The position numbers were made by a program, and so were the translations under genes. Shown one piece after another: positions 1-64,000 of a DNA stretch of 64,000 nucleotides (position 1 is the stretch's first letter; every line of letters begins with the position of its first letter). Source of the DNA: [Clostridium] clostridioforme AGR2157 (GTDB lineage: Bacteria; Bacillota; Clostridia; Lachnospirales; Lachnospiraceae); the NCBI RefSeq assembly GCF_000424325.1, contig NZ_KE384163.1, forward strand, positions 1 through 64,000. Reading direction: 5' to 3'. The notes beneath the pieces were generated by a model. It saw only the letters and a program-made list of their open reading frames with translations, was not told where the DNA came from and did not search any database.

Positions 1-247
1 CTTTACTGTCTTCCATGGCAGCTTTCACGCCTGATTCCATATATTTTTTCAGGCAGAGCTTTACCGTCGGTCTCGAAATATCGAGTTTGTCAGCAATGGC
101 TTCATCTGCCATGCCATCTGATTTTAATAAGAGGATTTTGGCTCTCCTGTGGACTCTGGCTTCAACAGTCCCCTTCTGTAGAATGGACTTTAAATATGAC
201 TTATCATCATTGGAAAGAAAAATAGGCGTAGCACTCTTTGGCATCAT
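1..247 (-). mobile_element. IS630-type transposase, N-terminal part, cut by the window edge
   Basis: On the minus strand an ATG at 247 (or 244) follows an AGGAGG site and reads 82 codons to the window edge. The visible part is a helix-turn-helix segment of the kind that opens IS630-family transposases: a charged stretch with RVHRRAKILLLKSDG, then a DEAIADKLDISRPTV recognition-helix region. The DDE catalytic domain would lie outside the window. In IS630 elements this domain binds the element ends and the enzyme inserts at TA dinucleotides. The element abuts the truncated gene at 311, so the insertion probably cut that gene. The family call rests on the N-terminal pattern only; another HTH-bearing transposase remains possible. 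Confidence 0.75.
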
Positions 248-253
248 TTTACC

Positions 254-290
254 TCCTGAAATGGTCTATAAGTATTATACCATTTCAGGA
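254..290. repeat. 12-bp inverted repeat at the start of the IS
   Basis: TCCTGAAATGGT at 254-265 is repeated inverted at 279-290, with 13 bases between. One arm overlaps the -10 region and the other lies just before the ribosome site of the transposase. It could be a transposase or repressor binding site or an RNA hairpin limiting translation. The true outer terminal repeat cannot be defined without the other end of the element. Confidence 0.6.
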
Positions 291-302
291 TAATAATGTA
301 AA
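274..302 (-). promoter_or_regulatory. Promoter of the IS630-type transposase
   Basis: Read on the minus strand, TTTACA (302-297) and TATAAT (279-274) are separated by exactly 17 bases, a near-consensus sigma-A promoter. It lies about 30 bases upstream of the transposase ATG and points away from the truncated gene. Confidence 0.65.
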
Positions 303-310
303 CTTATTAA

Positions 311-2398
311 AATCGAGTTATACTAGATAAATTTCGCAAACTGTCAAAGTATAGTGACGAGGAGACAGAAGAAAGAAGTGAAGATTATCAATACACATCT
401 ATTTGTCAGATATTTAACGATTATAATGGAAAAAAGTGCAGGCGGTTAGCAGATATTGAGGACAGGAAAGTCAGCCGGTTCATTAAAATTGAGGAGGAAC
501 CGCCTTATTTCAGCAATCGTGACAAATTACCATTGCTTGATGGGCCTGATACAGAGGAATTTATTGGAATATGGAACTGGAATGTCATTCCCAATTATAA
601 GGATTCCAATAGAGATTATGTAAATAAAATGCAGTATAATAGTAATATGAATTACATAGAGGTTGTGGAACTTACAGAATGCCATAACTGTGAGGAACTT
701 TTAGATTTTCTCATTGGTCATGATTTCTCCTGCATATCAGGAAGCAAAGTGCTTTTTGTGTACCATACGACAGAAAATGAGATGAATGGTTTGCTGTGTG
801 GAACTAGTGAACTGGAATTTTGTGATGGGTTTGCCCGGTTGAAGAAAAACGTGTACATATTGCCGCAGTACACCATTGATATTGGTGATGTATTAGAGAT
901 TGCTGGAAAGAAAATTTACAGATACCTTAATCTGGGTATGCCTCAAAGCATTTTTCAAGTAAAGAGTCCGCTGGAAGTTGTAAAGGAGATCGTGGTAAGA
1001 CGTGCTACAAGTGCAAAATTGCGTCAAAGCGGTCTTAGTATAAAAGAAACTCAGCATTGCCAGGCTTTTTTGAAAGAACTGCCAGAAAAGACGATATATC
1101 AGGAAATTGTTGACGCATATGAATGCACGGAGAAAGAAGCTGAGGAATATTTATCCTCCTTTATTAAACAGGCAGATTCCTATTTGTCAGAAGACGACAT
1201 TGATATGGAAACGTTAGGAGCTGCGGTGGAGAGAAATACGGAGCTTGTGAGGAGATGTAAAGAATTGCTTTCGGAAGACTGGCAAAAGGAGAATTCCCAA
1301 CAACTTCTCATGGCGCAAGACGAACTGGAAAAGGTACAGAGAGCAGTCAAAGAGGAAAGAGATAATTATACTACATATAAGGAGCAGCACAGCAAGGTGC
1401 AGAAGGAACTGAAAGAGCTCCAGGCAGAGATTTCAAAACAGGAAAAACTGGCTCAGGATGTACAAGAGAAAATTGCAGCCCGAATTGCTTTAGCAAGAAA
1501 AGATGCGGCGGACTTTATATCTGAAATGGCATTTGCCATGCCAATTGATATTAAAAGTAAAGGTGTGCTGTCAGAAGAAAGTTCCATATCGGTTACCTAT
1601 AGAAAAAAGAAGTATCATTTGGGCACTGAAATAACGGATATGGATTCTTTTGAGGAGGAATTGACAGAGAACCTAATTTTGTCAGGTTATGATGAGAGAG
1701 TTGCGCTTCAGATGGCGCAGATAATTGTATTTGCTATTTGTAATAATATGCCTATTGTATGTGGTGAACACGCAGAAAGGATAGCAGATTGTATTTCCTC
1801 CATGTTTGGGTGCGATGGGACTTGTATGCTCTCTTTGCCCATAGGCGAGCCTCGCTGCAAAGAAATCTGTGATTTTATCGGGCAGGAGATAAAAGCTGTC
1901 AATAGAGTGTTTATCGTCAATGGCATTTTTGAGGGATTTAGCTTGAACGCTTTTCATGAGATAAGGCAACGTTCAGAAGAATGGGGGAATAAGGCGATTC
2001 TTATTTTCCCGTTGAATGGTAATACAGAAATGATTTCAAGCCATGTATGGAACCAAACTATGTTTATTGACGGAGATATCGGAATTACAGATTTTGAGAC
2101 GGACACTTTAAATGCTTTTTATTCCTCAGTTGATTTTGTTTTAGAATACGATGCAGAAGTTTTTCGAAAAAAGCGTAAGCTGTTAAAACAGTTTTATGGA
2201 ATGATTGATAACATGGCAGTATTAAATTATGCAAAATATCTGGCTGTGACAGATGGAACAATGGAAGCGGATGAAATGATATTCATTCAGATTTTGCTGA
2301 GTGCGAAATCTTCCGAGAAAAAGGAGGATTTCTTAGAAAAGCTTTCAACAATTGGATTGGATGTAAAGTCCAACAGATATATTGCAAAATACCTGTGA
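311..2398 (+). CDS. 5'-truncated gene A of the helicase locus: coiled-coil protein with possible AAA-like C-terminal domain
   Basis: The frame is open from 311, directly after a TAA at 308-310, to the TGA at 2396-2398 (695 codons). There is no credible start: no in-frame ATG precedes about position 629 and the TTG at 533 lacks a clear ribosome site. The coding frame therefore runs back into the IS630 junction and the real N-terminus is lost. Visible parts: an N-terminal globular region, an acidic helical stretch, a long coiled coil (about 1280-1505, rich in E, K and Q), then a C-terminal alpha/beta domain. In that domain IVCGEHAERIADC sits where a P-loop would be expected but has no GK(S/T), and FIVNGIFEGF resembles a Walker B strand. 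I do not recognise the family. It is translationally coupled to gene B (stop 2398, ATG 2409), so it is probably a partner of the helicase. Whether any product is still made is unclear. Confidence 0.7.
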   Translation, partial: NRVILDKFRKLSKYSDEETEERSEDYQYTSICQIFNDYNGKKCRRLADIEDRKVSRFIKIEEEPPYFSNRDKLPLLDGPDTEEFIGIWNWNVIPNYKDSNRDYVNKMQYNSNMNYIEVVELTECHNCEELLDFLIGHDFSCISGSKVLFVYHTTENEMNGLLCGTSELEFCDGFARLKKNVYILPQYTIDIGDVLEIAGKKIYRYLNLGMPQSIFQVKSPLEVVKEIVVRRATSAKLRQSGLSIKETQHCQAFLKELPEKTIYQEIVDAYECTEKEAEEYLSSFIKQADSYLSEDDIDMETLGAAVERNTELVRRCKELLSEDWQKENSQQLLMAQDELEKVQRAVKEERDNYTTYKEQHSKVQKELKELQAEISKQEKLAQDVQEKIAARIALARKDAADFISEMAFAMPIDIKSKGVLSEESSISVTYRKKKYHLGTEITDMDSFEEELTENLILSGYDERVALQMAQIIVFAICNNMPIVCGEHAERIADCISSMFGCDGTCMLSLPIGEPRCKEICDFIGQEIKAVNRVFIVNGIFEGFSLNAFHEIRQRSEEWGNKAILIFPLNGNTEMISSHVWNQTMFIDGDIGITDFETDTLNAFYSSVDFVLEYDAEVFRKKRKLLKQFYGMIDNMAVLNYAKYLAVTDGTMEADEMIFIQILLSAKSSEKKEDFLEKLSTIGLDVKSNRYIAKYL

Positions 2399-2408
2399 GG
2401 TACGGCGG

Positions 2409-3437
2409 ATGGAAGACAGAATCCTATATGCCATGGCTACTGACTTAGGGATTGATAGATATGGAAATGAATCAGAAATGCAATTTTGCAGCAGAGTTTT
2501 GTATTCAGCGATGGCCAGTTGGGTAAAAGCCTCTGCATTGGATCAGCCGGTCACCAGTGTACAGGAGAATGTGCAAGGGGTGAGTAGAAGGCATATTTTT
2601 GATAAATGTACTGCTATCCTTAATGAAATGTTGAAAAGACATCCAGAATCTAGACCGTGGTTTGAAACGGAATCAGAAGTAGACAGCCCCATTACTGTGT
2701 TGCTGGGCAGACTGATAAGACATGGAGATTTGCTGCAGGTTGGATTTGGGACAAACCTGATTCTTGCAGGAAGCAGCCAAATGCCGCTATCAGGTAAAGT
2801 GGGGTGCAGAAAAGGGGAGATACTTTCGCAGGATACATATTATTCAGGTATAGCAATGCTTCAGAAAACACAAGAAAGCACAATATACAAACCTGAGCCA
2901 GTTACAGATGTAACAGGATGGTTTTGGGACTTTGTACGCTCTGCCTGGTGGAAAACTGCGGGTATGGATAAGAATGTTCAATATTTTAATGCATATAGGA
3001 AGTCAAAAAATAATCATTCCTGTTGGCAGTCAGAACGGCCAAAATCAGTGGAAGGAATATCGTTTGCCCGCCGTAATATCTGTCAAAACAGATATGAGTA
3101 TTATCTTCTGCGCCAGGGTGAATATTTGTATGAACATCGAGTGGATCCGTTCTTACAAGAAGTTTACGAACATAGACGGTTTATGATGGCAATGAGGCAC
3201 ATGGCAGGGAATGATGTGCCAGTACAGATGTATCACTATGCAGACCATGTTTCGGTGAAATTGAGGATTCATTTGCCGCAAAAGGAAAGCTCCCTGTTGG
3301 AAACATACGCATGGCCCCACAATTCTATTATGGATAAGCTGGAATGGGATATGGGTGAACTGGTGTGGAAATTTGTAAAGCCGCACTTATATGGATTAGG
3401 GATAAAACTGATAGAAGAAAGGACAGGACATGGATAA
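2409..3437 (+). CDS. Gene B of the helicase locus, unknown function (342 aa)
   Basis: I chose ATG 2409 (MEDRILYAMATDLG), preceded by GAGGT at 2397-2401; an upstream TTG at 2382 would overlap gene A by 17 bases. The stop overlaps the helicase start (3430) by 8 bases, so the three genes form one tight operon. The protein is soluble, rich in aromatic residues and arginine, with no signal peptide, membrane segment or nucleotide-binding motif that I can see. It has an N-terminal helical part (to about residue 110), a middle segment with LLGRLIRHGDLLQVGFGTNL, and a tryptophan-rich second half. I do not recognise a family. Fixed position before a DUF1998 helicase suggests a dedicated partner or specificity subunit, which is inference. 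Confidence 0.75.
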   Translation: MEDRILYAMATDLGIDRYGNESEMQFCSRVLYSAMASWVKASALDQPVTSVQENVQGVSRRHIFDKCTAILNEMLKRHPESRPWFETESEVDSPITVLLGRLIRHGDLLQVGFGTNLILAGSSQMPLSGKVGCRKGEILSQDTYYSGIAMLQKTQESTIYKPEPVTDVTGWFWDFVRSAWWKTAGMDKNVQYFNAYRKSKNNHSCWQSERPKSVEGISFARRNICQNRYEYYLLRQGEYLYEHRVDPFLQEVYEHRRFMMAMRHMAGNDVPVQMYHYADHVSVKLRIHLPQKESSLLETYAWPHNSIMDKLEWDMGELVWKFVKPHLYGLGIKLIEERTGHG

Positions 3438-6400
3438 GTATGGAGTAAGGAACACTTATGATGCGATCAGAAACCGGCTGCTGGATTATATCAATACCGA
3501 ATATCTTGGTAAAAATGACGCATTACGTGTTGCTTGTGAAAAAGAGCTGCAAAAAGCGGGGATGGTGTTTCAAGAACCTTATATAGAGGCCAATCCCGCT
3601 TACCTGGAAGCGGAAGGGGGAATTAACGGCGCAGCGTTGGAGATGGCTGTCAAAAGAATTCTTCTAAAAATGGCAGAGTTGGATTTAGGCGTGTTTAGGA
3701 ACCCATACAAACACCAGATCGAAGCCCTGGAGGCATTTTATCAAGGACAAGACCTTTTTGTCGCTACGGGTACAGGTTCCGGGAAAACAGAATGTTTTAT
3801 GTGGCCGATGGTGAGTAAACTGGTTCTGGAGCAGATGCGTTCTCCCAGAACATGGGAGATTCGTGGGGTGCGGGCAATCATGCTGTATCCAATGAATGCG
3901 TTGGTTTCTGATCAATTGGGAAGACTTCGTTGTATGATCGGCAATGGTGAAAACGGTTTTCATAGCTTAATCAATGAAATGGCTCCAGGACGCCGGGTAG
4001 TGCAGTTTGGGATGTATACCGGTCGCACACCGTATTCAGGTAGAGCTGACAGAAATCAAAACTTAAATTTGGCGAATACGATGGAGAAAGATATTCTTAA
4101 GCAGTCAGAAGAAACTAAGAAAAAGCTTCGTGAACTTGGAAAATATCCATCTAAAAAAAATTTGGGAGCGTTTGTGGAACGCTTGAGGAAACAGGAGGAT
4201 TGCCTGACAGATCCAGAAGATGCGGAGTTAATAACCCGTCATGAAATGCATCAGTATTGTCCCGACATATTGATTACAAATTATTCTATGTTGGAATACA
4301 TGTTGATGCGTCCGATTGAAAAGGAGATTTGGAATAGGACGAAGGAGTGGATTGACAGCGCTCCAGGAAACAGATTATTGTTTATTATGGATGAAGCCCA
4401 TATGTATCGAGGCTCGTCTGGAGGAGAGGTTGCTCTTTTAGTGCGTAGATTATTGCATAAGCTGGGTATTAAGCGCAGTCAGGTACAATTTATTCTTACC
4501 AGTGCCAGCGTTCCATCGGAAAAAGAAAAGGAGAGAGAAGTATACAAATTTGCTAGTGATTTAAGCGCCCAGCAAAAAAACAGAAATACATTTGTATTGA
4601 TCAAAGGAACAGCGGAGAAACTTCCGGTAAGTGGTAGAGAGTTTGACCCGATTGTTCTGATGGATTACGATTTGGACGCACTGCAGCAGGACTGGAATGG
4701 GCGCTATCCAGCAATTATGGATTTTGCCAGACGGGTAAACTTTCCTGTATACAATGGTTCTGAGGATGAAACAAATGTCGAAACGTGGCTGTATGATTGT
4801 TTGCGCTTGTGTAATCCACTGCTGCGGATTATAAAACAGACCCGGGGGCATGCAGTCAGCTTTAAGAAATTAGTGAAAATTGCGTTCCCAAAAAGTGAAT
4901 CCCCTGCTGCGGAAAAGGCAACCAGCGTATTGCTTGCAATCGCTCCATTTGCAAAAAATACTGAGGGGAAGGTTCTGTATCCTGCCAGACTGCATATGAT
5001 GTTTCGGGGATTGCAGGGGATTTATGCCTGTTCCAATCCATCCTGCACACAAAAAAATTATGAGGATGCAGGGCTTGGATTAGGTCGTGTCTATCTGCGA
5101 AAACCAGGAGCACGCTGCAAATGCGGAGGCATGATATATGAACTGTTGAATGAGCGATCTTGCGGTGCATTGTTTCTGCGTGGCTATATGGATGTATCTG
5201 AACATGAAAATCCTTTTGTCTGGAATGAACCGGGTATCCAGTTTACGGATAACTTGAAAGAAGTTCTTTTTTATCCGATTCTTCAGGATGGCAACTTTAA
5301 AAGAAGTAAAGGAAGCAGAAAGATTCAAACCGCATATCTGAATGCGATGACAGGATACCTGGACAGATTTTCCGAGGAGCCTGGCGGGAAGAAAAACTGT
5401 ATTCAAGTAGCATACTGTGATGTGGAAGTTAAGGGCAGGCCGAATTTATGGACTTTTAGTACTTGTCCCAAATGCGACAAAATGCGCTTTGAGGCAACTG
5501 ATTTTGTTACCAAAGGAAATGAACCGTTTTTCAATCTGGTATCGGAGCAATTCTATGTACAGCCACCTATTTCTCGATATAAGAATGAGGCCAATGGTGG
5601 ACGAAAAGTTTTGCTGTTTTCAGACAGCAGACAGCGTGCTGCTGTTCTGGCAAGGGACTTGACCCGTGCGGCAGATGAATGGGCTATGAAAAAAGCGCTG
5701 ACAGTTGCAGCAAATGAACTCCAGGAGTGGGCGGCACGGAACCATAAAATTCCAACATTGAACATTTTGTATGCTGTTTTTCTGAAAGTTGCCTATCAAA
5801 ATGGACTTCAGTTTTTTTATGGAAATAATGAAAAGGAATTGTTGGAAGATTTAAAGAAGATGGAGGAGTTATATGAGAAAAAGCAGGACAAGATAAAATA
5901 CAATATTGTCATTAATAAATACTTTAAACATAAACCAAGTCAGTACTATGAACATTTGTTGCGACAGTTGTGCAGCAGCTTTCGGTCTTTGACGGATGCA
6001 GGATTATGTTGGATGGAGCCTTGTGACATTGACGAGGAAACCTTTGACGAAATAGAAGAGGAGCTGGAGGAAGCAGAAATTGAGATGTCATTAGATGAGT
6101 TCAAGGTGCTGTTTTCCGCATGGGCAATGGAAATCATGACTTCACAGTATGCGGTCGGTTCTGAAATTGATGATGACGTGCGAAGAAATATTACTGCATA
6201 TCCCCGGCTGGGAGTCGGGAATGGAAACGAATTGCCGCCCAGAATCAGGAAGATGCTGGAAGCTCAGGGATTTACAAAGGCTCAGATTGAAATTGTGGTC
6301 AGGCAGTTATGCAAGTTTCTTGCCAAAGGCAATCATACATCCTCTATGTATCTCAATTTGGATATGATTATGTTACGCTTTGGTGAAAACCATGAATGGT

Positions 6401-8706
6401 ATAAATGCCCCAGATGCAGTGGCGTGTTTCCTTTCGTATTGTGGGGAAAATGTGTACACTGTGGGAAAGGGATTTCCAGAAAGATGACTCAGGAGGACTT
6501 TGATGGCATCAAATTCTGGCGGGCACCTGTTCTGGGGGCGGTTCATGGTAATCCGCAGGTATATATGACGCGTATTAACACAGAAGAACATACCGCACAG
6601 CTTTCCCATAAGGATCAACGGCAAAAAACCTGGTCAACTACGGAAGATTTTGAAATGAGATTTCAAAATGTTCATGTAAACAATGATCGTCCGGTAGATA
6701 TATTGAGCTGTACTACGACTATGGAAGTAGGCATTGATATTGGATCGCTGACGGCGGTTGGTTTGAGAAATATTCCACCTATGCGGGAAAATTACCAGCA
6801 GCGTGCCGGGCGTGCAGGTCGGAAAAGCGCAGCAATATCCACAATTGTCACATATACAGACAACAGGCCTCATGACAGTTATTACTTTCATAATCCTGAA
6901 AAAATCATTTCCGGTGTTCCCAGAACGCCATGGATTGATGTTGACAATAAAAAATTAGCATATCGACATATGAATGTAATTTGTGCTACAGAGTTTTTTG
7001 ACAGGATGGGATCAGGGGCGGACGAAGTCAGGATTTGTGATTTTTTCCGGACTGATTTTAAAAACTTTGAAGAGTTTATCTATGGGAAAGAGGAACAGGA
7101 TTTTGAACTGGAAACACTTATTCCAGAGGGGATTAACTTCAACATTGCGGAATATAAAAAAGAAATTTTGGATCAACTGGAAGAATTAAGAAAAAGTACG
7201 GAAGAATTTCCGGAGGAATACCAGGATGATGATAACCAGGAAAAGCGCGTGCTGGATACTTTTTTGGAAAGGGGGATTTTTCCAACATATTCTTTTCCTA
7301 AAGATGTTGTAGGTTTTTATGTGGAAAATGAAAAGGGATCATCCATTGAACAAAAGCCGGAACGCGCTTTGGACATGGCAATTAGTGAATACGCACCTGG
7401 GCGGTTAGTGGTGATTAATAAGGTTACTTATAAATCAGGCGGTATTTACAGCTTTCATTCAAAATTTCGTGCGGATGAGCAGGAACACCCTGCCAGACCT
7501 TTCTTTGAAAGCAAAAGTAAGGAATATTTTAAAGACCTATATTATTGCGGAGATTCCGCCTGCAGTTGGATGGGACTGAAATACGAAAGCCAATGCCCGT
7601 TTTGTGGAAAAGCAACCATTCGGAGTCAAAAGATGCTAAAGCCGTGGGGATTTGCACCTGTCAACGGAACAAGTGCCAAGGAAGCAGGGGCTGAAGCAGA
7701 AATGACTTATGCAGAGGAACCTTGTTATTCTATTACACCAAAAGAAAGCGAGATGGAGACGGTAATCGGTTTTAGCAACCTGCGCTATTCAAAGAGAGCG
7801 AATGATCCGTTGATTATCTTGAATAAGGGACCGAAATCTACAGGTTTTATGGTCTGCAAAGATTGCGGGGCTGCGATTCCCGGGGATGACGAAGCGCTGC
7901 TTCGGAAGATATATAAACCATATCGCCATCCGTATACAAATTATAGCTGTCATCATGGGGCAGGAAGCGTTGTAAACACTTATCTGGGCAATCAGTTTAG
8001 GACAGACATGGTAGTGTATGAGATTACCCTTGATGCAAAACGGATAAATGTAAATCCTGGCGGGCTTTGGATACGAAGAGCCGGTCAGACTTTGGCAGAG
8101 GCGATGACTTTGGCAGGCGGGCGCCTGCTGGATATTGAATTCAATGAAATCAAAAGTGGATATCGGTTGCGTTATTCCGAAGATGGTTTTAAAGCGTATG
8201 TAGATGTCTTTTTGTTTGATAGCCTTTCTAGTGGAGCAGGGTATTGTTCTGCATTGGCGGAAAAAACACAGGAGCTGATGGGGGAAACAAAAAAGGTCCT
8301 GATAAGCTGTCATGCTGGGTGTGACAGTGCCTGCCATGAATGTCTGATGCATTACTGGAATCAACGTGTTCATGGCTTGTTAGACCGTTTTGCAGCGCTA
8401 GAACTGTTGGAATGGTGCGAGAATTTCAGTCTTCCGTCAGAATTGCCTTATGATCAACAGGAAGAATTGCTGGAACCATTAAACGCTATGGGAGCGGAAT
8501 ATAAAATAGTTGGGGATGGGATACAGCATTTTGTTGAGATGCGAAATAAAAGGCGCAGGATTGCTGCATATCCGGCGATGTGGTGTGAAAGCAGTTCTTT
8601 GTTGCCAGCAGGGACAATCACTCTTGCGGATAAACTTTTGAAGTATGCTTTACCGAAAGCTGATGAACTGATTCGTAATGAATGGAAAAGATGTTTTAAT
8701 GATTGA
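3430..8706 (+). CDS. Giant DEAH-box helicase with DUF1998 C-terminus (DruE/DISARM-like defence helicase)
   Basis: This 1758-residue protein has a split SF2 helicase core. Lobe 1 carries Walker A ATGTGSGKTE (about residue 114), DEAHMYRG (about 321) and LTSASVPS. Lobe 2 carries VLLFSDSRQRAAV (about 730), CTTTMEVGIDIG (about 1095) and QQRAGRAGRKS (motif VI, about 1125). Between motifs and after lobe 2 are several zinc-ribbon-like cysteine pairs: CSNPSC...CKC, CPKC, CPRC...CVHC, CPFC and CKDC. The C-terminus has the DUF1998 cysteine cluster CHAGCDSACHEC. Known relatives are DruE of Druantia (typically about 1,800-2,100 residues), DISARM helicase subunits and shorter MrfA-type repair helicases; size favours the DruE type. 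The predicted role is ATP-driven translocation or unwinding of DNA in phage defence, with genes A and B as partners. Missing are the Druantia and DISARM partners I could recognise (methylases, PLD nuclease, DruA). Family is confident; system membership is inference. Confidence 0.88.
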   Translation: MDKYGVRNTYDAIRNRLLDYINTEYLGKNDALRVACEKELQKAGMVFQEPYIEANPAYLEAEGGINGAALEMAVKRILLKMAELDLGVFRNPYKHQIEALEAFYQGQDLFVATGTGSGKTECFMWPMVSKLVLEQMRSPRTWEIRGVRAIMLYPMNALVSDQLGRLRCMIGNGENGFHSLINEMAPGRRVVQFGMYTGRTPYSGRADRNQNLNLANTMEKDILKQSEETKKKLRELGKYPSKKNLGAFVERLRKQEDCLTDPEDAELITRHEMHQYCPDILITNYSMLEYMLMRPIEKEIWNRTKEWIDSAPGNRLLFIMDEAHMYRGSSGGEVALLVRRLLHKLGIKRSQVQFILTSASVPSEKEKEREVYKFASDLSAQQKNRNTFVLIKGTAEKLPVSGREFDPIVLMDYDLDALQQDWNGRYPAIMDFARRVNFPVYNGSEDETNVETWLYDCLRLCNPLLRIIKQTRGHAVSFKKLVKIAFPKSESPAAEKATSVLLAIAPFAKNTEGKVLYPARLHMMFRGLQGIYACSNPSCTQKNYEDAGLGLGRVYLRKPGARCKCGGMIYELLNERSCGALFLRGYMDVSEHENPFVWNEPGIQFTDNLKEVLFYPILQDGNFKRSKGSRKIQTAYLNAMTGYLDRFSEEPGGKKNCIQVAYCDVEVKGRPNLWTFSTCPKCDKMRFEATDFVTKGNEPFFNLVSEQFYVQPPISRYKNEANGGRKVLLFSDSRQRAAVLARDLTRAADEWAMKKALTVAANELQEWAARNHKIPTLNILYAVFLKVAYQNGLQFFYGNNEKELLEDLKKMEELYEKKQDKIKYNIVINKYFKHKPSQYYEHLLRQLCSSFRSLTDAGLCWMEPCDIDEETFDEIEEELEEAEIEMSLDEFKVLFSAWAMEIMTSQYAVGSEIDDDVRRNITAYPRLGVGNGNELPPRIRKMLEAQGFTKAQIEIVVRQLCKFLAKGNHTSSMYLNLDMIMLRFGENHEWYKCPRCSGVFPFVLWGKCVHCGKGISRKMTQEDFDGIKFWRAPVLGAVHGNPQVYMTRINTEEHTAQLSHKDQRQKTWSTTEDFEMRFQNVHVNNDRPVDILSCTTTMEVGIDIGSLTAVGLRNIPPMRENYQQRAGRAGRKSAAISTIVTYTDNRPHDSYYFHNPEKIISGVPRTPWIDVDNKKLAYRHMNVICATEFFDRMGSGADEVRICDFFRTDFKNFEEFIYGKEEQDFELETLIPEGINFNIAEYKKEILDQLEELRKSTEEFPEEYQDDDNQEKRVLDTFLERGIFPTYSFPKDVVGFYVENEKGSSIEQKPERALDMAISEYAPGRLVVINKVTYKSGGIYSFHSKFRADEQEHPARPFFESKSKEYFKDLYYCGDSACSWMGLKYESQCPFCGKATIRSQKMLKPWGFAPVNGTSAKEAGAEAEMTYAEEPCYSITPKESEMETVIGFSNLRYSKRANDPLIILNKGPKSTGFMVCKDCGAAIPGDDEALLRKIYKPYRHPYTNYSCHHGAGSVVNTYLGNQFRTDMVVYEITLDAKRINVNPGGLWIRRAGQTLAEAMTLAGGRLLDIEFNEIKSGYRLRYSEDGFKAYVDVFLFDSLSSGAGYCSALAEKTQELMGETKKVLISCHAGCDSACHECLMHYWNQRVHGLLDRFAALELLEWCENFSLPSELPYDQQEELLEPLNAMGAEYKIVGDGIQHFVEMRNKRRRIAAYPAMWCESSSLLPAGTITLADKLLKYALPKADELIRNEWKRCFND

Positions 8707-9095
8707 TTCACGCTTTCCACATTAAAAATGGGGCTTGTGCCTTGCTGCGAGCTTTGTTTTTGCAGCAAGGTTTAGCATACCAAATGGTTTGGGAAGTTTG
8801 AGTAAAATAGATAGGATATATTTTAATAAAAGATAGAGTCCGATTCCCTGCAGCTTGATGTCATTTCAGTGAATCAACTTTAGTAAATGGTGCGAATTAT
8901 ATCGAAGAACGGATGGTACATAAAAGAGTCAGGAGATGTGCTGGACAGATGTGAAAAACTATTTTTTAAGGAGCGATTGATCTGTTATCTGACGGGGATA
9001 TGTAACAGAGAGTGAGTTCATTCACCTGAGATATGAAACTTAAAATTCCTTGATTTTTTAAGGAGAATCACTTGACAATATAGGGAGGTTTAGTT
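8707..9095. other. Non-coding gap between helicase and rhuM-like gene
   Basis: Apart from the hairpin at 8740-8770, this 389-base AT-rich stretch has no open frame with a plausible start and no RNA gene that I recognise. It ends in AGGGAGGT at 9082-9089, the ribosome site of the next gene. Confidence 0.6.
8740..8770 (+). terminator. Hairpin after the helicase gene, possible terminator
   Basis: CCTTGCTGC (8740-8748) pairs perfectly with GCAGCAAGG (8762-8770) across a 13-base loop, 34 bases after the helicase stop. The following bases are only TTTAGCA, so termination would be weak. The hairpin closes the three-gene run. Confidence 0.45.
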
Positions 9096-10115
9096 TTGGA
9101 AAACTTTTCAAAAGAGATGGAAATGATTTTATACCACTCCGACGATGGCGATGTATCAGTTAATGCGTATATAAAAGATGAGACACTTTGGATAACGCAG
9201 AAGGCAATGGCGGAGTTGTTTGGTGTTCAGGTTCCCGCAATCAGTAAGCATCTTAAGAATATTTTTCATGATGGTGAGCTTGAGGAGAGAGTGGTTGTTT
9301 CCAAAATGGAAATAACCACTCCACATGGTGCGATTGATGGAAAAACGCAGACAATGGAAGCAAAATTTTATAATTTAGATGCCATAATATCCGTTGGCTA
9401 TAGAGTGAATTCAAAAAAAGCAACTCATTTTAGAATTTGGGCAACAAAAATTCTGAAAGAATATATGCAAAAAGGGTTTGTGTTGGATGATGATAGGCTT
9501 AAGCAGGGAAAGGCTGCATTTGGGAAAGATTACTTCAGAGAATTACTTGAAAGAGTTCGTTCTATTCGAGCAAGTGAACGTCGGATATGGCAACAAATAA
9601 CTGACATATTTGCCGAATGCAGTATTGATTATACGAAGGATTCTGAGATCGCATATCATTTTTATGCGACTATACAGAATTGTTTCCACTATGCAATAAC
9701 GAGTTGCACAGCAGCTGAAATTGTATATAATAAAGCAGATCATACGAAAGAGCATATGGGACTTACAACATGGAAGAATGCACCAGATGGGCGAATTCTT
9801 AAGTCTGATGTATCAATTGCTAAAAATTATTTAACCGAAAAGGAAATACGACAGTTAGAGAGGGCTGTTACCGGATATTTTGATTATATCGAAGATTTAA
9901 TAGAACGTGAAAATGTGTTTACTATGGAAGAATTTGAGCAAAGTGTAAATGCCTTCCTAGAGTTTCGACAGTTTAAAATTCTTAAAGATAACGGTAAAAT
10001 ATCGCATAAACAAGCATTGGAAAAAGCGTATAGCGAGTATGATGTTTTTAATAGAATACAACCGATTGAATCAGATTTTGATAAAACTGTGAAGCGGATG
10101 ATGAAAGATTTTTGA
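9096..10115 (+). CDS. RhuM-family protein
   Basis: The gene starts with TTG at 9096, 6 bases after AGGGAGGT. The 339-residue protein has the RhuM pattern: an N-terminal beta segment, WITQKAMAELFGV with an HTH-like helix, SKHLKNIF.DGEL, NLDAIISVGYRVNS and RIWATKILKEYMQKGF. A helical C-terminus carries the conserved ERRIWQQITDIF and TFMEEFE-like segments. RhuM proteins (COG3943, named for a Salmonella pathogenicity-island gene) are cytoplasmic and of uncertain function. They are commonly found beside restriction and other defence genes on mobile segments. Here it follows the helicase locus by 390 bases on the same strand and shares its AT-rich composition, but it is not coupled to it. It may be an independent member of the island. 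Confidence 0.88.
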   Translation: MENFSKEMEMILYHSDDGDVSVNAYIKDETLWITQKAMAELFGVQVPAISKHLKNIFHDGELEERVVVSKMEITTPHGAIDGKTQTMEAKFYNLDAIISVGYRVNSKKATHFRIWATKILKEYMQKGFVLDDDRLKQGKAAFGKDYFRELLERVRSIRASERRIWQQITDIFAECSIDYTKDSEIAYHFYATIQNCFHYAITSCTAAEIVYNKADHTKEHMGLTTWKNAPDGRILKSDVSIAKNYLTEKEIRQLERAVTGYFDYIEDLIERENVFTMEEFEQSVNAFLEFRQFKILKDNGKISHKQALEKAYSEYDVFNRIQPIESDFDKTVKRMMKDF

Positions 10116-10145
10116 TACGTAGGGAGAGCAGTTTTAGGCAATTTT

Positions 10146-10279
10146 TTTTTCCGGAAACATGCAGTTGACATTTGGACTGGGGAGCTGTCCTGCCAGGCCC
10201 TGGCAGATGCAGGCAATGCCTTTCCACTAAGCAGGCTGCCTTTTTGGGTTCATTTATTTTTGAGTATTTTTCCGGAAAC
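10146..10279. repeat. 13-bp direct repeat flanking the island/spoVAD boundary
   Basis: TTTTTCCGGAAAC occurs at 10146-10158 and again at 10267-10279. Between the copies is a perfect 7-bp hairpin (CTGCCAG 10190-10196 with CTGGCAG 10200-10206). The repeats sit where AT-rich accessory sequence gives way to the spoVAD gene. No protein was recognised between them. Confidence 0.5.
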
Positions 10280-10329
10280 GAGGGATACTGTAATTATTAC
10301 ATCCTGTCACAGGAAGGAGAGTGCATGAA

Positions 10330-11352
10330 ATGGGACAGATGAAAGGCAAGGCAAGTATTGAATTTGAACATCCCCCGGTCATCATAAGCGCTGGCTCCGT
10401 CGTTGGGAAAAAAGAGGGCGAAGGTCCTCTGGGAAGCCTGTTCGACGAGGTGGAACTGGACGATATGTTTGGTATGGATAATTGGGAACAGGCGGAGAGC
10501 ACCATGCAGAAGAAAACCGCGGACCTGGTCATTGAAAAGGGCGGCATACGAAAGGGTGACCTGCGCTATCTGTTTGCGGGCGATCTGCTGGGGCAGCTCA
10601 TAGCCACATCCTTTGGTACCGTGGATTTGGAGATCCCTCTTTTTGGGCTTTACGGGGCCTGCTCCACCATGGGGGAGGCATTGGGATTGGGAGCAATGGC
10701 AGTCAACGCAGGGTATGCGGACCAGGTCATGTCCATGGCGTCCAGCCATTTTGCCACGGCAGAAAAGCAGTTTCGTTTTCCCCTGGCCTATGGGAACCAG
10801 AGGCCGCCCTCTGCCACATGGACTGTCACGGGCTGCGGCGCCGTGGTTCTGGCAGGAAACCGGAAGGATGGGATGGCCCGCATCGCAGGCATCACAACCG
10901 GACGCATGGTAGACATGGGCGCCAAGGATTCCATGAATATGGGAGCTGCCATGGCCCCGGCAGCGTTCCATACCATTGAACAGAACCTGGAGGATTTCCA
11001 GGTCAATGAGACCTGGTATGATAAAATCATCACCGGGGACCTGGGAGAGGTGGGAAGGACCATCCTGCTGGAGTTTATGAAGAATAAAGGAAGGGACTTA
11101 AGCCGGCTTCACATGGACTGTGGCATGGAGATATACGATAAGGAACAGCAGGACACCCATGCAGGTGGAAGCGGATGCGGCTGTTCCGCCGTTACCCTGT
11201 GCTCCTACATCCTCCCCAAGGTACAGGATGGCACCTGGAAGCGGGTTTTATTTGTCCCTACCGGGGCGCTGCTGTCCTCGGTCAGCTTCAATGAAGGACA
11301 GAGCATACCGGGCATTGCCCACGCAGTCGTCATTGAACATATCGACAGTTAA
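10330..11352 (+). CDS. spoVAD: Stage V sporulation protein AD
   Basis: SpoVAD is part of the SpoVA channel that moves dipicolinic acid into the forespore and out during germination. It has a thiolase-like fold and sits on the outer face of the inner spore membrane. The 340-residue product matches the family's usual length (about 338). Recognisable segments are PPVIISAGSVVGKKEGEGPL, LYGACSTMGEAL (position of the thiolase-like cysteine), SHFATAEKQFRFP and FVPTGALLS. I prefer ATG 10330, because GTG 10321 lies directly against the AAGGAGA ribosome site. It is followed at 12 bases by spoVAE. Unusually, spoVAC, which normally precedes it, is absent; accessory genes lie upstream instead. Confidence 0.95.
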   Translation: MGQMKGKASIEFEHPPVIISAGSVVGKKEGEGPLGSLFDEVELDDMFGMDNWEQAESTMQKKTADLVIEKGGIRKGDLRYLFAGDLLGQLIATSFGTVDLEIPLFGLYGACSTMGEALGLGAMAVNAGYADQVMSMASSHFATAEKQFRFPLAYGNQRPPSATWTVTGCGAVVLAGNRKDGMARIAGITTGRMVDMGAKDSMNMGAAMAPAAFHTIEQNLEDFQVNETWYDKIITGDLGEVGRTILLEFMKNKGRDLSRLHMDCGMEIYDKEQQDTHAGGSGCGCSAVTLCSYILPKVQDGTWKRVLFVPTGALLSSVSFNEGQSIPGIAHAVVIEHIDS

Positions 11353-11364
11353 GGAGGAAATGAT

Positions 11365-11718
11365 ATGGACTATTTAAAAGCATTTATCGTGGGAGGAATC
11401 ATCTGTGCCCTGGTCCAGATTCTGCTGGAAAAGACAAAGATGATGCCGGGGCGGGTCATGGTCACCCTGGTGGTCAGCGGCGCCATACTGGGAGCCATAG
11501 GGCTCTATGAGCCCTTTGCGAAATGGGCAGGGGCAGGGGCCACGGTGCCTCTTCTGGGCTTTGGAAACACTCTCTGGAAGGGCGTAAAGGAGGGAATCGG
11601 AGAGGACGGGCTACTGGGCATCTTTAAGGGCGGACTCACGGCCAGTTCCGCGGGAATATGCGGCGCCCTGGTATTCGGCTATCTGGCGTCCCTTGTGTTC
11701 AAGCCGAAGATGAAGTGA
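11365..11718 (+). CDS. spoVAE: Stage V sporulation protein AE (AEB type)
   Basis: This 117-residue integral membrane protein has about four hydrophobic helices and ends FKPKMK. It matches the short SpoVAE/SpoVAEB family, which with SpoVAC forms the membrane part of the dipicolinate channel. Typical segments are GGIICALVQILLEKTKM, TPGRVMV-like MMPGRVMVTLVVSG, and GLYEPFAKWAGAGATVPL. A GGAGG ribosome site precedes ATG 11365, and the gene follows spoVAD by 12 bases, so the two are cotranscribed. Forespore (sigma G or F) control is expected from the family but I could not identify a convincing promoter. Confidence 0.93.
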   Translation: MDYLKAFIVGGIICALVQILLEKTKMMPGRVMVTLVVSGAILGAIGLYEPFAKWAGAGATVPLLGFGNTLWKGVKEGIGEDGLLGIFKGGLTASSAGICGALVFGYLASLVFKPKMK

Positions 11719-11754
11719 TGAAAATTAATATGGAAAGCATGAAAGTAATAAGGG

Positions 11755-11835
11755 CGGCAACCGAATAAAAGGTGGCAGCAGAATAGATGGCAGCAGAATA
11801 GAAAGAAACAGAATAGAAGGCAGCAGCAGAATAAC
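11755..11835. repeat. Short degenerate tandem repeat downstream of spoVAE
   Basis: About five imperfect copies of a roughly 15-base unit related to GGCAGCAGAATAGAA run through this stretch between the spoVAE stop and the terminator. It has no coding support on either strand; a minus-strand frame gives only a low-complexity Tyr/Ser/Ala peptide. Confidence 0.6.
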
Positions 11836-11836
11836 G

Positions 11837-11885
11837 AAAAAACCGGGACACAGCCGTCATCTGACGGCTTGCGTTCCGGTTTTTT
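11837..11885. terminator. Bidirectional terminator between spoVAE and the PBP gene
   Basis: AAAAAACCGG (11837-11846) pairs with CCGGTTTTTT (11876-11885), enclosing a perfect 8-bp stem AGCCGTCA/TGACGGCT (11852-11859, 11862-11869). A T-run is present on both strands, which suits the convergent genes. Confidence 0.9.
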
Positions 11886-11923
11886 AAAATGATTTCTGTC
11901 AGTACTGGATTTTCAAACACGCT

Positions 11924-14617
11924 CTAGTAAGGCCGGTTGCCCGGGCCAAACCCTTCCGTGGATTCCGGCGAGGCCTGATAACCCGGACCGATTGGAGTCA
12001 CGGTAGGACCTGTATTTCCGGGATCATTGGTGTTTGGCGGAATGATGGTGGAAACGTCGGAGTGGATGGTGCAGTAGCCTGGGATAGCAAATACGGAATC
12101 ATCCGTAGCTCCCTCCTCGCCCTCCGGCAGTGTCATGCATACCCTGGTAGTCTTTGTGGGACAGTAGGGAGTGGGGCGCATGCCTGATTCCGCGCATACG
12201 GTAACCTCCACATGCTTGTCGCAGACTTCCGTGGGAGCGGTTCCCTTTGCAAAATACTCAGTGTAGACGGCATTTCCCCTGGGGTCGTGGTTGCAGACAC
12301 CGGAGACAGCTCTCTTGCCGGATTTGCGGCAGATTTCCGCGGTCTCGATACTGTCCGGCACCGCAAAGCCCGGGTCTGACATGCCCTCGTGGACACGGTT
12401 CATGATGTTGCGCCAGATGTCCTTGTGGAAGGTGGTGCCGCCGTTGTTCACGCCGCCGTGCTTAAGCTTCTGGTTGTTGTCACATCCGCCCCATATGCCG
12501 GCGGTGTAATAAGGCGTATAGCCCACGAACCATACATCGTTGTTGGAGGTGGTGGTGCCGCTCTTGCCGGCCGCAGTCATGCCTGTCAAGGCAGCGCGGG
12601 TGCTGGTGGAGTTGATGGACACGCCCGGGCGGGTGAATTTTCGGTTGCTCTTCATGGATTCCGACATGGCGTCCGTTAAAAGGAAGGCAGTGGAATCCTT
12701 CAGCACCTGCTTTGTCTCCGGTTCATTGTCTATGAGGACCTTTCCGTTGTGGTCCAGTATCTTGGTGAAGAAACGGGGCTTTGTGTACACGCCGCCGTTG
12801 GCAATGGAGGCATAGGCCGTGGTCAGCTCCAGATTGGAAACGCCCTTTGTGATGCCGCCCAGGGCAGTGGCTGCTCCCAGGTCGTCCTTTGTAAGGGAGG
12901 TAATGCCCATGTTCTCTGCGTACTCCACGCCAAGCTGAGGCGTGACTGTCTCCATAAGGCAGCGCACAGCCACAATATTCATGGAGTAGATGATGCCGTC
13001 CCGGATGCTGGAGTAACCGGTAAAGCCATAGCCGGAATTCCACCAGTTCCGGAAGGTCTTGGTTCCTATGGTATAAGGCGCGTCGTAGTAGACAGTGCCC
13101 AGGGTGGCTCCGCAGGCATCCAGGGCAGGCGCGAAGGCCGTGATAACCTTAAAGGCGGAGCCTGGCTGGCGGTATACGTTGCTGGCGCGGTTTAGGGTAA
13201 GACTGGCCGTCTTTTCGCCGCGGCCGCCGCACAGCGCCTTGACCTCGCCTGTGTGCTGGTCTAACAGAACGAAGGAAGCCTGCGGCTGTAAAATCAGGTT
13301 CTGGCGCTCGCCGATGATTTCATCGCCATCCTTTAAAAGCCATGCCTTATACTGGTCAATGTCATCCTGGACCGCTTCCTTGGAGGCATAGAGTCCCTCA
13401 AAGGAGGAATCTCCCAGCACGCTCTTGCGGAAGGTGCGCAGGTTCTCCTCTGAATAGTGCTCCGTGGTGCCGTCCGCGTGAGTAATGGAAAGCCTGTATT
13501 CCACAGAATACTTGGCAACGGAATAGTTGTCCGGGTTATTGATCTCCTCGTCCACAATGGCCTGTAAGGCCGGGTCCTGGGTGGTATAAATCTGGAGTCC
13601 GCCGGAATACAGGAGATTGCTGGCCTGGCTTTCCGTGTAATCCAGCTTTTCCATCAGGGCACTGATGACCTGCTCAATGAGCTCGTCCGTAAAATAACTG
13701 TAATGGCTGTTGGCCCCTTTGGTGGCTGTATCCACGTTCTGTATCCTGTCGTATACATCATCTGCCAGGGCCTCCTCCTGCTGGGCCTTGGTGATATAAT
13801 CCTGCTCATACATATACTGGAGTACGATTCTTCGGCGTTCCGCATTGTTTTCGCGTCCTGATATGGGATTGAGTCTGGAGGGATTCTTGGTGATGGATGC
13901 AAGCACTGTACACTCGGAGAGGGTCAGGTCTGAAACGTCCTTGTTGAAATAGCGTTTGGCCGCCACCTTTACTCCCAGGGTGTTGTTGCCCAGGTTGATG
14001 GTGTTGAGATAGTTGGTGATAATCAGCTTCTTGGTATCTTCCTTGCTCATGCCAGAATTCTTTTCCAGCTGCACGGCAAGGTACTGTTCCTGCAGTTTAC
14101 GCTCAATCCTGGCTCCCCAGCCGGATTCCATTCCTCCGGAGAACACGTTGTTCTTGATGAGCTGCTGCGTTATGGTGCTTCCGCCGCCCGCATAGTCGTC
14201 GCTGACAATGCCCTTTACGGCCCTGGCAATGGAGCGGATGTCGATGCCGTTGTGGGTCCAGAAACGGGAATCCTCAATGGCTACGAATGCGTTTATCAAA
14301 TCCTTTGGAAGTTCCTCGTAGGTGGCTTCCTCACGGTTGGAGCCGCTGGTGACCAGGGTATCCGTCAGGTTCCCGGCAGAGTCGTATACCGCAGTGGCAA
14401 AACGGCTGGGCTGAATATTTAGAATATCAACGGAAGGGGCATTATCTATAATGCCTTTAACCATACCGAAACCGATGGATGCACCCACTACTGCCAGAAA
14501 CAAAAACAGGACAAAAAGCGCCTTAAATATATTAAGGAGCAGCCGTGAAGCGTATTTGCCTGATTTAGAGTGGAGAGACTTAAGCCTGCGCTCAGCCTCG
14601 TACTTTCCATAGTTCAT
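11924..14617 (-). CDS. Class A penicillin-binding protein (glycosyltransferase/transpeptidase)
   Basis: This bifunctional PBP polymerises and cross-links peptidoglycan outside the membrane. ATG 14617 (MNYGKYEAERR) follows AAAAGGAG by 6 bases; the frame is open 40 codons further but without a ribosome site. The 897 residues comprise a basic cytoplasmic tail, one membrane helix (about 24-50), a GT51 domain with EDSRFWTHNGID (Glu about 115) and GGSTITQQL, and a transpeptidase domain. The latter has GSAFK (Ser about 483), SMN (about 545) and KSGTT (about 684). The C-terminus is a Pro/Gly/Thr-rich disordered tail after a cysteine-bearing segment (EVCDKH, PTPYCP). It is convergent with spoVAE and monocistronic. 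Which paralogue (PBP1a or another class A) cannot be decided here. Confidence 0.95.
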   Translation of the reverse strand: MNYGKYEAERRLKSLHSKSGKYASRLLLNIFKALFVLFLFLAVVGASIGFGMVKGIIDNAPSVDILNIQPSRFATAVYDSAGNLTDTLVTSGSNREEATYEELPKDLINAFVAIEDSRFWTHNGIDIRSIARAVKGIVSDDYAGGGSTITQQLIKNNVFSGGMESGWGARIERKLQEQYLAVQLEKNSGMSKEDTKKLIITNYLNTINLGNNTLGVKVAAKRYFNKDVSDLTLSECTVLASITKNPSRLNPISGRENNAERRRIVLQYMYEQDYITKAQQEEALADDVYDRIQNVDTATKGANSHYSYFTDELIEQVISALMEKLDYTESQASNLLYSGGLQIYTTQDPALQAIVDEEINNPDNYSVAKYSVEYRLSITHADGTTEHYSEENLRTFRKSVLGDSSFEGLYASKEAVQDDIDQYKAWLLKDGDEIIGERQNLILQPQASFVLLDQHTGEVKALCGGRGEKTASLTLNRASNVYRQPGSAFKVITAFAPALDACGATLGTVYYDAPYTIGTKTFRNWWNSGYGFTGYSSIRDGIIYSMNIVAVRCLMETVTPQLGVEYAENMGITSLTKDDLGAATALGGITKGVSNLELTTAYASIANGGVYTKPRFFTKILDHNGKVLIDNEPETKQVLKDSTAFLLTDAMSESMKSNRKFTRPGVSINSTSTRAALTGMTAAGKSGTTTSNNDVWFVGYTPYYTAGIWGGCDNNQKLKHGGVNNGGTTFHKDIWRNIMNRVHEGMSDPGFAVPDSIETAEICRKSGKRAVSGVCNHDPRGNAVYTEYFAKGTAPTEVCDKHVEVTVCAESGMRPTPYCPTKTTRVCMTLPEGEEGATDDSVFAIPGYCTIHSDVSTIIPPNTNDPGNTGPTVTPIGPGYQASPESTEGFGPGNRPY

Positions 14618-14686
14618 AGATTCTCCTTTTCGTACATAATCTGAATAAAATCCGCCCCCCTGCGGACCCTCATACCTATCTTGTAG

Positions 14687-14715
14687 ATTATACACCAATT
14701 TTGTAAAATTGAAAA
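14687..14715 (-). promoter_or_regulatory. Predicted promoter of the PBP gene
   Basis: On the minus strand TTTTCA (14715-14710) and TATAAT (14692-14687) are 17 bases apart, about 70 bases upstream of ATG 14617. The -10 is perfect and the -35 weak. Confidence 0.5.
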
Positions 14716-14730
14716 GGTTTAAATATGCCC

Positions 14731-14759
14731 TTGCCATCGCCTGATATCTATATTATGAT
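14731..14759 (+). promoter_or_regulatory. Predicted promoter of the yigZ-like gene
   Basis: TTGCCA (14731-14736) and TATGAT (14754-14759) are separated by 17 bases. The site is 70 bases before GTG 14829 and back to back with the PBP promoter. Confidence 0.6.
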
Positions 14760-14828
14760 AAAAAATAGGTAAAAAATGTCGAAAGGTGGGGATGGTAACC
14801 CACAAATAACCGTAAAGGAGCCGTAAAA

Positions 14829-15479
14829 GTGGTAGATAGTTACAAAATTCTGTACAAGGGAGGCTCAGGAGAGCTGGCGGAGAAGAAGTCGCGCTTCATA
14901 GCGGACCTGCGCCCTGTGTCTTCAGAGGAGGAAGCCCTGAAATTTATAGAGGAAATCAGAAAGAAATACTGGGATGCAAGACATCACTGTTTTGCCTATA
15001 TTATCGGGGACAGGGGACAGACCGCCCGGTGCAGCGACGACGGGGAGCCGTCCCAGACAGCCGGGAAACCCATGATGGATGTGCTGGCAGGGGATGAGCT
15101 CCACGATGTGTGTGCCGTTGTAACCCGGTATTTCGGAGGCACCCTGCTGGGTACGGGGGGACTGGTGCGGGCGTATTCCGGTGCTGTCAAGGAAGGGATT
15201 AAGAACTGCGTCATCCTGGAGAAAAAGCTGGCTGTCCGTCTGAGCATCACCACGGATTACAACGGAGTGGGCAAGATACAATACATTGCGGCCCAGGGCG
15301 GGATCGACACCCTGGATACCCAGTATACGGATAAAGCCGTGTTCACCTTCCTGGTTCCCATAGCAGAGGAGGGGAGATTCACGGCCCAGATTACGGAAGG
15401 AACGGCCGGAAAGGCTGTCATCCGGAGAGAGGATGAGGTATACTACGGCCTTGGTGACAACGGTCTGGTGGTGTTTTAA
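14829..15479 (+). CDS. YigZ/IMPACT family protein
   Basis: The 216-residue protein starts with GTG 14829, 9 bases after AAAGGAG. It has the UPF0029/IMPACT N-terminal domain with the hallmark segments KKSRFIADL, DARHHCFAYIIG, CSDDGEPSQTAGKPM and VVTRYFGGTLLGTGGLVRAY, then a smaller ferredoxin-like C-terminal domain. Family members (E. coli YigZ, B. subtilis YvyE) are cytoplasmic; their eukaryotic relative IMPACT modulates translation control, but the bacterial role is not settled. It is transcribed alone between the PBP gene and typA. Confidence 0.93.
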   Translation: MVDSYKILYKGGSGELAEKKSRFIADLRPVSSEEEALKFIEEIRKKYWDARHHCFAYIIGDRGQTARCSDDGEPSQTAGKPMMDVLAGDELHDVCAVVTRYFGGTLLGTGGLVRAYSGAVKEGIKNCVILEKKLAVRLSITTDYNGVGKIQYIAAQGGIDTLDTQYTDKAVFTFLVPIAEEGRFTAQITEGTAGKAVIRREDEVYYGLGDNGLVVF

Positions 15480-15589
15480 GAGGAATTAGGATCCGAAGCA
15501 GATTCCCATACCAAAGTTTTGAGCCGGTCCAATAGGACGCTGTGGGATGGGAAAAATAGCGTGAATTAGCGGAAATGGTGCAAAATCCC

Positions 15590-15618
15590 TTGCAATATCA
15601 ACACACCAATGCTATACT
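15590..15618 (+). promoter_or_regulatory. Predicted promoter of typA
   Basis: TTGCAA (15590-15595) and TATACT (15613-15618) have a 17-base spacer. The site lies 47 bases before ATG 15665. Confidence 0.6.
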
Positions 15619-15664
15619 ATAAAACCGTGGCTGTAGACGTATATAATAAGGAAGAGTAATCACT

Positions 15665-17497
15665 ATGAAGATGAAAAGAGAAGATGTAAGAAATATCGCT
15701 ATCATTGCCCATGTAGACCATGGTAAGACCACATTAGTAGACCAGCTGCTGAGGCAGAGCGGCGTGTTCCGCGTGAATCAGGAGGTACAGGAGCGTGTTA
15801 TGGACTCCAATGACCTGGAGCGTGAGAGAGGAATCACCATTCTGTCCAAGAACACGGCTGTATTTTATAAAGACACAAAAATCAACATCATCGATACACC
15901 AGGACACGCTGATTTCGGCGGCGAGGTGGAGCGTGTGCTCAAGATGGTGGACGGCGTTGTGCTGGTAGTGGATGCCTATGAGGGACCCATGCCCCAGACA
16001 AAGTTCGTGCTTCAGAAGGCGCTGGATCTGAACCTGTCCGTCATCGTATGTATCAACAAGATTGACAGGCCTGAGGCCAGACCTGCGGATGTCATTGACG
16101 AGACGCTGGAGCTGATGATGGACCTGGATGCAACGGACGAGCAGCTGGACTGCCCCTTTGTCTATGCATCTGCCAGGGCCGGATTTGCAAAATACAAGAT
16201 TGAGGACCCGGAAGTGGACATGAGTCCTCTGTTTGAGACCATCATAAACCATATCCCGGCTCCGGAGGGAGACCCGGATGCGGAGACACAGGTACTCATA
16301 AGCACTATTGACTACAACGAGTTCGTAGGCCGAATCGGCATCGGACGGGTGGACAACGGGGGACTCAAGGTGAACCAGGAGTGTGTTCTGGTAAACCATC
16401 ACGATCCGGATAAGTTTAAGAAAATTAAGATAGGAAAGCTCTATGAGTTTGACGGGCTTAAGAGGGTGGAGGTGCAGGAGGCCGGTATTGGTTCCATCGT
16501 TGCCATCTCCGGTATCGCCGACATCCATATCGGCGACACCATCTGTTCCCCTGAGAACCCGGAGTCCATTCCATTCCAGAAGATATCTGAACCAACCATT
16601 GCCATGTATTTCATGGTCAATGACAGCCCGCTGGCAGGCCAGGAGGGTAAATATATCACCTCCCGCCATCTGCGTGACCGTCTGTTCAGGGAGCTTAACA
16701 CGGACGTGAGCCTGCGGGTGGAGGAGACTGATTCCGCAGACTGCTTCAAGGTGTCTGGCCGCGGTGAGCTTCACCTGTCCGTTCTGATTGAAAACATGCG
16801 CCGCGAGGGCTTTGAGTTTGCTGTCAGCAAGGCAGAGGTACTCTATAAGTACGATGAGAGAAACCGCAAGCTGGAGCCCATGGAGCTGGCTTATGTGGAT
16901 GTGCCTGAGGAATACACAGGCGTAGTCATCCAGAAGCTGACCAGCCGCAAGGGCGCCCTTCAGGGCATGAGCCAGGCAGCAGGCGGCTATTCCAGGCTGG
17001 AATTCTCCATTCCATCCAGAGGACTCATCGGCTACCGCGGCGACTTCCTGACAGATACAAAGGGAAATGGTATCCTGAATACCATTTTTGACGGATACGC
17101 AGAGTACAAGGGCGATTTATTCTACCGTCAGACCGGCTCCCTTATTGCCTTTGAGGCAGGCGAGGCCATTACCTACGGTCTTTTCAATGCCCAGGAAAGA
17201 GGCACCCTGTTCATCGGACCGGGCGTCAAGGTGTATTCCGGCATGGTAGTGGGTCAGAGCCCTAAGGCAGAGGACATTGAAATCAATGTCTGCAAGACAA
17301 AGAAGCTGACCAACACCCGTTCCTCCAGCGCTGACGAGGCACTTAAGCTGACACCGCCTAAAATCATGAGCCTGGAGCAGGCCCTGGACTTCATTGATAC
17401 GGATGAGCTTCTGGAGGTGACTCCGGAGAGCCTGCGCATCCGCAAGAAGATTCTGGACTCAACCCTGAGAAAAAGGGCTTCATTTAAGAACAAATAG
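15665..17497 (+). CDS. typA: Ribosome-associated GTPase TypA/BipA
   Basis: TypA is a translational GTPase of the EF-G/LepA superfamily that binds the 70S ribosome and supports assembly and growth under stress. The 610-residue length is standard. The G domain has [10 protein letters not shown] (about 15-24), RERGITI (switch I), [14 protein letters not shown] (G3) and CINKIDR (G4), followed by a beta-barrel domain 2 and two alpha/beta domains. The C-terminus shows the family segments [15 protein letters not shown] and [19 protein letters not shown] 15665 is chosen with GGAAGAG upstream. The gene is monocistronic, ending in the hairpin at 17526. Confidence 0.97.
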
Positions 17498-17525
17498 ATA
17501 AAAATCGACATTTTGTAAGCGAAAT

Positions 17526-17568
17526 GGCGAATCCTGTCGAACGATTCTGGCGGGATTTGCCTTATTTT
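17526..17568 (+). terminator. Terminator after typA
   Basis: GGCGAATCC (17526-17534) pairs with GGATTTGCC (17553-17561) with one G-U pair, followed by TTATTTTTT. Confidence 0.75.
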
Positions 17569-17693
17569 TTGTTCTATTATGGCATTTCCCCTCATAAACT
17601 ATCAATGTGCCGTACAAAAGCAAGAGAATAAAAGGATGAAACAAGTAAAACGGCAGAATGAGAAATATTTTAGAAGCGAAGAGGAGATGTACT

Positions 17694-18323
17694 ATGTCAG
17701 AAAAAATGATTGAAAACAACAGGGTAAGCGTCATCGGAGAAATCGTATCGGGATTTACCTTCAGCCATGAAGTCTTCGGAGAAGGGTTTTATATGGTGGA
17801 TGTGGCTGTCAACAGACTCAGCGAGCAGGCGGACATCATTCCCCTGATGATATCCGAGCGCCTTATAGACGTACATAAAGACTATTCAGGCTGCACCGTG
17901 GAATCCATAGGCCAGTTCCGTTCCTACAACCGGCATGAGGGAATCAAGAACCGGCTGATGCTGTCCATCTTTGTGAGGGAAATCCATTTCATTGAGGAAT
18001 TCACGGATTATACCAAGACCAATCAGATATTCCTGGACGGCTATATCTGCAAGCCGCCCATATACAGAAAAACTCCTCTTGGACGGGAAATCGCAGATAT
18101 CCTTCTGGCTGTGAACCGTCCCTACGGCAAATCAGATTACATACCCTGCATCAGCTGGGGACGCAACGCACGTTTTGCTTCCAGCTTCGAGGTGGGCACC
18201 AGGGTAAGGGTGTGGGGCCGTGTGCAGAGCCGCGAGTACACCAAGAAGCTCAGTGAGACAGAGTGCGAGAAGCGCATTGCATATGAGGTCTCCATCAGCA
18301 AGCTGGAATGTGACGAGGCTTGA
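17694..18323 (+). CDS. Single-stranded DNA-binding (SSB-like OB-fold) protein
   Basis: ATG 17694 follows GAGGAG by 7 bases. The 209-residue protein reads as two OB-fold-like halves: NNRVSVIGEIVSGFTFSHEV with FYMVDVAVNRLSEQADIIPL, and NQIFLDGYICKPPIYRKTPL with REIADILLAVNRPYGKSDYI and ARFASSFEVGTRVRVWGRVQ. The second half matches the SSB/PriB pattern clearly. Lachnospiraceae carry such long SSB-like proteins besides the standard SSB. The acidic C-terminal tip typical of replicative SSB is reduced here to CDEA, so it may have a specialised rather than replicative role (inference). It is monocistronic. Confidence 0.8.
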   Translation: MSEKMIENNRVSVIGEIVSGFTFSHEVFGEGFYMVDVAVNRLSEQADIIPLMISERLIDVHKDYSGCTVESIGQFRSYNRHEGIKNRLMLSIFVREIHFIEEFTDYTKTNQIFLDGYICKPPIYRKTPLGREIADILLAVNRPYGKSDYIPCISWGRNARFASSFEVGTRVRVWGRVQSREYTKKLSETECEKRIAYEVSISKLECDEA

Positions 18324-18393
18324 ACAGAAGATGCTTCAGACGCTGTCATCTAAAGATTCCTTTTGAATATCTTTCGAAAAATGTAAGAAATGT

Positions 18394-18422
18394 TTGCAAT
18401 ATTGGCTAAACTATGCTATTAT
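18394..18422 (+). promoter_or_regulatory. Predicted promoter of the adenosyltransferase-like gene
   Basis: TTGCAA (18394-18399) and TATTAT (18417-18422) are 17 bases apart, about 50 bases before the start codon. Confidence 0.6.
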
Positions 18423-18473
18423 GAGCAAGTCCAATTGTTCTTAGGAAAAAGCAAGTAAAGCATGAGGTGCAAG

Positions 18474-18971
18474 ATGATGAAAGAGAGCATGATACAGGTT
18501 ATCTGTGGACCGGGACGCGGTAAGACCACCAGTGCCATCGGAAGGGGAATAACCGCGCTGACCAGGGGAAAGCGTGTCTATATGGTACAGTTCCTTAAGG
18601 GCGCCCTGGATGCGGATAACATGGAAATCATACAGCGTCTGGAACCGGAATTTAAAATTTTCAGATTTGAGAAGACACCTGTTTTCTTTGACCGGCTGAC
18701 GGAAGAGGAGAAGGCAGAGGCAAGAATCTGTATCCTGAACGGCCTGAATTTTGCCAGGAAGGTTCTGGTGACAGGGGAGTGTGATGTGCTTATCCTGGAT
18801 GAGATTCTGGGAATCCTGGACGAGGGAGTGATATCGGGAGAGGAGATGTGTGCCATCATAGCCCAGGCCAGGAATGCGCAGATACAGCTGATCCTCACAG
18901 GGACCATATATCCGGAGTGCCTGGATGGTCATGTGGATGAGGTCACAAGGATTCAGACAAGATATGAGTGA
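18474..18971 (+). CDS. Cob(I)yrinic acid a,c-diamide adenosyltransferase-like protein (CobA/CobO/BtuR family)
   Basis: This 165-residue P-loop protein has GPGRGKTTSAIGRGI at its start, VYMVQFLKG after the second strand, and the Walker B-like VLILDEILGILDEG. That is the pattern of the CobA/BtuR corrinoid adenosyltransferases, which transfer adenosyl from ATP to cobalt(I). I chose ATG 18474; GAGGTG at 18465-18470 suits ATG 18474 or 18477 better than the ATG at 18462. No other cobalamin gene is near, so the substrate is inferred only from the family. The product is slightly shorter than the typical 175-200 residues. Confidence 0.82.
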   Translation: MMKESMIQVICGPGRGKTTSAIGRGITALTRGKRVYMVQFLKGALDADNMEIIQRLEPEFKIFRFEKTPVFFDRLTEEEKAEARICILNGLNFARKVLVTGECDVLILDEILGILDEGVISGEEMCAIIAQARNAQIQLILTGTIYPECLDGHVDEVTRIQTRYE

Positions 18972-18978
18972 TTTCCTG

Positions 18979-19007
18979 TTGACAGACTGTTGGCAGGGTG
19001 ATAATAT
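18979..19007 (+). promoter_or_regulatory. Promoter of the riboswitch-dapA transcript
   Basis: TTGACA (18979-18984, perfect -35) and TAATAT (19002-19007) have a 17-base spacer, just upstream of the lysine aptamer. Confidence 0.75.
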
Positions 19008-19024
19008 AATACCAACAATCATAG

Positions 19025-19259
19025 AGTAGAGGTTGCGTTAATCATGAGTAGATAAGCCGGATGTGGCAGGCACAGGCGATGGCTTAGGGAAAGGGAGAAA
19101 CGCCGAAGAGGAAGCGTTCCTTGTTCACGCCCCCTCTGGGCATATGGTTAAGAGCCGTATGACTGTCATCCGGGTGGATGGAGAGCTACCAAAGAACGTG
19201 GATTAGACACTGGAATCATACGTATATGGAAGGGCTGACATTTACCTCAGCCCTTTTTT
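19025..19259 (+). ncRNA. Lysine riboswitch (L box) controlling dapA
   Basis: The leader has the conserved blocks of the lysine aptamer in order: AGAGGTTGCG, ATCATGAGTA, GGGAAAGGGAGAAACGCCGA, TCTGGGC, and GACTGTCATCCGGGTGGA, closing with GAGAGCTACC near 19190. It is followed by a rho-independent terminator at 19231-19259. Known members bind lysine and end transcription of lysine synthesis or uptake genes. Here the first gene after it is dapA, so lysine feedback on the diaminopimelate branch is expected. Aptamer about 19025-19192; the rest is expression platform. Confidence 0.93.
19231..19259 (+). terminator. Riboswitch terminator hairpin
   Basis: AGGGCTGA (19231-19238) pairs with TCAGCCCT (19247-19254) and is followed by a run of six T. 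It lies about 90 bases before the dapA start and is presumably formed when lysine is bound. Confidence 0.88.
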
Positions 19260-19345
19260 GTTTCCAAGGAAAGTACGTCCGGGTTTTATTTTCTATGGGG
19301 AAAAGCACACTGTGATTGAATCAAGAAAAAAGGAGAGAACATAGT

Positions 19346-20230
19346 ATGGCACTTTTTGAAGGAGCAGGTGTAGCACTGGTGACCCCGTTTAAGGAAAACG
19401 GTGAAGTAAATTACGAAAAACTGGAGGAGATCGTAGAAGAGCAGATTGCAGGCGGCACAGACGCCATCATTGCCTGCGGTACCACAGGCGAAGCCTCCAC
19501 CATGACCCACGAGGAGCATCTGGATGTGATTGAGTACATCTGCAGGGTGACAAAGAAACGGATTCCTGTGGTTGCAGGGACCGGCTCAAACTGTACGGAG
19601 ACAGCCGTTTATCTCTCCGCGGAGGCAGAGAAGAGGGGAGCGGACGGACTTCTTCTGGTGTCCCCATACTATAACAAGGCTACCCAGAAGGGACTTATGG
19701 CCCATTTCACGGCTGTTGCGGACGCGGTGAGGATTCCCATTATCCTCTACAACATCCCGGGCAGGACAGGCGTCACCATTAAGCCTGAGACCATTGCGGC
19801 CCTGTGTAAGGACGTGGATAATATTGTGGGGGTTAAGGAGGCCGGCGGCAGCTTCTCAGCCATTGCCACTCTTATGAGCCTGTCAGACGGCAAGGTGGAT
19901 TTGTACTCAGGCAACGATGACCAGATTGTGCCCCTTCTCTCCCTGGGAGGCAAGGGCGTTATCTCCGTGCTGTCCAATGTGGCTCCGCGCCAGACCCACG
20001 ACATCTGCGCTTCCTACTTCGCGGGGGATGTAAAAACCAGCGCCAGCCTTCAGTTAAAGGCCATACCGTTGATTACAGAGCTCTTTAGCGAGGTAAACCC
20101 CATTCCTGTAAAGGCTGCCATGAACATGATGGGCAAGGGCGTGGGACCGTTACGCATGCCTTTGACTGAGATGGAGCCCCAGAATCAGGAGAAGCTTAAG
20201 AAGGCCATGACAGCTTACGGCATCCTGTAG
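19346..20230 (+). CDS. dapA: 4-hydroxy-tetrahydrodipicolinate synthase
   Basis: DapA condenses pyruvate with aspartate semialdehyde, the first committed step of diaminopimelate and lysine synthesis. ATG 19346 (MALFEGAGVALVTPF) follows AAGGAG; the frame is open 10 codons further without a ribosome site. The 294 residues form the TIM barrel of the class I aldolase family with GTTGEASTMT (substrate threonines), LYNIPGRTG (catalytic Tyr) and VGVKEAGG (Schiff-base Lys about 160). It is followed at 29 bases by dapB and controlled by the upstream lysine riboswitch. Confidence 0.97.
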   Translation: MALFEGAGVALVTPFKENGEVNYEKLEEIVEEQIAGGTDAIIACGTTGEASTMTHEEHLDVIEYICRVTKKRIPVVAGTGSNCTETAVYLSAEAEKRGADGLLLVSPYYNKATQKGLMAHFTAVADAVRIPIILYNIPGRTGVTIKPETIAALCKDVDNIVGVKEAGGSFSAIATLMSLSDGKVDLYSGNDDQIVPLLSLGGKGVISVLSNVAPRQTHDICASYFAGDVKTSASLQLKAIPLITELFSEVNPIPVKAAMNMMGKGVGPLRMPLTEMEPQNQEKLKKAMTAYGIL

Positions 20231-20259
20231 GGAAGATTCCGGGAAAGGACGGTATACTA

Positions 20260-21018
20260 ATGGTAAAGATGATAATGCACGGCTGCTGCGGGGCCATGGG
20301 ACATGTAATCACGGGACTGGCGGCAGAAGATGAAGAGATCCGGATTGTGGCAGGCATCGATGTGCGGGAGGGAACGGATTTGGGATATCCCGTGTTCCCT
20401 TCCCTGGACCAGTGCAGCGTGGAGGCGGACGTGATTGTGGATTTCGCGTCTCCAAAGGCAGTGGACGGGCTTCTGGCCTACAGCTGCAGAGAGCAGGTTC
20501 CCGTGGTCCTCTGTACCACCGGGCTCTCGAAAGAGCAGCTTAGGGCAGTGGAAAAGGCCAGCGAAAAGACGGCCATCCTGCGCTCCGCCAACATGTCACT
20601 GGGAGTAAACCTGCTGCTCAAGCTGGTGAGTGATGCTGCCAGAGTACTGGCAGGTTCAGGCTTTGACATGGAAATCGTGGAAAAGCACCACAACCAGAAG
20701 GTGGATGCACCCAGCGGCACAGCCCTGGCACTGGCGGATTCCATGAACCAGTCCATGGACGGGCAGTACACCTATACCTGTGACAGGAGTACCAGACGGG
20801 AAAAGAGAAATCCGAAGGAAATCGGAATCTCGTCCGTCAGAGGCGGTTCCATAGTTGGCGAACACGACGTGATATTTGCGGGTATGGACGAGGTGGTCAC
20901 CTTCAGCCACACGGCTTATTCTAAGGCCATTTTCGCCAAAGGCGCCCTGGAGGCAGCCAGATTCCTGGCCGGTAAGGAGCCCGGCATGTACTCCATGACG
21001 GATGTGGTAGGATTATGA
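20260..21018 (+). CDS. dapB: 4-hydroxy-tetrahydrodipicolinate reductase
   Basis: DapB reduces the DapA product with NAD(P)H. The 252-residue enzyme shows an N-terminal Rossmann motif (HGCCGAMGHVITG), CTTGLS, and the catalytic region VEKHHNQKVDAPSGTALAL, with the His-His pair and the Lys of the family. ATG 20260 has GGAAAGGA upstream. It is the second gene of the riboswitch-controlled dapA-dapB operon. Length is near the family's usual 250-270 residues. Confidence 0.96.
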   Translation: MVKMIMHGCCGAMGHVITGLAAEDEEIRIVAGIDVREGTDLGYPVFPSLDQCSVEADVIVDFASPKAVDGLLAYSCREQVPVVLCTTGLSKEQLRAVEKASEKTAILRSANMSLGVNLLLKLVSDAARVLAGSGFDMEIVEKHHNQKVDAPSGTALALADSMNQSMDGQYTYTCDRSTRREKRNPKEIGISSVRGGSIVGEHDVIFAGMDEVVTFSHTAYSKAIFAKGALEAARFLAGKEPGMYSMTDVVGL

Positions 21019-21108
21019 CAGAAATTTCCAGAACAGGCAGGATGTTCCACCATAATCCATTCTCCTAAAGCACATAATATATGTAGAAAACGAAAGGAGA
21101 ATGTCATT

Positions 21109-21441
21109 ATGAAAAAAATCAGACCTGCAATTTTTGCAATGCTGCTGCTCATCATGGTTATGTCTGTTACAGCCTGTGGAAGCAATAACTCCAATACACA
21201 GTCTTCAACAGGTGCCAGCCAGAACTCATCCTCAGCAGCCACTTCCACCAGTACCTCGTCCCAGGAAACCACAGGGATGGAGACCTCTTCCATGGAAACG
21301 GAAGGGGACGGCATCATTGACGGACTTATGAATGACGTGGAAAAGGGCGCAAATGACGTTAAGAACGGCGTGAATGATATCACAGGCGAATCAAACACAG
21401 TCAATGAGAGCGGCACCAACAATACAACAGAGGCCAGATAG
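21109..21441 (+). CDS. Small Ser/Thr-rich lipoprotein, unknown function
   Basis: The 110-residue product has a lysine-rich start, a hydrophobic stretch and the lipobox VTACGSN (Cys about 23), so it should be a lipid-anchored surface protein. The mature part is almost entirely Ser, Thr, Asn and Gln to about residue 65, then a short amphipathic segment with two NDV.(K/N)G repeats, then a Thr/Asn tail. Such compositions usually indicate an unstructured spacer. ATG 21109 follows AAAGGAG. It is 90 bases after dapB, possibly with its own promoter. I do not recognise a named family. Confidence 0.8.
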   Translation: MKKIRPAIFAMLLLIMVMSVTACGSNNSNTQSSTGASQNSSSAATSTSTSSQETTGMETSSMETEGDGIIDGLMNDVEKGANDVKNGVNDITGESNTVNESGTNNTTEAR

Positions 21442-21524
21442 TAAATTGCTGTCAGGGCCTATGGACCCTTTCTATGCCGGGGACGGCTGGAGAGGGTCTA
21501 TCTGCGTAAAAACATAGATGCCTC

Positions 21525-21553
21525 TTGAAGAGCTTCCTGTTAAGGATTATAAT
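21525..21553 (+). promoter_or_regulatory. Predicted promoter before the small basic membrane protein gene
   Basis: TTGAAG (21525-21530) and TATAAT (21548-21553) have a 17-base spacer, about 33 bases before TTG 21586. Confidence 0.55.
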
Positions 21554-21585
21554 CAATATCATGGACAGACGGGAAAGGGGATTGA

Positions 21586-22005
21586 TTGGGTTACATAATC
21601 AGACGTTTCAGACAGGTGCAAATAGGGAAGATAAGTCTGAGGGAGATGTGTTTTAGGAAGATGGGGCTGAGAAGGATGCGCCGGAGGGCGGTAAAATCCT
21701 GGAAGGAGCGCTGTCCGTCCGTCAGGCGCAGGATGCGCCGTATCAGAGGCGCCCTGTTCCTTCTGGCTGCAGGTACCATGGCCTGGGCAGGAACAGGCCG
21801 GGGCATTATCCGCTGGGTCCGGGAGCAGATACCGCACATGGAACGGATTGAGGAGAGCAGTCCGGCCAGGGCGGCAGACGGGGATGGGATGATATCGTTG
21901 AAGCGGGGCTTTACCATTCGTCTGGATGAAAAGAAAATCCACATATTCCAGGTTGAGGAAGGGTATAAGGACCGTGAGAAGGCCGGCGGTTCAGGGAGTG
22001 ATTAG
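21586..22005 (+). CDS. Small basic protein with one membrane segment, unknown function
   Basis: The open frame of 139 residues begins at TTG 21586, 5 bases after GAAAGGGG, behind a good sigma-A promoter. The first 55 residues are strongly basic (many Arg and Lys). Then a hydrophobic segment GALFLLAAGTMAWAGTG could cross the membrane, and an acidic-to-mixed tail contains MISLKRGFTIRLDEKKIHIF. I recognise no family. Alternative starts at internal ATGs (21646 or 21661) would give about 115-119 residues. Coding status is likely but not certain, because Arg-rich frames can arise by chance in GC-rich DNA. Confidence 0.5.
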   Translation: MGYIIRRFRQVQIGKISLREMCFRKMGLRRMRRRAVKSWKERCPSVRRRMRRIRGALFLLAAGTMAWAGTGRGIIRWVREQIPHMERIEESSPARAADGDGMISLKRGFTIRLDEKKIHIFQVEEGYKDREKAGGSGSD

Positions 22006-22048
22006 CGGGGCAGAGGACATTCATTAGGAATTTTAATGATTGCCACGC

Positions 22049-22077
22049 TTGTATTCAAAGACATTGTGTATTATAAT
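22049..22077 (+). promoter_or_regulatory. Predicted promoter of purC
   Basis: TTGTAT (22049-22054) and TATAAT (22072-22077) are separated by 17 bases. The transcript would have a leader of about 80 bases before ATG 22166; no purine riboswitch pattern was seen in it. Confidence 0.55.
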
Positions 22078-22165
22078 TTCTTCTGAAATGGTATTCTTTT
22101 ATAGCGTCAGCTTATAAATCCATATCGCAACCATACGAATATAAGAAAAGGACAGGTGGATACCC

Positions 22166-22873
22166 ATGGAAAAGAAAGAGATGCTCTACGAAGGAAAGGC
22201 TAAGAAGGTTTACACAACGGAGGACCCGGACGTGTTAATCGTGTCCTACAAGGATGATGCAACCGCATTCAACGGTCTGAAAAAGGGAACCATTGTTGGA
22301 AAGGGCGCCATCAACAACCGTATGACCAACTTCATTTTCAAGAAACTGGAGGAGAAGGGGGTACCTACCCACCTGGTAGAAGAATTAAATGACAGGGAAA
22401 CCGCTGTGAAGAAAGTGGAGATTGTACCCCTGGAGGTAATCATCCGCAATTACTCCGCAGGCAGCTTTGCCAAGAAGATGGGAATGGAGGAAGGCATCAA
22501 GTTCAAATGCCCGACTCTGGAATTCAGCTATAAGAACGACGACCTGGGCGACCCATTTATCAACAGCTATTACGCACTGGCACTGGGACTTGCTACCCAG
22601 GAGGAGATTGACGATATCACTGAGTATGCGTTTAAGGTAAACGAAGTGCTGCAGGAATATTTTGACGGACTGAACATTGACCTGATTGATTTTAAGATTG
22701 AGTTCGGCCGTTATCACGGCAAGGTTATCCTGGCTGACGAGATTTCTCCTGATACATGCCGTCTCTGGGATAAGGATACCCACGAGAAGCTGGATAAGGA
22801 CAGATTCAGAAGAGACCTGGGCAATGTAGAGGACGCATACGAAGAAGTATTCCGCAGACTGGGTATCCAGTAA
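22166..22873 (+). CDS. purC: Phosphoribosylaminoimidazole-succinocarboxamide synthase
   Basis: PurC (SAICAR synthetase) joins aspartate to CAIR with ATP in purine synthesis. The 235-residue length is standard for the bacterial single-domain form. Signature segments are [11 protein letters not shown]-like [11 protein letters not shown] at the start, [25 protein letters not shown] (family signature) and [15 protein letters not shown] (second signature). ATG 22166 follows AAAGGACAGG. It is the first of four purine genes here but is separated from purF by a hairpin, so partly independent transcription is likely. Confidence 0.97.
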
Positions 22874-22909
22874 GCGACCGGAAGGTTTGACGCGGACAAA
22901 TTAAGATAC

Positions 22910-22942
22910 AACGCCTGGGCATGATTACCCAGGCGTTCCCTT
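22910..22942 (+). terminator. Hairpin after purC, probable terminator
   Basis: AACGCCTGGG (22910-22919) pairs perfectly with CCCAGGCGTT (22928-22937) over an 8-base loop, followed by the pyrimidine tract CCCTTCTTT. The T-run is interrupted, so partial read-through to purF is possible. Confidence 0.6.
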
Positions 22943-22986
22943 CTTTGAGAAGAGAATAGCCTGACACACAGAAAGGACATGACTTC

Positions 22987-24435
22987 ATGAATCATAACCT
23001 GATGGATTTTGATATTGGGGCAGATAAACTGCGTGAGGAGTGCGGGGTTTTCGGGATGTATGATTTTGATGGGAACGACGTGGCCCGGGCCATATACTAC
23101 GGGCTTTTTGCCCTGCAGCACCGGGGACAGGAAAGCTGCGGTATAGCGGTGAGCGACACAGAAGGACCCAAGGGGAAGGTGGCGGCCCATAAGGGGATGG
23201 GCCTTTGCAACGAGGTATTTACGCCGGAGGTGCTGGAAGGTTTGAAGGGCAATATCGGCGTGGGCCATGTGCGGTATTCCACGGCCGGCAGCAGCACGCG
23301 GGAAAATGCACAGCCTTTGGTGCTCAATTATGTAAAAGGAACCCTGGGTCTGGCCCACAACGGCAACCTGGTCAATGCGCCTGAGCTGCGCCATGAGCTG
23401 GAGTACACAGGGGCTATTTTCCAGACTACCATTGACTCGGAGGTCATTGCCTACCACATAGCCAGGGCCAGGATTCATACCCCCAATGTGGAGAGCGCAG
23501 TAGCCACAGCCATGAAGAAGCTGAAGGGAGCCTACTCCCTGGTAATCATGAGTCCCCGCAAGCTGATTGGAGCGAGAGACCCAATGGGGTTCAAGCCTCT
23601 GTGTATCGGGAAACGGGATAATGCCTACATCCTGGCATCAGAGACATGTGCCCTGGAGACTATAGGGGCTGAGTTTGTCCGGGATGTGGAGCCGGGGGAA
23701 ATCGTGACCATCACGGCGGACGGCATATCCTCTGATAAGGAGATGTGCCTGCCTGACCCTTCCGGAGAAGCCAGATGTATCTTTGAGTATATTTATTTTG
23801 CCAGACCGGACAGTGTTTTTGACGGAGTGAGCGTATACAAGGCCAGGATTCATGCCGGCCGGTTCCTGGCCCTGGATTCACCGGCGGAGGCAGACCTGGT
23901 GGTGGGCGTGCCTGAATCCGGCAACGCGGCGGCCCTGGGCTATGCCATGGAATCCGGGATTCCATACGGAAATGCTTTTGTGAAGAATTCCTACGTGGGA
24001 AGGACCTTCATCAAGCCAAAGCAGAGCAGCAGGGAGTCTGCCGTGCGCATCAAACTCAATGTGCTAAAGGAGGCTGTGGCCGGAAAAAGGGTCATCATGA
24101 TTGACGACTCCATTGTCCGGGGGACCACCAGCGCGCTGATTGTGAAGATGCTGCGGGACGCGGGTGCCAGAGAGGTCCATGTGAGAATCAGCGCGCCTCC
24201 ATTTTTACACCCCTGCTATTTTGGCACGGATATTCCATCGGAGGACCAGCTCATTGCCCATGGAAGGACCGTGGATGAAGTGAGGCAAATCATCGGGGCA
24301 GACACCCTTTCCTTCTTAAGGCAGGAGAGGCTGTCCCAGATGGCATCTGAAAGGCCTATCTGCACCGCGTGCTTTACAGGGGATTACCCTATGGCCCCGC
24401 CTTCCCAGGACATCCGGGGAAGCTATGAGAAATAG
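22987..24435 (+). CDS. purF: Amidophosphoribosyltransferase
   Basis: PurF makes phosphoribosylamine from PRPP and glutamine. The 482-residue product starts at ATG 22987 after AAAGGAC. The first 18 residues form a propeptide-like leader before the catalytic N-terminal Cys of REECGVFG. The Ntn glutaminase domain shows LQHRGQESCGI and GVGHVRYST; the phosphoribosyltransferase domain shows VIMIDDSIVRGTTS (PRPP loop). C-terminal cysteines in ICTACFTGDYP fit the [4Fe-4S]-cluster-bearing type known from Bacillus. It lies between purC and purB on the same strand. Confidence 0.97.
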   Translation: MNHNLMDFDIGADKLREECGVFGMYDFDGNDVARAIYYGLFALQHRGQESCGIAVSDTEGPKGKVAAHKGMGLCNEVFTPEVLEGLKGNIGVGHVRYSTAGSSTRENAQPLVLNYVKGTLGLAHNGNLVNAPELRHELEYTGAIFQTTIDSEVIAYHIARARIHTPNVESAVATAMKKLKGAYSLVIMSPRKLIGARDPMGFKPLCIGKRDNAYILASETCALETIGAEFVRDVEPGEIVTITADGISSDKEMCLPDPSGEARCIFEYIYFARPDSVFDGVSVYKARIHAGRFLALDSPAEADLVVGVPESGNAAALGYAMESGIPYGNAFVKNSYVGRTFIKPKQSSRESAVRIKLNVLKEAVAGKRVIMIDDSIVRGTTSALIVKMLRDAGAREVHVRISAPPFLHPCYFGTDIPSEDQLIAHGRTVDEVRQIIGADTLSFLRQERLSQMASERPICTACFTGDYPMAPPSQDIRGSYEK

Positions 24436-24445
24436 GGCGCAGGCA

Positions 24446-24474
24446 TTTATATAAGTAATTGTATATGGTATGAT
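24446..24474 (+). promoter_or_regulatory. Possible promoter of purB
   Basis: TTTATA (24446-24451) and TATGAT (24469-24474) are 17 bases apart, 37 bases before ATG 24511. The -35 is weak. Confidence 0.4.
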
Positions 24475-24510
24475 AGAAAACATCAAATCAATGAATACGG
24501 AGGATATGAC

Positions 24511-25947
24511 ATGATTGACCACGACAGATATGTAAGCCCTCTTTCTGAGCGCTATGCCAGCAGGGAGATGCAGTACATCTTTTCACCTGACATGAAGTTT
24601 TGTACCTGGAGAAAGCTCTGGATTGCGCTGGCTGAGACAGAGAAGGAGCTGGGGCTTTCCATCACGGACGAGCAGATTGAGGAACTGAAGGCCCATTCAG
24701 AGGAAATCAATTATGATGTGGCTAAGGCCAGGGAGAAGGAAGTCCGCCACGATGTCATGAGCCATGTCTATGCTTACGGCGTACAGTGCCCCAAGGCAAA
24801 GGGAATCATCCATCTGGGGGCTACCTCCTGTTACGTGGGAGATAATACGGACATCATCATCATGACCGAGGCCCTGAAGCTGGTGAGGAAGAAACTGCTC
24901 AACGTACTGGCGGAGCTGTCCGGGTTCGCTGAAAAATACAAGGACCTTCCCACTCTTGCTTTCACCCACTTCCAGCCGGCCCAGCCAACCACGGTTGGAA
25001 AGCGCGCCACCCTGTGGATGATGGAGCTTAAGCTGGACCTGGATGACCTGGACTACCTAATCGGTTCCATGCGCCTTCTGGGTTCCAAGGGAACCACGGG
25101 CACCCAGGCCAGCTTCCTGGAGCTTTTTGACGGGGACCATGAGAAATGCCGCCGCCTGGATGCAAGGATTGCAGAGAAGATGGGATTTGAGGGCTGCTAT
25201 CCGGTATCCGGTCAGACCTATTCACGGAAGGTGGACAGCCGTGTCATAAGCGTTCTGGCAGGCATTGCCCAGAGCGCCCACAAGTTCTCCAATGACATCC
25301 GTCTTCTCCAGCACCTGAAGGAGGTGGAGGAGCCCTTTGAGAAGAAGCAAATCGGTTCATCCGCCATGGCCTACAAGAGGAACCCCATGCGCAGCGAGCG
25401 TATTGCCTCCCTGGCCAACTATGTGATGAGCGATATGATGAATCCCATGCTGGTGGCGTCCACCCAGTGGTTTGAGAGGACCCTGGACGACTCCGCCAAC
25501 AAGAGACTGTCCGTGCCGGAAGGTTTCCTGGCAGTGGACGGAATCTTAGACCTGTACCTGAACGTGGTGGACGGCCTGGTGGTATATCCCAAGGTCATTG
25601 AAAAGCACCTGATGGCTGAGCTTCCCTTCATGGCAACAGAGAATATCATGATGGACGCGGTAAAGGCAGGAGGCGACCGTCAGGAGCTCCATGAGCGGAT
25701 TCGTGAGCTGTCCATGGAGGCAGGAAAGAACGTGAAGGAAAAGGGCCTGGATAACAACCTCCTGGAGCTGATAGCAGCTGACCCGGCCTTTAATCTTTCC
25801 CTGGATGAACTGAAAATGACCATGGATCCGTCCCGTTATGTCGGACGTTCATCAAAGCAGGTGGAGGAATTCCTGGAAGAGGTCATTAAGCCGCTGCTTG
25901 AGGAAAATGCGGGAGAACTGGGGTTGACGGCGGAGATTAATGTGTAG
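24511..25947 (+). CDS. purB: Adenylosuccinate lyase
   Basis: PurB cleaves SAICAR and adenylosuccinate, two steps of purine synthesis. The 478-residue protein belongs to the fumarase/aspartase superfamily: it has the signature GSSAMAYKRNPMRSE (about 280-295), HLGATSCYVGDNTDI and FTHFQPAQPTTVGKR. The length is that of the longer, eukaryote-like PurB form found in many Clostridia. ATG 24511 follows GGAGG. An 11-G run lies directly after the stop codon. Confidence 0.97.
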   Translation: MIDHDRYVSPLSERYASREMQYIFSPDMKFCTWRKLWIALAETEKELGLSITDEQIEELKAHSEEINYDVAKAREKEVRHDVMSHVYAYGVQCPKAKGIIHLGATSCYVGDNTDIIIMTEALKLVRKKLLNVLAELSGFAEKYKDLPTLAFTHFQPAQPTTVGKRATLWMMELKLDLDDLDYLIGSMRLLGSKGTTGTQASFLELFDGDHEKCRRLDARIAEKMGFEGCYPVSGQTYSRKVDSRVISVLAGIAQSAHKFSNDIRLLQHLKEVEEPFEKKQIGSSAMAYKRNPMRSERIASLANYVMSDMMNPMLVASTQWFERTLDDSANKRLSVPEGFLAVDGILDLYLNVVDGLVVYPKVIEKHLMAELPFMATENIMMDAVKAGGDRQELHERIRELSMEAGKNVKEKGLDNNLLELIAADPAFNLSLDELKMTMDPSRYVGRSSKQVEEFLEEVIKPLLEENAGELGLTAEINV

Positions 25948-26020
25948 TGGGGGGGGGGGCGGATTGAACGCTAAGGACCTGGCAGCACAAAAGGAGGGGC
26001 AATGAGCGTCTAATCCTACC

Positions 26021-26048
26021 TTGCAATCACTCTATTTTATGCTATGAT
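26021..26048 (+). promoter_or_regulatory. Predicted promoter of the LysR-family gene
   Basis: TTGCAA (26021-26026) and TATGAT (26043-26048) have a 16-base spacer, about 55 bases before ATG 26104. Confidence 0.5.
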
Positions 26049-26103
26049 ATATCCATAAGAGCTAATTTTGATTATATCATCTTTCAATAAGGAGAACTTA
26101 TGG

Positions 26104-27009
26104 ATGAATGTGAATTTTGAGTATTATAAGGTGTTTTACCATGTGTGCGCCTATGGCAGCCTGACGGCGGCTGCCCAGGAACTGTGTATTTCACAGCCGG
26201 CTGTAAGCCAGGCTGTGCGGCAGTTGGAAAAGGAGGCTGGGACTAAGCTGTTTTTTCGTACTTCTAAAGGGGTGCAGCTTACACGGGAAGGGGAACTTTT
26301 ATATCACTATGTGAAACCGGGAGTGGAGGAACTCCTGGAAGGCGGGAAGATGCTGGAGCGGATGCTGAATATGGAGGTGGGGGAGGTGCGGATCGGGGCC
26401 AGCGATATGACGCTTCAGTTTTACCTTCTTCCTTATCTGGAACAGTTCCACCGGGTATACCCTAAGATTAAAGTGAATGTTACGAATGCGCCTACCCCTG
26501 AGACTATCAAAAGCCTGGAAGAGGGCAGAATTGATTTTGGGGTCGTGACCACGCCTTTTACCAGCAGGGGTACTGTCAAACAGTTCCAGGTAAAGACCAT
26601 ACGCAATGTATTTATCGCAGGCAGCAGCTTTAAGGAATTGGAAGGGCGGGAGCTGGAGTACAAGGAGCTGGAGGCTTTTCCGTGCATTGCACTGGAAAAG
26701 AATACTAGCACCAGAACATTTATGGACACCTTCCTGGCACAGCAGGGGACTTTGCTTAAACCGGAATTTGAATTGGCTATCAGCGACATGATAGTGCAGT
26801 TTGCCAGGCGCAACATGGGAGTCGGCTGTGTCATGGAAGGTTTTGCGGAGGATGCCATAGACAGAGGCGAGGTGTTCCGGCTGAGGTTCAAAAAAGAGAT
26901 GCCTCCTCGCCAAATGTGTTTGGTTACGGGAGAATCCAGCTTGATTTCCATGCCGGGGCGCAGGCTGCTGGATATGATGACCGGCGGACAGGTGACGGAC
27001 AGCAGATGA
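26104..27009 (+). CDS. LysR-family transcriptional regulator
   Basis: The 301-residue protein has the LysR winged helix at its N-terminus: YYKVFYHVCAYGSLTAAAQE, SQPAVSQAVRQLE, GTKLFFRTSKGVQLTREG. A periplasmic-binding-like effector domain begins at about residue 90 (VRIGASDMTLQFYLLPYL). ATG 26104 follows AAGGAG; the frame is open further upstream without a better site. It sits alone between purB and purA, and no divergent target gene is adjacent, so its effector and targets are unknown. Control of the flanking purine genes would be unusual for this family. Confidence 0.92.
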   Translation: MNVNFEYYKVFYHVCAYGSLTAAAQELCISQPAVSQAVRQLEKEAGTKLFFRTSKGVQLTREGELLYHYVKPGVEELLEGGKMLERMLNMEVGEVRIGASDMTLQFYLLPYLEQFHRVYPKIKVNVTNAPTPETIKSLEEGRIDFGVVTTPFTSRGTVKQFQVKTIRNVFIAGSSFKELEGRELEYKELEAFPCIALEKNTSTRTFMDTFLAQQGTLLKPEFELAISDMIVQFARRNMGVGCVMEGFAEDAIDRGEVFRLRFKKEMPPRQMCLVTGESSLISMPGRRLLDMMTGGQVTDSR

Positions 27010-27185
27010 GTGTTCTCTTGTGGTAACATAAGCGCTGCTTATGGAGAATATAATAAAGAACGTCTTTACTTATGGTATGGGTTGTAGTAAATTAGGTAAG
27101 GATAAGATACACAGGAATGCGTGTCCATCCTTTTATAAACTGCAAATGAGCATTGAACGGGAGATACCCGAAGGAGGATTTTAGT

Positions 27186-28463
27186 ATGGTTAGAGCAATT
27201 GTAGGTGCTAACTGGGGTGACGAGGGAAAGGGTAAGATTACGGATATGCTTGCCAAGGAGTCTGACATTATCATCCGTTTCCAGGGCGGAAGTAATGCGG
27301 GCCACACCATTATCAATGATTATGGCAAGTTTGCCCTTCACCTTCTTCCATCCGGCGTGTTTTATCAGCATACAACCAGCATTATTGGCAATGGAGTGGC
27401 CCTCAATATTCCTTATCTGATTCAGGAAATTGAGTCACTTATGGAGCGGGGCGTGCCAAAGCCCAGAATCCTGGTTTCTGACAGGGCTCAGATTCTCATG
27501 CCGTACCATGTGCTGTTTGACACCTACGAGGAAGCGCGCCTGGCCGGAAAATCCTTTGGTTCAACCAAGTCCGGTATTGCTCCCTTCTATTCGGATAAAT
27601 ATGCCAAGATTGGTTTCCAGGTCAGTGAACTCTTTGATGAGGACCTGCTGAGGGAAAAGGCATACAGGGTGTGCGAGCTGAAAAATGTGCTTCTGGAGCA
27701 CCTGTACCATAAAACGCTTCTGGATCCTGAGGAAATCATTAAGGAGCTCCTCAGCTACCGGGATATGATTGAGCCGTATGTATGCGATACCTCGGCTTAT
27801 CTTCATGAGGCCATCAAGGAAGGAAAGAATATCCTTTTAGAGGGACAGCTGGGCTCCCTTAAGGACCCGGACCACGGCATTTATCCCATGGTTACATCTT
27901 CTTCCACGCTGGCTGCCTATGGAGCCATCGGCGCAGGCATTCCTCCGTATGAGATTAAGGATATCACGACGGTTGTAAAAGCTTATTCCAGTGCAGTGGG
28001 CGCCGGTGCCTTTGTCAGTGAGATATTTGGGGACGAGGCAGATGAACTGAGAAACCGGGGAGGCGACGGCGGAGAATACGGCGCCACCACGGGAAGGCCC
28101 AGACGCGTGGGCTGGTTCGATGCGGTGGCTACCAGATACGGCTGCCGGATTCAGGGAACCACGGAAGTGGCATTTACCGTGCTGGATGTGCTGGGCTATC
28201 TGGATGAGATACCGGTATGTGTTGGTTATGAGATTGACGGACAGGTCACCAGGGAATTCCCGACTACGTCTAAGCTTGAGAAGGCCAAACCAGTCCTTAC
28301 CAGACTGCCCGGCTGGAAGTGCGATATCCGCGGCATTAAGAAGTACCAGGATCTTCCGGAGAATTGCCGCAAATACATTGAATTCGTGGAGAAGGAAATT
28401 GAAGCTCCTATCTCAATGGTATCCAACGGACCGGGAAGAGACGACATCATCATGCGCAAATAA
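27186..28463 (+). CDS. purA: Adenylosuccinate synthetase
   Basis: PurA converts IMP and aspartate to adenylosuccinate with GTP. The 425-residue enzyme starts at ATG 27186 after AAGGAGG. It shows GANWGDEGKGKITDML (P-loop and catalytic Asp), GGSNAGHTI (catalytic His), STKSGIAPFYSDK-like segments, and GATTGRPRRVGWFD (IMP and GTP contacts). It is downstream of the LysR gene and ends in a bidirectional terminator. Confidence 0.97.
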   Translation: MVRAIVGANWGDEGKGKITDMLAKESDIIIRFQGGSNAGHTIINDYGKFALHLLPSGVFYQHTTSIIGNGVALNIPYLIQEIESLMERGVPKPRILVSDRAQILMPYHVLFDTYEEARLAGKSFGSTKSGIAPFYSDKYAKIGFQVSELFDEDLLREKAYRVCELKNVLLEHLYHKTLLDPEEIIKELLSYRDMIEPYVCDTSAYLHEAIKEGKNILLEGQLGSLKDPDHGIYPMVTSSSTLAAYGAIGAGIPPYEIKDITTVVKAYSSAVGAGAFVSEIFGDEADELRNRGGDGGEYGATTGRPRRVGWFDAVATRYGCRIQGTTEVAFTVLDVLGYLDEIPVCVGYEIDGQVTREFPTTSKLEKAKPVLTRLPGWKCDIRGIKKYQDLPENCRKYIEFVEKEIEAPISMVSNGPGRDDIIMRK

Positions 28464-28477
28464 ATATGGAATAATGA

Positions 28478-28517
28478 AAAACAGGACCTTACGGCAGCAG
28501 CCGGCGGGTCCTGTTTT
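28478..28517. terminator. Bidirectional terminator between purA and the small membrane protein gene
   Basis: AAAACAGGACC (28478-28488) pairs perfectly with GGTCCTGTTTT (28507-28517). It serves both convergent transcripts and overlaps the last codons of the minus-strand gene. Confidence 0.85.
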
Positions 28518-28791
28518 GCGTCATATTATGCTCATCATCTGAATCCGCGTCAGTTTTATCCGAAGGGGGCTGCTTTACGTCCTCATCCATGTCTTCAAAG
28601 GGATCGGATGGTTTCACCACTCTGGTCATAAGCCCCATGGCGTACAGTATGATGGGAATGAATACCAGGGAGAAGATGACCGCCATGAGATAATTCTTTG
28701 GCGCGCCCATGGCAGCCAAAATTATGGCCAGAATAAAAAGTCCTGCCAGCAGGACGGCTCCTATAAGGGCAAATATGCGTTTCAGTTTCAT
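28489..28791 (-). CDS. Small two-helix membrane protein, unknown function
   Basis: The 100-residue product has two hydrophobic helices (about 8-28 and 35-54) and a long polar, acidic cytoplasmic or external tail with the segment DPFEDMDEDVKQPPSDK. ATG 28791 (minus strand) follows GAAAGGAG. It starts 22 bases after the ABC-F stop, so the two are cotranscribed. I do not recognise a family; similar short membrane proteins are common beside housekeeping genes in Lachnospiraceae. Confidence 0.75.
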   Translation of the reverse strand: MKLKRIFALIGAVLLAGLFILAIILAAMGAPKNYLMAVIFSLVFIPIILYAMGLMTRVVKPSDPFEDMDEDVKQPPSDKTDADSDDEHNMTQNRTRRLLP

Positions 28792-28813
28792 TGAACAGCT
28801 CCTTTCTGCGGCA

Positions 28814-30766
28814 TCAGGCCTCCTCGGCCAATTCTTCCCAGATCTGGTACAGCTTCTCCAGCTGTCCGGCTATTTCCTCTTTTTCCTTATTCAGCTCCAT
28901 GAGCCTGGGCACATCGGTGTAAACCTTCTCCCGGGTGAGGAGGGCGTCAATCTCGCTGTCCCTGGTCTCCAGGGCGTGAATGTAATCCTCTGTTTTCCTG
29001 AGCTCGTTCTGAATCCTGCGTATGCGGGCCTGTTCTTCCTTCTGAGCCTTCCATGCCAGTTTCGGGTCGTTCTGGGAACTCTGGGAAGGCCGGTCTGAGG
29101 ATTGGAAGGAATTGGGTACAGAGAATGTACGGTTGTTCCTGGCTGCAAATGCGGCTTCCACAGCATCCTTTTTCTCAAGATAGTAGTCGTAGCTGCCAAT
29201 GTAATTAATCAGGGACTGTCCGGTCAAATCCAGAATTCTGGTGGCTGTGCGGTTGATGAAATACCGGTCATGGGATACATAGAGTACGGTTCCGGTGTAA
29301 CGGCACAGGGCGCTTTCCAGGATTTCCTTGGAGGTGATGTCCAGGTGGTTGGTTGGTTCGTCCAACAGCAGGAAATTGGCGTCGGAAAGCATCAGCTTGG
29401 CCAGGGAGACGCGTCCGCGCTCACCGCCGCTTAAATCGCGGATTAATTTGAACACATCATCCCCTGTAAAGAGAAAGGACGCCAGGGTGTTGCGGATCTG
29501 GGTATTGTTCATGTTGGGATAGGTGTCCTGGATTTCGTCAAACAGGGTCTTATCCATATGAAGAATCTGGTGTTCCTGGTCGTAGTAGCCGATGTGTACC
29601 TTGGAACCCAGACGTATCTCTCCGGCATCGGCGGGCAGCAGCTGGTTGATAATTTTGAGGAGAGTGGTCTTGCCGGTGCCATTGTTGCCGATGATGGCTA
29701 CCCGTTCCCCGCGCTTGATTTCAAAATTTACATCCGTGAACAGGGTCTGGCTGTCAAAGGACTTGCTCAGGCCGGTGACGGTAAGCACATCCTTGCCGCT
29801 TTCCACATCCGGCTCCAGCCGGATGTCCATGGAGTCGTCGATGTCCATGGGCTTTTCCAGACGATCAATCTTTTCCAGCATCTTTTCACGGCTCTCGGCC
29901 CTGCGGATGGATTTTTCCCGGTTAAAGGATTTAAGCTTGGCAATGACCGCCTCCTGGTGCCTGATTTCCTGCTGCTGATTTAAGTATGCCCGGATTCTGG
30001 CATCCCGGAGCATGGCTTTTTTGTCGCTGTAGGCAGTGTAATTGCCGCTGAATACGGTCCCGATTCCATTGTCCAGCTCCACGATTTTTGTCACCACACG
30101 GTCCAGGAAATAACGGTCATGGGCAACGATGATTACGCTGCCGTTGTAGGTCTTAAGGTATGTCTCCAGCCAGGCAATGGATTCCATGTCCAGGTGGTTG
30201 GTGGGCTCGTCTAAAAGCAGAATGTCAGGCTTGGTCAGCAGAAGCTTTCCCAGGGATACGCGGGTTTTCTGGCCGCCGGACAGGGCGTTGATGGGCTTTG
30301 AAAATTCCTCCTCGGCAAAGCCAAGACCCTTTAATACGCCGGTGATTTCGCTGCGGCAGGCATAGCCGCCCTCCAACTCAAACTGGTGGGTCAGGCGGCT
30401 GTATTCCTCCAGCATGGCTTCCAGACGCTCGCCGGACGCGCTTTTCATGTCCAGTTCCAGGAAGCGGATGCGTTCTTCCATCTGAAGGATGGGACGCTTG
30501 ACCTCCAGCAGGGCGTCGTGGATGGTGCTCTCGCTGTCCAGGTCCTGGTGCTGGGCCAGGTAGCCGATGGAGGCCCCCTTGCTCAGTGCCACGCACCCCT
30601 CGTCGGAGGCCAGTTCCCCAATGATGATTTTCAGGAGGGTAGACTTGCCGGCGCCGTTGATTCCGACGATGGCTGCCTTTTCATGGTCCTCCAGGTGGAA
30701 GGAAACCTGCTTTAATATATGTTTCTCTCCAAATGATTTGCTTATATTGCTGCATGATAAAATCAT
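28814..30766 (-). CDS. ABC-F family ATP-binding protein
   Basis: The soluble 650-residue protein has two ABC ATPase domains in tandem and no membrane segment. Walker A motifs are VGINGAGKSTL (about 35) and IGNNGTGKTTL (about 365); the signatures are ALSGGQKTRVSLG and DLSGGERGRVSLA; Walker B are LLLDEPTNHLD in both halves. The inter-domain linker is rich in charged helix, and a C-terminal coiled coil follows (about 560-650), as in the YdiF-type group. ABC-F proteins act on the ribosome's E site, either in translation quality control or antibiotic resistance; the type cannot be told here. ATG 30766 follows AAAGGAG. It is divergent from rex. Confidence 0.94.
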   Translation of the reverse strand: MILSCSNISKSFGEKHILKQVSFHLEDHEKAAIVGINGAGKSTLLKIIIGELASDEGCVALSKGASIGYLAQHQDLDSESTIHDALLEVKRPILQMEERIRFLELDMKSASGERLEAMLEEYSRLTHQFELEGGYACRSEITGVLKGLGFAEEEFSKPINALSGGQKTRVSLGKLLLTKPDILLLDEPTNHLDMESIAWLETYLKTYNGSVIIVAHDRYFLDRVVTKIVELDNGIGTVFSGNYTAYSDKKAMLRDARIRAYLNQQQEIRHQEAVIAKLKSFNREKSIRRAESREKMLEKIDRLEKPMDIDDSMDIRLEPDVESGKDVLTVTGLSKSFDSQTLFTDVNFEIKRGERVAIIGNNGTGKTTLLKIINQLLPADAGEIRLGSKVHIGYYDQEHQILHMDKTLFDEIQDTYPNMNNTQIRNTLASFLFTGDDVFKLIRDLSGGERGRVSLAKLMLSDANFLLLDEPTNHLDITSKEILESALCRYTGTVLYVSHDRYFINRTATRILDLTGQSLINYIGSYDYYLEKKDAVEAAFAARNNRTFSVPNSFQSSDRPSQSSQNDPKLAWKAQKEEQARIRRIQNELRKTEDYIHALETRDSEIDALLTREKVYTDVPRLMELNKEKEEIAGQLEKLYQIWEELAEEA

Positions 30767-30804
30767 GGTAAACTCCTTTAAAAACGACATATTTAGCTCT
30801 CCCA

Positions 30805-30833
30805 AGTATAATATACGGTGACGATTTTTTCAA
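30805..30833 (-). promoter_or_regulatory. Promoter of the ABC-F gene
   Basis: On the minus strand TTGAAA (30833-30828) and TATACT (30810-30805) are 17 bases apart, about 35 bases before the start. It is back to back with the rex promoter. Confidence 0.7.
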
Positions 30834-30851
30834 GAACATATGTAAACGTGT

Positions 30852-30880
30852 TTGACATTTTTTTGACGTCTGTTTATAAT
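30852..30880 (+). promoter_or_regulatory. Promoter of rex
   Basis: TTGACA (30852-30857) and TATAAT (30875-30880) with a 17-base spacer form a perfect sigma-A consensus. No clear Rex operator overlaps it. Confidence 0.85.
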
Positions 30881-30930
30881 AGAACTATTAGAGTTTTGAC
30901 AGAACTGCACAATGGGAAGGTGGATACATC

Positions 30931-31593
30931 ATGGAACGCAAGGAGATTTCGAAGGCAGTGATTTCCAGGCTGCCCCGTTATTACCGTTATTTAGGTGAAT
31001 TAATAGAGGAAGGTGTGGAGCGTATATCTTCCAATGAGCTGAGCTCCAGAATGAAAGTGACCGCATCTCAGATCCGTCAGGATCTGAATAATTTCGGCGG
31101 ATTCGGGCAGCAGGGATACGGCTATAATGTAAAGTACCTCTATTCGGAAATCGCCAAGATACTTGGGATTGACAGACAGCACAATGTGATCATCATCGGA
31201 GCAGGAAACCTGGGACAGGCAATTGCCAATTATACGAATTTCGAGCGCAGGGGCTTTGTTATCAGGGGAATGTTTGATATTAACCCCAAACTGATTGGCC
31301 TGGTCATCAGGGGAATTGAGATTCGCTCCGTGGATGATTTGGAGACGTTTATCAGGGAGAATGAGATTCAGATTGCTGCTCTGACCATCCCGAAAACAAA
31401 GGCGCCGGAGATTGCGGACCGCCTGGTAAACGCGGGAATCAGGGCTATCTGGAATTTTGCCCACACGGACTTGGTGGTACCGGAGGACGTGGTGGTGGAG
31501 AACGTACACCTGTCCGAGAGCCTGATGCGTCTTTCCTACCGGGTCAGCAGCATGTACGACCTGCAGGAGGAGAAAAAGAACGCGTTAAAGTAA
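30931..31593 (+). CDS. rex: Redox-sensing transcriptional repressor Rex
   Basis: Rex senses the NADH/NAD+ ratio and represses fermentation and respiration genes when NADH is low. The 220-residue protein has the winged helix (ISKAVISRLPRYYRYLGEL, SSRMKVTASQIRQDLNNFG) and a Rossmann domain with IIIGAGNLGQAIANY, then the C-terminal swapped helix (SYRVSSMYDLQEE). ATG 30931 follows GGAAGGTGG. It heads the run rex-acpS-nnr-alr-mazF. Confidence 0.97.
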   Translation: MERKEISKAVISRLPRYYRYLGELIEEGVERISSNELSSRMKVTASQIRQDLNNFGGFGQQGYGYNVKYLYSEIAKILGIDRQHNVIIIGAGNLGQAIANYTNFERRGFVIRGMFDINPKLIGLVIRGIEIRSVDDLETFIRENEIQIAALTIPKTKAPEIADRLVNAGIRAIWNFAHTDLVVPEDVVVENVHLSESLMRLSYRVSSMYDLQEEKKNALK

Positions 31594-31613
31594 ATGTTTA
31601 GGAAGACAGCACC

Positions 31614-32033
31614 ATGATACTTGGAGTTGGAACGGATTTAGTTGAAATCAGACGCATGGAAAAAGCCTGTAAAAAGGATTATTTTGTGGTGCGCACATTT
31701 ACGGATATGGAAAGCCGGCAAGCAAAGGGGTCCGCCTCTAAGCTGGCCGGCTCTTTTGCTGTGAAGGAAGCGGTTGCAAAGGCCCTGGGAACGGGGTTTC
31801 GGACCTTCATGCCCATCGACGTGGAGGTGCTCAGGGACGATGTGGGAAAACCCTATGTCCGCCTTTACAGAGGCGCCCTGGCGCGGTTTCAGGAGATGGG
31901 GATGGAACGCCTGGAGGTGTCCATCACCAATACAAGGGAATATGCCATGGCGTTTGCGGTGGGAGAAGGAAGGATAAAGGAGGTACAGCCATATGAGGAT
32001 GCTGGTAACGGGAAAACAGATGAAAGCCATTGA
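31614..32033 (+). CDS. acpS: Holo-[acyl-carrier-protein] synthase
   Basis: AcpS transfers 4'-phosphopantetheine from CoA to acyl carrier protein. The 139-residue protein shows the family's ILGVGTDLVEIRRMEKA (Mg-binding Asp) and LAGSFAVKEAVAKALGTGF (catalytic Glu). The C-terminal 20 residues are longer than usual and lie in the region overlapping the next gene by 41 bases. It follows rex by 20 bases, so they share a transcript. Confidence 0.95.
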   Translation: MILGVGTDLVEIRRMEKACKKDYFVVRTFTDMESRQAKGSASKLAGSFAVKEAVAKALGTGFRTFMPIDVEVLRDDVGKPYVRLYRGALARFQEMGMERLEVSITNTREYAMAFAVGEGRIKEVQPYEDAGNGKTDESH

Positions 32034-33534
32034 CGCATACACCATCCATACCATAGGTGTTCCGTCCCTGGTCCTGATGGAGCGGGCAGCTCTTAAGGTG
32101 GCCCAGGCAGCGGAGAGTCTGTGGGAGAAGGGGGATACAATCTGGGCAGTGTGCGGCACCGGCAATAACGGGGCCGACGGCGTGGCGGCAGCCAGGATGC
32201 TTCATTTAAAAGGATATCCGGTGCGTGTATTCCTGGTAGGAAATCCGGATAAAGGAACAGACGAATTCAGGACGCAGATTAAGATTGCAGGCAATGTGGG
32301 CCTTTCCTCCTCGTCCTGGCAGGAGGGGGAGAAGGAAGAATGCGGCCTTCTCATAGACGCGGTGTTCGGCGTGGGACTGAGCCGCCCTGTTGAGGGGGAG
32401 TACAGGCAGTGTATTAAGATGCTTGAGGCCAAGTCCATCCGCCGCACTGTGGCGGTGGATGTGCCGTCGGGCATCCACGGGGATACGGGGACTGTCATGG
32501 GCATAGCCCTGAGGGCTGACCTGACCGTTACATTTGGATGGGAGAAAACCGGGACAGCCCTGTATCCGGGCCGGGAGTACGCGGGCCAGGTGGAAGTGGC
32601 TGATATCGGATTTCCCGGACAGGCCCTGGATGCGGTGAAGGAAGCAGAGGGGACGGCGGCGGGGGATTTTGCCGTCACCTACGGTGATGATGATTTGAAA
32701 CGGATTCCCAAGCGCCCTGCCTATTCCAACAAGGGAACCTTTGGAAAGGTGCTGATTGTGGCAGGCTCTAAGAATATGTGCGGGGCCGCTTACCTGAGCG
32801 CCTTATCCGCATACAGGACAGGGGCGGGACTGGTAAAAATGCTTACAGTGGAGGAAAACCGGCAGATTCTCCAGGAACGCCTGCCTGAGGCCATTATAGC
32901 CACCTACACCCCGGACCAGCTCATGGAGGGCAGGGATGAATTCAGGAAGATGATAGAAGCCCAGATGGATTGGGCTGACGTGGTGGTACTGGGACCGGGA
33001 CTGGGAAATGGACCCTATGTGGAATACCTGGTGGAGGATATACTGACCAGCGCGTTCGTGCCTGTCATCATTGACGCGGACGGCCTGAACGCCATAGCGG
33101 CTCATCCATACCTTACCTCTTACTATACGGAGAATATTATCGTGACGCCCCATCTGGGGGAAATGGCCCGGCTCACAGGGGAGACCGTCGATCAGATTAA
33201 GGAGAACCTGGCAGCCACGGCCCTGGAGTATGCGGGTCGTTACGGCCTCACCTGCGTGTTAAAGGACGCAGCCACAGTCACCGCGGGACGGGACGGGAAC
33301 CTGTACATCAATTACAGCGGCAACAGCGCCATGGCAAAGGCGGGTTCCGGCGACGTGCTCACAGGCATCATAGCAGGCCTGATAGCCATTGGCATGGATG
33401 AGGAGGAGGCTGCCTGTCTGGGTGTATATCTTCATGGTCGGGCAGGGGACGCGGCTGTCTCTAAAAGCGGCGCCCACAGCCTGCTGGCTTCGGAACTGGC
33501 GGATGCTGTCGGCAGTGTGATGGCCATGGTGTAA
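31993..33534 (+). CDS. nnr: Bifunctional NAD(P)H-hydrate epimerase / ADP-dependent dehydratase
   Basis: This enzyme repairs hydrated NAD(P)H: the N-terminal epimerase (YjeF_N, about 1-215) interconverts the epimers and the C-terminal kinase-like dehydratase (about 225-510) restores NAD(P)H. Visible motifs are CGTGNNGADGVAAARML, VAVDVPSGIHGDTG, VIVTPHLGEMARL-like IVTPHLGEMARLTG, and AKAGSGDVLTGIIAGL (catalytic Asp). The 513 residues match the fused form. ATG 31993 lies inside acpS, with AAAGGAGG at 31976-31983. Location after rex and acpS is common in Clostridia. Confidence 0.95.
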   Translation: MRMLVTGKQMKAIDAYTIHTIGVPSLVLMERAALKVAQAAESLWEKGDTIWAVCGTGNNGADGVAAARMLHLKGYPVRVFLVGNPDKGTDEFRTQIKIAGNVGLSSSSWQEGEKEECGLLIDAVFGVGLSRPVEGEYRQCIKMLEAKSIRRTVAVDVPSGIHGDTGTVMGIALRADLTVTFGWEKTGTALYPGREYAGQVEVADIGFPGQALDAVKEAEGTAAGDFAVTYGDDDLKRIPKRPAYSNKGTFGKVLIVAGSKNMCGAAYLSALSAYRTGAGLVKMLTVEENRQILQERLPEAIIATYTPDQLMEGRDEFRKMIEAQMDWADVVVLGPGLGNGPYVEYLVEDILTSAFVPVIIDADGLNAIAAHPYLTSYYTENIIVTPHLGEMARLTGETVDQIKENLAATALEYAGRYGLTCVLKDAATVTAGRDGNLYINYSGNSAMAKAGSGDVLTGIIAGLIAIGMDEEEAACLGVYLHGRAGDAAVSKSGAHSLLASELADAVGSVMAMV

Positions 33535-33618
33535 TGGCTGTTCCGCCACGCCAATAATATTTTAAATACAATTGAGATTGGGCCGGGACAGGGGCCCGCG
33601 ACACAGGAGGCAACAACA

Positions 33619-34809
33619 ATGAATTCTTACAGCAGAGTTTACGCAGCCATTGACCTGGATGCGGTGGAATCCAATATGAGGGCAATGAGGGACAGCCTTC
33701 CTCCTTCCACTTCCATGATCGGGGTGGTAAAGACAGACGGGTACGGACACGGGGCGGTTCCGGTGGCCAGGACCATTGCTCCTTATGTGGAAGGGTATGC
33801 GGTGGCCACCATTGACGAGGCGGTTATCCTGCGCCGCCACGGCATCCAGAAAATGATTCTGGTACTGGGTGTGACCCATGAGAGCCGTTTTGAGGATTTG
33901 GTCCGGTACGATATACGCCCGGCCATGTTCCGGTATGAGGAGGCCGGAAAATTATCTGAAACAGCTGTAAAGAACGGCGCCAGGGCAAACATACATCTGG
34001 CGGTGGATACGGGCATGAGCCGGATTGGAATGGCGCCGGATGAGGCGTCGGCAGACGAGGCGGCCAGGATATCCAGGCTTCCCGGAATCCGCATCGAGGG
34101 TATGTTTACCCATTTTGCCAGGGCAGATGAGGCGGATAAGGCATTTTATGAGGCACAGTATAAGAAATACAGGGATTTCTGTGAAATGCTCCACAGCCGG
34201 GGCGTGGATATCCCAATCCGCCACTGCTCCAACAGCGCCGGCATTGTGGAAGGGCTGGACTCCAACGGATTGGATATGGTGCGTGCCGGAATCTCCATTT
34301 ACGGCCTGTATCCTTCAGACGAGGTGGTCCGGGACAGGGTGAAGCTGGTTCCTGCCATGGAGCTTAAGAGCTTCATCACATACATAAAGACCATAGAACC
34401 AGGTACGGCCGTGAGCTATGGGGGTACCTTCGTGGCGGACCGTACCATGCGGGTGGCCACCATTCCTGTGGGATACGGGGACGGTTATCTGCGCAGTCTC
34501 TCCAACAAGGGCGCGGTGCTCATACGCGGAAAACGGGCAGGGATCCTTGGGAGGATATGCATGGACCAGTTCATGGCAGATGTTACGGACATCCCTGAGG
34601 CAGCGGAAGGAGATCAGGTGACCCTCATTGGAAAGGATGGGGAGGAATGTATTACGGTGGAGGAGCTGGCCCGTCTGGGCGGCGGTTTCCACTATGAAAT
34701 TATCTGTGGAATCGGCAAACGGGTTCCAAGAGTCTACCTGCGGGACGGGAAGGCCATTGGGCAAAAGGATTACTTTAACGATATTTACGAGGGCTTTGGA
34801 TATATGTAA
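33619..34809 (+). CDS. alr: Alanine racemase
   Basis: Alr interconverts L- and D-alanine with pyridoxal phosphate for peptidoglycan. The 396-residue fold-type III enzyme has the PLP lysine in GVVKTDGYGHGAV (about residue 38; usually VKADAYGHG), VDTGMSRIG, the C-terminal catalytic tyrosine in AVSYGGTF, and CMDQFMADVTD. ATG 33619 follows CAGGAGG. It lies 84 bases after nnr and 148 bases before mazF, a neighbourhood also known in Bacillus (alr with ndoAI-ndoA). Confidence 0.96.
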   Translation: MNSYSRVYAAIDLDAVESNMRAMRDSLPPSTSMIGVVKTDGYGHGAVPVARTIAPYVEGYAVATIDEAVILRRHGIQKMILVLGVTHESRFEDLVRYDIRPAMFRYEEAGKLSETAVKNGARANIHLAVDTGMSRIGMAPDEASADEAARISRLPGIRIEGMFTHFARADEADKAFYEAQYKKYRDFCEMLHSRGVDIPIRHCSNSAGIVEGLDSNGLDMVRAGISIYGLYPSDEVVRDRVKLVPAMELKSFITYIKTIEPGTAVSYGGTFVADRTMRVATIPVGYGDGYLRSLSNKGAVLIRGKRAGILGRICMDQFMADVTDIPEAAEGDQVTLIGKDGEECITVEELARLGGGFHYEIICGIGKRVPRVYLRDGKAIGQKDYFNDIYEGFGYM

Positions 34810-34957
34810 AAGCCTACCAGGCTCAAAGAGAACGTCTGACTCATATGTTATTAGTGTGGCGTAAAGCCGGCCGGATGCCCCAGTGTATCTGGGCTATGTA
34901 TACACAGGTCAAAAATGTCAATACTAAGATTGAATAAATTGACGGAGTGTGAACGAT

Positions 34958-35305
34958 GTGATTATCAGACGTGGAGATATTTATTATGCGGATTTGCGGC
35001 CGGTGGTGGGCTCGGAACAGGGAGGAGTGCGCCCTGTGCTGATTATCCAGAATGACGTGGGAAACAAGCACAGCCCCACGGTCATATGTGCAGCCATTAC
35101 ATCCAGGATGAACAAAGCCAAGCTGCCCACCCATGTGGAACTGCCCACCAGACGCTGTGCCATGATCAAGGATTCGGTCATTCTCCTGGAACAGCTGCGC
35201 ACCATTGACAAACAGAGACTGAAGGAGAAAATCTGCCACATTGATGAGGAACTGCAGCAGAAGGTGGATGAGGCCCTTATGATTAGCCTGGAACTGCGTA
35301 CATAA
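34958..35305 (+). CDS. mazF: MazF/NdoA-type mRNA interferase (toxin)
   Basis: MazF/NdoA toxins cut mRNA at short sequences. The start GTG 34958 ([14 protein letters not shown] follows) is 10 bases after ACGGAG; GTG 34949 is too close. The 116 residues track Bacillus NdoA closely: [16 protein letters not shown] (catalytic Arg), [18 protein letters not shown] (catalytic Thr/Ser), [17 protein letters not shown]. The antitoxin gene, which in Bacillus lies directly before ndoA, is absent: only 148 non-coding bases separate alr from this gene. The antitoxin may be elsewhere or missing. Confidence 0.95.
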
Positions 35306-35472
35306 GCAGGCGGGGGCACCATGGTCAGGAGCATAAGGCACCATTGACGAAATATGAGAAAAATGATATGATAAGCAGAGTTATGCCGTATTTTAGAGGT
35401 ATAGCTCTGTTTTTTTGGCAGGGCCCGACGGTTATGGTGTTTCATGAGTATGAAAGGAGTCTTTTTGTCATT

Positions 35473-36948
35473 ATGGACGATGGTTATCCACCTGTCAGTA
35501 TCCTCATATTGATAGGATTTATTCTTCTGGAGGCAGTGTTTTACGGTTTTGGTTCGGCAATACAGAATGTGAACGAGGGGAAGCTGGAAGAGGAGGCGGC
35601 CGGGGGGAATAAAAAGGCTGCGCGCCTGTTAGAGATAGTGAACCGTCCCGTGCGGTTCGTCCATACCATCCAGGTCACTACCCATCTGATGGGTATGATT
35701 ATAGGTGCGGCAATCCTTCCTGCCATGATTGGCATGGTGGAGCGCAGGTTCCTTCTGGGAAAGGTGCTGGCCTGGGCAGATCCGGCCCAGGTGATGGAGA
35801 TGGCGGACACGCCATGGTACAGGAATCCGTCCTGGTGGCAGTGGGCAGGGATTCTGGCCCTGGTCACCATATTTGTCCTGGTGCTGGTCATCAGTTTCGG
35901 CATAATCATACCTAAACGTCTGGCGGCCAGGGAGCCTGAGAAGTGGGGATACCATATGCTTCCGGTTGTGCTCTTCTTCGCGGGGGTATTCCTGCCCCTG
36001 ACACGCCTGATTACGTTGATTTCTTCCCTGGTGCTTAAGCCATTTGGGGTGGACCTGGCGGATGACGACGGCAACGTGACAGAGGAGGATATCATGTCCA
36101 TGGTCAATGAGGGCCATGAACAGGGTGTCCTGGAAGCGGATGAGACAGAGATGATAACCAATATCTTTGAGCTGGGAGACAAGGAAGCCGCGGATATCAT
36201 GACGCACCGTACCAACATGACGGCCCTGGACGGCAGCATGAGCCTTAAGAAAGCAGTGGATTTCATCCTGAATGAAGGCGTGAATACCCGGTATCCTGTA
36301 TACGGGGAGGACATAGATGATATCATTGGCATACTCCACATGCGCGATGCCATGGCCTTTGCGGAAAAGGAAGAGAACAAGGACAGGATGGTTATGGACA
36401 TACCCGGCCTTTTGAGGGAAGCCAATTTCATACCTGAGACAAGGAACATAGACACCCTTTTCAAGGAGATGCAGTCCCGCAAGATTCACATGGAAATCGT
36501 GGTGGACGAGTACGGACAGACAGCCGGTCTTCTCACCATGGAGGATATACTGGAAGAAATCGTGGGCAACATCATGGATGAATACGATGAGGAAGAGGAT
36601 TTCATACAGGCCATGGAGGATGGCACCTTTGTCATGAGTGGTCTTACGCCGTTAGAAGATGTGATGGAAACCCTGGATATTGAACTGCCTGAGGAGGACA
36701 GTGACACCTACGACACCCTGAACGGATATCTGGTCTCACGGCTGGACCGCATCCCTCAGGAAGGGGAGAATCCCCAGGTGGAATTCGGCGGCTGGCTCTT
36801 TGAAGTGGAGCGGGCCGGTAATAAGATGATAGAGAGCGTCCGGGTAGTTCCTGTGCCGGAAGGCGGGAAGGCTGCGGACAGCTGGAAAGATTCGGTGGAA
36901 GAGAAGTATGATGCAGTTAATAGAGAGTACGAAGGAGATGTTTCGTGA
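35473..36948 (+). CDS. CNNM/CBS-pair membrane protein (HlyC/CorC family)
   Basis: The 491-residue protein has an N-terminal DUF21/CNNM membrane domain (four hydrophobic segments to about residue 190), a CBS pair (about 220-340, with ADIMTHRTNMTALD), and a C-terminal CorC_HlyC domain (YGQTAGLLTMEDILEEIVGNI before it). Relatives are linked to magnesium and cobalt export or tolerance. ATG 35473 follows AAAGGAG at 13 bases; the frame is open further upstream but that part resembles no membrane domain start. The last 41 bases overlap the MATE gene, so the two are coupled. Confidence 0.9.
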   Translation: MDDGYPPVSILILIGFILLEAVFYGFGSAIQNVNEGKLEEEAAGGNKKAARLLEIVNRPVRFVHTIQVTTHLMGMIIGAAILPAMIGMVERRFLLGKVLAWADPAQVMEMADTPWYRNPSWWQWAGILALVTIFVLVLVISFGIIIPKRLAAREPEKWGYHMLPVVLFFAGVFLPLTRLITLISSLVLKPFGVDLADDDGNVTEEDIMSMVNEGHEQGVLEADETEMITNIFELGDKEAADIMTHRTNMTALDGSMSLKKAVDFILNEGVNTRYPVYGEDIDDIIGILHMRDAMAFAEKEENKDRMVMDIPGLLREANFIPETRNIDTLFKEMQSRKIHMEIVVDEYGQTAGLLTMEDILEEIVGNIMDEYDEEEDFIQAMEDGTFVMSGLTPLEDVMETLDIELPEEDSDTYDTLNGYLVSRLDRIPQEGENPQVEFGGWLFEVERAGNKMIESVRVVPVPEGGKAADSWKDSVEEKYDAVNREYEGDVS

Positions 36949-38290
36949 CAGCAGATTTTTAAGGAAGGCGCTTATGATTGCCTGTCCCGTGGCTCTGCAG
37001 GGAATGCTTAACACAGTGGTAAATCTGGTGGATACCCTGATGATTGGAACCATGGGGGCCACAGCCATAGCGGCAGTGGGACTGGCCAATAAGTTCTTCT
37101 TTGTTTTTTCGCTTCTGGTATTCGGAATTGTCAGCGGAAGCGGCGTACTGGCGGCCCAGTTCTGGGGAAACGGCGATTTAAGGAGCATACGGAAGGTCCT
37201 GGGACTTTCCATCCTTTTGGCCCTGACAGGGGCCTTGTTCTTCGTTGTGCCGGCCCTTATGTCACCCCAATCCGTCATGCGCATATTTACCACCAGCCAT
37301 GACAGCGTGGAGCTGGGGGCAAAGTATTTAAAGATAGCGGTTTTAACCTACCCCTTTTTAGCCATGACCAATGTATATGTGGCCATACTCAGGGCGGTGA
37401 ACAAGGTTATATTCCCTGTCATAAGCAGCTGTATAGCCATTTTGATTAATATCTGCCTGAATTATGTGCTGATTTTCGGTAAGTTTGGCGCACCGGCCAT
37501 GGGAGTGTCCGGCGCGGCCGTGGCCACCCTTATAGCAAGGACGATTGAGATTGCGCTGATTCTGGGGTACGTGTACGGAAAAAAGCTTCCGGTGGCCTGC
37601 GGACTCAGGGAGCTGTTTGGCTGGAGCGGCCTGTTCATCAGCCAGTTTTTCAGGACGTCAGCACCTGTCATTGCCAATGAGTTTATGTGGGGGCTGGGCA
37701 CTACCATGTATTCCCTGGCCTACGGGCGCATGGGAGACGAGGCGGTGGCGGCCATCACCATCGCCACCACCATTCAGGATATCCTGGTGGTGCTGTTTCA
37801 GGGCCTGAGCGCGGCCACTGCCGTTATCCTGGGCAATGAGCTGGGGGCGGGCCATCTCAAACGGGCGGAGAAGTATGCGGTGCATTTCTTTATCCTCCAG
37901 TTCATTGCCACGGTAGGCGTGGCTGTGGTGCTGATTGGAATTCGGTGGCCCATCATCAGCCTTTACAACATCACGCCTGAGGTGGCCCGGAACGTAAGCC
38001 TGTGCATCCTGATTTTTGCGGCCTACATGCCGGCGAAGATGTTTAATTATGTCAATGTGGTGGGCGTGTTGAGAAGCGGAGGCGATACCAAGATGTGTCT
38101 GTTCCTGGATACCAGCGGCGTGTGGTTTATCGGCGTACCCCTGGCGTTTTTGGGAGCCCTGGTGTGGAGGCTGCCTATCTATACAGTGTATGCGCTGGTG
38201 ATGACGGAAGAGGTATATAAGGCTGTGCTGGGATATATACGGTACAGGCAGAAGAAGTGGCTCAGAAACCTGGCGGCGGAGGTGGGGTGA
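36908..38290 (+). CDS. MATE-family efflux transporter
   Basis: The 460-residue membrane protein has the 12-helix MATE layout in two similar halves: ALMIACPVALQGMLNTVVNL with VDTLMIGTMG, and FFRTSAPVIANEFMWGLGTT with AVAAITIATTIQDILVVLFQ. MATE proteins export drugs and cationic compounds using Na+ or H+ gradients; the substrate here is unknown. ATG 36908 or 36911 overlaps the end of the preceding CNNM/CBS gene by about 40 bases. No adjacent regulator was seen. Confidence 0.94.
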   Translation: MMQLIESTKEMFRDSRFLRKALMIACPVALQGMLNTVVNLVDTLMIGTMGATAIAAVGLANKFFFVFSLLVFGIVSGSGVLAAQFWGNGDLRSIRKVLGLSILLALTGALFFVVPALMSPQSVMRIFTTSHDSVELGAKYLKIAVLTYPFLAMTNVYVAILRAVNKVIFPVISSCIAILINICLNYVLIFGKFGAPAMGVSGAAVATLIARTIEIALILGYVYGKKLPVACGLRELFGWSGLFISQFFRTSAPVIANEFMWGLGTTMYSLAYGRMGDEAVAAITIATTIQDILVVLFQGLSAATAVILGNELGAGHLKRAEKYAVHFFILQFIATVGVAVVLIGIRWPIISLYNITPEVARNVSLCILIFAAYMPAKMFNYVNVVGVLRSGGDTKMCLFLDTSGVWFIGVPLAFLGALVWRLPIYTVYALVMTEEVYKAVLGYIRYRQKKWLRNLAAEVG

Positions 38291-38387
38291 GCCGGGCAGG
38301 GGGCTGAAACAAAGGGTTTGCGGGCGGCATTCGAGCCAGTGTCTAAGCCCGGCATCTCCTGCGGGCAATTAAGGGAGAGAATTTTTC

Positions 38388-38416
38388 TTGCCATATAAAA
38401 AAAATCGTGTTAATAT
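38388..38416 (+). promoter_or_regulatory. Predicted promoter of yebC
   Basis: TTGCCA (38388-38393) and TAATAT (38411-38416) have a 17-base spacer, about 85 bases before ATG 38501. Confidence 0.55.
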
Positions 38417-38500
38417 AGAAAAGATGTGTATAAAATACAGCAGAGGGCCGTATTTGAACGTATAAACCATAAAAGAAGAAACAGGAAAGGATGTTTACCA

Positions 38501-39229
38501 ATGTCAGGACATTCAAAGTTTGCCAACATTAAGCATAAGAAAGAGCGCAACGACGCTGCCAAGGGCAAGATCTTCACTGTCATCGGCCGTGAGATTGCAG
38601 TCGCTGTAAAAGAGGGCGGAGCAGATCCGGCCAACAACAGTAAGCTGAGGGACGTTATCGCCAAGGCAAAGGCCAACAACATGCCCAATGATACCATTGA
38701 CCGCGGCATCAGAAAGGCGGCAGGCGATGCCAACTCCGTGAACTACGAGACCCTTACATACGAGGGATACGGCCCCAACGGCGTGGCTATTATCGTGGAT
38801 ACACTGACCGACAACAAGAACCGCACGGCTGCCAATGTGAGGAGCGCCTTCACCAAGGGCGGCGGCAACGTAGGCACACCGGGAAGCGTGTCCTATATGT
38901 TTGATAAAAAGGGACAGATTATCATCGACAAGGAAGAATGCGGCATGGATCCGGACGAACTGATGATGCTTGCCCTGGACGCGGGAGCAGAGGATTTCTC
39001 CGAGGAGGAGGACAGCTACGAGGTCGTTACGGCGCCTGAGGATTTCAGCGCTGTGCGCGAGGCACTGGAGGCCCAGAGCATTCCCATGATGCAGGCGGAT
39101 GTGACCATGATTCCCCAGACATGGGTGGAGCTGACCGATGAGGATGATATTAAGAAGTTAAACCGTACACTGGATTTGCTGGATGAGGATGACGATGTCC
39201 AGGCCGTGTACCATAACTGGGATGAATAA
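38501..39229 (+). CDS. yebC: YebC/PmpR-family protein
   Basis: ATG 38501 ([20 protein letters not shown]) follows AAAGGATG. The 242-residue three-domain protein matches the YebC family throughout: [56 protein letters not shown]. Some members were described as DNA-binding regulators; recent work on this family links YebC-type proteins to translation of proline-rich stretches. It is transcribed alone and ends in a terminator at 39298. Confidence 0.95.
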
Positions 39230-39297
39230 ACACGGGCATTGCCCAAATGGAGCGCAGCTAAGTTAGAGGGTTGTGCTGCGTTGGTACTATGAAATGG

Positions 39298-39344
39298 AAA
39301 GTCCCCTGCGGCAGGTTATCATGATCTGCTGCAGAGGACTTTTT
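39298..39344 (+). terminator. Terminator after yebC
   Basis: AAAGTCC (39298-39304) pairs with GGACTTT (39336-39342), extended inward by CTGC.GCAG paired segments, and is followed by TTTT. It would also serve the minus-strand remnant. Confidence 0.75.
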
Positions 39345-39372
39345 GTCATAGAAAAGGCGGATTTGAGTCTTT

Positions 39373-39981
39373 TTACGGTATAATTAAGCTGAGCAGGATT
39401 ACCAGAATCAGGGAACAGAGGGAGAGGAATGCGGTGATGAACGTCCATGTTCTCAATGTTTGGCCTTCAGTCATAGACCAGCCAGAAACCGCTGTCATTT
39501 ACATGGGAAGCGGCCACTGAACCAGCGGCAATCGCCAATACAACCAGAGCCCTCTGCATTTTCGATACAGGTGAGATAGCGAGCAAAGGGCTGACAATAC
39601 CGGCTGCTGTTATCATAGCCACCATGCCGCTGCCCTGGCTGACTCTTATAAATACAGCAACCAGATACCCCAAAATGATGGGTGGGAGGCCGATGGTTTC
39701 CACTGATTGTGCTATGACATCTCCCGCACCGCTGTCCAAAAGTATCTGTTTAAACACGCCTCCGGCTCCGGTTACCAGAATGATTAATCCTACGGGCAGG
39801 AACGCTTTAGAGGATATTTCGTATAAATCTTCTTTGTGAAAGCCTCTGCGCTTCCCGAGAGTGTAAAATGAAAGCAATACAGCAATTAACAAAGCAATGT
39901 AGTAGTACAAAAAGTTTGTAATACCAAAAATAAAGTAGTAAGATAAGCTTGAGGTGATTAATATGCGTCCAAGAAAATATC
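39373..39981 (-). pseudogene. Decayed gluconate permease (GntP-family) gene
   Basis: The minus-strand frame running to 39467 encodes about 170 residues of the C-terminal half of a GntP-type permease, including GLIILVTGAGGVFKQILLDS and VAASHVNDSGFWLVYD. It stops there at a TGA. A second frame directly continues the family: EGQTLRTWTFITAFLSL and a hydrophobic end, to TAA at 39375-39373. About five residues normally found between the parts are missing, so a small deletion plus frameshift occurred. The N-terminal half of the gene is absent and the frame meets a stop at 39982. GntP proteins import gluconate and related acids, the same type of substrate as the cassette next door. Confidence 0.85.
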
Positions 39982-40249
39982 AATAAGGAACGTTCCGTAT
40001 CCATTACAGATGCAACAGTATCTCATTTAAAAAAGTATGGGGAAATATCTCAAGAGTCATCAATAATTTTACCATAAATCAGTGAGGAGTTGTTTTATTT
40101 TGTAGCAAAAAGAATCCCGTATTTATGCGGTTTCTGGCGTACGCAAACGCCTAAAAAGTAAACAAAATGGAAAGGAGTACAAAAGAAAATGTAGAATTTT
40201 GAGTTTGGAAATATGTGTCTGCCACTGTTAAATCAGGAAGATCCCTTCA
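39982..40249. other. AT-rich gap before the GntR gene, no gene recognised
   Basis: No supported gene. A plus-strand frame of about 35 codons reading NKERSVSITDATVSHLKKYG ends in TAA at 40076-40078. It looks like the tail of some coding region, but I cannot name it. The gap may be the scar where the gntP half was lost. Confidence 0.4.
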
Positions 40250-40277
40250 TTGACAAGAAATCTAGAAGTGTTATAAT
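40250..40277 (+). promoter_or_regulatory. Predicted promoter of the GntR regulator
   Basis: TTGACA (40250-40255) and TATAAT (40272-40277), both perfect, with a 16-base spacer. Confidence 0.75.
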
Positions 40278-40286
40278 TAAGACAAG

Positions 40287-40297
40287 TTGTCAGACAA
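40287..40297. promoter_or_regulatory. Putative GntR operator, autoregulatory copy
   Basis: TTGTCAGACAA is a perfect 5-1-5 palindrome just downstream of the -10, overlapping the expected transcription start of the regulator gene. A matching copy lies at 41031 before the first catabolic gene. Confidence 0.6.
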
Positions 40298-40308
40298 GGA
40301 GTGAAAAT

Positions 40309-40989
40309 ATGATTATAACACATTCAAATGTCACGGAGCAGTTGGTTAGCTATTTTAAGGAAAATATAGTATCAGGAGCATGGAAAGTAGGAGAAAAGAT
40401 TCCTTCGGAAAACCAGCTGACAGAGACACTTGGGGTAAGCCGGGCAAGTGTGCGGACGGCGATTCAGCAGATGGTTGGTCTTGGTATATTGGAAAGCCGG
40501 CACGGAAAAGGTACATATGTTATGGATAATCAGGTAGACGAGATGTCTGCCAATAAAGGAAAGATTACAGCCCAGGATTGCAAGGATTTGCAGAAAGTGC
40601 TGGAGTTCAGAAGGATTGTGGAGACAGAGGCCTGTTATCTGGCGACCAGATATGCTACTGACGAGTTTATAAATGAACTTCAGCGGTGTCTGGACACTAT
40701 GGCATCCAATAAAGTGAACAAAGAAAACTTTATTATGGCTGATACGGCGTTTCATGAACTTATCTGCCGGGAATCCCGGAATCCATTACTTGAAAAAAGT
40801 ATGAGCAAGGTTTTTGAGGAGGCGTGTAAGGATCAGGGAAGGACATATGAACTGTTTGGATTTAAGGATGGTATCTATTATCATACGCTGATTTTGAATG
40901 CGATTCGATCCGGGGATGCCAAGAGGGCGAGAGAATGTATGTATGAGCATTTACAGGTAGCGATTGATAAGCTTAACGAGCCGGAGTAA
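40309..40989 (+). CDS. GntR-family regulator (FadR/FCD type) of the sugar-acid cassette
   Basis: ATG 40309 follows AAGGAGTG. The 226-residue protein has the GntR winged helix (TEQLVSYFKENIVSGAWKVG, KIPSENQLTETLGVSRASVR, GKGTYV) and an all-helical FCD effector domain (EFRRIVETEACYLATRY, DTAFHELICRES), in which metal-binding His and Asp residues coordinate acidic ligands. FCD regulators often answer to sugar acids or hydroxy acids. It directly precedes the dehydratase and TRAP genes, and matching palindromes occur before both it and the cassette, so it probably represses both until the substrate or an intermediate is present. Confidence 0.93.
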   Translation: MIITHSNVTEQLVSYFKENIVSGAWKVGEKIPSENQLTETLGVSRASVRTAIQQMVGLGILESRHGKGTYVMDNQVDEMSANKGKITAQDCKDLQKVLEFRRIVETEACYLATRYATDEFINELQRCLDTMASNKVNKENFIMADTAFHELICRESRNPLLEKSMSKVFEEACKDQGRTYELFGFKDGIYYHTLILNAIRSGDAKRARECMYEHLQVAIDKLNEPE

Positions 40990-41030
40990 TTACGGGAATG
41001 GGCATTTTGAGCCATTATTTAAGAAAGTAC

Positions 41031-41041
41031 TTGTCAGACGA
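41031..41041. promoter_or_regulatory. Putative GntR operator before the catabolic operon
   Basis: TTGTCAGACGA matches the operator-like palindrome at 40287 in 10 of 11 positions. It lies 26 bases before ATG 41067, where bound repressor would block the operon. Confidence 0.55.
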
Positions 41042-41066
41042 CTAACAAGAAGAAGGAGGGATTAAT

Positions 41067-42314
41067 ATGTCAGTTACCATCGAAAGAATCAGAGTCATAA
41101 GCACGGCACCGGAGGGCATTAATCTTGTGGTAGTTAAGGTTGAGACAAATCAGCCCGGGTTATATGGACTCGGCTGTGCAACCTTTGCCTACCGCCATTT
41201 GGCTGTGAAAACCATAGTGGAGGAATATCTGGACCCTTTGCTAAAAGGAAGGGATGCGGAGAGTATCGAGGAGCTGTGGCAGCTGATGCATCAGAATGCT
41301 TACTGGCGCAATGGGCCGGCGGAGAACAATGCAATCTCCGGGGTGGATATGGCTCTTTGGGACATTAAAGGGAAGCTGGCCGGGATGCCGGTATATCAGC
41401 TATTTGGTGGAAAATGCCGTCAGGGGATTCCTGTTTACCGGCATGCGGATGGACGGGACTTAGACGAGCTGTGTGAAAATATACAAAGGTTTCAGGAAAT
41501 GGGAATCAGAACAATCCGATGCCAGTGCGGCGGCTACGGAGGGGATGCATATGGAAGCACGCCGAAGGATTCCCCCGCTAATTCTCTGCCCGGAGTTTAT
41601 CTGGATTCCAGATCCTACATACGTGACACAGTGAATCTGTTTGAAGGCATCCGAAGCAAGATTGGATATGAGATGAATCTGGTCCATGACGTCCATGAGC
41701 GCATTGCCCCGGTGGAGGCGATTCGTCTGGCAAGACTGCTGGAACCTTATGATTTGTTCTTCCTGGAAGATCCGGTGCCTATCGAGCAGACGGAATGGCT
41801 GCGGCAGCTGCGTCGGCAGACCTCTATTCCGATTGCAGAGGGTGAGCTGTTTAACAACCCCGCCGAATGGAAAATGCTGATTACAGAACATCTGATTGAT
41901 TTTATACGGGTACATATTAGTCAGATTGGAGGAATCACTCCCGCCAGAAAGCTTCAGATATTTGCCGAGCAGTTCGGGATAAGGACGGCATGGCACGGAC
42001 CTGGAGATATGTCTCCCCTGGCGCATGCAGCGAATATTCACATCGACCTGGCGGCTCCGAATTTTGGCGTTCAGGAATGGTCCGGCATTGAGCCACCCAA
42101 CTTTGTGATTCAGGATTTGAAGGGACCCCATGGAGCGCTTTTGGAAGTATTTCCGGGGCTTCCTGAATACAAGGATGGTTATGTATATGCCAATGATAAG
42201 CCGGGACTGGGGGTTGATTTGGATGAAAAGGAAGCTGTTAAGTACCCTTGCGAGAATACGGTGACCACATGGACGCAAACCAGAAGGAAAGATGGAGCGC
42301 TGCAGACACCATAG
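41067..42314 (+). CDS. Enolase-superfamily sugar-acid dehydratase (ManD-like)
   Basis: The 415-residue protein has the mandelate racemase-type capping domain and barrel. It most resembles the ManD (mannonate/gluconate dehydratase, RspA) group: VHDVHER (metal Asp and His), FLEDPVP, IAEGE (metal Glu), and TAWHGPGDMSPLAHAANIH. The family abstracts a proton next to a carboxylate and eliminates water, giving a 2-keto-3-deoxy acid. Exact substrate cannot be read from sequence. ATG 41067 follows AAGGAGG. It leads the operon and is followed by the DctP gene. Confidence 0.88.
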   Translation: MSVTIERIRVISTAPEGINLVVVKVETNQPGLYGLGCATFAYRHLAVKTIVEEYLDPLLKGRDAESIEELWQLMHQNAYWRNGPAENNAISGVDMALWDIKGKLAGMPVYQLFGGKCRQGIPVYRHADGRDLDELCENIQRFQEMGIRTIRCQCGGYGGDAYGSTPKDSPANSLPGVYLDSRSYIRDTVNLFEGIRSKIGYEMNLVHDVHERIAPVEAIRLARLLEPYDLFFLEDPVPIEQTEWLRQLRRQTSIPIAEGELFNNPAEWKMLITEHLIDFIRVHISQIGGITPARKLQIFAEQFGIRTAWHGPGDMSPLAHAANIHIDLAAPNFGVQEWSGIEPPNFVIQDLKGPHGALLEVFPGLPEYKDGYVYANDKPGLGVDLDEKEAVKYPCENTVTTWTQTRRKDGALQTP

Positions 42315-42360
42315 ATATGGGCGAATCAAATTGAGCAAAGTGAAAGGAGCGGATAATAGC

Positions 42361-43371
42361 ATGATAAGAAAACAGATTGCAGGTTTGCTTGTGGTGACGG
42401 CATTGATTGCGGGGAGCGCAAGTATCTATAAGGATTCACGCCCTCCACAGTCGGAGGATGGGGTTATCACCTTAAGGATGGCGCAGACATCATCAGAGAC
42501 AGGCGCAATCGGGCAGTCCATGAATGCATTTGCCGATAAGATTTATGAGAGAACCGGAGGGAAATATAAAATAGAGGTTTATCATAACGGGCAGCTGGGG
42601 GCGGAGATTGACACGATTGAGGGGTGTCAGATGGGAACCATTGACATTGCTGTTGTAAATCAGTCCACCCTTGGAAATTTTATTCCGGATTTTCCGGCAC
42701 TTGATATTCCATATTTAATTACATCTACGGATCAGGCGGATCAGGTATTTCTGGGAGAAATAGGAAATTATTTTCTGGATGAACTTTCTGGAGTGCAGCT
42801 TTATGGCCTGGGAATCTGGGAGTCAGGATTTCGAAATTTGACAAACAGCAAGGCAGATGTGAATTCTGTGGATGACATAACAGGACTTAAGATCCGGACT
42901 ATGGAAAACCAGATTCATATTGCATTTTGGAAAGCGTTGGGGGCGGATGCCACTCCCATGGCGTGGGGAGAGGCCTACACGGCTTTGCAGCAGGGAGCGC
43001 TGGATGGACAGGAGAATCCTTCTACAGTAATACTGACCAACAACGTGGCCCAGGTCAATAAACATATGGCGGTGACTGAACATGCGTATTCTACTGTATT
43101 TTTGGTAATGAGCCCCGCAACGTGGGCATCCCTGGATGAGGAAATGAAACAGGTTTTCCAGGATACGGTTATGGAATGCGGTCTCGAGGAACGAAAGCTT
43201 AGCAGGAAAATGGATGCGGAAGCAGTTGAGCAGCTCAAGGAACAGGGAATGGTGGTTACATATCCGGATAAACAGCAGTTTACCGAAGCGGCAGCATCCC
43301 TTTATGGTGAATGGGAAAAGCAGTATGGAGATATCATGTCCCAGATTCAGGCATTGCAGAATAAACAATAG
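42361..43371 (+). CDS. TRAP transporter solute-binding protein (DctP family)
   Basis: ATG 42361 follows AAAGGAG. The 336-residue protein has an N-terminal signal segment (KQIAGLLVVTALIAGSASI) with no lipobox cysteine, so it would be anchored by the uncleaved helix or released. The body matches DctP proteins: TLRMAQTSSETGAIGQSMNA, YHNGQLGAEIDTIEGCQMGT, GLKIRTMENQIHIAFWKALG (conserved Arg that binds the substrate carboxylate), ALQQGALDGQENP. It captures an acidic sugar or similar compound for the DctQ/DctM permease that follows. Confidence 0.93.
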   Translation: MIRKQIAGLLVVTALIAGSASIYKDSRPPQSEDGVITLRMAQTSSETGAIGQSMNAFADKIYERTGGKYKIEVYHNGQLGAEIDTIEGCQMGTIDIAVVNQSTLGNFIPDFPALDIPYLITSTDQADQVFLGEIGNYFLDELSGVQLYGLGIWESGFRNLTNSKADVNSVDDITGLKIRTMENQIHIAFWKALGADATPMAWGEAYTALQQGALDGQENPSTVILTNNVAQVNKHMAVTEHAYSTVFLVMSPATWASLDEEMKQVFQDTVMECGLEERKLSRKMDAEAVEQLKEQGMVVTYPDKQQFTEAAASLYGEWEKQYGDIMSQIQALQNKQ

Positions 43372-43381
43372 GAGGCATAGG

Positions 43382-43873
43382 ATGAAGGGGATAAAAAGTG
43401 TTTTTATAAAAATGCAAAGAATTAATACGGTCATAATCAGCCTGGCTCTGTTGGCTATGGTAGGAGTGGTATTTATCCAGACATTCTGCCGCTTCGTTAT
43501 TTTTAGGAGCTTGTCATGGTCTGAAGAGTTGTCCCGCTACCTCTTTGTGACATTAATTGTTCTGGGAGTAAACCTGGCAATTACCAATCATCTGTTTGTC
43601 AGGATTGAGATAATTGACAATTATTTGAAGGGAACGGCAGCAGTTATGATGAATTTGATTCGTAAATTTATCATGATATATGTAAATATTGTGTTTGTTT
43701 ACAGCAGTTTTAAACTGATTCTAATTGGGGCTTACCAGACCAGCCCGGCTATGAGGATTCCCATGAGCCTTCTTTACGGTATTATATTCATTGGCTTTGC
43801 CATGAATGTATTTGCCAGTCTGATTGATCTGTATGAGACATATGTAAGAGTCCCCGAAGAGGAGGTAAAATAA
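43382..43873 (+). CDS. TRAP transporter small permease (DctQ family)
   Basis: ATG 43382 follows AGGAGGCATAGG. The 163-residue protein has four hydrophobic helices and the DctQ hallmark SLSWSEELSRYLFV after the first pair. It forms the small membrane subunit of the tripartite TRAP system. Its TAA overlaps the first base of the DctM ATG, so the two permease genes are translationally coupled. Confidence 0.93.
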   Translation: MKGIKSVFIKMQRINTVIISLALLAMVGVVFIQTFCRFVIFRSLSWSEELSRYLFVTLIVLGVNLAITNHLFVRIEIIDNYLKGTAAVMMNLIRKFIMIYVNIVFVYSSFKLILIGAYQTSPAMRIPMSLLYGIIFIGFAMNVFASLIDLYETYVRVPEEEVK

Positions 43874-45159
43874 TGGATACGGCAGCTATTGCATTAATCG
43901 TTGCATTGATTGTCACCATGGCCTGCGGCCTGGAAATCACATGGTCCCTGGGACTGGCCTGTATTGTGGCGGTACTATTGGACCCCAACCTTACATTTGT
44001 TGTAATATCACAGCGCATCTTTGCAAATTCAAACAGTTTTTCCATGCTGGCAATTCCGGCATTCATCCTGGCGGGAGATATTATGTCCAAGGGAGGGCTT
44101 TCCAAGCGGCTGGTGGCATTTGCGGACTCGCTTGTAGGATGGATTTCCGGTGGGATTTCGCTGGTTTCCATCGTTGCCTGTACATTTTTTGCGGCCATTT
44201 CAGGTTCTTCCGTTGCAACAACGGCAGCCATCGGCGGTCTGATGTACCCGGAGATGTCTAAGAGAGGGTATCCGGAGGATTATTCAGCGGCGGTACAGGC
44301 CATTGGCGGTACGCTGGGAATCGTGATTCCGCCCAGTATTGTGCTGGTAATCTACGGCAACATTACGGGAACGCCGGTAGGGGATTTGCTGATGGCGGGA
44401 GTGATTCCGGGGGTGATATGCTGCATCTTTCTGTGCATCTATGCCTACTACAAAGCAAAAAAATATAAGTTTCCCAAAGCGGAAAAATTCTCATTTAAAC
44501 GATTTCTCCATTCTTTTAAAGGTGCAATCTGGGCTCTGGTCATGCCGGTTATCATCCTGGGCGGAATTTACGCCGGAATCTTCACCCCGACGGAATCGGC
44601 GGTCATTGCTGTGGTGTATGGAACCCTTGTATGTTTGTTCATATATCGGGAAGTAACCTTTAAAAGCATATGGGAAATCATCCAGTCCACGGCGGTGGGA
44701 ACGGCTAACCTGATGATACTGGTGGTGACGGCCCAGATGTTTGGCTGGCTGATAACCTATTATAAGATTCCGCAATTTGTAACCCGGTTTATGCTGTCAT
44801 ATGTATCCGGAAAATATATGTTCTGGGGAATTATCATTCTGCTTTTGATCGTCTGCGGCATGTTTTTGGAAGTAGGTGCCACGAATCTGATTCTGGCCCC
44901 GATTCTGGCTCCGATTGCAGCTGCTTTTGGGATAGACCCGGTACATTTTGGTCTTGTATTTGTATTCCTTTTGGCGATGGGACAGGCAACGCCGCCTTTT
45001 GGAACATGCCTGTTCGTATCATGTGGAATCAGTAAGCGGTCAGTTGGTGCGGTTTCCAGGCAGATTGTTCCATTCATACTGGTAGAAATCATGTGCGGTG
45101 TTCTGTTTGCTATGGTGCCTGTATTGTCAACCCTATTGCCCAACCTGATATCAGGTTAA
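43873..45159 (+). CDS. TRAP transporter large permease (DctM family)
   Basis: The 428-residue protein has about 12 membrane helices and the DctM pattern: PNLTFVVISQRIFANSNSFS, LAIPAFILAGDIMSKGGLSK, FAAISGSSVATTAAIGGLMY, ATPPFGTCLFVSCGIS. It carries the Na+-coupled substrate path of the TRAP transporter. It is coupled to the DctQ gene by a 1-base overlap and followed at 48 bases by the dehydrogenase gene. Confidence 0.95.
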   Translation: MDTAAIALIVALIVTMACGLEITWSLGLACIVAVLLDPNLTFVVISQRIFANSNSFSMLAIPAFILAGDIMSKGGLSKRLVAFADSLVGWISGGISLVSIVACTFFAAISGSSVATTAAIGGLMYPEMSKRGYPEDYSAAVQAIGGTLGIVIPPSIVLVIYGNITGTPVGDLLMAGVIPGVICCIFLCIYAYYKAKKYKFPKAEKFSFKRFLHSFKGAIWALVMPVIILGGIYAGIFTPTESAVIAVVYGTLVCLFIYREVTFKSIWEIIQSTAVGTANLMILVVTAQMFGWLITYYKIPQFVTRFMLSYVSGKYMFWGIIILLLIVCGMFLEVGATNLILAPILAPIAAAFGIDPVHFGLVFVFLLAMGQATPPFGTCLFVSCGISKRSVGAVSRQIVPFILVEIMCGVLFAMVPVLSTLLPNLISG

Positions 45160-45207
45160 AAGACCTGACATTGATTCACAAAATAAATAAAATGTAGGAG
45201 GCTCATA

Positions 45208-46248
45208 ATGAAAGAAGTAATGAAAGAAGTAGTAGTGGAAGAGCCACACAAGGCAGAAGTGAGGGAAGTACCGGTGCCGGAACTCTCCGGAGAGAACGAA
45301 GTATTGATTCAGATGAAATCCGCGGGTGTGTGCGGCAGTGATCACCATATCTATCACGGTCTGAATCCGTGTTCTACCTATCCGCGTATTCCGGGACATG
45401 AAAATGCCGGAGTGGTGGTTAAGGCGGGCAGTGCGGTTACCAATGTTAAGGTGGGCGACCATGTAATTGTAGACCTGATTTCCACCTGTGGAACCTGTTA
45501 TCAGTGCCGGATTGGAAGAAAAAATGTGTGTGAACATGTGCGGGTCAGAGGTTCAGGCGCAGATGGCGGCTGGAGAGAATATTTTACGGCTCCCGCATCC
45601 GAAGTGTACAAAATTGATGATTCGGTGGATTGGAAAGATGCCGCCCTTGTGGAACCGTATGCTATCGGTGCCCATTGCACTGACCGCGCCAGGATTGTTC
45701 CGGAGGATGTGGTATTCATCCTTGGCGCAGGCACCATTGGTTCCATTATTCTTCAGACCTGTAAAGCGAAAGGATGCCAAATGGTCATTTGCTGCGATAT
45801 TGATGATGTATCTTTGCAACGCGCGAAGGAATACGGCGCCGACCATGTAATCAATTCAAAGACGGAGGATGTAGTGAAACGGGTGGCGGAGATTACCCAT
45901 AACCATGGTGTTACGGTGGCATTTGACTCAGCTTGTTTTCCGGGGTCCCTTACCATGTGTATGCAACCGGGAATCCTTTGTAATGCCGGACGTATGGTTC
46001 CTCTGGGTTTCTCTACCGCAAAGGAAGAGATTACACAGGCCATGATTAACCAGAGGGAACTTGATGTGATTGGTTCCAGGATGTCCTGCTTCCAATTCGA
46101 ACCTACTATCCAGAGAATGGAGAACGGGGAATTTAATACAAAGGGGATTGCAACCATGTTTATCCCCTTCAGTGAAATAGACAAGGTATTCTATTATATG
46201 GATCATCCATGTACGGAATCAAAGAAAATGGTAATTTTGTTTGACTGA
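45208..46248 (+). CDS. Zinc-dependent medium-chain dehydrogenase
   Basis: The 346-residue protein is a zinc MDR: catalytic Cys in AGVCGSDHH, PGHENAG, four structural-zinc cysteines in CGTCYQCRIGRKNVC, and the NAD-binding ILGAGTIGSII. It resembles sugar-acid or polyol dehydrogenases such as L-galactonate 5-dehydrogenase and L-threonine/sorbitol dehydrogenases; I cannot choose the substrate. ATG 45208 follows TAGGAGG. Its place between the TRAP genes and the SDR gene suggests it oxidises the imported acid or a related epimer. Confidence 0.9.
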   Translation: MKEVMKEVVVEEPHKAEVREVPVPELSGENEVLIQMKSAGVCGSDHHIYHGLNPCSTYPRIPGHENAGVVVKAGSAVTNVKVGDHVIVDLISTCGTCYQCRIGRKNVCEHVRVRGSGADGGWREYFTAPASEVYKIDDSVDWKDAALVEPYAIGAHCTDRARIVPEDVVFILGAGTIGSIILQTCKAKGCQMVICCDIDDVSLQRAKEYGADHVINSKTEDVVKRVAEITHNHGVTVAFDSACFPGSLTMCMQPGILCNAGRMVPLGFSTAKEEITQAMINQRELDVIGSRMSCFQFEPTIQRMENGEFNTKGIATMFIPFSEIDKVFYYMDHPCTESKKMVILFD

Positions 46249-46299
46249 CAGAGAAGCTGATTCATACAACTATATTCAATAAAAAAGGATCGTATAAAA

Positions 46300-47073
46300 A
46301 TGGCTTACGATTATAAAAAAATGTTCAATGTATCAGGAAAACATGCAATTGTGACAGGTGGCGCCCAGGGACTTTCTCGCGGAATGGCAGAAGGACTTCT
46401 GGAAAATGGCTGCAAGGTTGTGTTGGTTGACATCCAGAAGGAAAAGCTGGAAGCTGTGTGTGAAGAATACCGTGCCATGGGATATGAGGCATATGAAGTA
46501 TGTGGAAATCTCTCGGACCGGGCAGATGTGGACCGGATATTTACAGAGGCCATGGAGATTCTGGATGGAAAGCTGGATGTGCTGATTCCGGCGGCTGGCG
46601 TTCAGAGAAGACACCTTCCGGAAGAATTTCCCATTGAAGAATGGGATCTGGTGCTGAACATTAACTTAAATGCAGTATTTCTGATGATTCAGAAGGCCCT
46701 CAAGGTTATGCTTAAGCAGGCTACGGGCGGAAAGATTATTACCATTGGTTCTATGGTTACCTGGTTTGGAGGAACCACGGTGCCGGCTTATACGGCATCT
46801 AAGGGCGCGGTATCCCAGTTAACCAAGAGCTTGGCGGTAGATTGTGCGGGGCGCAATATCAATATCAACTGCATCTGCCCGGGATATATGGATACAGAAA
46901 TGTGCGCGAACATGACCCAGGAGCGGAAGGACGAGTGCACCGTGCGTATACCTGCCGGCCGTTGGGGAACACCGGAAGATTTAAAAGGACCGGTGCTGTT
47001 TCTGGCATCATCCGCCTCTGATTATTTGAATGGCACTACCATTCCTGTAGATGGAGGATATTTGGTGAAATAA
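46300..47073 (+). CDS. Short-chain dehydrogenase (KduD/gluconate 5-dehydrogenase-like)
   Basis: The 257-residue SDR shows TGGAQGLSRGMAEGL (cofactor loop), an altered NNAG motif as PAAGVQ, GSMV (catalytic Ser region), YTASKGA (Tyr and Lys) and CPGYMDTEM. It is closest in pattern to 2-deoxy-D-gluconate 3-dehydrogenase/KduD and gluconate 5-dehydrogenases. It ends the sugar-acid operon. ATG 46300 has AAAGGAT upstream. Together with the zinc dehydrogenase it could epimerise a hexonate through a keto-acid intermediate before dehydration (inference). Confidence 0.9.
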   Translation: MAYDYKKMFNVSGKHAIVTGGAQGLSRGMAEGLLENGCKVVLVDIQKEKLEAVCEEYRAMGYEAYEVCGNLSDRADVDRIFTEAMEILDGKLDVLIPAAGVQRRHLPEEFPIEEWDLVLNINLNAVFLMIQKALKVMLKQATGGKIITIGSMVTWFGGTTVPAYTASKGAVSQLTKSLAVDCAGRNININCICPGYMDTEMCANMTQERKDECTVRIPAGRWGTPEDLKGPVLFLASSASDYLNGTTIPVDGGYLVK

Positions 47074-47081
47074 ATTAAAAG

Positions 47082-47116
47082 CAGAACGGCATCTTATAGT
47101 GAGTGGATGCTGTTCT
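47082..47116 (+). terminator. Hairpin after the sugar-acid operon
   Basis: CAGAACGGCATC (47082-47093) pairs with GATGCTGTTCTG (47105-47116) with one G-U pair. There is no T-run, so it may be a weak terminator or an mRNA 3' end stabiliser. Confidence 0.4.
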
Positions 47117-47260
47117 GGACAAAAACAGGGGTATGGGAGAAATTAAAGAAAAGGTTGGCACTATAACGTGTTAGAAAGGAAAAGGAGCAGTCGGGAAATA
47201 GTCAGCCCAAAGGATGAGGGTGTCCCAAAAGCCGTGAAATGACTTGGGGGATATCCTCCT

Positions 47261-47879
47261 TTGATTTCTTCAAAAAAAGGAGAACGGTTACCACGCCGTT
47301 CAAAGATTATACTCGAAGCCCTTCGTGAAAATATCAACTTCATGTGGATTGCCGGGGGAAACAAACCGGATTTCCGCACGATCAACCGTTTCCGTCTGCA
47401 AATGAAGGACATCATAGAAGATATTTTTTATGAGGTGGTAAAGCTCCTGCTGGAAAAGGACTATATCAAGATGCGGAATTACTTTTTGGATGGCACCAAA
47501 ATAGAAGCTAATGTCAATAAGTATACCTTTGTCTGGCGTGGAAGCATCAACTACCATCTTGTCGGACTTCTGGATAGGACGGCGACCGAAATAAAGTAAT
47601 GAAGATCAATGAGCAGTGGGAAGCATTAAAAGAAAATCCAATGCCAACATCCAGAGCGAGAAGAGAATTCTGAAACGTCAGATCCGTTCCATCCAGACCG
47701 AAGGGCACTTTGGGGATATTAAGGAGAACGACAGTTTTCGGCGGTTCAATTACCGCAGCACAAAAGTATATAAAGAATTCATGCTGTATGCAATCGGCCG
47801 AAATATAAATAAATATCATCGTTTTCTTTACCATGAAATAGAGAGATTCACTGGGAAAAATGAGCAGAAAACAGCATAG
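47261..47879 (+). mobile_element. Remnant of an IS1182-type transposase gene
   Basis: Two frames carry transposase pieces. At 47261-47599 NINFMWIAGGNKPDFRTINR and NYFLDGTKIEANVNKYTFVW match the DUF772 and early catalytic region of IS1182-family transposases. At 47616-47879 TEGHFGDIKENDSFRRFNYR and IGRNINKYHRFL match their C-terminal end. The middle, with most of the DDE core, is deleted and the frames do not join, so the element is dead. It marks the right edge of the sugar-acid cassette. Confidence 0.85.
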
Positions 47880-48108
47880 AAAACAGTGTGAGTCCGGGAT
47901 TATGGAAAAAGGGGATTTTGCGCTCAAAAACAGGCGGGACAAAGAGAAAACAAGCATATCCATCAGAGCCCGCTTTGCTGAAAAGCAAGGAACTCTGTGG
48001 GATATGCTTATTTTAGTTTAGGAGTCCTAAAAATCGGTATTAACCGACTGCCCCATTCTTTGATGGTTTCTGACAAAAACAGAAATATGGCCTTTAACTG
48101 CTCTCCGT

Positions 48109-49098
48109 CTAGTTGGACACCACCAAAGTCTTCAACCCATCCGTTGCGTTTGGCGCATTGAAGATATACAGAGTATAGGATGTATTGGCGCTCATGTTGG
48201 CGGAGGTGGCTGCCACGGAAGTGTTGGGGTAGGAGCCGGTCCTGGAGATGTAGAGCTGATACCACCCCGGGTAGAAGCTGGTGTAAGGGGTCACTTCCCT
48301 GTAGCGTACATTGCTGAAAGCAGTGTAGGAGGAGTTCTGGTTGCCGATGGATACGTCGAAGGGCCCCAGGTTCAGTGACAGGTTGCAGGCCCGCAGACAG
48401 CTGGAGCCTGAAGGCGCGTTGCAGGAAATGTCGGATATTTCCATGATGTCCAGGCCGCTTGCCGTATTGATGATGGCAATGGTCATGGAGGCGGAGGAGC
48501 GCACCTGTACTGTCTTCTGAATGTACACATAGCCGTTGGCTCCTGACACGGTGACGGTCTGGGTGCCGGAGGCAGACTGGACGTAGCCTGTTATGTCCCC
48601 GTTCCCCAGGCTGCTTGCCACCATCCAGTTGCCCAGGTACACGTAAAACGGCTGGTACCCGGTGGAAGCATTGAGGATGCGCACCCTGCCGAAGCTGGTG
48701 GCGGTACAGTTGTAGCATGGGAAGGTGATGCCGGGAATGACGGTGACAGAGCCTCTGTTTCCGGGGAAAATGGGCCGGAAGATAGGCGGAAAGCCGGGAC
48801 GGTTGCCGCTGTACACAGGGCCGCCTTCACCTGGATTGGGTAGTGGGATGACCGGGACATTGGCACCGTTATTCTGATTGCCGCCGCTGTACACAGGGCC
48901 GCCTTCGCCTGGATTGGGTAGTGGGATGACCGGGACATTGGCACCGTTATTCTGATTGCCGCCGCTGTCCACAGGACCGCCCTCGCCCGGATTGGGAAGG
49001 GGAGTTACGGGAACATCGGCATCCCCCAGCTCTGCCGTGGCCAGGAGGGTGTCCGGATACTCACTCATTCTGTCTGTATGATAGGACTGATTGTTCAT
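48109..49098 (-). CDS. DUF4397-domain protein with proline-rich 26-residue repeats
   Basis: The 329-residue protein has no clear signal peptide. After about 28 residues there are three copies of a 26-residue unit (core PNPGEGG and GNQNNGANVPVIPL), then a linker with FPPIFRPIFPGNRG and two cysteines (CYNC), then a DUF4397-type beta-rich region: VRILNASTGYQPFYVYLGNW, followed by a second similar half (FSNVRYREVTPYTSFYPGWY). DUF4397 proteins are typically surface-exposed. Divergence from the sporulation gene yqfC and lack of a signal suggest a spore-surface role, which is inference. ATG 49098 has only a weak ribosome site (GAGGTCTCT). Confidence 0.82.
   Translation of the reverse strand: MNNQSYHTDRMSEYPDTLLATAELGDADVPVTPLPNPGEGGPVDSGGNQNNGANVPVIPLPNPGEGGPVYSGGNQNNGANVPVIPLPNPGEGGPVYSGNRPGFPPIFRPIFPGNRGSVTVIPGITFPCYNCTATSFGRVRILNASTGYQPFYVYLGNWMVASSLGNGDITGYVQSASGTQTVTVSGANGYVYIQKTVQVRSSASMTIAIINTASGLDIMEISDISCNAPSGSSCLRACNLSLNLGPFDVSIGNQNSSYTAFSNVRYREVTPYTSFYPGWYQLYISRTGSYPNTSVAATSANMSANTSYTLYIFNAPNATDGLKTLVVSN
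48808..49020 (-). repeat. 78-bp tandem repeat (about 2.7 copies) inside the DUF4397 gene
   Basis: Units start at 48808, 48886 and 48964, each 78 bp and in frame. The first two are nearly identical; the third (48964 on) is diverged and partial. Near-identity indicates recent expansion or homogenisation. Confidence 0.85.
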
Positions 49099-49182
49099 AG
49101 AGACCTCGCAAAAGATTGATTCACTATAGTCTATTCATATGGAATAAGGAATGTGTATGTTTTTTTTGAAAAAAAGGGGACT

Positions 49183-49210
49183 GCATTTTTGGCGGGCTGA
49201 TGCATATAAT
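49183..49210 (+). promoter_or_regulatory. Possible sigma-E-type promoter of yqfC-yqfD
   Basis: GCATTTT (49183-49189) and CATATAAT (49203-49210) with a 13-base gap resemble mother-cell sigma-E promoters, 33 bases before ATG 49243. In Bacillus yqfC and yqfD are expressed under sigma E. Confidence 0.45.
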
Positions 49211-49242
49211 AAAAAGAACCAGTGTATCAGGAGCGTGGGCGT

Positions 49243-49512
49243 ATGTCATGGGAACCAAAGAAAACAGCCGTATCCGCACTGGGGCTGCCCCGGGACGTGA
49301 TTCTGGGGGATGTGCTTATAAGCTTTGTGGGCAGGAGTCAGGTGAATGTGGAAAATTACAGGAGCATCCTGATTTACACGGATACCCTGATTAAGCTCCA
49401 GGCCAGGAACTGCAAGGTGGTGATTCACGGAGCCCGCTTAAAGATTGATTATTATACGGCGGAGGAGATGAAGATAACCGGCCAGGTCGGTTCTTTGGAA
49501 TTTGAAACATAA
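49243..49512 (+). CDS. yqfC: Sporulation protein YqfC
   Basis: ATG 49243 follows GGAGCG. The 89-residue protein matches YqfC: LGLPRDVILGDVLISFVGRS with VENYRSILIYTDTLIKLQAR and VHGARLKIDYYTAEEMKITG-like segments. In Bacillus YqfC and YqfD are sporulation proteins made in the mother cell. It is followed at 18 bases by yqfD. Confidence 0.9.
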   Translation: MSWEPKKTAVSALGLPRDVILGDVLISFVGRSQVNVENYRSILIYTDTLIKLQARNCKVVIHGARLKIDYYTAEEMKITGQVGSLEFET

Positions 49513-49530
49513 ATCAAAGGAGGGGCCTGT

Positions 49531-50790
49531 TTGATTGAATGGCTGTTACATAATTGGGAAGGATATGTAAGACTCCGTCTTCACGGCTATTCACCGGAAC
49601 GTTTCCTGAATCTCTGCAATGCCAGGGGTCTGGAGGTATGGGGACTGATATGCAACCGGGACGGGGATTATGAGTTTTTTATGACTGTGGAAGGATACCG
49701 CCGGGTGAAGCCCCTGGTGCGCAAGGCACAGGTAAGGCTGCACATTACCGGCCGTTTCGGCCTCCCATTTTTTATTTACAGGCACAGGAAGCGCTGGTAT
49801 TACGGTGCTGGAATCATGGCCTTTTTCCTGGTGCTTTATATCATGTCCCTGTTCATCTGGGATATCCAGTTTGAGGGCAATTACAGGTATACCTACGATA
49901 CTCTGGTCCGTTTTCTGGACACCCAGGATATTGATTACGGCATGCTAAAGGCCAGGATTAACTGCGAGGATTTGGAAGCCTCCATGCGCACAAGCTTTCC
50001 CGAGATAACCTGGGTATCTGCCCGTGTTTCCGGTACAAGGCTGCTCATCCACATCAAGGAAAACGAGGTGCTGTCCACTATCCCGGAGAAGGACGAGACA
50101 CCCTGCGACATTGTGGCGTCCCAGCCGGGAGTCATCACCTCCATGGTGGTGCGCCAGGGAGTTGCCCAGGTTTGTGTTGGGGACGAGGTGGAGGAGGGAC
50201 AGGTACTGGTCAGCGGACGGGTGCCCATCATCGGTGACAACGAGGAGGAAATCAATGCCTACATGGTTCACGCGGATGCGGATATTGTGGCCAGGACCGT
50301 CAAACAATATGAGAAAACATTTCCCCTGCTGCATCAGGAACGTGTCCACACAGGGCGCAGGCGGAGAGGATGGTACATGAAGGCCGGGGCCTGGTCCTTT
50401 ACCTTCCTGACCCCGGTGAGGGGACAGGGGGAGTGGGATTATTCCATGGAGGAAAAACAGCTCAGGCTGTTTTCCAATTTTTATCTGCCTGTCTATATGG
50501 GCGCCATACAGGGCCGGGAAATGGCAACCTATGAGAGAAATTACAGGGAGGATGAGTTAAAAGAGCTGTCCAAAGCCATAAATTACCAATTTGTCAAAAA
50601 TTTAGAGGAAAAGGGGGTACAAATTCTAGAAAATAATGATAGAATAGAAACAAGTGTTTCTGAATGCCGCCTGACAGGTGAACTCGTGACAGAGGAATCC
50701 ATTGTTAAGACACAGCCGGCAGCGGAGCCTGATATGAATTCCGGCGTGGAGCCGGGAGAAAAACCAGAGGAGACAATAACTGCTGAATGA
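49531..50790 (+). CDS. yqfD: Sporulation protein YqfD
   Basis: TTG 49531 follows AAAGGAGG. The 419-residue protein has the YqfD pattern: GYVRLRLHGYSPERFLNLCN, an N-terminal soluble domain, one membrane helix (about 93-113, MAFFLVLYIMSLFIWDI), then a FtsQ/POTRA-like extracytoplasmic domain with WVSARVSGTRLLIHIKENEV and QPGVITSMVVRQGVAQVCVG. YqfD is needed for efficient sporulation in Bacillus. The TGA overlaps the phoH ATG (ATGA), coupling them. An acidic, Glu/Pro-rich tail of about 30 residues follows the conserved part. Confidence 0.93.
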   Translation: MIEWLLHNWEGYVRLRLHGYSPERFLNLCNARGLEVWGLICNRDGDYEFFMTVEGYRRVKPLVRKAQVRLHITGRFGLPFFIYRHRKRWYYGAGIMAFFLVLYIMSLFIWDIQFEGNYRYTYDTLVRFLDTQDIDYGMLKARINCEDLEASMRTSFPEITWVSARVSGTRLLIHIKENEVLSTIPEKDETPCDIVASQPGVITSMVVRQGVAQVCVGDEVEEGQVLVSGRVPIIGDNEEEINAYMVHADADIVARTVKQYEKTFPLLHQERVHTGRRRRGWYMKAGAWSFTFLTPVRGQGEWDYSMEEKQLRLFSNFYLPVYMGAIQGREMATYERNYREDELKELSKAINYQFVKNLEEKGVQILENNDRIETSVSECRLTGELVTEESIVKTQPAAEPDMNSGVEPGEKPEETITAE

Positions 50791-51785
50791 GTGTAATTGA
50801 GACAATGATTGACATTCCCGCAGAGCATGAGCGGAATGTCTGCGGACAATTTGACACCTACTTAAAGAAGATAGAGCGCACCCTGCATGTGACCATGATT
50901 GCCAGGGACGGCGAAATAAAAATCATCGGACCTGAGAAAACCATAGGCCAGGCAAAAAGCGTGTTCAACAACCTGATTGAACTGTCCAAGCGGGGCAATA
51001 CCATCACGGAACAGAACGTGGACTATGCCCTATCCCTGTCTTTCACGGAGAATGACGGGCAGATTTTGGAGATTGACAAGGACATCATATGCCGGACCAT
51101 ATCCGGCAAGCCGGTGAAGCCAAAGACGCTGGGGCAGAAGCACTATGTGGATGCTATCCGCAAGAAGATGATTGTGTTCGGCATCGGACCGGCCGGCACG
51201 GGAAAGACATACCTTGCCATGGCCATGGCCATCCAGGCATTTAAGAACGGCGAGGTGGGGCGCATTATCCTTACCAGGCCGGCCATTGAGGCCGGTGAGA
51301 AGCTGGGATTCCTGCCGGGCGATCTCCAGAGCAAGATTGACCCGTATCTTCGTCCTCTTTATGACGCCCTGTACCAGATTATGGGGGCGGAAAGCTATCT
51401 CCACAATTCGGAGAAGGGGCTGATTGAGGTGGCGCCCCTGGCCTACATGAGAGGAAGAACACTGGACAATGCCTATATCATCCTGGATGAGGCCCAGAAC
51501 ACCACCCCGGCCCAGATGAAGATGTTCCTTACCAGAATCGGTTTTGGTTCCAAGGTCATCATAACGGGAGACCAGACTCAGAAGGACCTTCCGGGAGGCG
51601 CGGTTTCCGGTCTGGACACAGCACTTAAGGTGCTGAAACGGATTGACGACATTGGGTTCTGCTACCTGACCAGTTCCGACGTGGTGCGTCATCCATTGGT
51701 GCAGAAAATTGTACAGGCCTATGAGACATATGAACAAAAGAATACCCCGCCTGCAGGACGGCGCAGGATACGGGAGCGGAATTAA
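50787..51785 (+). CDS. phoH: PhoH-family ATPase
   Basis: The 332-residue protein has an N-terminal KH-like segment, then the PhoH P-loop domain: GPAGTGKTYLAMAMAIQAFK (Walker A about 132), RPAIEAGEKLGFLPGDLQSK, and YIILDEAQNTTPAQMKMFL (Walker B). PhoH-like proteins are RNA-related ATPases or helicases. It follows yqfD with a 4-base overlap and precedes ybeY by 20 bases, the classic phoH-ybeY pairing seen in many bacteria. Confidence 0.95.
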   Translation: MSVIETMIDIPAEHERNVCGQFDTYLKKIERTLHVTMIARDGEIKIIGPEKTIGQAKSVFNNLIELSKRGNTITEQNVDYALSLSFTENDGQILEIDKDIICRTISGKPVKPKTLGQKHYVDAIRKKMIVFGIGPAGTGKTYLAMAMAIQAFKNGEVGRIILTRPAIEAGEKLGFLPGDLQSKIDPYLRPLYDALYQIMGAESYLHNSEKGLIEVAPLAYMRGRTLDNAYIILDEAQNTTPAQMKMFLTRIGFGSKVIITGDQTQKDLPGGAVSGLDTALKVLKRIDDIGFCYLTSSDVVRHPLVQKIVQAYETYEQKNTPPAGRRRIRERN

Positions 51786-51805
51786 TCCGCCAAGGAGAAG
51801 TGAGC

Positions 51806-52303
51806 ATGACCATTTCAATTGAATACGAAGCAGATAAAGTACTGAATTTGCCCTACCGGGAAATCATCGAGGATACCGTGCTGGCTGCCCTGGATTATGA
51901 GGGCTGTCCCTATGAGGCGGAGGTCAATGTCATTCTTACGGACAATGACGCCATACAGGAAATCAACCGGGAACACCGCCGGATTGACGCTCCTACGGAC
52001 GTGCTGTCCTTTCCCATGGTGGATTATGAGTCGCCATCGGATTTTGACCATGTGGAGGAAGCTGTGGAGGATTACTTCAATCCTGAGACCGGCGAGCTGA
52101 TGCTGGGGGATATTGTGATTTCCGTGGATAAGGTGGAGGAACAGGCTGAGAAATACGGCCATTCCCAGACCAGGGAGCTGGCCTTTCTGACGGCCCACAG
52201 CATGCTCCATCTGTTTGGTTACGACCACATGGAGGACGGCGAACGGCTGGTGATGGAAGAAAAGCAGAAAGAGATACTGGAAACCAGGGGGTATACAAGA
52301 TGA
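51806..52303 (+). CDS. ybeY: Endoribonuclease YbeY (rRNA maturation)
   Basis: ATG 51806 lies 8 bases after AAGGAG; a GTG 6 bases earlier is less suitable. The 165-residue enzyme has the zinc motif HSMLHLFGYDHMED (three His) and NREHRRIDAPTDVLSFPM. YbeY acts in 16S rRNA 3'-end processing and ribosome quality control. The last 4 bases (ATGA) overlap the DUF3048 gene. Confidence 0.96.
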   Translation: MTISIEYEADKVLNLPYREIIEDTVLAALDYEGCPYEAEVNVILTDNDAIQEINREHRRIDAPTDVLSFPMVDYESPSDFDHVEEAVEDYFNPETGELMLGDIVISVDKVEEQAEKYGHSQTRELAFLTAHSMLHLFGYDHMEDGERLVMEEKQKEILETRGYTR

Positions 52304-53472
52304 GAAACGGGTTCAGATGGATGGCAATGGGTTTAACGGCAGGACTGACGGCAGCCGCGCTTTTGACGGGCTGCGCTAAGGAAGCCAGCGTGGAAGCAAC
52401 CACGGTTCAGGAGCCTCCTGCCACTTCTGAGGCCGCTGAACCCGATATCATCATCCGGTCTGACCCTGAGACCACCGGGGAGGATACAGGAAATCTTCAG
52501 AATTATTACCTTCCGGAGGAACGGACCGAGGAGAACGGGATGATACGCAGCTATCTGACCGGCCAGATGGTGGAAACCGCTAAGGGAAACCGCCGGCCCG
52601 CGGCTGTGATGATGAGCAATGACAAGGAAGCCAGGCCACAGTACGGTATCAACAGGGCGGGGGTGGTCTATGAGGCGCCGGTGGAGGGAAGCATGAACCG
52701 GTACATGGCCCTTATAGAGGATTATGACGGCCTGGAGCGCATAGGCTCGGTGCGCAGCTGCCGGACCTACTACACCTATTTTGCCAGGGAGTTTGACGCT
52801 GTCTACGTCCACTATGGTCAGAGCACCTTTGCCAAGCCTTATCTGAAAAATGTGGATAATATCAACGGTCTGGATGCCATCGGCGATCTGGCCTTTTACC
52901 GCACAAAGGACAAGAAATCGCCCCATAACGCCTATACCAGCGGGGACAGGATTACGGCCTCCATTGAGAAGCTGGGGTACACGCAGTCCTATGTTCCATC
53001 CTACAAGGGCCATTATCTCTTTGCCAGGGACGGCAGGGAGGCATCTTTAATGGAGCGTCCGGGAGTCATGGATGCAGGCACGGTAAAGACCGGCTACATC
53101 ATGAACCAGGCATACTTTGTGTACGACCCTTCGGACGGGCTTTACCACCGTTACCAGTACGGCAAAATCCATCAGGGGGATGAAGGGCCCATTGCGGTGA
53201 AAAACGTGATTTTCCAGTACTGCCAGACCGGCCGTTACGCCACCACGGATTATCTGGACATCAATGTACATACTACGGAATGCGGGTATTTTATGACAGA
53301 CGGCAAAGCGATTCCTATTAACTGGGAGAAGGACGGCGAGTTCGGTCCCACCCGTTACTATGATACCAATCACGATGAAGTTGTGCTGAATCAGGGAAAG
53401 ACCTGGGTCTGCATCATTCCCACCAGGGACTTTGCCAAGTCGGAAATTATCGGAAATGAGGATACACAGTAA
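52300..53472 (+). CDS. DUF3048-domain lipoprotein (YerB-like)
   Basis: The 390-residue protein has a signal peptide with lipobox LLTGCAK (Cys about 25), an acidic spacer to about residue 75, then the DUF3048 domain: RPAAVMMSNDKEARPQYGIN, IGSVRSCRTYYTYFAREFDA, and a C-terminal part with KTWVCIIPTRD. Bacillus YerB is a relative of unsettled role. It should be anchored outside the membrane. It overlaps ybeY by 4 bases and precedes the flippase gene by 5 bases, in the yqfC-to-flippase operon. Confidence 0.92.
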   Translation: MRNGFRWMAMGLTAGLTAAALLTGCAKEASVEATTVQEPPATSEAAEPDIIIRSDPETTGEDTGNLQNYYLPEERTEENGMIRSYLTGQMVETAKGNRRPAAVMMSNDKEARPQYGINRAGVVYEAPVEGSMNRYMALIEDYDGLERIGSVRSCRTYYTYFAREFDAVYVHYGQSTFAKPYLKNVDNINGLDAIGDLAFYRTKDKKSPHNAYTSGDRITASIEKLGYTQSYVPSYKGHYLFARDGREASLMERPGVMDAGTVKTGYIMNQAYFVYDPSDGLYHRYQYGKIHQGDEGPIAVKNVIFQYCQTGRYATTDYLDINVHTTECGYFMTDGKAIPINWEKDGEFGPTRYYDTNHDEVVLNQGKTWVCIIPTRDFAKSEIIGNEDTQ

Positions 53473-53477
53473 TAGAC

Positions 53478-55175
53478 ATGAATCCAAGGACAAGCAGGAA
53501 AAAAACCAGGAAACAGAAAGCAGCCAATTTTGTCATACAGGGGAGCATCCTGGCCATGGCCGGTATCGTGGTGCGCATCATCGGTATGCTCTACCGGATG
53601 CCCCTTAACGACATTATAGGAAAACAGGGGAACGGATATTATACGTCGGCCTTCAATGTGTATAATATCCTCCTTATATTATCCTCCTACAGCATGCCGG
53701 TGGCAGTGTCGAAGATGATATCTGCCCGGCTGGCAAGGGGGGAGCACAGAAATTGCAGCCGCATCTTAAAAGCGGCTCTTATTTATGCTACGGCAGTGGG
53801 AGGCATAGCGGCGTTGGTCCTGTGGTTTGGCGCGGATTTGTTCGCGGAACTCATCAAGACGCCTTTCAGCCGATACGCGTTAAAGACCCTGGCGCCCACC
53901 ATCTGGATCATGGCGTATCTGGGCGTGCTCAGAGGATATTTCCAGGGAACGGGCACCATGGTGCCCACGGCAGTGTCCCAGATTTTAGAACAGATTGTCA
54001 ATGCGGTGGTCAGCGTGGTCGCAGCCGGAATTCTCTTTGGCGTGGGCACGTCCATCAACGCTGTCCAGGGGGCAAAGGAGTATTCCTATGCACTGGGTGC
54101 TGCGGGCGGCACCATTGGCACCGGGGCAGGCGCGCTCACGGCCTTCCTGTTTTTTATATGCCTTACTGCATCCAAAGGGCGGGAGAGAAGGCAGATGGCC
54201 CGGGAGGATGTGTCGGGGAGGACGGAGAGCTACCGAAGGATATTTTATGTGCTCACCATCACCGTGCTGCCCATTGTCATCAGCAGCGGCATCTACAACT
54301 GCTCCAATGTGGTGGACAATTATCTGTTCGGCCAGGGCATGGATAAGCTGGGCTATCTGGAGGATTCCATCGCCACCTGCTGGGGCGTGCTGGGGCAGTA
54401 CCAGCTGCTCTTTAACATACCGGTGGCTGTTTCCAATGCCCTTTCATCCTCTCTGATACCATCCCTCACAAGGGCTGTTGCAAACAGGAACAGGAGGGAG
54501 AAGCTGGAGCGGATTGCCGCCTCTATACGTTTCTCCCTGCTGATTGCCATTCCGGCCGCAGTGGGAATCACGGTGCTGGCTAAGCCGGTCTGCAACCTGC
54601 TGTTTATCAGCGAGGACAATACCATGCTGATACGGCTCTCCATGGCGGGTTCCCTGGCTGTGGTGTTCTATTCCCTGTCAACCGTAACAAACGCCATCCT
54701 CCAGGGCCTGAACCACATGGACGTGCCCATACGCCACGCGGTCATTGCCCTGGTCATCCACGTGGCGGTGCTGGAGGTGTTCCTTATGGTATTTAAGATG
54801 GGAATTTACAGCGTGGTGTTTGCCAATATTATATTTGCCCTTGTGATGTGCCTGTTAAACGGACATGCCATTGCCAGGTTTGCCAGATACAGGCAGGAAT
54901 ATAAGAGAACTCTCATACTGCCCACAATATGCGCCGCGTTTATGGGAGCGGCCGCTTATGGGGTATACAGAGGCGTTTACGCCCTGCTTCCCGACCGGCT
55001 GATGAGGGGCAGGATGGGCATGGCCATTGTAGTGTTCCCTTCCGTGGCAGCGGCCGTCCTGGTCTATGCCGTGCTCCTTGTAAGGTTCAGGGCAGTGGAA
55101 GAGGAGGAGCTTAAGGGTATGCCGGGAGGAAGGAGACTGGTCCGTCTTTTGAACCGTTTCCGGCTTCTGGGATAA
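53478..55175 (+). CDS. SpoVB/MurJ-type polysaccharide flippase
   Basis: The 565-residue protein has about 14 membrane helices and the start typical of SpoVB-type proteins: NFVIQGSILAMAGIVVRIIG with YRMPLNDIIGKQGNGYY. Further matches are GYFQGTGTMVPTAVSQILEQ and FNIPVAVSNALSSSLIPSLT. Relatives flip lipid-linked wall precursors; SpoVB-type members act in spore cortex formation. Which role applies cannot be decided, but the sporulation genes upstream favour the latter. ATG 53478 has only a weak site and follows the DUF3048 stop by 5 bases. Confidence 0.9.
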   Translation: MNPRTSRKKTRKQKAANFVIQGSILAMAGIVVRIIGMLYRMPLNDIIGKQGNGYYTSAFNVYNILLILSSYSMPVAVSKMISARLARGEHRNCSRILKAALIYATAVGGIAALVLWFGADLFAELIKTPFSRYALKTLAPTIWIMAYLGVLRGYFQGTGTMVPTAVSQILEQIVNAVVSVVAAGILFGVGTSINAVQGAKEYSYALGAAGGTIGTGAGALTAFLFFICLTASKGRERRQMAREDVSGRTESYRRIFYVLTITVLPIVISSGIYNCSNVVDNYLFGQGMDKLGYLEDSIATCWGVLGQYQLLFNIPVAVSNALSSSLIPSLTRAVANRNRREKLERIAASIRFSLLIAIPAAVGITVLAKPVCNLLFISEDNTMLIRLSMAGSLAVVFYSLSTVTNAILQGLNHMDVPIRHAVIALVIHVAVLEVFLMVFKMGIYSVVFANIIFALVMCLLNGHAIARFARYRQEYKRTLILPTICAAFMGAAAYGVYRGVYALLPDRLMRGRMGMAIVVFPSVAAAVLVYAVLLVRFRAVEEEELKGMPGGRRLVRLLNRFRLLG

Positions 55176-55258
55176 GAGACATATGGGCTTATCTGTTTGT
55201 TGTGATATATTAGGAAAAATTTGAGAATGCATGATTAAAACTGAATAAGAAAGCAGAT

Positions 55259-55329
55259 ACTAACCTTAAAGCGGCGTCCGGCGCCATGCCGGCAGGCATG
55301 GCGGGGCCGGGGCCAGCGAGGAGGTTAGT
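55259..55329 (+). promoter_or_regulatory. Structured leader that can hide the ribosome site of the next gene
   Basis: ACTAACCT (55259-55266) pairs perfectly with AGGTTAGT (55322-55329), which includes part of the GAGGAGG ribosome site (55318-55324) of the gene at 55332. Inside lies a perfect 8-bp hairpin GCCATGCC/GGCATGGC (55283-55290, 55295-55302). No known riboswitch class is recognised. Confidence 0.55.
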
Positions 55330-55331
55330 TC

Positions 55332-55730
55332 ATGAAGAAGTTATTATACTGCTTTGCCCTGTTTGCAGTCACATCCATTGTGTGTCTGATTGTTGCATAT
55401 GGAATTACCCGATATAGCGTCAGACAGGAACCGGCAGTTCCCAATACGGTTATTGAGACGGAGACAGTCAACGATGTGGATGACAGGGCCGCCATGAACC
55501 AGGAACAGGTAAAGCCAATACTGGAAAGCGTTTCTCCGGCGGAAGAATACTATCTTGTGTCGGAGTCCGGCTTTCTCCTGGTATTTTGCAGCGACCGCAG
55601 CACCATCTGCCTCTACACACATATTCCTGTCACGGATTTTCCAGAAAAGGAGAGGGAGAAGCTGATGGAGGGCATATGGTTTCCGTCCATGATGGATGTA
55701 TACCATTATTTGGAATCGTATACAAGCTGA
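55332..55730 (+). CDS. Small membrane-anchored protein resembling BofC C-terminal domain
   Basis: The 132-residue protein has one N-terminal membrane helix (about 5-27), a short spacer, and a compact C-terminal domain: EYYLVSESGFLLVFCSDRST with ICLYTHIPVTDFP and GIWFPSMMDVYHYLESYTS. This pattern resembles the C-terminal domain of BofC, the forespore protein that restrains SpoIVB in Bacillus; the match is from memory and moderate. ATG 55332 follows GAGGAGG, which can be paired in a leader stem. It follows the SpoVB-type gene by about 155 bases. Confidence 0.75.
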   Translation: MKKLLYCFALFAVTSIVCLIVAYGITRYSVRQEPAVPNTVIETETVNDVDDRAAMNQEQVKPILESVSPAEEYYLVSESGFLLVFCSDRSTICLYTHIPVTDFPEKEREKLMEGIWFPSMMDVYHYLESYTS

Positions 55731-55843
55731 TAAGATCCGACCTATGCGACAATCTCCGGCCTACGCGGTGGCCAGATGTCCCTTTTCCCTGGACATGACG
55801 ATGACGCGGTCGCTGAGTAGCAAAAGGAAGATATAATTTAGAG

Positions 55844-55880
55844 GGACTGGATTTCCGCACCGGGAAATCCAGTCCTTTTT
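55844..55880 (+). terminator. Strong terminator before the flavoprotein genes
   Basis: GGACTGGATTTCC (55844-55856) pairs perfectly with GGAAATCCAGTCC (55863-55875) over a 6-base loop, followed by TTTTT. Confidence 0.93.
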
Positions 55881-56023
55881 GCGGAATTCAGGATTGTATG
55901 CGGCCTGCTCCCATAAATAGGTGCCGTAAATAACAGGAAACAGTTGAAATGTGACAGAAAAACATATAAAATGGGGTGTAAACTTAAGAGCAAAAGAGCA
56001 GGATAAGGAGCTTTGGATAAATC

Positions 56024-57349
56024 ATGAGAAAACGAATCGTCATCATAGGAGGCGGGGCCTCAGGACTGACTGCTGCCATTGGCGGGGCCAGGAACGGGGC
56101 CCGTGTGACCATTGTGGAGCACATGGACCGGGTGGGAAAGAAAATCCTGTCCACAGGCAACGGCAGGTGCAACCTGACCAATCTGAGGATGGAGGCGGAC
56201 TGTTACCGCTGCGGCCAGAAGGGGTTTCCCATGGAAGTTATCCGGGGCTTTGGGGTGGACGAGACCCTGGCCTTTTTTAAAGGTCTTGGAATAGAGCCAA
56301 AGGACAGAAACGGATATATCTATCCCAATTCGGACCAGGCGTCAGCCGTGTTGGACGTGCTGCGCAGCGAGGTGGAGCGTCTGGGCGTGGCGGTGTTTCT
56401 TTCGTGCAGTGTGGAGAAGATAGAAACGGCCGGAGGCGGCAGTGACGTCCATTATAAAGTGTACACGGACCAGGGCATATTGGATGCGGACGCAGTTATT
56501 CTGGCAGCCGGCTCCAAGGCAGCTCCGTCCACCGGTTCGGACGGAAGCGGGTATGAGCTGGCAAAGAGACTGGGACACCGGGTAATCAAACCGCTTCCCG
56601 CCCTGGTGCAGCTGCGGTGCCAGGGAAACCTGTACCGGCAGATGGCGGGTATCCGTACGGAGGCCGGGGTAAAGCTTATGGCGGCCAATGAACTGCTGGC
56701 CCAGGACAGGGGAGAGCTGCAGCTGACAGACTACGGCCTGTCCGGTATCCCGGTATTCCAGGTCAGCCGGTTTGCGGCCAGGGCTCTGGACCGGGGAAAG
56801 AGGGTCACAGCGTTGGTGGATTTCATGCCATCCTGGGATGACAGTGAGGCATTTGGCCTGCTTAAAAAGCGTGCGGCCCTTCTGGGCCATAAGACTGTGG
56901 AGGAACTGTTTACAGGTCTGCTGAACAAGAAGCTGGCCCTGGTGCTCATTAAGCTGTCAGGCATCAAACCGTCCCAGAAAGCAGGGGATTTGTCTCCCAA
57001 ACAGCTGAAACTGCTTCTGGGACAGATAAAGTCATATGAAGCCATTGTCATGTCAGTGAATCCCTTTGCCAATGCACAGGTGTGCTGCGGCGGGGTGGAT
57101 ACCAGGGAGGTGGATGCCGCCACCATGGAATCCAGGATTCATGCCAATCTGTATCTGGCGGGAGAACTGCTGGATGTGGACGGAATCTGCGGCGGATACA
57201 ACCTGCAGTTTGCCTGGTCCAGCGGTATGATAGCGGGGGTATATGCAGCGGGAGGACATTCCGCGGGGATACATGAGGCAGGCAGAAATGGGGTGGCGGC
57301 ACATGGATCATATGCCCCTGCCCCAAGCGGAAAGAGGAACAGAAAATGA
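56024..57349 (+). CDS. HI0933-family flavoprotein (BaiN/RdsA type)
   Basis: The 441-residue protein has the FAD-binding IIGGGASGLTAAIGGARNGA at its start, the family signature GKKILSTGNGRCNLTN, and C-terminal GGVDTREVDAATMES with GELLDVDGICGGYNLQFAWS. HI0933-like proteins are FAD- and NAD(P)-linked oxidoreductases; some clostridial members are linked to bile-acid reduction, others have no known substrate. ATG 56024 has AAGGAG about 20 bases before, so initiation may be modest. It overlaps the next gene by 4 bases. Confidence 0.93.
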   Translation: MRKRIVIIGGGASGLTAAIGGARNGARVTIVEHMDRVGKKILSTGNGRCNLTNLRMEADCYRCGQKGFPMEVIRGFGVDETLAFFKGLGIEPKDRNGYIYPNSDQASAVLDVLRSEVERLGVAVFLSCSVEKIETAGGGSDVHYKVYTDQGILDADAVILAAGSKAAPSTGSDGSGYELAKRLGHRVIKPLPALVQLRCQGNLYRQMAGIRTEAGVKLMAANELLAQDRGELQLTDYGLSGIPVFQVSRFAARALDRGKRVTALVDFMPSWDDSEAFGLLKKRAALLGHKTVEELFTGLLNKKLALVLIKLSGIKPSQKAGDLSPKQLKLLLGQIKSYEAIVMSVNPFANAQVCCGGVDTREVDAATMESRIHANLYLAGELLDVDGICGGYNLQFAWSSGMIAGVYAAGGHSAGIHEAGRNGVAAHGSYAPAPSGKRNRK

Positions 57350-59040
57350 TTCGTATAAATCAGTTAAAGATGCCCCTGGGACACGACAGGGCGGGACTTT
57401 TGGAGAAAGCTGCCAGGGTACTGCGTGTTCCGGCCGGGGAGATAGAGAAGCTTACCATCATCAAGCAGTCCGTGGACGCCAGAAAAAAGCCGGATATATG
57501 GTACAGTTATGTGGTGGACATAGGAATCAGGCAGGCCGGACTCCAGAAGGAGGAAAAGCTGGTGCGCAGGCTGAAGGACCGGAATGTAGCGGTCCATAAG
57601 GAAACGCCCTACCGGCTTCCTGAGCCGGGGACTAAGCTAATGGCCAGCCGTCCTGTCATTATCGGCACTGGCCCGGCAGGGCTGTTCTGCGGCCTTATGC
57701 TGGCCAGAAAGGGATACATGCCCATACTTCTGGAGCGGGGGGAGGACGTGGACGCACGGACAGACCGGGTGGCCCGGTTCTGGGAAACAGGGCAGTTTGA
57801 CCCGTCCTCCAATGTGCAGTTCGGGGAAGGCGGGGCAGGAACATTTTCCGACGGGAAGCTTAATACCCTTGTAAAGGATACGTTTGGAAGAAACCGGGAA
57901 GTGCTGCGCATACTGACGGAGTTCGGCGGGGACCCATCTATCCTGTATGTGAATAAACCCCACATTGGAACAGATGTATTAAGCCGCATTGTCAAATCCA
58001 TACGAACGGAGATTGAAAATCTGGGCGGAGAGGTCCGCTTCCTGAGCCAGGTCACGGATTTTGTGACGGACGGGGAGCAGGGGGAATCCAGGCATATAAA
58101 AGCCCTTGTTATCAACGGCAGCCAGGTCCTTGAGACTGAGACAGTGGTCCTGGCCATCGGACACAGCGCCAGGGATACCTTTGAGACCCTGCTGGCCAGG
58201 GGCATCCCCATGGAGCCAAAGGCATTTGCAGTGGGACTCAGGGTACAGCATCCCCAGACGCTGATCAATGAGAGCCAGTACGGCATGGAGGAATGCGGTG
58301 AATTGGGGCCGGCCAGCTACAAGCTTACATGGAAGGCCTCTGACGAAAGAGGAGTCTATTCCTTCTGCATGTGCCCCGGGGGCTACGTGGTCAATGCGTC
58401 CTCTGAGCCGGGTCGCCTGGCGGTCAACGGCATGAGCTATCATGACAGGGCAGGGGAAAATGCCAACAGCGCCATTATTGTAACGGTCACGCCGGAGGAT
58501 TTCGGCCGGATGGAAGCAGCGTCCGGGATGGAGAAGGGCTGTGAGGCGGAGAAGGATTGCAGGACGCCGGGAGATGCCATGGCAGGAATCCGGTTTCAGA
58601 GGCGCCTGGAGGAGACTGCCTTCTGCTTGGGAAAGGGAAACATACCGGTGCAGCTCTACGGGGATTTTAAGGCAGGCCGGGTTTCAGACGGCTTTGGCGG
58701 TGTGAGTCCCGCCTTCAGGGGCGGGTATGCCTTTGCCAATCTCAGGGAGCTGTTTCCGGAAACATTGTCCCGGGCTTTCATGGAAGGAATGGAAGGATTT
58801 GGAACCATGATTCGCGGCTTTGACCGGCCGGATGCCATACTGGCCGGCATTGAGAGCCGTACCTCATCCCCGGTCCGCATTCCCAGGGATGAGAAGATGG
58901 AAAGTCTTGTAAAGGGAATCTTTCCCTGCGGGGAAGGCGCGGGCTATGCCGGGGGAATCACCTCAGCGGCCATGGACGGAATCAAGACAGCAGAGGAAAT
59001 CATACGCAGGTACAGCCCCTTAAGTCTTTCGGCTACCTAA
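57346..59040 (+). CDS. FAD-dependent dehydrogenase (COG2509 type)
   Basis: The 564-residue protein has an N-terminal ferredoxin-like region (about 1-95, with KKPDIWYSYVVDIGI), then the FAD-binding PVIIGTGPAGLFCGLMLARK (about 100), VQFGEGGAGTFSDGKLNT, and a C-terminal FAD contact FPCGEGAGYAGGITSAAMDG. Such proteins are widespread and of uncertain substrate. ATG 57346 overlaps the preceding flavoprotein stop (ATGA), so both are made together. Confidence 0.93.
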   Translation: MIRINQLKMPLGHDRAGLLEKAARVLRVPAGEIEKLTIIKQSVDARKKPDIWYSYVVDIGIRQAGLQKEEKLVRRLKDRNVAVHKETPYRLPEPGTKLMASRPVIIGTGPAGLFCGLMLARKGYMPILLERGEDVDARTDRVARFWETGQFDPSSNVQFGEGGAGTFSDGKLNTLVKDTFGRNREVLRILTEFGGDPSILYVNKPHIGTDVLSRIVKSIRTEIENLGGEVRFLSQVTDFVTDGEQGESRHIKALVINGSQVLETETVVLAIGHSARDTFETLLARGIPMEPKAFAVGLRVQHPQTLINESQYGMEECGELGPASYKLTWKASDERGVYSFCMCPGGYVVNASSEPGRLAVNGMSYHDRAGENANSAIIVTVTPEDFGRMEAASGMEKGCEAEKDCRTPGDAMAGIRFQRRLEETAFCLGKGNIPVQLYGDFKAGRVSDGFGGVSPAFRGGYAFANLRELFPETLSRAFMEGMEGFGTMIRGFDRPDAILAGIESRTSSPVRIPRDEKMESLVKGIFPCGEGAGYAGGITSAAMDGIKTAEEIIRRYSPLSLSAT

Positions 59041-59085
59041 GCCTCTTTCACCGGAAGCGGAAGAGGAACATTTACAACATAGAAA

Positions 59086-59114
59086 TTGACGTGACCTGTA
59101 AATTGGTGTAAGAT
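59086..59114 (+). promoter_or_regulatory. Promoter of the proB-proA operon
   Basis: TTGACG (59086-59091) and TAAGAT (59109-59114) with a 17-base spacer, 37 bases before ATG 59151. Confidence 0.65.
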
Positions 59115-59150
59115 AAACAAGAATCGTTTGAAGAGATAAAGGAGTATATC

Positions 59151-60014
59151 ATGGAAACCCAGGAACGTCAGAATCTTGAACAGAAGCAGAGGATTGTGAT
59201 TAAGATTGGCTCATCTTCCCTTACCCATGTGGAGACAGGGGAAGTGAACCTGATGAAGATAGAAAAGCTGGTGCGGGTTATCAGCGACCTGCGGGGACAG
59301 GGAAAGGACGTGGTCCTGGTGTCCTCCGGGGCCATTGCGGCAGGGCGGCAGGCCCTGGGCCATCACAGGAAGCCCGATACCCTGGCTGAGAAGCAGGCGT
59401 TTGCAGCTGTGGGCCAGGCCAGGCTGATGATGATTTACCAGAAGCTTTTTGCGGAATACAACCAGACAGCTGCCCAGGTCCTTCTCACAAAGGACACCAT
59501 GGTCAATGATTCTTCCAGATACAATGCCCAGAATACCTTTGACGAGCTGCTGAATCTGGGAACCATACCCATTGTCAATGAAAACGATACGGTATCCACC
59601 TCAGAGATTCCATATGTGGACAGCTTTGGTGATAATGACCGGCTGTCAGCCATTGTGGCGGCCCTGATCGGAGCAGACCTGCTCATCCTGCTGTCTGACA
59701 TAGACGGCCTTTACACGGATGACCCCAGGGAGAATCCGGAGGCCGGATTTATCAGCCTGGTGCCTGAAATCACGCCTGAATTCCTGCGTATGGGCAAGGA
59801 TACGTCGGGCAGCGACGTGGGTACCGGAGGAATGTCAGCCAAGCTGGCAGCGGCCCGGATTGCCACGGACAGCGGAGCCGATATGGTCATTGCCAACGGA
59901 GACCAGGTGGATGTCATACTGGACATCATGTCAGGCAAGGAAAAGGGAACCCTGTTCCTGGCCCATACCAATCTGGATTTTGACCTGATGCATTATCTGA
60001 ACAATGAATACTAG
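59151..60014 (+). CDS. proB: Glutamate 5-kinase
   Basis: ProB phosphorylates glutamate in proline synthesis. The 287-residue form has the amino-acid kinase domain only: RIVIKIGSSSLTH, VLVSSGAIAAGRQAL, NENDTVSTSEI, and GTGGMSAKLAAARIA. The C-terminal PUA domain of E. coli ProB is absent, as in many Clostridia. ATG 59151 follows AAAGGAG. It heads the operon proB-DUF896-proA. Confidence 0.96.
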   Translation: METQERQNLEQKQRIVIKIGSSSLTHVETGEVNLMKIEKLVRVISDLRGQGKDVVLVSSGAIAAGRQALGHHRKPDTLAEKQAFAAVGQARLMMIYQKLFAEYNQTAAQVLLTKDTMVNDSSRYNAQNTFDELLNLGTIPIVNENDTVSTSEIPYVDSFGDNDRLSAIVAALIGADLLILLSDIDGLYTDDPRENPEAGFISLVPEITPEFLRMGKDTSGSDVGTGGMSAKLAAARIATDSGADMVIANGDQVDVILDIMSGKEKGTLFLAHTNLDFDLMHYLNNEY

Positions 60015-60058
60015 GGAAGGCGCCCGGCCGGGTACCAGGCCCTGAAAGAGGTGAATGT

Positions 60059-60280
60059 ATGGACGTGTCAAGGATTGACCGCATCAACGAACTTTATCAC
60101 AAGTCCCAGGCAGTGGGACTGACGGACCAGGAGAAGGAGGAACAGGCCCGGCTGCGCCAGGAGTACGTTGCAGCGATTCGGGGAAGCCTCCGCAATAACC
60201 TGAATAACATATCCATCAAGGAGCCGGACGGCTCCATCACGGATTTGGGAAAGAAATATGGCGGAATCAAGGAAGTCTGA
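60059..60280 (+). CDS. DUF896 protein (YnzC-like)
   Basis: The 73-residue protein matches the DUF896/YnzC family: [40 protein letters not shown] and a C-terminal helix. The family is a small helical hairpin of unknown function, in Bacillus linked to the SOS regulon in some strains. ATG 60059 follows AAAGAGGTG. It sits between proB and proA, an insertion not required for proline synthesis. Confidence 0.9.
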
Positions 60281-60300
60281 TGCATTGTGAAGGGGAGATT

Positions 60301-61545
60301 ATGATGACATTGAATGAAATAGGCAGCCGTGCAAAAGAAGTATCGCGTGTACTGGGTACCCTGGGTTCCAGGGAGAAGAATATGGGACTGGAGGAAGCGG
60401 CCAGGGCCTTGCTGGAAGGCGAGGAGGAAATCCTGGAGGCCAATTCCCGGGATTATGAGAAGGCCAAATCCGACGGCATGAGCCAGGGACTGCTGGACCG
60501 TCTTAAACTGACGCCGGCCAGAGTCCAGGCCATGGCGGACGGCCTGCTGCAGGTGGCTTCCCTGGAGGACCCCGTAGGGGAGGTGCTGTCCATGAAGCTT
60601 CGCCCCAACGGCCTTCAGATTGGGCAGAAGCGTGTGCCTCTGGGGGTTATCGGCATGATTTATGAGGCCCGCCCCAATGTGACGGCAGACGCCTTCGGCC
60701 TATGCTTCAAATCAGGCAATGCGGTTATCTTAAAGGGCGGAAGCGACGCCCTTCACTCCAATATGGCCATCACCCGGTGTCTGCGCGCGGGACTCTCAAG
60801 CGCCGGCCTGCCCGAGGACTCGGTCCAGCTGATTGAGGATACCAGCAGGGATACCACCAGGGAGCTGATGCGCCTGAACAGGTACATTGACGTGCTTATC
60901 CCCAGGGGAGGGGCAGGACTCATAAAGACCGTGGTGGAGAACAGCACCATCCCTGTCATAGAGACGGGCATCGGCAACTGCCATGTATATGTGGACGCTT
61001 CCGCGGATCAGAATATGGCCGTGGACATTATCTTCAATGCCAAGACCCAGAGAATCGGCGTGTGCAATGCATGCGAGTCCCTGCTGGTGCACAGGAGCAT
61101 TGCAGAGGACTTCCTGCCCCTTCTCAGGAAGAAGCTGGAGGAGAAGCAGGTGGAGATTCGGGGAGACGAGGACGCGTGTGCCATTGAGCCGGCCTTTGTC
61201 CGGGCCACGCAGGAGGACTGGGGCAGGGAGTACCTGGATTATATCCTGTCCTTAAAGCTGGTGGACTCTGTGGATGAGGCTATCCGTCATATCAATACCT
61301 ACAATACAGGTCATTCGGAATCAATCGTGACCTCTGATTATTTCAACGCCCAAAAGTTTTTAAACGAGGTGGACGCTGCGGCTGTCTACGTCAACGCTTC
61401 CACCCGTTTTACAGACGGTGAGGAATTCGGTTTCGGAGCAGAAATCGGCATCAGCACCCAGAAGCTTCACGCCAGAGGCCCCATGGGCCTTAAGGAACTG
61501 ACCACCACCAAGTATATCATTTACGGAGATGGACAGATTCGCTGA
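60301..61545 (+). CDS. proA: Glutamate-5-semialdehyde dehydrogenase
   Basis: ProA reduces glutamyl phosphate to the semialdehyde. ATG 60301 follows AAGGGGAG; an upstream ATG at 60280 overlaps the DUF896 stop without a site. The 414-residue enzyme shows [46 protein letters not shown] (catalytic Cys) and a C-terminal [20 protein letters not shown]. It is followed by a hairpin and lepB. Confidence 0.96.
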
Positions 61546-61560
61546 TTACAGCTACAGAGG

Positions 61561-61590
61561 AGCCGGGACATTTTAAATTTGTTCCCGGCT
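61561..61590 (+). terminator. Hairpin after proA
   Basis: AGCCGGGA (61561-61568) pairs with TCCCGGCT (61583-61590). Only TCGTCAG follows, so it may reduce rather than end transcription into lepB. Confidence 0.45.
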
Positions 61591-61625
61591 TCGTCAGACA
61601 GAATGCAGGAAAAGAGGAAATATAT

Positions 61626-62207
61626 ATGCTCGAAGAGGAAAGCAGCAAGAAAAGGAGCAGGAAACAGCAGGAGGAAGAGCCCTTCAGCTGGAAGAAGGAG
61701 ATTATCAGCTGGATACAGATTATCGTGGCAGCGGTCATCATCGCCCTGGTCCTTAACAATTTTATCATAGCCAATAGCCGTGTGCCAACCGGTTCCATGG
61801 AGAACACCATCATGTCCAAAAGCCGCGTCATCGGTTCCAGGCTGTCCTATCTGACCAGCGACCCTGAGAGGGGGGATGTGGTGATTTTCCATTTCCCGGA
61901 CGATCCAACGGGAAAAATCTACTACGTGAAGCGTGTCATAGGGCTTCCCGGTGAGACCGTGAACGTGGTGGACGGAAAAGTCTATATCAATGATTCAGAC
62001 ACGCCTCTTGACGAACCCTACCTTCCCGAACCAATGGAAGGCTCCTACGGGCCCTATACAGTGCCGGAGGGATGCTATTTCATGATGGGGGACAACAGGA
62101 ACAATTCCCTGGATGCCCGGTTCTGGAAGAACCAGTTCGTGGAGAAGGACAAGATTATCGCCAAGGTGCTGTTTACGTATTTTCCAAAGATAGAAAAAGT
62201 GGAGTAA
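61626..62207 (+). CDS. lepB: Signal peptidase I
   Basis: LepB removes signal peptides from exported proteins. The 193-residue protein has a charged cytoplasmic N-terminus, one membrane helix (about 27-49), the catalytic Ser57 in SRVPTGSMENTI and Lys102 in YYVKRVIGLPGE, and GDNRNNSLDARFW (box E). One membrane helix with about 190 residues is the Gram-positive type. ATG 61626 has AAGAGGAAA upstream. Confidence 0.95.
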   Translation: MLEEESSKKRSRKQQEEEPFSWKKEIISWIQIIVAAVIIALVLNNFIIANSRVPTGSMENTIMSKSRVIGSRLSYLTSDPERGDVVIFHFPDDPTGKIYYVKRVIGLPGETVNVVDGKVYINDSDTPLDEPYLPEPMEGSYGPYTVPEGCYFMMGDNRNNSLDARFWKNQFVEKDKIIAKVLFTYFPKIEKVE

Positions 62208-62215
62208 GAGACAGG

Positions 62216-62385
62216 ATGAAGATAATCATATCGCCTGCCAAGAAAATGAATATCAGGGAAGACGAGCTGGAATGGGCAAATCTTCCCTGTTTCCTTGACA
62301 GTGGGATTATGTGCAGGAGCACCTGCGCATCCTGTCCGGGTTTTACGGTATCCTTAAGCCTTTTTACGGCCAGGATGTCAGGCTA
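62216..62385 (+). pseudogene. yaaA: Decayed yaaA (DUF328) gene
   Basis: From ATG 62216 the first 28 residues (MKIIISPAKKMNIREDEL and on) are those of YaaA, a protein of about 250 residues that protects against peroxide stress. After about 62305 the frame changes and reads DYVQEHLRILSGFYGILKPF, a segment normally about 50 residues further on. Then similarity ends near 62375 at the hcp gene. So an internal deletion with frameshift and the loss of the C-terminal half have destroyed the gene. Confidence 0.85.
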
Positions 62386-63973
62386 AAATCGTGGCCAGGT
62401 CCTTCCCGGGGGTGGAGATGGGGCGGATATCAAACTGTTCCACCAGATAATCCAGTATGGCCGGTGAGAGGAAGGCCGGAAGGGTGGGGCCAAGGTAAAT
62501 GTTCTTAATGCCCAGATGCAGCAGGCTTAAAAGGATACAGACAGCCTTCTGCTCATACCAGGACAGCACCAGGGTAAGGGGCAGGTCGTTGACTGAGCAG
62601 CCGAACGCCTCTGACAGGGCCACGGCCACCTGGATGGCGCCGAAGGCATCGTTGCACTGTCCCATGTCCAGAAGGCGGGGAAGGCCGGCAAGGGTTCCAA
62701 GCTCCAGGTCATTAAAACGGTATTTGCCGCAGGCCAGGGTCAGGACCAGCGTGTCCTCAGGCGTCTGTTTTACAAAGTCCGTGTAGTAATTCCTGCCTGG
62801 ACGGGCTCCGTCGCAGCCGCCTACCAGAAAGATATGGCGCAGCGCCTTCTGATTGACAGCCTCCACCACGGTGCCCGCGGCAGCCAGGACAGCCTCCCTG
62901 CCAAAGCCGGTGGTGACGCTTGTTCCGCCGTTGATTCCGGGGATGGTCACATCCTCCTTGTAGCCGCCCAGTTCCAGGGCCTTCCCGATGACCGGAGAGA
63001 AGTCCTTGCGGTCGTCAATATGGACCATGCCCGGAAAGGATACCACAGCAGTGGTGAATACACGGTCGGAGTAAGATGGCTTGGGCGGCATCAGGCAGTT
63101 GGTGGTAAAGAGCACAGGGGCCGGAAGGTCCGCAAATTCCTTTTGCTGGTTCTGCCATGCGGTTCCGAAGTTGCCTTTCAGGTGTCCGTATTTCCTGAGC
63201 TCAGGGTAAGCGTGGGCGGGCAGCATTTCCCCGTGGGTGTATATGTTGATTCCCTTGCCTTCGGTCTGTTCCAGCAGAAGCTTTAAGTCGTGAAGGTCAT
63301 GTCCGGAGATGACGATGAAGGGACCCTTCTCCACGGCAAGGCTTACCTGCGCCGGGGCAGGGATGCCGAAGGCCTGGCGGTTGGCCTTGTCCAGCAGCGC
63401 CATGCAGTCCAGATTCACAGCGCCCAGTTCCATGACAATGGGCAGAAGGTCCTGAATTGTATAGCTGTCATAGCCAACGGCAAACAGTCCTTTATAGAAA
63501 TAATCCATGACCCCTCTGTCCTCATGGCCCAGCACCATGGCATGATACGCATAGGCTGCCATTCCTCTCATGCCGAAAAGAATGAGGGATTTGAGGGAGC
63601 GGATATCCTCGTTATCGGTCCAGAGCCTATTCAGGTCAAAATCTTCTGTCTTGCCGCATTCTGACGTGCAGGAGCTGCACAGAGGGGACAGGGAATCCTT
63701 TAAGCGTCCGGCTTCCTCCAGAAGCTCATTCAGGGCATTGTCATCAAAGCTTACATTGGTCAGGGTGGCACACAGTCCCTTTACAATAAGGTGGTCTGCT
63801 TCTTTGGAGTGCTCTTTCCCCTCCGCGGCCCTGGCAAGGCCGATGAGGGCTCCTGTAAGTTCGTCCTGAATCCTGGCAGTGGCAGCTGTCTTGCCGCACA
63901 CGCCTGCTTTTCCCATACATCCGCTGCATCCCGCGGTCTGTTCACATTGAAAACAAAACATATTGTGTTCCAT
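62378..63973 (-). CDS. hcp: Hydroxylamine reductase (hybrid-cluster protein)
   Basis: Hcp carries a hybrid iron-sulfur-oxygen cluster and reduces hydroxylamine or nitric oxide, also acting in protein S-nitrosation control. The 531-residue product opens with the cysteine motif CFQCEQTAGCSGC and GVCGK (proximal cluster) and contains the hybrid-cluster ligands in the second half (GCDGARPGRNYYTDF, ACGKYRFND, DMGQCNDAFG). ATG 63973 (minus strand) follows AGGAGGATAAG. Its 3' end runs directly into the yaaA remnant, convergent with it. Any Rex or other control region lies at the window edge. Confidence 0.95.
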   Translation of the reverse strand: MEHNMFCFQCEQTAGCSGCMGKAGVCGKTAATARIQDELTGALIGLARAAEGKEHSKEADHLIVKGLCATLTNVSFDDNALNELLEEAGRLKDSLSPLCSSCTSECGKTEDFDLNRLWTDNEDIRSLKSLILFGMRGMAAYAYHAMVLGHEDRGVMDYFYKGLFAVGYDSYTIQDLLPIVMELGAVNLDCMALLDKANRQAFGIPAPAQVSLAVEKGPFIVISGHDLHDLKLLLEQTEGKGINIYTHGEMLPAHAYPELRKYGHLKGNFGTAWQNQQKEFADLPAPVLFTTNCLMPPKPSYSDRVFTTAVVSFPGMVHIDDRKDFSPVIGKALELGGYKEDVTIPGINGGTSVTTGFGREAVLAAAGTVVEAVNQKALRHIFLVGGCDGARPGRNYYTDFVKQTPEDTLVLTLACGKYRFNDLELGTLAGLPRLLDMGQCNDAFGAIQVAVALSEAFGCSVNDLPLTLVLSWYEQKAVCILLSLLHLGIKNIYLGPTLPAFLSPAILDYLVEQFDIRPISTPGKDLATILA

Positions 63974-64000
63974 TCTTATCCTCCTTTTAAATATGCGTGA

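Follow-up and report, generated by a model that had tools for sequence, protein, structure and literature searches.

Druantia systems of types I to IV each contain a helicase of the DruE family. DruA is part of the definition of type I, in which DruB, DruC, DruD and DruE are encoded in this order. DruM, one of the type II proteins, is a cytosine methylase. Type II needs DruM and DruG (PMC8565338), and the DruE of type III bears PLD nuclease domains (PMC13192584). DISARM combines DrmA, DrmB and DrmC with a methylase. The locus described here lies at the left end of the window (the whole stretch of 64,000 nucleotides that was analysed, G000:C1:1-64000). It is very probably what is left, at the right-hand side, of an operon with the order druB-druC-druD-druE, a DruA-less Druantia type I variant that is broken in this genome and located on an island between spoVAC and spoVAD. 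The contig end coincides with the start of the window and falls inside an insertion sequence (IS), and as a result the whole locus is not visible from the window.

Gene content and pairing with Druantia type I

The initial annotation described three genes coupled by overlaps (A, B and C, positions 311..8706), of which the third was a DruE-like helicase of 1758 residues with DEAH and DUF1998 regions, and the other two matched no recognised defence component. The helicase assignment holds. Gene C (3430..8706, + strand) is druE, and encodes a YprA-family helicase with an MZB/DUF1998 domain. Residues 1-1751 of the 1758 align with positions 2-1773 of the PADLOC DruE1 model (PDLC00013, 1859 bits), essentially its full length. 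The DEAD, Helicase_C and MZB domains are found with Pfam, and the DEAH motif and motif VI are both present. The best scores on the other DruE models are 631 bits (DruE2), 582 bits (DruE4) and 527 bits (DruE3).

The three open frames also stand. Genes A and B are known components after all, being DruC and DruD rather than the DruH or DruM that the initial annotation had considered. Gene B (2409..3437, + strand), directly 5' of druE, matches DruD1 (PDLC00008, 5e-19), and gives nothing usable with Pfam or NCBIfam. The druD-like gene encodes 342 residues from ATG 2409 (351 residues if TTG 2382 is the start). Gene B of the relatives starts at a codon that matches ATG 2409, and therefore the overlap proposed between A and B is probably a 10-base gap, whereas the overlap between B and C, of 8 bases, is retained.

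Gene A is not an independent gene. Its frame is open from 311 to 2398, with TTG 533 as the earliest start codon, and the segment 323..2398 (+ strand) is the 3' part of a disrupted druC-like gene, coding for the C-terminal ~690 residues. This segment is collinear with residues ~274-964 of the 964-residue DruC-like protein of an intact relative (L022; RAYB01000021.1, 'Bacterium 1XD21-70'), with 87-88% identity. The relative is 86-91% identical and has the order druB-druC-druD-druE, with a DruB-like protein of 532 residues and the DruC-like protein followed by druD and druE. Gene A alone gives weak coiled-coil-type matches (0.004 or worse with Pfam, NCBIfam and PADLOC), and PADLOC lists no DruC for it. 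The matches of the intact L022 proteins are weak as well, 7e-6 for DruC against DruC1 and only 0.004 for DruB against DruB1, and PADLOC finds no Dru family in the DruC and DruB of genome G335. No NCBIfam Dru model matches even the annotated E. coli Dru proteins, and the silence of NCBIfam is therefore uninformative.

The four proteins were compared by HHalign with three canonical sets, from E. coli ARS-C301 (NZ_CP132983.1, druA-E annotated), Pseudomonas putida pKF715A, and locus L096 of genome G718, which is from the phylum of the window and has a DruE that scores even higher on DruE1 than gene C. Alignments of 11 DruB, 11 DruC, 11 DruD and 14 DruE sequences were used, with genes A and B of the window represented by L022. 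The E values on the diagonal are 5e-17 for B-B, 1.4e-7 for C-C (probability 94%), 3e-13 for D-D and 8e-290 for E-E, and the 12 off-diagonal pairs, which served as controls, are at 0.037 or worse. B, C, D and E each pair with their own canonical Druantia I counterpart and with no other. The links for B and C are distant, and the PADLOC matches to them are weak or absent, which is a caveat to the type I reading.

The locus and Druantia type I thus have four homologous genes in the same B-C-D-E order, and the DruE proteins are alike end to end, with 34% identity. The differences are the absence of DruA from the lineage of the window, the strong divergence of DruB and DruC (964 and 1030 residues for DruC in the close relatives L022 and L019, compared to 611-627 in the three canonical sets), and the restriction-modification genes attached in some relatives of the window. 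With type III the locus has the DruE-family helicase as a common core. However, the PADLOC matches of A and B contain no DruH, the DruE3 models reach at most 527 bits, and the Pfam scan of gene C gives no PLD family, so that a two-gene DruH-DruE system with an active PLD was not found. The DruE family is likewise common to types II and IV, whereas DruF, DruG, DruM and DruL are absent from the PADLOC matches of A and B, and the DruE2 and DruE4 scores are far below that of DruE1.

The likeness to DISARM consists of the YprA-family helicase module and of the methylases associated with relatives of the locus. In comparison, DrmA matches the helicase core only (44 bits, among the best 25 of 35 PADLOC matches), A and B have no DrmB or DrmC in PADLOC, and Pfam detects no methylase in A, B, C or the downstream RhuM-family gene; a DrmA-DrmB-DrmC set with a methylase was not found. 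Of the initial proposal of a new type related to Druantia or DISARM, the relation to Druantia is borne out by DruE1, DruD1 and the HHalign pairing, the new type is not, and the relation to DISARM is reduced to a general kinship of YprA helicases.

The structure model of DruC has a mean pLDDT of 56.7, with block means of 61-82 over residues 441-590. Only a small part of the gene A model is accounted for by Foldseek matches (TM of 0.16 or less by query length), and an AAA-like match is confined to residues 417-599 of this model. With the DruC profile, mostly coiled-coil proteins are found among the PDB sequences. The same search with DruB and DruD gives nothing convincing, and the DruD model (4 rows) has a pLDDT of 42.5, too low to be of use.

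The DruA-less lineage and its restriction-modification neighbours

Strong DruE1 matches are uncommon. The family sample of 392 genomes has 11 (E of 1e-150), and the phylum sample of 398 has 17 (1e-100, mostly distant). In a tree built by a quick method from 39 DruE sequences, which leaves out the partial L102, has long branches outside the clade and is rooted for drawing only, the window falls in a branch of 25 with an SH-aLRT support of 100. Within this branch it clusters with L022, L020, L103, L118, L062 and L132, and L096 clusters with E. coli and P. putida. The conserved neighbourhood that was expected of the helicase is present, as 24 of the 25 loci (the window counted together with contig C26, described below) have the B-C-D-E order on one strand; the other, L038, is druE alone on a 6.5-kb contig. 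The D or C gene is split over two frames in L062, L067 and L136.

PADLOC gives DruB1 at 363 bits and DruD1 at 518 bits for one member, L059, both over the full model length, so that this program probably files members of the lineage under type I already. A search of genome contigs with a single DruD gave one locus, tblastn of plasmids with the intact DruC gave no match, and scans of viral contigs, for which three further DruE sequences served as queries, added no relative. Locus L066 (L066:650-16535) carries a full B-C-D-E cassette followed on the same strand by a second, diverged B-C pair before the contig end. Two cassettes of the branch are on contigs classed as viral, L118:1-22624, where phage-replication-like genes (by look) adjoin the cassette, and L103:15860-18683, where a phage-type integrase follows it; these cassettes are possibly prophage cargo.

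DruA (PF14236, DUF4338) was not found in the genome of the window, nor in any of 14 further genomes with DruE matches, 11 of which belong to the branch of the window (two of these, G249 and G257, being only 76-77% complete). With G743 included, DruA is absent from all 13 branch genomes that were searched whole. In the control search, all 6 plasmids that carry Druantia-like loci gave a match, and 14 standard genomes gave none. In another set it was found in 2 of 6 genomes. One is G718, the DruE of which clusters with canonical type I, and here DruA is ~1.4 kb beyond druE; the other is G478, where DruA and the distant DruE are on different contigs. By tblastn, it was not found in the fetched stretches of nine further genomes of the same family and of the viral contigs L103 and L118.

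None of the 25 stretches in the branch has a DruA hit, with the contigs of L130, L131, L133, L135 and L137 holding little or nothing 5' of druB. Outside the branch, DruA is found in 10 of the 14 rows (L071, L072, L073, L074, L076, L096, L100, L104, L105 and L107), and L068, L077, L106 (which starts at druE) and L108 have no DruA hit. Among the DruA-bearing plasmid and viral loci L073, L104, L105 and L107, several have a single gene of ~950-1000 codons at the druB/druC position. DruA is part of the type I definition, and for this reason the lineage is referred to as a DruA-less variant rather than a plain member of type I. To our knowledge, no DruA-less member has been challenged with phage.

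By raw count, 14 of the 25 loci have a gene for a methyltransferase or for restriction that adjoins the cassette on the same strand. In eight of them a D12 adenine methyltransferase gene is located directly 3' of druE, at a distance of 3-19 bases in L059, L060, L097, L129, L130, L131 and L137, and as a fragment in L136. The enzymes of L129-L131 were named by BLAST to that of L059 and the others by Pfam. These eight loci form one branch with a support of 86, which rises to 100 when the D12-less L064 is added. In four other loci, the genes directly 5' of druB are for a C5 methyltransferase and for a nuclease of type II, the latter being of the Eco47II family in L062 and L103 and of the EcoO109I family in L118 and L132. 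L020 has a nuclease of the NgoPII family and a D12 enzyme downstream, and L061 an enzyme of the Eco57I family downstream. An open reading frame of 91 residues upstream of the cassette in L059 and L129 resembles part of the methyltransferase of L062 (48%). No such neighbour was found in the other 11 loci, the window and L022 included, among the genes examined, several of these contigs ending nearby. In L063 (L063:4-2602), SIR2-domain and HerA-type ATPase genes that resemble the SIR2-HerA defence pair are located directly 3' of druE.

The methyltransferase neighbours may reflect mere clustering in islands. The link of restriction to Druantia is novel, and is predicted from gene neighbourhood. 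No text on a DruA-less form, or on its restriction neighbours, was found in the literature searched, with most subscription papers outside it. One conceivable arrangement, which we put forward tentatively and consider rather unlikely, is that restriction-modification genes took the place of DruA in this lineage (restriction-triggered Druantia). The methyltransferase would mark self, restriction cuts or unmethylated sites would supply DNA ends, and DruB-E would be a second-stage machine that loads there and destroys or blocks the invader.

The absence of DruA from the 13 genomes, the single branch of 25 and the 14 loci with methyltransferase or restriction genes might also be taken to indicate a separate new type, similar to Druantia or DISARM, in which the DruA-less lineage would function together with restriction-modification genes and would not belong under type I. 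However, all four proteins are one-to-one with canonical DruB-E, and the type I models of PADLOC fit L059 over their full length. In the window and in 10 further loci, such neighbours are absent from the genes examined, and DruE loci without a DruA hit occur outside the branch too. A separate type is therefore improbable, and a DruA-less variant of type I is the preferred reading.

Disruption of the operon on the spoVA island

The left end of the window (1..322, - strand) is the right end of an element that we take, from its protein sequence, to belong to the IS630 family. The 5' part of its transposase gene is at 2-247 (- strand), and the contig starts within the element. Window 1-311 has 11 matching places in its own genome, itself counted, of which 5 are full-length, and all 11 are within 40 bases of contig ends. 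The AT-rich setting and the two neighbours named in the initial annotation are confirmed. The G+C content is 39-43% over window 1-10000, compared to 44-57% over the remainder, and the RhuM-family gene is located at 9096..10115 (+ strand; Pfam PF13310, 3.7e-102; PADLOC candidate family PDC-S05). The RhuM gene has no counterpart beside druE in L022, where a gene for a YhcG-type PD-(D/E)XK nuclease is found directly 3' of druE in its place. The scans of A, B, C and RhuM with Pfam, PADLOC and NCBIfam gave no methylase or DruA family, also in agreement with what had been noted.

The missing half of the operon was located on contig C26 of the same genome, by a search with L022 DNA. The order on C26 begins with spoVAC and a stretch of open reading frames that, by eye, resemble genes of a tyrosine recombinase and of IS91 type. 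Then follow a serine recombinase, represented by its C-terminal part, druB, and the 5' part of druC, which runs into the opposite end of the IS. The match with L022 breaks off at L022:7937 on C26 and restarts at L022:7942 at window 326, and the two IS ends have the same terminal inverted repeats, which indicates that druC is interrupted. The junction of C26 to C1 through the multicopy IS is our inference from these sequences. The druB gene, upstream of druC on C26, is split over two frames of 386 and 147 codons in the one assembly; this could be a real frameshift or an assembly error.

Relative to L022, dN/dS is 0.19 for the first frame of druB, 0.29 for the 5' part of druC, 0.14 for its 3' part, 0.24 for druD and 0.13 for druE. 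These low values across the five gene parts suggest that the decay is recent. The IS in druC and the frame change in druB make the system most likely inactive in this organism, with druD and druE still open.

The intact druD and druE, their closeness to L022 and their dN/dS values would also agree with a reduced system, in which the leftover 3' part of druC still functions together with these two genes. The druC part, however, has no native start or promoter and is short by ~270 residues, druB is frame-shifted as well, and no relative with these three genes alone was found, as the full set of four is present in 24 of the 25 loci and the remaining one shows only druE on its 6.5-kb contig. We regard a functional three-gene remainder as very improbable, and a broken four-gene operon as the better description.

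On the right, the island is bordered by spoVAD (10321-11352, + strand; Pfam PF07451), followed in the chromosomal flank by a SpoVAC/SpoVAEB-family gene (11365-11718, + strand; PF03862). It interrupts the spoVA sporulation operon, with spoVAC on C26 (L027:5894-6388) to one side and spoVAD at window 10321 to the other. Among three relatives with 99% identical SpoVAD, the gap between spoVAC and spoVAD is ~0.1 kb in G1113 and ~1.1 kb in G1106, and G1116 has another gene there. In L170 and L171 a transporter-like open reading frame adjoins spoVAC at the island site. A genus-wide defence hotspot in this gap was considered and dropped, as the fetched relatives gave it no support.

Both the genome of the window and L022 carry the cassette beside spoVAC, with serine recombinase remnants (L022:3998-5209, L027:5894-9839). 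Even so, druE is far closer between them (dS 0.33) than spoVAC (dS 0.94), which points to horizontal transfer. Perhaps the insertion was repeated, or transferred, at one site through the action of the recombinase that has left its remnant at this place.

Proposed action and significance

Gene C has an MZB domain and is distantly similar to MrfA (6znp) and DrmA, and it could for these reasons be read as a housekeeping enzyme of DNA repair (MrfA/YprA) or as the helicase of a DISARM system instead of DruE. This is hardly credible with 1859 bits on DruE1 against 44 on DrmA for the same protein, a score of ~100 bits for the MrfA chain on the DruE profile, and no DISARM partner among the PADLOC matches of genes A and B. 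The DISARM, Dpd and MrfA readings were accordingly dropped, the likeness being limited to the helicase core. ARMADA was considered as a candidate from its published description only.

The intact relatives most likely encode a DNA-processing antiphage machine. By analogy with the DruE of Druantia III, DruE would load onto invading genomes where their DNA is single-stranded or has exposed ends, and would be the motor, powered by ATP. DruC may act as a coiled-coil scaffold, with a predicted AAA+-like C-terminal domain, the P-loop of which does not have the usual lysine, and DruB would contribute a CoiA-like, putatively zinc-binding N-terminus.

An apparently unknown three-gene locus has thus become readable, and its gene content is corrected, with gene A as a fragment. 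A DruA-less branch of Druantia I is present in the order and phylum of the window. Since the canonical and DruA-less systems have the other four proteins in common, the role of DruA and of its stand-in can be tested. Should the association with genes for methyltransferases and restriction prove functional, it would tie Druantia to the marking of self and non-self, as in DISARM or BREX.
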